Positions 1 to 34,022 of a stretch of DNA of 34,022 nucleotides are shown here, in pieces (within the stretch, counting starts at the first letter, position 1; each line of letters starts with the position of its first letter). The notes under the pieces were generated by a model. The model was not told the DNA's origin. It saw nothing but the letters and a program-made list of their open reading frames with translations, and made no database searches. Location of the stretch: the NCBI GenBank assembly GCA_913057875.1, contig CAJXPI010000006.1, forward strand, positions 1 to 34,022, written 5' to 3'. Both the position numbers and the translations under genes were made by a program. This stretch comes from an uncultured Flavobacteriales bacterium. Its GTDB lineage: Bacteria; Bacteroidota; Bacteroidia; Flavobacteriales_G; Salibacteraceae.

Positions 1-17
1 ATGTGTATAAGAGACAG
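1..17 (+). other. Residual Nextera transposon mosaic-end adapter (artifact, not genomic)
   Basis: ATGTGTATAAGAGACAG is the 3' 17 nt of the 19-nt Nextera mosaic end AGATGTGTATAAGAGACAG. Confidence 0.97.
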
Positions 18-789
18 GTCCAGAATCATTAACGTAGTTCATTTCGGCTTCTTTCATTAAAGCTGCCGATTGCAGCAAACTTAATTTGCCAGCTAAGTTT
101 TGTGGAACGTTGATCGTACATTTTTTAATGAGTTCCTTATTCTGGCCTTTGTCGCCCGGCCCACCCAGTAAAAATACATTTAAATGAGTAGGTAGTCCAT
201 CAATTAATTCTACCCATTTATTCATTGGGTATTGTTTTGTAAACCACACCGAAGATGGCGAAATGGTAACGAACGGAAGATGCAGAAATTCTTCTATCGT
301 TTGAGAGTCCATTTTTGACGGATATAATTTAGGTCTAGCGTACTGCGAATCCGAAAGAAATTCTATGAGTTTTTGATTTCGTTCTACTTCGTGGGTGCCA
401 TTTCCAATTTCATGTTGGGCAGAATGCGTGAATCCGAAAGAAAAAGGATTCTTTTTAAAACCCGAACGAATGGAAGCTCCCGATAATGCGGTTAACATCC
501 CAGTAGCTCCAAATCGTTGTGTATTAATCACCGCATCATATTTTGCAGCACGTATTTTTTTTTGAAGTTGATATAGATTTCGGTATTTTGATTCATTTTT
601 GTTCCAAACAATCAATTCATTAATGAACGGATGTGAGGAAACTAGGGATTCATTTCCTTTACGAACCAAGAAATCAATTTTTGCCTTGGGTAACGATTTA
701 TGTAACTTTTCCAGTAATGAGGTAGCTAAAATTACATCGCCTATGAAAGCGGTTTGAATTACTAGTATTCTTTGAGGAACTGATTTCAT
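18..789 (-). CDS. Glycosyltransferase family 9 / ADP-heptose:LPS heptosyltransferase-like protein, C-terminus truncated by contig end
   Basis: Read by hand on the minus strand: MKSVPQRILVIQTAFIGDVILATSLLEKLHKSLPKAKIDFLVRKGNESLVSSHPFINELIVWNK...VTISPSSVWFTKQYPMNKWVELIDGL...VFLLGGPGDKGQNKEL...NLAGKLSLLQSAALMKEAEMNYVNDSGP. This fits the GT9 architecture. It is absent from the ORF track because it has no stop in the window. Confidence 0.85.
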
Positions 790-796
790 AGTTCTA

Positions 797-1603
797 TTAC
801 ACGGCTACGTTGAAATTTCTTAAAGCATCATTTAAGGATGTCTTTTTGTCCGTACTAGGTTTTCTTTTTCCAATAATTAGTGCCACAGGTACATTGTATT
901 TTCCAGCCGGAAATTCTTTCTCAATGGTACCTGGAATTACTACCGAACGCTTAGGTACAACACCTTTATATTCAATAGGCTCTGGACCGGAAACGTCAAT
1001 AATTTTAGTAGACATGGTTAATACAACATTAGCCCCTAATACCGCCTCTGTTTCCACTTTAACTCCTTCTACCACAATGCAACGAGATCCTATAAAGCAA
1101 TTATCCTCAATAATTACCGGGGCAGCTTGAAGCGGTTCTAGAACGCCTCCAATACCAACACCTCCAGAAAGGTGTACGTTTTTTCCGATTTGTGCACAAG
1201 ACCCAACGGTAGCCCACGTATCAACCATTGTTCCGTTATCAACATATGCGCCAATGTTAACGTATGAAGGCATCATCACCACATTTTCCGAGATGTATGC
1301 ACCATATCTAGCAACTGCATGAGGAACCACTCGTACACCTTTTGCGGCATAGTCAGTTTTAAGTTTCATTTTGTCATGAAATTCAAAGGGACCTACTTCA
1401 ATAGTCTCCATTTTTTGAATAGGGAAATAAAGAACTACAGCCTTTTTTACCCATTCATTTACTTGCCACCCATCCTCCTTAGGTTCGGCTACGCGTAATT
1501 CACCGTTATCAATTTGTTCAATAACTGCTCTTATGGCATCTTGAACTTCTGTTTCTTTAAGTAAGTCACGGTTATTCCATGCTTTTTCAATGATTTCTCT
1601 CAT
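797..1603 (-). CDS. dapD: 2,3,4,5-tetrahydropyridine-2,6-dicarboxylate N-succinyltransferase
   Basis: 268 aa with left-handed beta-helix hexapeptide repeats (MMPSYVNIGAYVDNGTMVDTWATVGSCAQIGKNVHLSGGVGIGGVLEPLQAAPVIIEDNCFIGSR) typical of DapD. Confidence 0.95.
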   Translation of the reverse strand: MREIIEKAWNNRDLLKETEVQDAIRAVIEQIDNGELRVAEPKEDGWQVNEWVKKAVVLYFPIQKMETIEVGPFEFHDKMKLKTDYAAKGVRVVPHAVARYGAYISENVVMMPSYVNIGAYVDNGTMVDTWATVGSCAQIGKNVHLSGGVGIGGVLEPLQAAPVIIEDNCFIGSRCIVVEGVKVETEAVLGANVVLTMSTKIIDVSGPEPIEYKGVVPKRSVVIPGTIEKEFPAGKYNVPVALIIGKRKPSTDKKTSLNDALRNFNVAV

Positions 1604-1631
1604 GATATATTGTTGTCCATTTTAAAGGCTG

Positions 1632-1639
1632 CAAAGGTA
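1632..1639 (-). promoter_or_regulatory. Putative Bacteroidetes -7 promoter element (TACCTTTG) upstream of dapD
   Basis: Minus strand TACCTTTG matches TAnnTTTG, about 29 nt upstream of the dapD ATG. No clear -33 TTG. Confidence 0.45.
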
Positions 1640-1697
1640 GGCGAGTAATAGATTTCGCCCACTAATAATGCCCTTAAGAATATGTTTTTTTTATGAT

Positions 1698-2408
1698 TTA
1701 TGCTTGAATTAGAAAAACGCATGGTTTTTTATGAAAAGAAGGATGCTGCGTAGTTTTCCATTCCGCAATATTTAGTGTCTTTATATATTCGTTTTCAGCC
1801 GTGGTGTCCATAGCCATGCACAATTGCGTTTCCGCGCGTAAGATCTTTTTTAAGCGCTCAAACATTTGTTCGTTACGGTATGGTGTTTCAATAAAGATTT
1901 GTGTTTGACCGGTTCTATTGGATGTCATTTCTAAATCGCGTAATTTTTTACCTAGCTCTTTTTCATTTACTGGAAGATATCCGTTGAACGCAAAATTTTG
2001 TCCATTCAATCCTGATGCCATTAAAGCCAAGAAAATCGAAGAAGGACCTACTAACGGAACCACTTGAATATTGAAAGAATGAGCCATTTTTACTAGTTCA
2101 GATCCCGGGTCTGCAATTCCAGGACATCCAGCATCAGATAATAGCCCCATATCTTCCCCTGAAAATAACGGTGAGAAATAGGATTCAAAATCTCCTTGTT
2201 CACTGTATTTACCAATGTTATACAAACGTAGTTCTTGAATGGAATGAGAAAGATCGAGTTTTTTTAAAGCGGCTCTGGCTGGTTTTTCCTTTTCCACCAT
2301 AAAGTGGGTAAGATTATGAACTTGTTCTTTATTTCCTTCTGGAATAACAAAATGCATTGGGCGCTCACTAATTGGAGTCGGAATAAGGAATAATGTGCCT
2401 AGTTTCAT
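1698..2408 (-). CDS. SAM-dependent methyltransferase, RsmI/tetrapyrrole methylase-like family
   Basis: GTLFLIPTPIS..., MGLLSDAGCPGIADPGSELVKMAH, VPLVGPSSIFLALMASGLNGQNFAFNGYLP, FIETPYRNEQMFERL motifs. Confidence 0.88.
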   Translation of the reverse strand: MKLGTLFLIPTPISERPMHFVIPEGNKEQVHNLTHFMVEKEKPARAALKKLDLSHSIQELRLYNIGKYSEQGDFESYFSPLFSGEDMGLLSDAGCPGIADPGSELVKMAHSFNIQVVPLVGPSSIFLALMASGLNGQNFAFNGYLPVNEKELGKKLRDLEMTSNRTGQTQIFIETPYRNEQMFERLKKILRAETQLCMAMDTTAENEYIKTLNIAEWKTTQHPSFHKKPCVFLIQA

Positions 2409-2451
2409 AGTTGCTCAAATTTATGGATGCAAAAGTCTTAAATAATTAGAC

Positions 2452-2913
2452 TTAATCACGTATTTGTTCTAATAATTCGTCTAAGGATAGATCTAACATC
2501 TTATAAACGTCTTCAAATCCGGTAGCACCACCATAATAGGGGTCTGGGACAGAAATATGTTCATCTGGGGATTGAAAATCCATAACCATTTTGGGGAAAT
2601 TATTGCTATCCGCCTTATTGGCCATTTCCATTACGTTTTTTTGGTTACTAGAATCCATCGTAATAACGTAATCGTAATCTTCAAAATCCGTGGGTACAAA
2701 CAAGCGTGATCTAAGGTCTAGTATCTCTATTCCTTTAGATTGAAGTGTTGCAATTGCTCTAGAGTCTGCAGGTTCGCCATTATGTAAGCTCGAGGTCCCA
2801 GCAGATTCGATTTCTACATTAAGACCTGCTTGTTTTACTTTATCTCTAAAAATACCATGTGCCATTGGTGAGCGGCAAATGTTTCCGAGGCAGACAAAAA
2901 TGATTCTTTTCAT
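2452..2913 (-). CDS. Low molecular weight protein-tyrosine-phosphatase
   Basis: N-terminal IIFVCLGNICRSPMAHGIF P-loop (CxxNxCRSP) and C-terminal VPDPYYGG acid motif. Confidence 0.95.
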   Translation of the reverse strand: MKRIIFVCLGNICRSPMAHGIFRDKVKQAGLNVEIESAGTSSLHNGEPADSRAIATLQSKGIEILDLRSRLFVPTDFEDYDYVITMDSSNQKNVMEMANKADSNNFPKMVMDFQSPDEHISVPDPYYGGATGFEDVYKMLDLSLDELLEQIRD

Positions 2914-3606
2914 ACTACGAAGATACTTCGATTAATAAAGATTGAAATAGGCGAGATGCTTGACTTATGAATAATTAACGATAGCAATTGATTCGATTTT
3001 TATAATCGTAATGTTCAAATTTTGAATTCGTTGGGTTGGAATGTTAATAACTATGATTAATCTATGATGGGTTAAAAACATTCAAAACACAGTAATAACG
3101 GGGTTATTATAAATTGGTTGGCTGATTTGAATAAATTTTCAATTAAAGTTATTAACAATTTTTCACTTTTACGATAAAAATCTAATATATTGGGCATTCA
3201 AATCTTGTAGTAAAAATATCTTTTTGAGGAAATTGATGAAAATGACTACCATTTTTAAGGTTTGGCTTTGAGGATGAAAGTTGATCTAACTTACTATACG
3301 TTCAACTAAATAATTTGTCCATAGCATTCAATCGCTTCTTAACTCTTTAGTTTTTGAAATTTGATGATTATAGTTCCAACGGCCATGTTGTTGGACAAAT
3401 TTTGTATGAATAATAAAAATGTAAAAACGAATGAATAACACGAGCTAATTTTATTAAAACCTTTAAATCATATTCTATCGTTTTAAAGTAGTTAGAATAA
3501 TGTAACCGCTATTTCTTCCTGTTTTCAGGCAAGATTCCTTTTTCTCGTTCAAATTCAACTTTAGAGAAGTAGGTCACCAATTATTTTTTAACCAAAAAAA
3601 CTATTT

Positions 3607-6600
3607 ATGAAAATAAACAAACATTTAGGAGCCTTAATCGGGTTTCTTTTAGTTGGCTTAACTGGGTTTTCTCAGGCGGGTTCAACATTTACAAATCCTG
3701 CAGTAATAGCAAGTTTACCGTATAGCGCTACTACAGAAACTACTTGTGGTTTTGGGGATAATTATACGACCGCAGACATTGCCTGTACTGGTAATTATTT
3801 AGGTGGGGATGAAAAGATCTATAGCTTTACTCCGTCTTCTAATTTAACCAATGTAGAGGTTACCATGTCCAATGTAGGTAACACTTGGACGGGGCTTTTT
3901 ATAACGGATGACTCTACAACGACAGGAACGTGTATGGGCTCCGTAGCGAATAGTTCAACCGCTAATAGAGTGATTTCTGGCTTAACTATGAATGCAGGTA
4001 CTACGTATTACATTCTAGTTTCATCTTGGCCTTCTCCACAGTGTGTGACTTCTTACGACCTTTCGGTTACTGCGATTACTTGTCCTCAACCTACTGCTTT
4101 AGGAGTTAATGGAGTTACGCTTACTAGTGCATATCCTTCTTGGACTGAGGCTGGCTCAGCTACTAGCTGGCAAATTGAGTATGGAACTTCTGGTTTTGCT
4201 CAGGGCACCGGTACTTTAATGAATGCCTCAACTAATTCCGATACGATTACGGGATTAACGGCTGCTACAAACTACCAATATTATGTGAGATCAGTATGTG
4301 GAGCGGCAGATTCATCAAATTGGTCGGGGCCTTTTGGCTTTTATACCGGTTATTGTCAACCCAATCCTATTTCTGTAGATGGCCAGGGTATAGTGAATGT
4401 TTCTATGGGAAGTATTAATAACGCAACCTCGACAGAAACAGGAAACTACGGTGATTATTCTAGTATGTCCACTAATGTTTATCAAGGTACTTCTTTTAAT
4501 GTTTCTATAACGTACCAAACCGGGTATACCTATAACACATGGGCCTGGGTAGATTGGAATGGTGATTTAGATTTTGATGATGCAGGGGAGGCCTTCTATA
4601 TTGGAAATTCTGCGAATACAAATCCTGCCACAATTACCGGAACTATTGCAGTACCTGCAACGGCCAATTTAGGTTCGTTAAGAATTAGACTAGGTGGTGC
4701 GGATACTGGTCTTGGAAGTACACCTCCATCAAACCCTTGTTATACGGGTTCATGGGGTAGTTTTGAAGATTACACCATTAATGTAAATCCAGCGCCAACC
4801 TGTCCTTGGCCAGACACACTAAATGTGTCTAATGTTCTTGCTAATACTGCAGATTTTTCTTGGGTAGAAATGGGAAGTGCAACAAGCTGGGAAGTGGAGT
4901 ATGGTAGTCTTGGATTTACTCCAGGTATGGGGACATCCTCTATTGAAACGACTACTACAGCTTCTTTATCTTCGTTAAGTGTTTTAACAAACTACCAAGT
5001 TTATGTACGTGCTATTTGTGGTAGTGGAGATTCTTCAATTTGGGTAGGTCCTATGGGTTTTACTACAGCATGTGTAGGACCATTAAGTGGTACATATACC
5101 ATGGACCCAACGGCAGCTGTTAGTAACACTAATTTCATATCTATGGCTGATTTTAAACAAGCTGTAGATATTTGTGGTTTAGGAGGGCCTGTGGTACTTA
5201 ATGTAAATGCAGGTTCAGATACCTTAGTAGGTCCTTGGGATTTAACGGCTATCACTGGTGCTTCAGCAACTAATACCTTAACAATTAACGGTAATAATGC
5301 TTTAGTTCATAAAAATCCATCGGCAAATCACTTTGTTCGATTAGAGGGGACTAAGCATTTAACAATTAACGGTTTCAATTTTGTGAACCAAACTCCGGCA
5401 ACTCCTATGTATGGTTTTCAAATGAAAGATGGTTGTGACAGTATTGCTATTTCAAACAATACGATTAATGTGGGAATGGCTTATACTTCTTCGCTTAGTG
5501 CGGGGATAGTCTCTTCTAATTCAACCTCAAATGCCTATTCTTACGGAAACAATGCCAATAACGTGTTAGTATCAAACAATGAAATTATTGGGGGATATTA
5601 TGGAATTCGTTTTAATGGTACTTCTACCTCAGTGAAGGCACATGGAAATACGATTATGAACAATACCATAAGAGACTTTTATTATTATGGAGCCTACCTG
5701 TATTATGCGGATTCTGTGTTTATAGATGGTAATGATATGTCTAGAAACCAGAGAACAACAGCAGGTACAGGGTACGGAATTTATGCTGCATATGCTACGC
5801 ATTGTTCTATTCAAAAGAATAAAATTCATGATTTTGGTTCTACTACGGGAACATTTTACGGAATGCAATTACGCTATTCTGATAACGTAGTGGGTAAAGA
5901 ATCTGAAATTATTAACAATGTGATGTACAATGTGGCTGGTTCAAGTACCAGTTATGGTATTTACCTGTTTGGTACTAAGAGTTACATTAATATTTATCAT
6001 AATACAATTGATATTGAAACTGCTGGGAGTTCATCCAAATATGGAATTTACAATACCTCGACCACAACAGATATTAACGTAAAAAATAATTTAGTTAATA
6101 TGCATGGTTCAGGTACAGGTAGTGCATATGGATTGTTTTATTCTACTTCAGGAGCAACTTTGTTGACGGATAATAATAATGTTCATGTTAATTCATCAGG
6201 AACTAACTACTATGGAAGATGGTCAGCGAATCGTTCTACTTTGAGTGATTTCCAAACAGCTTCTTCTCAGGCAGCTAATTCTAATGAAACTGATCCAGTT
6301 TTAACAGATGTTACCAATGGAGATTATACTCCTTTATCGATGGCTGTTGATAATATGGGAGCTGTTTTGGGCGTAACTACTGATATTTCAGGAGCTACAA
6401 GATCTACAACCACACCCGATGTTGGTGCGCTTGAATTTACGGGAATTCCTGGTGATTTAGGAGCTACCGATGTCATGTTAGCTAGAGTAAGTGATTGTTA
6501 CGGAACTGCGGATACGGCATTTGTACAAGTTTCTAATGTTTTAGCAACTGCAGCCGATTTTACAACAAACCCTTTAACTATTGTTTGGAATGTAACCGGT

Positions 6601-9600
6601 CCAGTAAATACAACAGATAGTCTAACTGTAAATACAGGTAGTTTGGCGGGTAACTCGGATTCGATCTTTAGTATCTCGACTATTAATATGTCAATTCCTG
6701 GTAGTTATGATGTTTCGGTTTACATTAAACCAAACGCGGGAAATCCTATTGCTGCAAATGATAGTATTTTTAATGGTCATTCGGAAACTGTTTCTCCGAT
6801 TCTAGTTGCCTCTCCAGATACTATTACTCTTACTAGTCCTTGGGATAGTGCACAGTTTAATACGCAGTCGCCATTGTATCCAATATCTAATCCATATTTT
6901 ACGGAACGATGTCAATTTGCAAGTTCTACCTATGCGGGAGTACCAAGTACTATTCCTACCTATATTCCCAATAATTCGGATTATGTTGAAATTACAGGTG
7001 TACCTAATACAGGTTTAGATGGGTTTACTTACGAATTATGGGTTTCTGGTACAAAACGAATTACTCATGTTTTTGGTGCTTCGGAAGTATTTAGCGCTAA
7101 TGGAACAATGATATTAAGTACTACAGGCGGAGGTTCTAGTAGTCCTTCAGACCATTACTGGGTAACGGCTACTTCGTACGATGCTGGTTCGAGTACAGCC
7201 TCAGGAAGTATTTTAAAAGATGCAAATGGCAATGTTGTGGATGCTCTTGGATATGCAAGTTTTACTTTTCCAGCGAGTTCCGGTGTTACGGCTTCAGATT
7301 GGTCTGGAACTGGTGTTTCGGGTTCTTCCAGTTGGGGTATCCGTTTAGAAGGTGCAGATGTTAATGGCCCAACAAACTGGTCAAAAACATCAAACACGAA
7401 TAGACAAGATCCAAATGTTGTGAATGCTAGTGTGATAGTACCTACATCTCCTACTGTTGCAGGTATTTCTTGGGATTCTGCAGGAACAACAGTAGGAACG
7501 GATCCAACTTTCTTTGGTGGTCCTTATAACATGGATGGAACACATACGTATGTTGTTACATACACTAATGCGTGTGGTACATTTATGGATACAGTAGTAG
7601 CAATGGTTGATTTAACTAAAGCCATGATGACTGATTCTACCATGATTACTTGTAATGGAGCAAATGATGGTGCAGCTACGGTAGCTCCTTCTGGTGGTGA
7701 TGCACCATATACCTACATTTGGGATAATGGAGATACGACTGCTATGGCAGATTCATTAACTCCAGGTGCTCATACTGTAACCGTTTATGATGCCAATAAT
7801 TGGCCAGCAACGGCTTCAGTGACTATTACTGAGCCGGTAACTTTAACTGCTTCAACTTCAACTATGCCATCAACATGTGGCGTACCAAGTGGATCGGCAA
7901 CTGTAATTCCAGCTGGAGGTACAATGCCTTATACTTATGCTTGGTCTGATAGTCAAACAACTGCAACTGCAGCATCTTTAACAGGTGGAGGTTATTCAGT
8001 TACCGTTACTGATGCTAACATGTGTTCAATCATTGCTTCTGCAACGGTTTCTGACATTGGTGCTCCAACTATTTCTATTGCAGTTGATTCAGTTGTAGCT
8101 TGTTTTGGAGATAGCTCAGGTGTGGTAACTGCTTCGGCAATAGGTGGAACAACTCCTTACAACTATGCTTGGTCAAGTGGCGGAATGATGGCGACTGAAA
8201 ATGGTTTGCCAGTTGGTATTCATACGGTTACATTAACTGATAATAGTGGTTGTGTAGCTACTTCTACGGTGACGATGACTCAAAATACGCCATTATTAGC
8301 TATTGTAAACGGAACAACTAATCCAGCTTGTAACGGTGACGCTACAGGTACCGCAACTTCCATTGCGGGTGGAGGTGTAGCTCCTTATGTTTATTCTTGG
8401 TCAAGCGGTGATATGTCTGCCAATGCTATGAATCTAGCAGCAGGTAGTTATACATTAACCGTTACAGATGCAGTAGGTTGTATGCAAACTACTTCGGTAA
8501 TTGTTACTCAGCCAAATCCACTTAGTGGAGCATTTGTAAATGCAATGGATGTTTCTTGTAATGGAGGATCCAATGGTATGGTTGAAATGTTGAATGCTGG
8601 AGGGACTGCACCTTACACCTTATCATGGAGCAACGGTTCATCTTCTAATAGTGCTTCTGGTTTATCTGCAGGATATGTTTCTGTTACGGTGACTGATGCG
8701 AATAATTGTATGCTAGAAGATAGTATAAATATTACCGAACCAACGGCTTTAACTTCAGCAGCTTCGGTAACTTCAGATGTGTTGTGTAATGGCGGTAATA
8801 CTGGATCAGCTTCAGTTTCTGCAGCTGGTGGAACAATGCCATTAGTTTACGGATGGAGCAATGGAGCTGGTGGAATGTCGGCTACAGGTCTTACCGCAGG
8901 TACATACAGCGTTTCTGTAACAGATGGTAACAATTGTCAAACGACTAGCTCAGTAACAGTTACTGAGCCAACAGCATTAGCTGTTTCGGTTTCAGGTACA
9001 GATGTTTCATGTTACGGAATGAATGATGGTACGGCAATGGCTATGGCTTCAGGAGCTACTGCACCTTATTCTTACTCGTGGAATACAGGAGCTTCAACGG
9101 CTTCTTTATCTTCATTAGGAATGGGAATGTATTCTGTTGATGTAACAGATGCTAACGGATGTATGATGAGTGGAATGACTACCATTGATGAGCCAATGAT
9201 GGTAACTGTTTCTTTAGGAGCTGATCAAACGCTTTGTGATGGAGATAGCCTAGATATTGATGCGGGTGCAGGATTTGCTTCTTACACTTGGTCCACAGGT
9301 GACACTACTTCTTCTGCTGGTGTGAACTCTAATTCTCTTGGTGCTGGTTCAACTACTGTTTCTGTAATGGTTACAGATGCGGCAGGTTGTATGGGTAGTG
9401 ACTCAATGGTAGTAACTGTTTCTGATCCAGTAATGGTAGCTATGGTTGGTGACAACGAGTTATGTATGTACGAGATTGGTAATTTAGATGCTGGTCCTGG
9501 TCATGCGAATTACATGTGGTCTAATGGTAGTACTTCTCAATTGATAAGAGTGTATCCAACAGATATGACTGTAGGTTCCAATACTTACACAGTTACTGTG

Positions 9601-10140
9601 ACAAACGACTTAGGTTGTGATGGAGTAGGTTCTTTTGATGTGGAGTTACATCCGGAAGTTATCTTTAATCTTCCTGCAGATACATCCGTATGGAAAGATT
9701 CTGTATTCACTATTATGGCTGATTCAGGTTATGCTTCTTACTTATGGAATACAAACGAGGTATCTCAAAGTATTACTGTAGGAATGCCAGGAACATATAC
9801 TTGTATTGTTACGGATAGTATTACTGGATGTGAAGGAAATGATGCTATTGTGATTGATTTTAACGTAGGAATTGGATCTGTTGAAATTGCAGAATTGAAA
9901 TTGTATCCAAATCCAGCAAGTGAGTTTATCAACTTAGAGTTCAACAATTTCTCTAGCCAAGGAATGGTGGAAGTTGAATTGTTATCAATTACCGGACAAT
10001 TAGTTCGTTCTATTAATGTAGATGTTTCTTCTACAAACGGAACGCAAACTATTGATGTGTCTAACCTAGCGGTTGGTACTTACATCGTTACTTTCCAATA
10101 TGAAAACGAAAGAGTTGTAAAACAATTCACGATTAAATAA
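3607..10140 (+). CDS. Giant multidomain T9SS-secreted surface protein (PPC-like, two FN3, GEVED, right-handed beta-helix, lamin-tail-like, SprB-type repeats, C-terminal sorting domain)
   Basis: 2177 aa: signal peptide MKINKHLGALIGFLLVGLTGFSQA; two homologous FN3 blocks (ATSWQIEYG..., ATSWEVEYG...); GEVED (WAWVDWNGDLDFDDAGEAF...GSFEDYTINV); repeated N-x-I/NNTI beta-helix coils; NYV/LTD-like NNSDYVEITG...LKDANGNVVDALGY; repeats of CNG..G.A.V...GG..PYTY.WS.G......L..G.Y.VTVTD.N.C....I.EP; type A CTD LKLYPNPASEFINLEF...GQLVRSINVD...GTYIVTFQYENERVVKQFTIK. Confidence 0.93.
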   Translation: MKINKHLGALIGFLLVGLTGFSQAGSTFTNPAVIASLPYSATTETTCGFGDNYTTADIACTGNYLGGDEKIYSFTPSSNLTNVEVTMSNVGNTWTGLFITDDSTTTGTCMGSVANSSTANRVISGLTMNAGTTYYILVSSWPSPQCVTSYDLSVTAITCPQPTALGVNGVTLTSAYPSWTEAGSATSWQIEYGTSGFAQGTGTLMNASTNSDTITGLTAATNYQYYVRSVCGAADSSNWSGPFGFYTGYCQPNPISVDGQGIVNVSMGSINNATSTETGNYGDYSSMSTNVYQGTSFNVSITYQTGYTYNTWAWVDWNGDLDFDDAGEAFYIGNSANTNPATITGTIAVPATANLGSLRIRLGGADTGLGSTPPSNPCYTGSWGSFEDYTINVNPAPTCPWPDTLNVSNVLANTADFSWVEMGSATSWEVEYGSLGFTPGMGTSSIETTTTASLSSLSVLTNYQVYVRAICGSGDSSIWVGPMGFTTACVGPLSGTYTMDPTAAVSNTNFISMADFKQAVDICGLGGPVVLNVNAGSDTLVGPWDLTAITGASATNTLTINGNNALVHKNPSANHFVRLEGTKHLTINGFNFVNQTPATPMYGFQMKDGCDSIAISNNTINVGMAYTSSLSAGIVSSNSTSNAYSYGNNANNVLVSNNEIIGGYYGIRFNGTSTSVKAHGNTIMNNTIRDFYYYGAYLYYADSVFIDGNDMSRNQRTTAGTGYGIYAAYATHCSIQKNKIHDFGSTTGTFYGMQLRYSDNVVGKESEIINNVMYNVAGSSTSYGIYLFGTKSYINIYHNTIDIETAGSSSKYGIYNTSTTTDINVKNNLVNMHGSGTGSAYGLFYSTSGATLLTDNNNVHVNSSGTNYYGRWSANRSTLSDFQTASSQAANSNETDPVLTDVTNGDYTPLSMAVDNMGAVLGVTTDISGATRSTTTPDVGALEFTGIPGDLGATDVMLARVSDCYGTADTAFVQVSNVLATAADFTTNPLTIVWNVTGPVNTTDSLTVNTGSLAGNSDSIFSISTINMSIPGSYDVSVYIKPNAGNPIAANDSIFNGHSETVSPILVASPDTITLTSPWDSAQFNTQSPLYPISNPYFTERCQFASSTYAGVPSTIPTYIPNNSDYVEITGVPNTGLDGFTYELWVSGTKRITHVFGASEVFSANGTMILSTTGGGSSSPSDHYWVTATSYDAGSSTASGSILKDANGNVVDALGYASFTFPASSGVTASDWSGTGVSGSSSWGIRLEGADVNGPTNWSKTSNTNRQDPNVVNASVIVPTSPTVAGISWDSAGTTVGTDPTFFGGPYNMDGTHTYVVTYTNACGTFMDTVVAMVDLTKAMMTDSTMITCNGANDGAATVAPSGGDAPYTYIWDNGDTTAMADSLTPGAHTVTVYDANNWPATASVTITEPVTLTASTSTMPSTCGVPSGSATVIPAGGTMPYTYAWSDSQTTATAASLTGGGYSVTVTDANMCSIIASATVSDIGAPTISIAVDSVVACFGDSSGVVTASAIGGTTPYNYAWSSGGMMATENGLPVGIHTVTLTDNSGCVATSTVTMTQNTPLLAIVNGTTNPACNGDATGTATSIAGGGVAPYVYSWSSGDMSANAMNLAAGSYTLTVTDAVGCMQTTSVIVTQPNPLSGAFVNAMDVSCNGGSNGMVEMLNAGGTAPYTLSWSNGSSSNSASGLSAGYVSVTVTDANNCMLEDSINITEPTALTSAASVTSDVLCNGGNTGSASVSAAGGTMPLVYGWSNGAGGMSATGLTAGTYSVSVTDGNNCQTTSSVTVTEPTALAVSVSGTDVSCYGMNDGTAMAMASGATAPYSYSWNTGASTASLSSLGMGMYSVDVTDANGCMMSGMTTIDEPMMVTVSLGADQTLCDGDSLDIDAGAGFASYTWSTGDTTSSAGVNSNSLGAGSTTVSVMVTDAAGCMGSDSMVVTVSDPVMVAMVGDNELCMYEIGNLDAGPGHANYMWSNGSTSQLIRVYPTDMTVGSNTYTVTVTNDLGCDGVGSFDVELHPEVIFNLPADTSVWKDSVFTIMADSGYASYLWNTNEVSQSITVGMPGTYTCIVTDSITGCEGNDAIVIDFNVGIGSVEIAELKLYPNPASEFINLEFNNFSSQGMVEVELLSITGQLVRSINVDVSSTNGTQTIDVSNLAVGTYIVTFQYENERVVKQFTIK
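7618..9195 (+). repeat. Seven tandem SprB-type repeats (about 75 aa each, diverged at DNA level)
   Basis: Successive units beginning ITCNGANDG, STCGVPSG, VACFGDSSG, PACNGDATG, VSCNGGSNG, VLCNGGNTG, VSCYGMNDG, most ending in TEP/TQP/DEP. They are followed by three related PKD/Ig-like units (LCDGDSLDIDAG...). Confidence 0.88.
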
Positions 10141-10165
10141 GAGTTTATTCATTCATACGAAAGAA

Positions 10166-10198
10166 GGGGGAGGTCATATGATCTTCCCTTTTTTTTTG
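10166..10198 (+). terminator. Probable rho-independent terminator after the giant surface protein gene
   Basis: GGGAGGTCAtatgatCTTCCC imperfect hairpin (one bulge, one G-U) followed by a T tract, shortly after the stop. Confidence 0.6.
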
Positions 10199-10234
10199 TC
10201 TAAAATTTTGATTTACCCTAATGTGCACCAGCTT

Positions 10235-10264
10235 TTGTTTCTAAGTGTTAAGATTGTATCTTTC
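10235..10264 (+). promoter_or_regulatory. Putative promoter of nhaA (TTG-N19-TATCTTTC)
   Basis: TTG at 10235-10237, 19-nt spacer, TATCTTTC (7/8 fixed pattern of TAnnTTTG, last base differs) 17 nt before the ATG. Confidence 0.45.
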
Positions 10265-10281
10265 CTACTAAATAGTACAAT

Positions 10282-11628
10282 ATGGAGGAATTAATACCTG
10301 TAAAAGGCGAGGTTGTTAAAGTAAGTCGGCAGGCTAGAGAATTTATATCAAAAGAAACCATTAGTGGTGTTTTGTTAGTAATAGCCGCTCTCATTGCTAT
10401 ATTATGGGCAAACTCACCTTGGGCAGAAAGCTATCATCATGTGTGGCACGAAATCAATATTGAGTTTGCTATTGGTAACTGGTTTGATTTAGACGCCTCT
10501 CTTAATCATTGGATAAACGATGGCTTAATGGCTATTTTCTTTTTTACCGTTGGATTGGAAATAAAAAGAGAGGTGATGGAGGGAGAGTTAAGTTCTATTA
10601 AGAAAGCCTCCTTGCCGATTATGGCAGCTGTAGGAGGGATGGTTTTTCCGGCTTTGATCTATGTAGCTTTTAACTTCGACAACCCATTAACAAGTAAAGG
10701 GTGGGGTATTCCCATGGCAACAGATATAGGTTTTGCACTGGGTGTTTTGGCGCTCTTGGGTGATCGCGTTAGTATTAATCTTAAGATTTTTTTAACGGCC
10801 TTAGCCATTGCTGATGATTTAGGCGCAATAATGGTAATTGCACTTTTTTATACAGATCCAGCAAGTATTGACTTTGCACAATTGTGGACAGCTCTTGCTT
10901 TTGTGGTCGTTTTATTAGGAGCAAATAAAATAGGAATAAGAAGTGGCACCTTTTATGGGGTGGTAGGATTGTTTGGTGTCTGGGTAGCTTTTGTGTATTC
11001 TGGAATTCATGCCACATTTGCAGGAGTGCTAATTGCCTTAACTATTCCAGCAAGAGCCAAAATTAAAGGAACCGAATTCATTCTAAAGGCGAGAAGGTTA
11101 AGACGAAAATTTGTAAAAAATCCCGTTGAGGGAGAATTGCTTTCTCCAGAGCAAACGGAAGCGGTTGCAGGAATGGAGAAAATACTAGAGGAAATACAAA
11201 CACCTTTGCAAAAATTAGAACATACCATTCATCCATTCGTTGCTTATGTGGTATTACCACTATTTGCATTGAGTAATGCGGGAGTTCATATCTCAGGTAA
11301 AATGGTCGATTTACTGTTTGATCCCGTGGCGCTTGGGGTTATTGTTGGGTTGGTTTTTGGAAAATTTTTAGGCGTGGTAATTGTTTCAAAAATTATGGTA
11401 GCCCTTCGCATTTCAGATTTACCTCAAAATGTAAATTGGCCAGAGATTTATGGTGTGGGTATGTTAGCTGGGATTGGTTTTACCATGTCTATTTTCATTT
11501 CGGATTTGGCGTTTGACGATGTCTCAATTATTGAAAAAGCAAAGATTGGGGTAATGGCTGCCACCTTAATTTCCTCCGTTACTGGAATTTTAATTTTAAA
11601 ATGGTATTACAATAAACCAGATTCATAG
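10282..11628 (+). CDS. nhaA: Na+/H+ antiporter NhaA
   Basis: 448 aa. NDGLMAIFFFTVGLEIKREVMEGELSS, GWGIPMATDIGFALGVLALLG, LTALAIADDLGAIMVIALFYT, GIGFTMSIFISDLAF are diagnostic NhaA motifs. Confidence 0.97.
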   Translation: MEELIPVKGEVVKVSRQAREFISKETISGVLLVIAALIAILWANSPWAESYHHVWHEINIEFAIGNWFDLDASLNHWINDGLMAIFFFTVGLEIKREVMEGELSSIKKASLPIMAAVGGMVFPALIYVAFNFDNPLTSKGWGIPMATDIGFALGVLALLGDRVSINLKIFLTALAIADDLGAIMVIALFYTDPASIDFAQLWTALAFVVVLLGANKIGIRSGTFYGVVGLFGVWVAFVYSGIHATFAGVLIALTIPARAKIKGTEFILKARRLRRKFVKNPVEGELLSPEQTEAVAGMEKILEEIQTPLQKLEHTIHPFVAYVVLPLFALSNAGVHISGKMVDLLFDPVALGVIVGLVFGKFLGVVIVSKIMVALRISDLPQNVNWPEIYGVGMLAGIGFTMSIFISDLAFDDVSIIEKAKIGVMAATLISSVTGILILKWYYNKPDS

Positions 11629-11654
11629 TACTTTTGCACGCTTAAATTTTAAGA

Positions 11655-12257
11655 GTGAAATCTTTAATCAATTTTTTTATTTTATTGGCTATCATTTGCG
11701 CAGCATTGGTTTCCATTTATGGCACTGTAAGCAAATATACAGCTCATCATTTTATGGCATATATTGTCCAGGATGGGAAACAAATTCCCATAGAAAACCA
11801 TATAGCCAAGGTTAAGAAAGCACCTTTTAAAGTGGTAGTTGATATGCCAGATAAAACCGGAGTATTTGTTAATATCTCTAACGAAGGAGGGACTTTTCAT
11901 AGTGGATTGAAAAATGTTTCAGCCTCCAAACTGAAGGGGTTTTCAAAACCCGCTATATACGAGTATTGGAAGAATTCAAATAAAGAGTTGTTAATAAGCA
12001 AAACCAAGCCCAACTTTTGGTTTATTGAAACTGCAGCTAAAAGTAGGTTCTCCTCTTATGAGAAGGTAAACGGAAGATATATTTGTTCTCGAGAAGTGGA
12101 GCAACTTTATGATGTAGATTTACATAAAAAAGTTCCTCTGGGTGAGGTAAAAGGTGATGTGTATTTTACGTTTATAAAATTTGAAGCAAATGGTGAAAAC
12201 ATCCGTAATAGGGAATTAATGCGTCACAATTTTAAAATAAAATGGATCGATGAATAA
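11655..12257 (+). CDS. Hypothetical protein with N-terminal membrane segment/signal (GTG start)
   Basis: 200 aa. Begins MKSLINFFILLAIICAALVSIYGTVSKY from GTG; TACTTTTG -7-like element at 11629-11636. No family recognised. Confidence 0.7.
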   Translation: MKSLINFFILLAIICAALVSIYGTVSKYTAHHFMAYIVQDGKQIPIENHIAKVKKAPFKVVVDMPDKTGVFVNISNEGGTFHSGLKNVSASKLKGFSKPAIYEYWKNSNKELLISKTKPNFWFIETAAKSRFSSYEKVNGRYICSREVEQLYDVDLHKKVPLGEVKGDVYFTFIKFEANGENIRNRELMRHNFKIKWIDE

Positions 12258-12259
12258 TG

Positions 12260-13138
12260 TTACTCTTTAAGTATGCCATTGATTTTTGAAGATAGAAAAC
12301 CTTTTAAATTTTCAGCTTTTGAATATCCTGATTGTGAGAAACGTACCATACCTCTTTGGTCAATTACGACTAGGGTAGGAAAGGAAGTAACTTTTAGATT
12401 AGAAGATGCACCCCCTGTATGATCCTTATAAAATGGTAACTCATAATTGTTTTCCTTTTCAAAGGCCAAAATTTTCGCTACTGAATCGTCAGAGTTTTTA
12501 GCGTTGATAATCAAAAATACCACGTCCATGTTTCCTTCGAATTCTTTCACCAAAGGTTGAAGTTCTAAAAATTCATCTCGACAAGGTTTACACCAAGTTG
12601 CCCAAAAATCTACTATAACTACCTTTCCTTTAAGACTAGAAAGTTGAATAGGGACTCCTTGCAAGTCATGGACCTCAAAATTCGAAATCGCCTCATATTT
12701 TTCCTCTCCCAATACGTTTTGAATAAATCTAGGGTATTCTACCAATGCTCCATAAGCCGCAAGGCTCATTGAGGCTAGGCCCATCAGAACGTTAAGGATC
12801 ATAGGTTTTTTTAAAGATTTTAAATGTAGTCCTAGAGTCGTGAATAATACACCCGAAACACCTAACGGTATAACCGTAGGATTAATAAATCCAATGCCGA
12901 TCATAAAAACAAAGGGGCTAGCTAGTTTCCATATTTTTTTAAATAATGGAAAATCTTCAATATCTGATCTGAAACCAATAACGAAACTTACCAAAGCAGT
13001 AAGTAGTGCGGCATAATGAAAACCATAATAATATCCCACCAAAAAAGCTAATAAGAAATTAAACATGCTCAAATAGCCAGTCATTTTTCTTTGCTGTTCT
13101 AATTCTTTGTTAACCTCTGTTGGTTCTGAATTATTCAT
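12260..13138 (-). CDS. Membrane-associated TlpA-like thioredoxin/disulfide reductase family protein
   Basis: Several N-terminal TM segments followed by VVIVDFWATWCKPCRDEFLELQPLVKEF (CxxC redox site) and SFPTLVVIDQRGMV (cis-Pro). Confidence 0.88.
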   Translation of the reverse strand: MNNSEPTEVNKELEQQRKMTGYLSMFNFLLAFLVGYYYGFHYAALLTALVSFVIGFRSDIEDFPLFKKIWKLASPFVFMIGIGFINPTVIPLGVSGVLFTTLGLHLKSLKKPMILNVLMGLASMSLAAYGALVEYPRFIQNVLGEEKYEAISNFEVHDLQGVPIQLSSLKGKVVIVDFWATWCKPCRDEFLELQPLVKEFEGNMDVVFLIINAKNSDDSVAKILAFEKENNYELPFYKDHTGGASSNLKVTSFPTLVVIDQRGMVRFSQSGYSKAENLKGFLSSKINGILKE

Positions 13139-13219
13139 ATATTGGTTTAAAATTATTGTGCAAAATTAAATGGATTGAGGAATCAAACAGTTACAAAGGT
13201 TGCAAAAGTGTAGGCATAA

Positions 13220-13247
13220 AAAAAGCGAACCTTCAGGTTCGCTTTTT
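13220..13247 (-). terminator. Intrinsic terminator of the transaldolase/FSA gene (possibly bidirectional)
   Basis: AAAAAGCGAACC-TTCA-GGTTCGCTTTTT: perfect 12-bp stem, 4-nt loop, flanked by A/T tract, 16 nt past the minus-strand stop. Confidence 0.9.
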
Positions 13248-13263
13248 CCTAATAAATTTTGTT

Positions 13264-13920
13264 TTATTTATTCCCTTTTGCGTGATCAGCCAAGAATTGT
13301 GCTAATCCACTCTCGGTTAAAGGGTGTTTTAATAATCCTAAAATTGAACTAAGTGGCCCAGTCATTACATCAGAACCTACCTCAGCACAACGAATAACAT
13401 GCATCGTGTTTCGAACAGATGCTGCCAATATTTCAGTTTCAAACATATAGTTATCAAAGATGGCTCTAATTTGAGCGATTAACTCCATTCCGTCATAGCC
13501 TATATCGTCTAAACGACCAATAAATGGAGATACGTAAGTTGCTCCCGCTTTTGCAGCTAAAAGAGCTTGGCCTGCAGTAAAGATTAAAGTGCAGTTGGTC
13601 TTGATTCCTTTGTCAGAAAAGTATTTTAAAGCTTTAATCCCATCTTTTACCATCGGAATTTTTACCACAATGTTTGGGTGCAACGCAGCAAGAATTTCTC
13701 CTTCTCTTACCATTCCTTCAAAATCGGTAGAAATAACCTCTGCACTAACGTCTCCATCTGAAATTTCACAGATATTTACATAGTGATCTAAAATATTTTG
13801 TTGACCTGTAATTCCTTCTTTGGCCATTAATGATGGATTCGTGGTTACCCCATCTAAAATTCCTAAATCTTGAGCCTCTTTAATTTGTTCAAGATTTGCT
13901 GTGTCAATGAAAAATTTCAT
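13264..13920 (-). CDS. Fructose-6-phosphate aldolase / small transaldolase
   Basis: 218 aa. [36 protein letters not shown] and [56 protein letters not shown] are TalC/FSA signatures. Confidence 0.93.
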
Positions 13921-13931
13921 AACTGTATTAT

Positions 13932-14570
13932 TTATTGCTGATAAAAGTGTGAGATTAATTTTGATCTAAGGTGATTTGTAATCACGTCAAGTCCTTTAGT
14001 ATAATGACTATTGTTTGTCACAATTACATGTGAGTCATCACGGTAAGGCTTTAAATACTTTTTATAGGAAGGAATAACGTGGTTATCCCATTGGTAACGG
14101 ACAGATTCCTCATTGTATCCTCTTTCAATGTGGTCGCGTTTTAGTCTTCTTTCTAGCATATGATGTTCTCGAACATCAATGAAAACACGCAAATCCAATG
14201 CTTTTCGGATTTCCTCAAAATGAAAAATAAAAAGACCTTCCATAATAACAATAGGACGCGGCTCGATAGTAATTAAACCTGGAACTTTGTCTTTGTTATT
14301 AAATGTATATTCCTTAATCGTTATCGGTTCCCAATTCATTACATGCTCTAAATCAGCATGAAACTTTTGACGATCAATCGAGGTGGGTAAGTCAAAATTA
14401 ACTTCTCCATTTTCATCCTTCGCCTGTTCATCAATGGGGAGGTAATAGTTGTCTTGGGTAATAATAGAGACTGTTTTTGGCGGTAAGGAGTTCTTGAGGT
14501 CCATCAAAAATGATGTCTTTCCGGATGCACTTCCGCCTGCAATACCCACTAAATAAGGCTTTACCTTCAT
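13932..14570 (-). CDS. udk: Uridine kinase / phosphoribulokinase family
   Basis: [30 protein letters not shown]-loop; [57 protein letters not shown]. Start moved from the track's TTG at 14579 to the ATG at 14570. Confidence 0.88.
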
Positions 14571-14576
14571 GGGGTA

Positions 14577-14584
14577 CAAAATTA
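14577..14584 (-). promoter_or_regulatory. Putative -7 element TAATTTTG immediately upstream of udk ATG
   Basis: Minus strand TAATTTTG fits TAnnTTTG and ends 6 nt before the ATG. The track's TTG start lies inside it. No clear -33 TTG. Confidence 0.4.
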
Positions 14585-14713
14585 GATGCTTCGTTGGATT
14601 AACAGGCGTAAACTGTATAAAAAAAATGAAAAGTAATTAACAAATTAGTAGTATTTTAAAAGCAAGAAGATCCCATAATTAGTAGCGCTTCTTAGGGGAG
14701 TTAAAAAAAATGT

Positions 14714-14741
14714 TTGGCAACCCAATTTTATGCTATATTTG
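14714..14741 (+). promoter_or_regulatory. Bacteroidetes-type promoter TTG-N17-TATATTTG upstream of the tandem lipoprotein operon
   Basis: TTG at 14714-14716, 17-nt spacer, TATATTTG at 14734-14741, 23 nt before the ATG at 14765. Confidence 0.7.
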
Positions 14742-14764
14742 AGGCTTTCAGAATACATTTTGAT

Positions 14765-15424
14765 ATGAATAAATCGATAAAGTTTTTACTTCTCATCTCA
14801 GTATTAGCCTTTGGAACGGTTACTTGCCAAAAGGACAACTTAGTTACCAATGTTCCTCACAATCAAGAACCAGATTTGGATTGGGGTAAAGGCGATTCTG
14901 TACCATTAGTAACGGACTTTTATTTTCAAGGAAAAATTGATAGTACTTTCTACACCATGCAAGATAGTATTGATGGCTTTTACAATTTAGTATTCGATTC
15001 TACCTATTTGGATTGCAGTGATACCACTTCATTTTACGGACAACTTACAGGTATGTATACCCTGGGTATGAATAACTCTTTGGAAATTAAATTTCTTAAA
15101 TGTATTGAAGATCCTACAGATAGTGATGATCAGGAAAGCTTATTATTTGCGGGTACCTATCCCTATGGTAGTTCGGCAACTTTAAATCAAACGGATGGAG
15201 TAGAAATTACTTGGATTGATGATAATGGAAAGGTGTGGAAATCGTTACCTGGCAGTGGGTCCAGTGGAGATGATTCTTTTGTGGTTCAATTAATTTCAGC
15301 AAACCCTGGAAAGGGCTTAGGAGATAACTTAATTTTAGGAACCATGGATTTAAGGTTATATAATGAAACAGAATCTATTCGCATTGAGGGAGGGGTATTC
15401 AGTTTTCAATACGGAGTTTATTAA
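14765..15424 (+). CDS. Tandem small lipoprotein paralog 1 (uncharacterised)
   Basis: MNKSIKFLLLISVLAFGTVTCQKDN putative lipoprotein signal; C-terminal module related to the next two genes; first gene after the promoter. Confidence 0.75.
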   Translation: MNKSIKFLLLISVLAFGTVTCQKDNLVTNVPHNQEPDLDWGKGDSVPLVTDFYFQGKIDSTFYTMQDSIDGFYNLVFDSTYLDCSDTTSFYGQLTGMYTLGMNNSLEIKFLKCIEDPTDSDDQESLLFAGTYPYGSSATLNQTDGVEITWIDDNGKVWKSLPGSGSSGDDSFVVQLISANPGKGLGDNLILGTMDLRLYNETESIRIEGGVFSFQYGVY

Positions 15425-15427
15425 GGT

Positions 15428-16087
15428 ATGAACATTAAAGGAATTTCGGGATTAATCTCCCTTTTTATATCAGGTTTAATCTTTGTTTCATCTTGTGAGT
15501 CGGAAGAGGCTTTACCTGCTTATCAAAACCCCAATCAAAGTGATACTAGCGGTAACAATATAGTGGTTGATCTATTTGTTAGTGCCTCTATTGATAATAT
15601 TCCGGTTAATTATGTAAATGGGGTTTCAGCTTATTCTAATTGGACGCTTAGTGAACAAGAAGGTTTTTGCACAAATGATCCCAATCACTTTATTCAGTCG
15701 CATGTAACTGCATTTATTATTCCCGAAAGGTTAGAAGAGTCTATTTATGTGGATATAAGAGGGTGTGTGAATAACGACAGTATGACAGATATTAATATTA
15801 TTGATTCTGTTTTGGTTGTTGGTCCCATTCCATATTACCCCAAATCAAAAGATAATCGCACGGCCATTGTTAAGTACATTGATCAGGATAGTGTTTTATG
15901 GAGTACTGCATTTGGAGGTAATAATAGTTCGTTTTCTAGGTTTGAGTTATCTGCAGTTGTAGAAAACAATAGAGATGATTTCTCTGAAAAAATTGCTTTT
16001 GGAAAATTTGATGGATATTTCTATAATGGTAAGGGAGATTCTTTAAAAATAAAAGGAGGCCAATTTAAAGGCCGAATAGTACAGTAG
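15428..16087 (+). CDS. Tandem small lipoprotein paralog 2 (uncharacterised)
   Basis: SGLISLFISGLIFVSSCESEE lipobox; YIDQDSVLWSTAFGG...GDSLKIKGGQF shared with neighbours; starts 3 nt after the previous stop. Confidence 0.82.
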   Translation: MNIKGISGLISLFISGLIFVSSCESEEALPAYQNPNQSDTSGNNIVVDLFVSASIDNIPVNYVNGVSAYSNWTLSEQEGFCTNDPNHFIQSHVTAFIIPERLEESIYVDIRGCVNNDSMTDINIIDSVLVVGPIPYYPKSKDNRTAIVKYIDQDSVLWSTAFGGNNSSFSRFELSAVVENNRDDFSEKIAFGKFDGYFYNGKGDSLKIKGGQFKGRIVQ

Positions 16088-16089
16088 TT

Positions 16090-16728
16090 ATGAAATATAC
16101 TTTAGCTCTTTTAGCGTCTGTTTTTGTTTTGTCTTTCTACTCTTGTGAAAAGGTAGATAATTCATTGCCCATAGAACCTGTACAGGATAGTATTCGGGTT
16201 GTGAATGGGTTTGATTACTTTATTAATGCTACGGTAGATGGATCTTCGTTAAATATGTTAAATAATATAGATAACGTAGGAAATGGATTAATTAGAACGG
16301 AAATTGGACCATGTAGCAACGGGAATTCAACTCGTTTCACCTCTTATTTTGGATATGTTTCCGATACCGCTAGAAAGGAATTAATTGCGTTTGGTTTGAC
16401 CAACTGTGTTAATGATTCTACAAATGGGTTTACGGATAGTACGTATGTAGTTGGAAGCTTTCCTATAGAAATAGGAAATGCGGATACTGCTGTTGGATTT
16501 ATCTATTACATGGATATGGATAGCGTATTATGGACTTCCTCAATGGGTCAAAATGGTTTAGCCGCTCAAGTTTCACATACGTTTAATGTTACTGAGGTTC
16601 AACCCAGTTATGATGGTATTGCCGCCCTACGCGTACGTGGAAGCCTTTCGGCTTGGGTATATAATATTGATGGTGATTCTATTCAAATAAACGTTTCGGA
16701 ATTTTATACTCGAGCATGGAAGTACTAG
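16090..16728 (+). CDS. Tandem small lipoprotein paralog 3 (uncharacterised)
   Basis: LALLASVFVLSFYSCEKVD lipobox; YMDMDSVLWTSSMGQ...GDSIQINVSEF shared with neighbours; starts 2 nt after the previous stop. Confidence 0.82.
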   Translation: MKYTLALLASVFVLSFYSCEKVDNSLPIEPVQDSIRVVNGFDYFINATVDGSSLNMLNNIDNVGNGLIRTEIGPCSNGNSTRFTSYFGYVSDTARKELIAFGLTNCVNDSTNGFTDSTYVVGSFPIEIGNADTAVGFIYYMDMDSVLWTSSMGQNGLAAQVSHTFNVTEVQPSYDGIAALRVRGSLSAWVYNIDGDSIQINVSEFYTRAWKY

Positions 16729-17084
16729 TTGTTATATTCTTGACGAACAACTAAAGCATAAAAGTCATTTTCTAGGGGTAAAAGTCCTTGTTCATAGCAG
16801 AAATAATAAATTTTTCCCGCTTTAGTAGTGTAAGTATTCGTATAGTACTCAAATTCAAACCCATTTTCAAGTAGCGTTTTTCGAGTAGTTTTTGACTTTC
16901 CTTTTGGGTTTAACCTGGTGAGAATTAATCGGTTCTTACGTAATACACGATTTACTTTTCGCATGTAATTCGTAGTGTCTTTGTTGAATTTATTGTTGTA
17001 GGCGTTTCTACACGTATCTGAACAGAATTTTTTATCGGCTCTTCCTTTAATGGGGTCATTGCATTCTAAACAAGAGTTTGACAT
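16725..17084 (-). CDS. Small zinc-ribbon-like protein
   Basis: 119 aa. N-terminal CLECNDPIKGRADKKFCSDTCRNAYNNK (CxxC...CxxxC) metal-binding motif. Confidence 0.8.
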   Translation of the reverse strand: MSNSCLECNDPIKGRADKKFCSDTCRNAYNNKFNKDTTNYMRKVNRVLRKNRLILTRLNPKGKSKTTRKTLLENGFEFEYYTNTYTTKAGKIYYFCYEQGLLPLENDFYALVVRQEYNN

Positions 17085-17191
17085 GGGATTTAGATTGATT
17101 TATATGCATAAAATTAACGAATTAAAATCATATTCTGCCCAAGGAAAAAAACTTCAAAATTTTGTACCTTTAAGGCACAAAAATAGAGGGT

Positions 17192-17602
17192 ATGATTTAC
17201 AAAAATTTTTATTCGGAAGTGGGTAAGTTGCTGTACGCCATTGCTAAAGCGGATGGAACAATTGAACCAAAAGAAATTAAGGCGATTCATCAAATGGTAT
17301 TAAAAGACTTAGTACCCTTAGAAAGTAGTACCGATGAATTTGGAACGGATTCTGCCTTTTATGTGGAAATGGAATTTGATTATTTAAATGAAAAATTATA
17401 CGACCCGGACGTGGCCTTTAATTCGTTTATTGACTATGTACAAGATCATTTCAGTGCCTTTGATGCCAAAATGAAAAAAGCAGTATTTAACGTTGCAAAT
17501 ACATTAACGGATTCTTTTCATGAAACCAACATAAAAGATCACTACATGATAGAAAAATTGAGAGAGGTATTAGGATTAAATGCTCCTGTAGAGAATGTTT
17601 AA
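17192..17602 (+). CDS. TerB-like domain protein
   Basis: VGKLLYAIAKADGTIEPKEIKAIHQMV...and a second helical half, reminiscent of TerB-like proteins. Confidence 0.65.
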   Translation: MIYKNFYSEVGKLLYAIAKADGTIEPKEIKAIHQMVLKDLVPLESSTDEFGTDSAFYVEMEFDYLNEKLYDPDVAFNSFIDYVQDHFSAFDAKMKKAVFNVANTLTDSFHETNIKDHYMIEKLREVLGLNAPVENV

Positions 17603-18278
17603 TGGTTATTTTAAAATATACTTAATCCTATTTCTGGGAATTTTGATTCCCATGAACATAGTTGGGCATTGGATAGAAATTTCTTGGTTGACGCAATTCA
17701 CTAAACCATTATTGATGCCCGTATTGACGGGGTACTTTGTGAATCGAACTCGTGGTTATTCTTCCAGAAACAAAATAGTTGTTTTAGTTGCCCTTTTGTT
17801 TTCATGGGTAGGAGATGTTGCCCTTATGTTTGATGATGTATATCCAATATTTTTCATTATTGGATTAGGAGGTTTCTTGTTGGCTCATGTGAACTATGTA
17901 TATGCTCTTGTTAGAACAGGTCATAGAATTCATTTTATAGGAAAGGGAGCGTGGATAGGAGTTCCATTTATTGTGTTGTATGGAGTAGGACTTTTAAGTG
18001 TTTTATGGCCGCATTTAGATGATTTAAGAATGCCGGTTTTTCTATATGCAGTGGTCTTAATGTTAATGGGAGGAGCCGCTTTGATTAGGAAGGTGAAAAT
18101 TGGTTATTACATGGTTCTTTTGGGCGCAATTTTGTTTATTCTTTCTGACTCTATGCTAGCAATCAATAAATTTGTACAGCCTATTGAAAAAAGCGGGGTG
18201 TTAATCATGTCCACTTACATGTTTGCCCAACTTTTTATTGTTTTGGGTCTTTCTAATAAAATTATTAGCCAAGACTAA
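17595..18278 (+). CDS. YhhN/TMEM86 family protein (lysoplasmalogenase-like)
   Basis: 227 aa, multi-TM, LMPVLTGYFVNRTRG, LFSWVGDVALMF, GGFLLAHVNYVYAL, ILFILSDSMLAINKF. Overlaps the preceding CDS by 8 nt. Confidence 0.85.
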   Translation: MFNGYFKIYLILFLGILIPMNIVGHWIEISWLTQFTKPLLMPVLTGYFVNRTRGYSSRNKIVVLVALLFSWVGDVALMFDDVYPIFFIIGLGGFLLAHVNYVYALVRTGHRIHFIGKGAWIGVPFIVLYGVGLLSVLWPHLDDLRMPVFLYAVVLMLMGGAALIRKVKIGYYMVLLGAILFILSDSMLAINKFVQPIEKSGVLIMSTYMFAQLFIVLGLSNKIISQD

Positions 18279-18285
18279 AAAACCT

Positions 18286-19272
18286 TTATTTATCTAGGGC
18301 ATCGCTTGGTGTTTGGGTGGTAAGGATAGGTAAAAATTCCTTTTTGGGAATATCAAAAGTATATTCAGGAACGTTTTTTACCGTTAGTGTATTTCCTCTC
18401 AACCAAGGGTTGTATTCCTTTAGTATATTGTAATTTATTCCTAATTCTTTAGCATAAAGTGCAAGGTTAGAAACCGTAGCAGAAACTTTCACTTCTTCGG
18501 TTTGCACACCATTCCATAACTGGTTTTCTCTGTACTGGAATCCGTATTTTTTAGGATCGGATAGAATCTCTTTAGCGGCCATTATACGATACACATATCT
18601 ACCGGTTTCAGCGTTCAATTTTAGATCATAATAAGATTTTACTTGTTGCTTGGTTAATTGACGATTTAATCCACCCATACCCATATTATAAGAAGCTGCT
18701 GCTAGCGTCCAACTACCAAAACGGTCATAGGCATCTTGGAGGTATTTACACGCAACATGGGTTGCTTTGGCTACGTGGTACCTTTCATCTACCTCCGAGT
18801 TGATTTCCAATCCCATTTCTTTACCCGTACTTTTCATGATTTGCCAAAAACCAGCAGCACCGGCCGGAGAAACAATTGGAGTTAATCCACTTTCAATCAC
18901 CGCTAAATATTTAAAGTCATCCGGTATTCCATGTTCTTTTAGAATTGGTTCAATTATTGGGAAGTACTTATTTGAACGTTTCAAATACAATAGTGTATTA
19001 GATTGCCAATAGGTATTTACCAATAACTCTCTATCTAGTTTTTCGTGTACATCCAATATTTGTAATGGTACTTCCTCTTCAGCGAAAGCTAAATCCTCGG
19101 GAATGTTTAATGCGTAAATTTTGTAATCTGTATTGAAAGAGTGCTGATATTCTTTGGTTTCAGCTACTTCATCTTTCGAAAAACTAAATAATTGAATAGC
19201 ACCGTATAAAGCTAGAGGTACCACTAGAAAGCTAAGTCCGTATTTTGATAATTTGCTATTCATTATGTTCAT
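18286..19272 (-). CDS. Membrane-anchored lytic transglycosylase (SLT domain)
   Basis: GIPDDFKYLAVIESGLTPIVSPAGAAGFWQIMKSTGKEMGLEINSEVDERYHVAKATHVACKYLQDAYDRFGSWTLAAASYNMGMGGL is a classic MltD-type SLT core. Confidence 0.93.
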   Translation of the reverse strand: MNIMNSKLSKYGLSFLVVPLALYGAIQLFSFSKDEVAETKEYQHSFNTDYKIYALNIPEDLAFAEEEVPLQILDVHEKLDRELLVNTYWQSNTLLYLKRSNKYFPIIEPILKEHGIPDDFKYLAVIESGLTPIVSPAGAAGFWQIMKSTGKEMGLEINSEVDERYHVAKATHVACKYLQDAYDRFGSWTLAAASYNMGMGGLNRQLTKQQVKSYYDLKLNAETGRYVYRIMAAKEILSDPKKYGFQYRENQLWNGVQTEEVKVSATVSNLALYAKELGINYNILKEYNPWLRGNTLTVKNVPEYTFDIPKKEFLPILTTQTPSDALDK

Positions 19273-19815
19273 TTAAAATGGTGAATTAAAACTGTCAAAA
19301 GTTGTATTTATTTTATCCTTTGCCGATAAAGTTGGATTTTCAATATTCCAATCTATTCCTAATGAATGATCATTCCATAATATCCCACCTTCTTGGGTAG
19401 GATCGTAATAATTGGTACACTTATAAGAGAAAACGGTTTCATCTTCTAAGGTACAAAATCCATGAGCAAACCCTGGAGGCACCCATAACATTAACTTATT
19501 GGCTTCATTGAGTTCTACCCCATAATGTTGTCCATAAGTAGGGGAGTCCTTCCGGATATCAACAGCTACATCAAAAACCGCTCCCTTTACCACACGAACC
19601 AATTTACCTTGGGCCATAGGAGGATTTTGAAAATGCAATCCTCTTAATACTCCCTTATTTGACAAAGACTGATTGTCTTGAACAAAAGGTTTTAGAATAC
19701 CTAGCTTTTCTAATTGTTTTTGATTGAAGCTTTCGTAGAAATAGCCTCGATCATCCTCAAAAACATTTGGTTGAATTAATAGTAATCCAGGTAATTCTTC
19801 TGATAAAACCTTCAT
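19273..19815 (-). CDS. rfbC: dTDP-4-dehydrorhamnose 3,5-epimerase
   Basis: FEDDRGYFYESFNQKQL, FVQDNQSLSNKGVLRGLHFQNPPMAQGKLVRVVKGAVFDVAVDIRKDSPTYGQ, LWVPPGFAHGFCTLED. ATG at 19815 preferred over the track's TTG at 19827. Confidence 0.95.
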   Translation of the reverse strand: MKVLSEELPGLLLIQPNVFEDDRGYFYESFNQKQLEKLGILKPFVQDNQSLSNKGVLRGLHFQNPPMAQGKLVRVVKGAVFDVAVDIRKDSPTYGQHYGVELNEANKLMLWVPPGFAHGFCTLEDETVFSYKCTNYYDPTQEGGILWNDHSLGIDWNIENPTLSAKDKINTTFDSFNSPF

Positions 19816-19834
19816 AAAGTCACTCAATGAGCTA

Positions 19835-19842
19835 CAAAATTA
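19835..19842 (-). promoter_or_regulatory. Putative -7 promoter element TAATTTTG upstream of rfbC
   Basis: Minus strand TAATTTTG, about 20 nt from the rfbC ATG; matches TAnnTTTG. Confidence 0.4.
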
Positions 19843-19913
19843 TAGTGCTATTGGAAATTCCTGAAATTTTTAACAGAAACATATGAACAGAGTGATGTTT
19901 TCTTTTCACAAAA

Positions 19914-19936
19914 AAGGCTCGTTTTAAACGAGCCTT
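19914..19936 (-). terminator. Intrinsic terminator downstream of the YeeE/YedE pair
   Basis: AAGGCTCGTTTTAAACGAGCCTT hairpin followed on the minus strand by a T tract, 17 nt past the stop at 19954. Confidence 0.88.
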
Positions 19937-19953
19937 CTTTAAATAATTGTTTT

Positions 19954-20367
19954 TTAGTGAGGTAAATATTGACGTGTGAGTCCGTAAACAAAAGTACCCA
20001 GCATGGCTGATGCAATAAATATGGCAAAAACGGTGTATCCGCTACCCATTAAAACGAACATCATTCCTGAGCATACTCCCGTTAAAGCCCATCCCATCCC
20101 AAATATGATTCCGCCAATAATATATCGTGGCCATGTGTGTGCTTTTGGATTGAACTTTTTGACATCTCCGTGATTTGTTTTTACAAAACCACGTTTAAAT
20201 AGCTGGGTAATGATGATTCCTATTATTATTCCAGAGATAATAATTCCATACATATGAAAACTCTGAAATAAGAACATTTCATAAATTCTAAAGAAGGAAA
20301 TCATTTCCATTTTATATGCGCCAAACCCAAATAGAAATCCGACCATGATGTATTTGAAAAATTTCAT
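19954..20367 (-). CDS. YeeE/YedE (DUF6691-like) transporter half-protein
   Basis: GGIIFGMGWALTGVCSGMMFVLMGSGYTVFAIFIASAMLGT: conserved Cys-containing GxGxxxxGxC motif; several TM segments. Confidence 0.85.
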   Translation of the reverse strand: MKFFKYIMVGFLFGFGAYKMEMISFFRIYEMFLFQSFHMYGIIISGIIIGIIITQLFKRGFVKTNHGDVKKFNPKAHTWPRYIIGGIIFGMGWALTGVCSGMMFVLMGSGYTVFAIFIASAMLGTFVYGLTRQYLPH

Positions 20368-20389
20368 AACGATTAAATTTTGTGTTGGA

Positions 20390-21037
20390 CTATATGTGAA
20401 TTTGAAGAATGTATGGTAAAAAGAAATAGGTCATAATTAAGCCTCCGATAAAGAAACTAACTACGGCAATCAAAGAGGGGAGTTGTAAGTCGGCAATACC
20501 AGAAATAGCGTGCCCTGAAGTACACCCACCCGCATAACGCGAACCAAAGCCAATTAAAAATCCACCACCCACAATTATGATTAGACCTCTTAAGGTAAAC
20601 AAGGAATCCCAGCTATACAGGTTCCAAAATTTTGGAAGGTCCGCATTTTCAGCTGTTGGGGCTGGAACGATTGGAATATTTCCGTAGGTTAATGAAGATC
20701 CAGGAACGTCAGCAGAAATCTCGTTCAGTGCTACTACGGTTTCTTGGGAGATATGGGCATGATGACCGGGAGAGAAATATGTAGCGGCCATATAACCGCC
20801 AAACATAGCGCCCAAGGCAACCATTAAATTCCATCCTTGCGATTGCCAATCAAAATTAAAGAAGTCGGAATAGTCCCCAGCACCATCTGCGGCACACATG
20901 GTTCGTAAATTGGCAGATAAACCAAATTCTTTACCAAAGTATAGCAGTAGAAATAAAGTTAATCCAATGCTTATACCTCCCATCCACCAGGGCCATTGAG
21001 AACTTAGTAATTCGTGTATTTGGTTTAAAAAATCCAT
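20390..21037 (-). CDS. YeeE/YedE family sulfur-compound transporter subunit
   Basis: GGGFLIGFGSRYAGGCTSGHAISGIADLQLPSLIAVVSFFIGGLIMTYF and multiple TM segments; 22 nt upstream of the partner gene. Confidence 0.88.
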   Translation of the reverse strand: MDFLNQIHELLSSQWPWWMGGISIGLTLFLLLYFGKEFGLSANLRTMCAADGAGDYSDFFNFDWQSQGWNLMVALGAMFGGYMAATYFSPGHHAHISQETVVALNEISADVPGSSLTYGNIPIVPAPTAENADLPKFWNLYSWDSLFTLRGLIIIVGGGFLIGFGSRYAGGCTSGHAISGIADLQLPSLIAVVSFFIGGLIMTYFFLPYILQIHI

Positions 21038-21190
21038 ATCGTTTGATTTTATCGATTTGTAATTTTTGTTCCATACAAAGTTCAGGATCTTCTTATTTTT
21101 CGAGTGTGATAATTCTTACATTCAAATATGACTTTGGTAAGGAGAGTAACTGTTTTTGGTTAGGTATTGGAAAAGTAAAAAGCAAAAAAA

Positions 21191-21216
21191 ATCCCGAACC
21201 AAAAATGGAACGGGAT
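21191..21216 (-). terminator. Intrinsic terminator of ndk
   Basis: Minus strand ATCCCGTTCCATTTTTGGTTCGGGAT followed by TTTTTTT, about 23 nt past the ndk stop. Confidence 0.75.
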
Positions 21217-21239
21217 CTTTTCAATTATCCATTGGGTGA

Positions 21240-21659
21240 TTAAAATCTCTCAAATCTTGAGAAAAAGAAATTTGCTTCTATTTGTGCATTTTCATCACTA
21301 TCTGAACCGTGAACGGCATTTTCACCAATTGATTTAGCAAAACGTTTTCTGATAGTTCCCTCAGCTGCATCAGCCGGGTTAGTAGCACCAATTAATGTAC
21401 GGTAATCTTCCACAGCGTTATCTTTTTCTAAGATAGCAGCAACGATAGGACCACCTGACATGTATTCAACTAATTCTCCGTAAAAAGGACGCTCTTTGTG
21501 AACTTCGTAAAACTCACCCGCTTGCTCAGCTGATAAATGAACTTTTTTCAAAGCAACAATTCTAAATCCAGCATCTGTAATCATGCCTAAAATGTGTCCT
21601 GTGTGTCCTGCTGCAACTGCCTCAGGCTTTACCATGGTGTAAGTTATAGTACCTGCCAT
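21240..21659 (-). CDS. ndk: Nucleoside-diphosphate kinase
   Basis: [24 protein letters not shown]...[20 protein letters not shown] (active-site His motif). ATG at 21659 preferred over the track's TTG at 21692. Confidence 0.96.
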
Positions 21660-21689
21660 TGTTATGTTTTTTTTAATTTTTTGAGGGCG

Positions 21690-21697
21690 CAAAAGTA
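21690..21697 (-). promoter_or_regulatory. Putative -7 promoter element TACTTTTG of ndk
   Basis: Minus strand TACTTTTGC, about 30 nt from the ATG at 21659; the track's TTG start lies inside it. Confidence 0.5.
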
Positions 21698-21899
21698 GTG
21701 CATTCTTTTTAATAGAAATTGCTTTTACTATGGAAATTTATAAACCCTTAACAAAGATTTAATCTGTTTGGTTTATGTGCACATAATTGATTGAAATGGG
21801 AGAGAAGGATACGCTTGTTAATTGTTATTAGCTCCTTAACCTTGACGTAATGTTTAAGCTACTCACAGTGTCTATTCTTGTCGAAATTATTTAGTAAAG

Positions 21900-23036
21900 A
21901 TGAATACAAGAATTGGAATACTTGGCGTGTTAGCCCTTGGTACAAGTTTATCGTTAACCATTGGATTAACTGGGTGTGGAGAAACCAAAAGTCCAGAACA
22001 AATAACGGCCGATAGTTTGGCTTTAGATTTCCCACAAGTTCACGCCATGGCCCAAACCACAATGGTTGCTAGTAGTGATGATGCCGCAGATGATCCTTGT
22101 GTATGGATTCACCCTGACGATAAATCCAAATCTTTAATAATTGGTACCAACAAACGAAGTGGGATTGATATTTACAATCTCCAAGGTGAAATGCAAGCTT
22201 CTTACCCTGTAGGAAGAGTAAATAATGTAGATGTTCGTTACGGTTTTCAATTAGGTGATAAACGCGTAGATATTGTGGTAGCCACTAATCGTAGTCACAA
22301 TGGGCTAAGTGTTTTTGTTGTAAATTCAAACGAGCAAACACTAACTAGTTTAGGGGATGATTTATTTCCGTCTGCGGTAGGTGAAGTATATGGTTTTGCA
22401 CTAGGACAGCCCAAAATGCAAGATAAGTTATATGCAGTTTTGGTGAGTAAAACCGGACAGTTAGAGCAATGGGAGTTGAATGGAAAATCCGGTTCTATAG
22501 CGGGTAAAATTGTACGCGCCCATCAATTTTCATCTATTTGTGAAGGTATTGTAGTAGATGATTTTACAGGAGTTATTTATGTAGGCCAAGAGGAAGAAGG
22601 TATCTGGAAACTTCCTTTGGATCCAAAATCTAACAAGCCACCAGAACAAGTCTTTGCTTTATCTAATTCACCTGGATTGATTTCCGATATCGAAGGCATT
22701 TCTATCTATTATGCTTCAGAAACGGAAGGCTATATTATTGCTTCCATTCAAGGGAATAATTCATACGCAGTTTTAGAAAGAGAAGAGCCTCATACTTATT
22801 TAGGAAGTTTCACTATTCAAAAAGGCTTAGCCATTGATGGAGTCCAAGAAACCGATGGTGTAGATGTAGTGAACAGAGCTTTACCTGGATACCCTTATGG
22901 ATTTCTAATTGTTCAGGATGGACATAACCATATGGGAGGGAAGTTGGTAAATCAAAATTTCAAAATTGTGGATTGGAAATCCATTGCTTTTACTTTTAGC
23001 CCAGCCTTAAAAGTAGCATCTGAATTTGAGCAATAA
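21900..23036 (+). CDS. Phytase (beta-propeller phytase family) lipoprotein
   Basis: Lipobox GLTGCGETK; DDPCVWIHPDDKSKSLIIGTNKRSGIDIYNLQGEMQASYPVGRVNNVDVRYGF; ICEGIVVDDFTGVIYVGQEEEGIWKLPLDP; GVQETDGVDVVNRALPGYPYGFLIVQDGHN fit beta-propeller phytases. Confidence 0.93.
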   Translation: MNTRIGILGVLALGTSLSLTIGLTGCGETKSPEQITADSLALDFPQVHAMAQTTMVASSDDAADDPCVWIHPDDKSKSLIIGTNKRSGIDIYNLQGEMQASYPVGRVNNVDVRYGFQLGDKRVDIVVATNRSHNGLSVFVVNSNEQTLTSLGDDLFPSAVGEVYGFALGQPKMQDKLYAVLVSKTGQLEQWELNGKSGSIAGKIVRAHQFSSICEGIVVDDFTGVIYVGQEEEGIWKLPLDPKSNKPPEQVFALSNSPGLISDIEGISIYYASETEGYIIASIQGNNSYAVLEREEPHTYLGSFTIQKGLAIDGVQETDGVDVVNRALPGYPYGFLIVQDGHNHMGGKLVNQNFKIVDWKSIAFTFSPALKVASEFEQ

Positions 23037-23037
23037 G

Positions 23038-23997
23038 CTACCTACTGTAAAATTGAAACTTAGGAGAAATATTTGAAGCTAATTCACTAACCGTAACATA
23101 GCGTTGGCCATTTTGTAACCAACAAATGGCCTCTCCTTTAGTTTCTCCCTGATATGCTAATAGTGCAGGTTCTCGCTCAAGGGCTTCTAATACCGTTTCA
23201 TTGGGAGTACGATTCCAGTAATAAATAAACTCGTATGATTTTATAGCTATGTGTTCTCCGTTACTGGAAATGTCGGCAGCTGTTATTTCTTGAAATCTAA
23301 AACGTAAAGTACCTACATGCTTTAACTTTGTTTCTTCACCAAATGCTATGGGACCGTTAGAGGTCATAATTTTGCATATCGATTTTGCTTTAGTGAAAAT
23401 AAATAGATCTTGGGATAAAGGATCCACAAATAGCGCTTCCGCGTTTTCTTTAGTTGGAATACCGTCTACGATAGGATAGGTGAGTTTTAACTCTTCAATT
23501 AAGTTATTAGATATTTCATTGAGTTGCGTGTCTTGGGCAAAATTAGGCTCTGGAAATCGGTAAATGCTCACATGTGTTCTGTAGGTGTTGTTATCTCCAA
23601 TATCGGCAATATAGAGCGCCCCAAATTCACCATCACCGTTAAATCCACGACACATATCTTCATAATCAATGGCAGAAATTCCATTTAAGGAGTATTCCTG
23701 CTTGCGGTTACCTTTTTGGTCGTACAAATAAATGGCAGCCTTATTCCCTGAATCTTCGTGAAGCCAAAGCATGTTTGGATTAGTTTGTGATTCCAGTATG
23801 CCAGAAACTTCATCGAGTACAGGGGTTAATTCGTGTTTTACAGAATCGGGAGAAAAGTTTAAACTAGCCTTTTGTAATAATGTAGAATTAAAACTATGAT
23901 CAAATATTACAGTATTTTCCTTAGGCGAAGGGAGAGTGTGGTCATCTGTTTGGCATCCTATAAAGACCAAAGAAAACAGAAGTAATAATTTATGCAT
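23038..23997 (-). CDS. Putative lipoprotein, beta-propeller-like, uncharacterised
   Basis: Lipobox LVFIGCQTDD; LDEVSGILESQTNPNMLWLHEDSGNKAAIYLYDQKGN...ISAIDYEDMCRGFNGDGEFGALYIADIGDNN, a propeller-like composition. Confidence 0.72.
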   Translation of the reverse strand: MHKLLLLFSLVFIGCQTDDHTLPSPKENTVIFDHSFNSTLLQKASLNFSPDSVKHELTPVLDEVSGILESQTNPNMLWLHEDSGNKAAIYLYDQKGNRKQEYSLNGISAIDYEDMCRGFNGDGEFGALYIADIGDNNTYRTHVSIYRFPEPNFAQDTQLNEISNNLIEELKLTYPIVDGIPTKENAEALFVDPLSQDLFIFTKAKSICKIMTSNGPIAFGEETKLKHVGTLRFRFQEITAADISSNGEHIAIKSYEFIYYWNRTPNETVLEALEREPALLAYQGETKGEAICWLQNGQRYVTVSELASNISPKFQFYSR

Positions 23998-24014
23998 ACG
24001 TATTGTGGTAAAAT

Positions 24015-24045
24015 GAAAAAAGGACGCTCCCCTAAAGAAACGCCC
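24015..24045 (-). terminator. Probable intrinsic terminator downstream of the beta-helix lipoprotein gene
   Basis: Minus strand GGGCGTTTC-TTTAGG-GGAGCGTCC (9 bp with G-U pairs) then TTTTTT. Confidence 0.6.
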
Positions 24046-24068
24046 AATTCTCGAAATAAAAAGATTAA

Positions 24069-25346
24069 TTAGTTAGATCCAAAAGCTCCAAAGTGAGCAC
24101 TTGGGCTAGGGTTTGTATAAGTTACACCACCAATTACTAAAGCTCCGTTTTTAGGAGAGAAATTAGTTTTAGCACCAGTTAATGCAAGTGATCCTCCAGC
24201 CAAATGGAAATCGTAATCTGCGTAGTCTAAGTTTTCTAATTTTCCTGTAGCTACGTTATAGTCTACAAATTTTGGGTCATTTTCGTTGATTGCACCGTAA
24301 ATGTCATTCGGTGAATCTGCAGAAGTGAAAATACCGTGAGTTGGGTAAAACTCGTCAATCATGATTTGCTCATTTCCGAAGTAGAATGCATAATCAACAG
24401 AAGTATTTGGTAAATCAGCTTCATCATCACCTCCAACAACTCTTACACCGTATTTACAGTTTACAATTAATTGGTTGTAGCTTTGTCCACGTGCTCCTTT
24501 CTCAATGTTTACAGATGCTCCACGACCTTCTTTGTTTCTTCTCCACCCACAGTTTACAAATGTGTTGTTGTAAGAAGTACAGTTAGTTTGTGGCGAACGC
24601 TCACCAGAGTTTGACCATTTTGTACCGTTCGTAGCACAGTTGTAAAATAGGTTGTAAGCCATATCTCCTTCAACACCCGACTTGATGTTTAAAGCTTCAC
24701 CACCTGTTTCACCTACGTAAGCAAAAGTGTTTCCAACTACAGAAAGTTGACCACCTAATGAACGGAAAGCATCGTCAGTAGTGTTTTGAATGATAGAGTT
24801 GTGAATAGCTACTTTTCCAATTAAGTTACCGTAAATGATAGCATATCTTGGGTCACCCTCATCTTCACCTTGCTCTACAAAAATAGAGTTAGGACCTGCT
24901 GGAGCTCCTGCGTATTCAATTTTTGCATAGTTAATAGCTAATTCACCACAAGTAGCGGCACATTGAATACCACCCCATAATCCCATAAATCTGTTGGCTT
25001 CGGTTTGGTTAGCTTCTTCTACGCTAAAAGTTACCATGTTTCCTTCTTGTCCAAGAATGTATAGGTTACCACGTACTTGAAATTCTGGAGCTTCTGCTGT
25101 ACCTAAATTGTCACCCGCAAAAATTACTTGCGCACCTGCTTCAATGGTTAAAGATTCTCCTTCTGGAATTACTACATCTTCCGTAATGGTAACAATGCTG
25201 TTTCCTTCCCATTTTCCGCTTACTGGTCCTGCTGCGGTTAATTCTAAGAACTGTGGTCCTGCTTCTTCTTCGTCTTTTGTACAAGAAGTAAATGTAGTGG
25301 CCATTAATGCTAAACTAAGGCCTAATAGAGTAATTTTTTTGTTCAT
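24069..25346 (-). CDS. Right-handed beta-helix lipoprotein
   Basis: Lipobox TTFTSCTKDEE; VVIPEGESLTIEAGAQVIFAG; coils with AIHNSIIQNTTDDAFRSLGGQLSVVGNTFAYVG...YNLFYNCATNG...YNNTFVNCGW. 24 nt after the TonB receptor. Confidence 0.82.
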   Translation of the reverse strand: MNKKITLLGLSLALMATTFTSCTKDEEEAGPQFLELTAAGPVSGKWEGNSIVTITEDVVIPEGESLTIEAGAQVIFAGDNLGTAEAPEFQVRGNLYILGQEGNMVTFSVEEANQTEANRFMGLWGGIQCAATCGELAINYAKIEYAGAPAGPNSIFVEQGEDEGDPRYAIIYGNLIGKVAIHNSIIQNTTDDAFRSLGGQLSVVGNTFAYVGETGGEALNIKSGVEGDMAYNLFYNCATNGTKWSNSGERSPQTNCTSYNNTFVNCGWRRNKEGRGASVNIEKGARGQSYNQLIVNCKYGVRVVGGDDEADLPNTSVDYAFYFGNEQIMIDEFYPTHGIFTSADSPNDIYGAINENDPKFVDYNVATGKLENLDYADYDFHLAGGSLALTGAKTNFSPKNGALVIGGVTYTNPSPSAHFGAFGSN

Positions 25347-25370
25347 TTTTGTTTATTTTAAAGTATGTAT

Positions 25371-28187
25371 TTACATGTTAAAGCGGACTCCAATTCTAAA
25401 GGAAGAGCCTACGTGTTGTTCTCCGGTGATTACATTATCTCCTGGGTTTCCTTGGTAAGGAAACTTGGAGTTTTCAGTATTTACCGGTTGTTTAATGAAG
25501 GTTTGGTATTTGGCATTTAACAGGTTTCTCATTTTCAAATACACCTGCCATTTTTTGTTTAGATTTTTTTCTGCTGAGAAATCCAGTTGGTAAAAAGGCT
25601 TCTCCCACTCATCGTTATTGTAAAAATTTGAAACCGTTCTAATTCGTTCGCCAGTATAATTGAAAGCCAGTTGTGCATTGAAACCATTCTTAATGCCTTT
25701 GTACAATAAAGAGAAGTTTCCAATATGTGATGCTTGTCCTTGTAATGGGCGCGATTGGTCAATGTTTACCGTCACAATGTTTGAACTATTGTCTTCTGGG
25801 TCTTCTCGCTTACGTAACGATTTCTGGGTAGTTATTTCAGAATGTGTGTAGGAGTAATTTATTTTAACTCCAAAACTTCTGATGTATTTAATGAAGTTCA
25901 ATTCAGCCCCATAGTTAATGGCCGTTCCAAAATTTTGAGGTCGTCTTACAATATCGTTGACTCCAAAATCATTACCATCAGTCAATACGTATTCAATAGG
26001 GTCATTGATTTGTTTGTAGAACGCTCCAATTAAAAATTGGTCGGTACCCTTGGAAAAGATTTCGTATCTTAAATCTACATTATGGGTTCTAATTTTTTGA
26101 AGTTCAGGATTCCCCATTTCCACGTAATCTTCTTGACGGTAGATGTAGGGAACTATTTCAAAATAACTAGGTCTAATGATAGAGTAGAAGTAGCTTAAAC
26201 GAATATTGCTTTTATTGTTCAAAGCGTATTTTATTGCCATGCTAGGTAGCACATCGCTATAGGTTTGTTTGTTCTCTGGTTCTTGGCCAGCTCTTGGAGC
26301 TAGGAGCGTATATCCTTGATCGGTGTACTCAATACGGGCGCCCGCAATAACGTTTAAGACCTTGCTAAAATCGGCATCAACCATTCCGTAAACTGCGGCT
26401 ACATTTTGATGAGAATCTTGGTTTAATTCGTTTCGGGTAGAACCTTGAGGGTTTCGAATTCTAAAATTGATATCTCCATATTTTTCCCAAGTACCATATT
26501 TGGTAATATTAGAATCATCCGGTTTCCAATCGTAACCATAAGCTTGTATTCCAGGGTCTGGATTGAAATTGTAAGTTACTATAAAGCTGTTTCTGCTTTT
26601 GAGTCGGTATAAACCACCCATTTTGAAAACGTAGGTGTTCTTTTCGTTGTCTTTGGTGTAGGCTAAGTTTAGAATTCCAGTAATGTCTTTATCGGTGTTG
26701 TATTCCCATGCGCGACTGTTATCTCCGTCTTCTGCCACCAAAATGCTCTTTTGATCTTGAATTAAAGAGTAATTACTTACCGTCACAAAATCCGCATGAT
26801 CAGGTCTCTCTCTGCGGGCCTTTGAATAGGCGGCCTTCCAATCTAATGTCCATTTATCACTCAGTTTATGTTCTGCTTCTAGTGTATAGTTATTGATGCG
26901 TTGGTGGGTTTTACGAAATCGTTGACTGTGCACCTCTACCTGATTATCGCCAGGGTTAACACCCCATAATCTTGTTTTTGTTTCGTTACGTAATTGGTTA
27001 TTGTTTAGATCTAGGAAAATACTTGATAGCCTGATTTTGTGATTTTTGGATAGTTGATAATCCACTGCTACATTTAATCCAAACTGAGTAATGTCATTGA
27101 AATAAAAACGTTCACTCATGTTAGTTAATACCGGTAGGCTTGTTCCATCTCTAGTAGTGCTAGGTTCAAATCGCACGGCATCAGTACCCGTATGCATTTT
27201 ATTGGCGGTACCAGAAATCAAAACACCCAATTTATCTTTAAAAAAGCGTTGCCCATACCCTAATGATACATAGTAATCAGGTGCAAAGTCTTTTGAATTG
27301 GATTCCATGTTTTTTGTGGTGAAATCATCCATGGTGGCTTTGTAGGTCGGTCCATTTTTCTCAAACGGACTCACCGGGTTTATTTCTTGCGCGTCAAAGT
27401 TTTGGAAGGACTGATTGAAAAGGATGTTGTGATATCCTACAAATCCATTGGCCAATATCAGCTTCTTGTTAGGAGCGTTTCGCATCACCATATTCACAGC
27501 GCCACCCACAGCATCGCCTTCCATATTAGGGGTAAGTGATTTAACCACTTCTACACGTTCTAGTAAATCAGAAGGAAAAAGGTCTAAGGAAACGTAACGA
27601 TTTTTGTTATCAGAGCTCGGAATTTTGATTCCATTTACCAAGGTGTAATTATAGCGCTTGGGCATTCCTCTAATAATGGCAAAACTTTCTCCTGTTCCGC
27701 TTGGGTTACTTTCCATGGTAACCCCCGAAATACGTTGAACCACCTCAGCTACCGAGTTATCCGGTGAAAGAGCAATTGCCTCAGCAGAAGTTACATTCAT
27801 GACCATGGCGGAGCTTTTTTCTTTTATTCTCGAACCGGAAATAGTAGATCCATCCACATCTTGCACAAATTCAAATTCTGTTAGTTGGGTAACATTTAAT
27901 TTTAATTGAATGTTTTGGATAACTATTGGTTCATTTTGAACACTAATTGTTTTTTCAAATGAAGTGAATCCAACAAACGAAATTTTCAGAATATGATATC
28001 CAGTAGGTACTCCGTTTATTATAAAAGAACCATCCATACCCGTGGTGGTAAAAAGGTTGGTTTCTGTTAACTGAACGGTAGCACCAATTAGAGGTAATTC
28101 TTCATCATCCAGTACCACACCTTTAAGGGTAGATCCATATAAATGTGCGGTAAAAAAAGTAAAAGCAAAAAGTAAAGCGTGTTTCAT
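25371..28187 (-). CDS. TonB-dependent outer membrane receptor with N-terminal carboxypeptidase-regulatory-like domain
   Basis: MKHALLFAFTFFTAHLYGSTLKGVVLDDEELPLIGATVQLTETNLFTTTGMDGSFIINGVPTGYHILKISFVGF; plug IRGMPKRYNYTLVNGIKIPSSDNKNRYVSLDLFPSDLLERVEVVKSLTPNMEGDAVGGAVNMV; C-terminal barrel ending SSFRIGVRFNM. ATG at 28187 preferred over GTG at 28205. Confidence 0.95.
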   Translation of the reverse strand: MKHALLFAFTFFTAHLYGSTLKGVVLDDEELPLIGATVQLTETNLFTTTGMDGSFIINGVPTGYHILKISFVGFTSFEKTISVQNEPIVIQNIQLKLNVTQLTEFEFVQDVDGSTISGSRIKEKSSAMVMNVTSAEAIALSPDNSVAEVVQRISGVTMESNPSGTGESFAIIRGMPKRYNYTLVNGIKIPSSDNKNRYVSLDLFPSDLLERVEVVKSLTPNMEGDAVGGAVNMVMRNAPNKKLILANGFVGYHNILFNQSFQNFDAQEINPVSPFEKNGPTYKATMDDFTTKNMESNSKDFAPDYYVSLGYGQRFFKDKLGVLISGTANKMHTGTDAVRFEPSTTRDGTSLPVLTNMSERFYFNDITQFGLNVAVDYQLSKNHKIRLSSIFLDLNNNQLRNETKTRLWGVNPGDNQVEVHSQRFRKTHQRINNYTLEAEHKLSDKWTLDWKAAYSKARRERPDHADFVTVSNYSLIQDQKSILVAEDGDNSRAWEYNTDKDITGILNLAYTKDNEKNTYVFKMGGLYRLKSRNSFIVTYNFNPDPGIQAYGYDWKPDDSNITKYGTWEKYGDINFRIRNPQGSTRNELNQDSHQNVAAVYGMVDADFSKVLNVIAGARIEYTDQGYTLLAPRAGQEPENKQTYSDVLPSMAIKYALNNKSNIRLSYFYSIIRPSYFEIVPYIYRQEDYVEMGNPELQKIRTHNVDLRYEIFSKGTDQFLIGAFYKQINDPIEYVLTDGNDFGVNDIVRRPQNFGTAINYGAELNFIKYIRSFGVKINYSYTHSEITTQKSLRKREDPEDNSSNIVTVNIDQSRPLQGQASHIGNFSLLYKGIKNGFNAQLAFNYTGERIRTVSNFYNNDEWEKPFYQLDFSAEKNLNKKWQVYLKMRNLLNAKYQTFIKQPVNTENSKFPYQGNPGDNVITGEQHVGSSFRIGVRFNM

Positions 28188-28362
28188 TCGTTTGTTTCTG
28201 TGCACAAATGAAAAGGGGAGGTGTTAAGTGAAGGTTGACTCTATAAAACCATTAAGTTATGCTCAGGTTAAATACTACTCCTATTTTATTATGGCTATGT
28301 TAGCATATGAGTCAATTAAGGTTAATACGAAATAAATTGATGATAATAATTGAATTAAAGTG

Positions 28363-28385
28363 TTGATTAACTGAATCTTAATCAA
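28363..28385. promoter_or_regulatory. Inverted repeat TTGATTAA-N7-TTAATCAA, candidate operator
   Basis: Perfect 8-bp arms in the divergent intergenic region between the TonB receptor and SulP genes, upstream of the TACTTTTG element at 28422-28429. Confidence 0.45.
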
Positions 28386-28421
28386 TTTAATTAAAATGGT
28401 GCTTCTAGTAATTTAAAAAAT

Positions 28422-28429
28422 TACTTTTG
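28422..28429 (+). promoter_or_regulatory. Putative -7 promoter element TACTTTTG of the SulP gene
   Basis: Matches TAnnTTTG, 31 nt before the SulP ATG. No clear -33 TTG. Confidence 0.45.
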
Positions 28430-28460
28430 CAGCCTTTTTTGAAATAAGAAACCAATTGAT

Positions 28461-30095
28461 ATGAATCGAATAGCACATGCGGCCCAGTCGTTTACGAAAA
28501 CGTTTACCCAAGATCCAAAGAGTGATATTTTATCTGGATTAACCGTTGCCTTGGCATTGGTGCCAGAAGCGGTAGCATTTGCTTTTGTGGCCGGAATTGA
28601 TCCCTTAGTAGGGCTATACGGGGCTTTTATGATGGGATTAGTAACGTCTCTATTTGGCGGTCGTCCTGGAATGATTTCCGGAGCTACTGGAGCAATGGCT
28701 GTGGTAATGGTTCATATGATTCAACAAGGAAACCAAGTGGGAATGGAACTAGCCAACCCGGTTGAGAATCTAGGTTTGCAATGGTTGTTCATTACCCTTT
28801 TATTGGTGGGTGTAATTCAAATACTAGCAGGAGTTCTTAAACTCGGAAAGTTTGTTCGTTTAATTCCACATCCCGTAATGATGGGATTTGTGAATGGCTT
28901 AGCTATCGTGATTTTCCTTTCTCAATTAAGCTTGTTTAAGGAAACTGTGGACGGGGAGACCAATTGGTTACAAGGTTCTCAAATGTATATCATGTTAGCT
29001 TTAGTGGGGTTAACCATGTTGATTATGTGGGGTTTGCCCAAGTTGACGACTAAGGTGCCTGCTGCATTAGCAGCCATTGTGGTAGTTGCCGCCATTACCA
29101 TTTTTGGAGGGGTTGACGTAAGTACAGTAGGTTCATTTATTCGTGATGGAGGAGGAGAAGGCTTAGAAGCAGGATTACCTACCTTTCAATTTCAAATTTT
29201 TGGATTGTTTGACAGTATGAACGGTCATTGGGATTTGATCATCACCACCGCGTTTTTATTGGCAGCGGTTGGATTAATTGAATCGTTAATGACTTTGAAT
29301 TTAGTAGATGAATTAACCGAAACACGTGGGTCAGGAAACAGAGAATGTGTAGCGCAAGGTGGAGCAAATATCTTAAACGGGTTGTTTGGAGGTATGGGAG
29401 GCTGTGCCATGATTGGTCAATCTATTATTAACGTAAATTCAGGAGGAAGAGGTAGACTTTCAGGTGTCTTCGCGGCTTTAGCGTTACTAGCGTTTATTCT
29501 ATTTGGAGCTCCATTAATTGAACAAATTCCAATTGCGGCTTTAGTTGGCGTTATGTTTATGGTGGTTATTGGAACATTTGCATGGTCAAGTTTCCGTATT
29601 ATTCGTAAAATTCCAGTAGCTGATGCGGTTGTACTTATTGCAGTATCTGCCATCACAGTTTGGCAAGATTTAGCTATTGCCGTAATTTCCGGTGTTATTA
29701 TTTCAGCCGTAGTATTTGCGTGGCAAAATGCTACCATGATTAGAGCGCGTAAGAAAATTAAAGAAGACGGGACTAAGGTGTACGAAATTTGGGGCCCTTT
29801 GTTCTTTGGTTCTATTCAAAACTTTAATGAAAAATTTAATGTGAAAACGGATCCTAAAAATGTAGAAATTGATTTTATGGAGTCTAAGGTAACCGATCAT
29901 TCAGGTATGGAAGCCGTTAATAGCATTGCTGAAAAATTCTTGAATTTAGGAATCAATTTGAAATTAACGCATTTGAGTCCAGAATGTAAGATGCTACTTT
30001 TAAAAGCACATCCTAATTTGGAACCTATTATTGAAACCTCAGTAGAAGATCCACGTTACTATGTAGTAACCGATATGATGGACGAGGAGGTTTAA
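28461..30095 (+). CDS. SulP family anion (sulfate) permease with C-terminal STAS domain
   Basis: DILSGLTVALALVPEAVAFAFVAGIDPLVGLYGAFMMGLVTSLFGGRPGMISGATGAMAVV; NGLFGGMGGCAMIGQSIINVNSGGRGRLSG; STAS-like VEIDFMESKVTDHSGMEAVNSIAEKF. Confidence 0.95.
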   Translation: MNRIAHAAQSFTKTFTQDPKSDILSGLTVALALVPEAVAFAFVAGIDPLVGLYGAFMMGLVTSLFGGRPGMISGATGAMAVVMVHMIQQGNQVGMELANPVENLGLQWLFITLLLVGVIQILAGVLKLGKFVRLIPHPVMMGFVNGLAIVIFLSQLSLFKETVDGETNWLQGSQMYIMLALVGLTMLIMWGLPKLTTKVPAALAAIVVVAAITIFGGVDVSTVGSFIRDGGGEGLEAGLPTFQFQIFGLFDSMNGHWDLIITTAFLLAAVGLIESLMTLNLVDELTETRGSGNRECVAQGGANILNGLFGGMGGCAMIGQSIINVNSGGRGRLSGVFAALALLAFILFGAPLIEQIPIAALVGVMFMVVIGTFAWSSFRIIRKIPVADAVVLIAVSAITVWQDLAIAVISGVIISAVVFAWQNATMIRARKKIKEDGTKVYEIWGPLFFGSIQNFNEKFNVKTDPKNVEIDFMESKVTDHSGMEAVNSIAEKFLNLGINLKLTHLSPECKMLLLKAHPNLEPIIETSVEDPRYYVVTDMMDEEV

Positions 30096-30210
30096 TATCA
30101 ATCAAAATAATTAAAAACCTTTATAATAGAAGGCCTTTTTTTGCTTACTATTTTTGATTTTTTTTAGTTTAGCTTTAAGCATCTCAAAACAATTTGAAAA
30201 TTAGAATCAT

Positions 30211-30858
30211 ATGGTAGAAATTGAAGGTTTATATGCGTATGCCATTTTGGTGTTTACTTCTTTCTTTACACTCATTAACCCTTTGGGTACCATGCCCGTT
30301 TTCTTGGGTATGACAACAGCTCTAACGGGTAAGCAGCGAAGTCAAGTAGCTAGAAAAGCAGTGATCATTGCGTTTTTCACCTTGTTGATGTTTGCCTTTT
30401 CTGGGCAATTAATGTTTTCTTTTTTTGGAATTTCTGTAAATAGTTTTCGAGTAGTAGGGGGCATTATTTTCTTCATTATGGGACAGGATATGTTACATGC
30501 GCGATTGGGAAAAATGAAGTTTAATGATGAATCTGAGGTTGACTCATACGCGAGCGATATTTCCATTACACCATTGGCTATTCCTATGATTGCAGGACCG
30601 GGTACCATTACCAATTCTATTGTATTAATGGATGATGCAAACAGTTTAGAAAAGAAGCTAACCTTGATTGTGGTTATGGCCGTAGTATTGACCTTAAGTT
30701 ATTTGATTTTTGTAAGTGCTACGCGTATTTCTAATTTCCTTGGACCGACAGGAAATAGGGTATTGATGAAATTAATGGGATTAATTGTTATGGTCATTGC
30801 TGTAGAGTTCTTTTTCAGTGGATTAACACCTATTCTTCAGGGTGTATTTAAGTTATAA
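30211..30858 (+). CDS. MarC family integral membrane protein
   Basis: FTSFFTLINPLGTMPVFLGMT, FRVVGGIIFFIMGQDML, ITPLAIPMIAGPGTITNSIVLM: MarC/UPF0056 signature. Confidence 0.92.
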   Translation: MVEIEGLYAYAILVFTSFFTLINPLGTMPVFLGMTTALTGKQRSQVARKAVIIAFFTLLMFAFSGQLMFSFFGISVNSFRVVGGIIFFIMGQDMLHARLGKMKFNDESEVDSYASDISITPLAIPMIAGPGTITNSIVLMDDANSLEKKLTLIVVMAVVLTLSYLIFVSATRISNFLGPTGNRVLMKLMGLIVMVIAVEFFFSGLTPILQGVFKL

Positions 30859-31050
30859 CAAATTTTAATACTTTTATTCAGAGTATTTCTTTTAACACTT
30901 GCCAGTTAAATTTCCCTGATTTATATTGTCATCGAAATTTCACATCAATCGCACTAATTAAACCGTTTGTTTAACAGGTTGTTAAAGCATTTGGTTCTCT
31001 GTGAAAATTCAAATTGTATAAGTAATAAAAGACGAAATAAATTCATAATT

Positions 31051-31341
31051 ATGGGTAGACCTCCAACAAAACCGAAGAAACTTAGAGACGGATATTACAT
31101 TGAAGTAAGAAACCGAGGAGCTAATTCGGGAATTAAACTAGTTAGAGATACCGAAGAGCAAATGAATCATGCTATTGCAGAGTATAGCCGGTCAAAAGAT
31201 GTGGTAATTCTTGGACAAAGTATCAATGGTAAATTTGTAAAGGATATTAAAACCAAAAAGCCAAAAGCTGCGAAAGCAAAGCCAAAGGTAAAAAAAGCGG
31301 ATCCTGATTTGGATGCTGATGTAGCTCCACCAATGGATTAA
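31051..31341 (+). CDS. Small basic hypothetical protein with Lys/Ala/Pro-rich tail
   Basis: MGRPPTKPKKLRDGYYIEVRNRGANSGIKLVRDTEEQMNHAIAEYSRSKDVVILGQSINGKFVKDIKTKKPKAAKAKPKVKKADPDLDADVAPPMD. ATG at 31051 preferred over the track's 30967. Confidence 0.7.
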   Translation: MGRPPTKPKKLRDGYYIEVRNRGANSGIKLVRDTEEQMNHAIAEYSRSKDVVILGQSINGKFVKDIKTKKPKAAKAKPKVKKADPDLDADVAPPMD

Positions 31342-31366
31342 GTTTATTCGGATTTCAAAAAGAATT

Positions 31367-31400
31367 AAAAACCTCGTATGTTTCATTCGAGGTTTTTTTT
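31367..31400 (+). terminator. Intrinsic terminator after the small basic protein gene
   Basis: AAAAACCTCG-N11-CGAGGTTTTTTTT. Confidence 0.9.
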
Positions 31401-31465
31401 GTGCCCGTAACTTGGCTATAAACTCCTTCAACGTATTATTTTCGTCACCTATCAATAAGCCATAT

Positions 31466-33976
31466 ATGCATAAAATCAAATCATTTATAGTCTTTGCAAT
31501 TCTGTTAGCAGGAGTGTATGGATTGGTGAGTTTTGTAGATGGTAGTTTGATAAGTAACTCCAGTACCAAACCCATAGAAAATCAAATTCAACCAAGAATT
31601 TGGAAGCCTAAAAAAGTAGAGGTAAAATATCATTTCGGAGAGAATAACTGTACGAGTTGCCACGATGGTTTAGAGCATATTCGGGCAGAAGAATCAGGGA
31701 TGATGCAAGAGATTTTGGAAATCTCAAATCAAGCTGGTCATTCTGGAAATGATTGTATTGTTTGTCATGGAGGAAATCCTAATACTACCGATATCAATAA
31801 AGTGCATAAGGGGACTCCGGAGTTCTTTGAAGAAAACCCTGGACCAAAAAACTTTTACCCAGAACCTGGAAGTCCGTGGATTAATGATAATACCTGTGGT
31901 ATTTGCCATAAGGAGCAAGTGATGACCCAATTTACTTCTTTGATGTTTACCGAGGCAGGTAAGATTCAGGGCACCCTATGGGGATTTGGAGGAATGAATG
32001 GCTACAATCATGATATTGGAAATTATGAGGTAGAGGAAGTAAATGTTCATGAACGTTTGGGGACTGATATATTTAGAGAATACATGGCCGAATTAGAAGT
32101 GGCAGAGCCTCAAGTGTATCCCAGCAAAATGAACTCGTTACCACCCGCACCCACGGCTGAAGAGGTGATGGAAAATCCGCAGTTGGCCGTTTACACGTAT
32201 TTACGTCAAGAATGCCAACGTTGCCATACGGGAAACAAAGGCCGTCAAAAACGTGGTGATTATCGAGGTATGGGATGTACTTCGTGTCATGTTCCCTATG
32301 GAAATGAGGGGATTTACGAAGGAGGAGATTCTACCATTCAAGGTAAAGGAAAATTATTAGTCCATTCTATTCAAGGTACCCGAGAAGCCAAAGTTACCGT
32401 GCATGAAAAGCATTATTCAGGCGTTCCTGTGGAAACTTGTACCACATGTCATGATAGAGGAAAGAGAATAGGGACTTCTTATCAAGGATTGATGGAAACG
32501 GCCTATTCATCACCGTTTATGGGTGACGGAGAAAGCCAGCCTAAGTTGCATTCCAAAAACTATTTACACTTAAAAGCAGACATTCATCTTAAAAAGGGAA
32601 TGCTTTGCCAGGATTGCCATACCAGTAATGACGTGCATAGTGATGGATCGCTTACAGGAGCTACTCTTGCTCCCGTAGAAATTGAGTGCCAAGATTGCCA
32701 CGGAACGCCTTCAAAAAATCCGTGGGAATTACCCATAGGATATGGCGATGAAATATCAGGTTTTGAAAATCGTAGAGAAACTCCAAGAGGGGTTACCCAG
32801 CAAATAGCCGAGTATTTAAAGCAAGGAACAGAGTATGACCCTAAGGATGGTTATTTGATATCAGCCCGTGGTAATCCGCTAACCAATGTGGTTAAGGATG
32901 GCGATAAAGTAATTGTGCACTCCGCTACTGGAAAAGATTTAGAACTTAAACCGCTAAAGTACTTGAATGATAATTCTGAACTGAGTATAGAAGCAGAGGT
33001 GGCTATGGTTACGGTAGAAAAGCATACTAATGAAATGGAGTGCTATTCATGTCACGCTACTTGGGCTCCACAATGTTACGGGTGTCATGTGAAGGTAGAC
33101 TATTCAAAGGATTGTAAAAAGAAACCCGATTGGGTGGCTATGGGGCAAGCCCACGATGCACAAGGATTAACAGCCGATGCTAGAGGAGAGCTGGAAGAGT
33201 ATTTAATTGATGGGGAGGTTTCTGAATCTAGAAGTTATTTGCGTTGGGAAAATCCACCCTTGGTACGGAACGGAGAGAATCGTATTTCACCCGCAATTCC
33301 TGGTTGTCAAACCACGGTTACGGTTATAGGTACGGATGGCAAACCTTTATTAGAAAACGAAATTTTTAAAATCCCTAATGTAGAAGGTGCGGATGAGGAA
33401 GGGCAGCTTGGAATTGATATTTCTCCGGTACAACCGCATACCATTCAAAAAGAATCTCGTGCTTGTGAGAGTTGTCATTCCAATCCACAGAGTATGGGAT
33501 ACGGAATTGAGGGAGGAACTATCTATGGAGATCCGTCTAAAGATTTTGATGTGGAAATTGGTTCTGGCGTAGGTACTCCCTTGGCTCAGAACACCCATGC
33601 CCAGGTAAATGCTATTCCTAATTTAACTATGGATTGGTCGCGCTTTGTGACGGAAGAAGGGGAGCAGTTACAAACCGTAGGACATCACTTTAAAAACTCC
33701 CGCCCATTAAATAACCAAGAAAGGCAGAACTTAGACCGAAGAGGTGTTTGTTTGTCATGTCATCAAAGTATTCCAAAAGGCAATTTGGCGGTTGATTTGT
33801 TGCATCATATCAAAGAGGTAAGTGACTCAGAAATGGATACAAAAGAGCATAGTAATTTACTTTCTAAAATTGTACAAACTGCCGCTTGGGCTCAAGTACT
33901 TCTAGGCATTTTTATTGGGTTCGCTGGCGGTTTCGTTATCCGTAGAATTTGGATGAAACGTACGGGTAGGTTATGA
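31466..33976 (+). CDS. Dodecaheme (12 CxxCH) membrane-anchored multiheme cytochrome c
   Basis: 12 CxxCH motifs: CTSCH, CIVCH, CGICH, CQRCH, CTSCH, CTTCH, CQDCH, CQDCH, CYSCH, CYGCH, CESCH, CLSCH. N-terminal TM MHKIKSFIVFAILLAGVYGLVSF; C-terminal TM AWAQVLLGIFIGFAGGFVIRRIWMKR. ATG at 31466 preferred because the track start at 31412 adds 18 aa before the signal. Confidence 0.93.
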   Translation: MHKIKSFIVFAILLAGVYGLVSFVDGSLISNSSTKPIENQIQPRIWKPKKVEVKYHFGENNCTSCHDGLEHIRAEESGMMQEILEISNQAGHSGNDCIVCHGGNPNTTDINKVHKGTPEFFEENPGPKNFYPEPGSPWINDNTCGICHKEQVMTQFTSLMFTEAGKIQGTLWGFGGMNGYNHDIGNYEVEEVNVHERLGTDIFREYMAELEVAEPQVYPSKMNSLPPAPTAEEVMENPQLAVYTYLRQECQRCHTGNKGRQKRGDYRGMGCTSCHVPYGNEGIYEGGDSTIQGKGKLLVHSIQGTREAKVTVHEKHYSGVPVETCTTCHDRGKRIGTSYQGLMETAYSSPFMGDGESQPKLHSKNYLHLKADIHLKKGMLCQDCHTSNDVHSDGSLTGATLAPVEIECQDCHGTPSKNPWELPIGYGDEISGFENRRETPRGVTQQIAEYLKQGTEYDPKDGYLISARGNPLTNVVKDGDKVIVHSATGKDLELKPLKYLNDNSELSIEAEVAMVTVEKHTNEMECYSCHATWAPQCYGCHVKVDYSKDCKKKPDWVAMGQAHDAQGLTADARGELEEYLIDGEVSESRSYLRWENPPLVRNGENRISPAIPGCQTTVTVIGTDGKPLLENEIFKIPNVEGADEEGQLGIDISPVQPHTIQKESRACESCHSNPQSMGYGIEGGTIYGDPSKDFDVEIGSGVGTPLAQNTHAQVNAIPNLTMDWSRFVTEEGEQLQTVGHHFKNSRPLNNQERQNLDRRGVCLSCHQSIPKGNLAVDLLHHIKEVSDSEMDTKEHSNLLSKIVQTAAWAQVLLGIFIGFAGGFVIRRIWMKRTGRL

Positions 33977-33978
33977 AA

Positions 33979-34022
33979 CTGTCTCTTATACACATCTGAC
34001 GCTGCCGACGATCTACTCTGTG
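33979..34022 (+). other. Residual Nextera adapter: mosaic end + Read-1 overhang + i5 index (artifact)
   Basis: CTGTCTCTTATACACATCT + GACGCTGCCGACGA + TCTACTCT + GTG: reverse complement of the Nextera i5-side adapter with an 8-nt index reading AGAGTAGA. Confidence 0.98.

Follow-up and report, generated by a model that had tools for sequence, protein, structure and literature searches.

Untrimmed Nextera adapter at the contig ends of an uncultured Flavobacteriales genome assembly

Adapter contamination at the contig ends of public microbial assemblies was described by Moeller et al. 2024 (PMC11536531). The Flavobacteriales assembly analyzed here resembles the assemblies of that survey in having adapter at its contig ends, as the reverse complement at contig starts and in hundreds of copies per assembly, and in having a side-specific adapter segment after the common part. 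The survey differs in that it counted the TruSeq 12-mer AGATCGGAAGAG and left Nextera unmentioned (PMC11536531), whereas the adapter in our assembly is of the Nextera type, recognised by its mosaic end, and both of its index reads can be made out. The other close system is the set of Nextera and Nextera XT adapters (PMC3046479). We found no difference from these: the mosaic end, the Read-1 tail, the i5 slot and the P5 start follow one another in order, and the flanks carry a Tn5 target bias. The contig-end adapter is an ordinary artefact of an already described kind, with no biology (PMC11536531).

Adapter at both ends of the contig

The window, the whole stretch of DNA that was analyzed, is all of contig C6 and has 34,022 bases. 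We compared its 3' end with the Illumina Nextera P5-side adapter, laid out as P5, AGAGTAGA, TCGTCGGCAGCGTC and the mosaic end AGATGTGTATAAGAGACAG and then reverse-complemented. The last 44 nucleotides (33979-34022) were identical at 44 of 44 letters to the first 44 nucleotides of the read-through of this adapter; the chance of an exact 44-mer match in 34 kb on both strands is ~2e-22. On the forward strand the segment is composed of 19 + 14 + 8 + 3 nucleotides. The Tn5 mosaic end CTGTCTCTTATACACATCT occupies 33979-33997 with 19/19 letters exact and is directly followed by the reverse complement of the Nextera Read-1 segment, GACGCTGCCGACGA (33998-34011), so that the string across the junction reads GGTTATGAAA-CTGTCTCTTATACACATCT-GACGCTGCCGACGA. 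The i5 index slot TCTACTCT (34012-34019) comes next, and the window closes with GTG (34020-34022), the first three letters of the reverse-complemented P5 segment (GTGTAGATCTCG...); on other contigs of the assembly these P5 letters run on to GTGTAGA. In reverse complement the slot reads AGAGTAGA, which is index 504 in Table 5 of PMC4712552, where index 704 is given as GCTCAGGA. The first-pass annotation had described an adapter with this composition at these positions and named the index as S504/N504; the composition agreed with our comparison and the index with the published table. We are practically certain that 33979-34022 is Nextera adapter from Tn5 tagmentation that was left untrimmed, probably joined to the contig end by read-through of a short insert, and we found nothing that speaks against this identity.

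The mosaic end had a single exact match in the window, where 0.01 would be expected at up to 3 mismatches. Because this artificial sequence combines the two natural Tn5 ends, outside and inside, and hence resembles both, we also considered a real Tn5/IS50 element end that had been cut by the contig end. Searches allowing up to 2 and 3 mismatches found neither the natural outside end nor the natural inside end in the window, and the 19 letters are those of the engineered hyperactive mosaic end (PMC3046479). The mosaic-end copies among the matches listed stood at contig ends and had two alternative tails. The Read-1, i5 and P5 letters after the mosaic end refute a natural element end, to which we give virtually no credence.

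At the other end of the window, a truncated mosaic end, ATGTGTATAAGAGACAG, was found on the reverse strand at 1-17. It matches 17 of the 19 nucleotides with the outer two absent, a length at which the R1 and R2 sides are indistinguishable, and it had been missed by the first-pass annotation. Since the window spans the whole contig, both ends of C6 are adapter. The 5' adapter cuts a glycosyltransferase family 9 gene on the reverse strand (1-789). The final five residues of its conceptual translation (VSYTH) are encoded by the adapter, an example of the false peptides that adapter letters can yield at cut genes.

Spread through the assembly and the Tn5 signature

The assembly has 3.17 Mb in 348 contigs (696 contig ends) and is 91% complete. 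A pattern search of all 348 contigs returned 432 exact mosaic ends, and a reversed-pattern control returned 0. The first 12 nucleotides of the mosaic end occurred in 449 copies, which for 696 contig ends indicates that roughly 60% of the ends carry adapter. The R1-side continuation, with 8 nucleotides and GTG, was found at 125 places. Its i5 slot was TCTACTCT in the R1-side matches listed (about 100), with a single exception, and in 8/8 of the R1-side ends that we fetched. The R2-side continuation was found at 204 places, and its i7 slot was TCCTGAGC, the read-through form of i7 index 704, in 26/26 fetched readable ends. With i5 504 at the R1 ends and i7 704 at the R2 ends, the library is 704+504. 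The sole deviating i5 slot among the R1-side matches listed was on contig C204 (5-48) and read CCTCCTCT as opposed to TCTACTCT; it reflects either read errors or else a read from another library. The R1-side adapter tails at contig starts (n=78) were at most 50 nucleotides long, mostly 44-50; the assembler k-mer, tip clipping or partial trimming may lie behind this cap.

The genomic bases adjoining the mosaic end were biased in composition. Across 9 positions at 155 R1 ends, with the window's own base composition as background (A 0.30, C 0.17, G 0.20, T 0.33), we found a dyad-symmetric bias with its centre of symmetry at -5 and chi-square values of up to 58 (3 df). Y made up 77% at -6, W 83% at -5 and R 75% at -4, and the outer positions mirrored each other, with T at 41% at -8 and A at 52% at -2, and G at 29% at -9 and C at 38% at -1. 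The reported target preference of Tn5 is AGNTYWRANCT (PMC3046479). The flank bias resembles this preference, with a symmetry such as a 9-bp staggered target would give. The bias is independent evidence for transposase-made fragment ends. Together with the recurrence through the assembly under one i5 and one i7 index, it bears out the earlier description of the terminal letters as not biological.

The adapter would have entered the contig in a few steps. Tn5 transposase, loaded with mosaic-end oligos, would have cut the DNA and joined the mosaic end and Read-1 tail directly after genomic base 33978, and limited-cycle PCR would then have attached P5 together with the i5 index (504). Where the insert was short, a read started at its other side probably ran past the genomic part into the adapter; the reads may have gone untrimmed or incompletely trimmed into the assembler, which would have carried the contig on into the adapter before stopping.

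Adapter and index words in other records

The adapter 33-mer was absent from 41/41 other genomes of the order and occurred in 3 others among about 395 genomes sampled from the phylum. Many IMG/VR contigs carry the adapter, among the matches listed nearly always at contig ends, and the 8-nucleotide slot in these listed matches held mostly known Nextera index words. The i5 slot was constant within each IMG/VR dataset, one single-letter variant apart, and varied between datasets; this is how an index behaves, unlike genomic sequence. We counted 82 IMG/VR contigs with the 504 slot AGAGTAGA; they belong to several datasets, and the i7 partners of the slot number at least four, GGACTCCT, TAGGCATG, GTAGAGGA and TCCTGAGC. 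As 504 pairs with this many i7 indices, naming a library from i5 alone is ruled out.

One viral contig of IMG dataset 3300013414 carries the same 504+704 pair. Had our genome been binned from the same library as that dataset, leftover adapter barcodes could tie public records to a common sequencing library. We consider such a shared origin very improbable. The same Nextera index pairs are reused worldwide, so the pair is too weak to show a common library with 3300013414.

Adapter letters were also seen in finished and joined records. In Enterococcus faecium, three 2574-bp plasmid records labelled complete have a 32-40 nucleotide match to the Nextera adapter, as do five plasmid records of Klebsiella pneumoniae. 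The Enterococcus record NZ_CP072739.1 (L289:2501-2532) has the adapter at bases 8-39, which makes its circular closure suspect. An IMG/VR contig (L187:2154-2186) has an internal adapter followed by N, at position 2154 of 4734, and is probably a scaffold joined across the adapter.

The contig break beside the multiheme cytochrome gene

The last gene before the 3' adapter is a complete gene for a multiheme cytochrome c with 12 CxxCH haem motifs (31466-33976, forward strand). Its stop codon ends at 33976, 2 nucleotides ahead of the adapter. The mechanical start of the frame is a TTG at 31412 (854 aa), and the ATG at 31466 (about 836 aa) is a better fit to a congener, genome G009, in which the cytochrome protein is 84% identical. 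For the congener orthologue (L104:1952-4462) the alignment reported a single in-frame TAA, while the frame from its ATG is open for 836 aa; the TAA appears to precede the true start. The cytochrome itself gave weak Pfam matches to MtrC/MtrF-like and cytochrome c7 domains and one weak PDB match. Its relatives are mostly 53-67% identical and scattered in MAGs of Aquificota, Campylobacterota and Bacteroidota, and it was found in 6/42 genomes of its own order. This scatter and rarity suggest that the gene was acquired by horizontal transfer.

The window and G009 have the same upstream order, SulP, MarC, a small protein and the cytochrome. On the 3' side, G009 runs on into about 140 nucleotides of ordinary intergenic sequence, in keeping with the adapter reading of the window's last letters. 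Two genes come next there, the first for an Endonuclease_1 protein that bears a type IX sorting tail, the second for a membrane protein of the PMT_2 family. The Endonuclease_1 gene was not found in our assembly, in a search that had no positive control, nor was the PMT_2 gene, in a search in which G009 was positive. If gene order is shared, sequence is therefore missing after the cytochrome. The first-pass annotation had attributed missing downstream genes to the break, and in this it was right about the end of the contig and about the next genes of the congener, which were not found in this assembly; the adapter is no more than a candidate cause of the break.

The adapter marks the break, and it either fills the break or caused it. 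In the second case, k-mers common to hundreds of reads would have branched the assembly graph, and trimming followed by reassembly would recover the downstream genes. The large share of contig ends with adapter speaks for this, as does the merging of contigs by adapter removal in published assemblies (PMC11536531), but the share of contigs that trimming joined in that survey was just about 0.8%. The 9-bp Tn5 target duplication expected from both window ends was on no other contig end, and there was none among 41 contig ends compared pairwise; a search for a direct neighbour of C6 by this duplication thus yielded no candidate contig end. Merging in the de Bruijn graph also failed as a rule for adapter length, which had no dependence on the flanking bases shared between contigs (Spearman -0.09, p 0.45). 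The two genes not found in the assembly fit a coverage gap equally. We regard a break caused by the adapter as doubtful, though conceivable.

In the first case, the adapter would fill the end of a low-coverage gap, with the last reads over 33978 coming from fragments that ended there. This reading is moderately probable to us, and we would rather expect the contig to end near 33978 even once trimmed. The fragmentation and incompleteness of the assembly (348 contigs, 91% complete) are in agreement with a coverage gap, as are the failure to find the genes predicted from the congener and the low yield of mergers from adapter trimming in the survey of Moeller et al. (PMC11536531). Against these stands the Endonuclease_1 search, which was run with no positive control.

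The adapter is a matter of data hygiene only, in an assembly that serves as a species-representative genome. Besides false peptides, adapter can yield false start codons, as the mosaic end reads ATG TGT ATA AGA GAC (MCIRD), and false sharing of unrelated genomes in k-mer, BLAST and repeat searches. Both ends of C6, and every other contig of the assembly, should be freed of terminal adapter. Genes that lie close to a contig end are not to be declared absent from the organism, and the multiheme cytochrome family may merit a study of its own.
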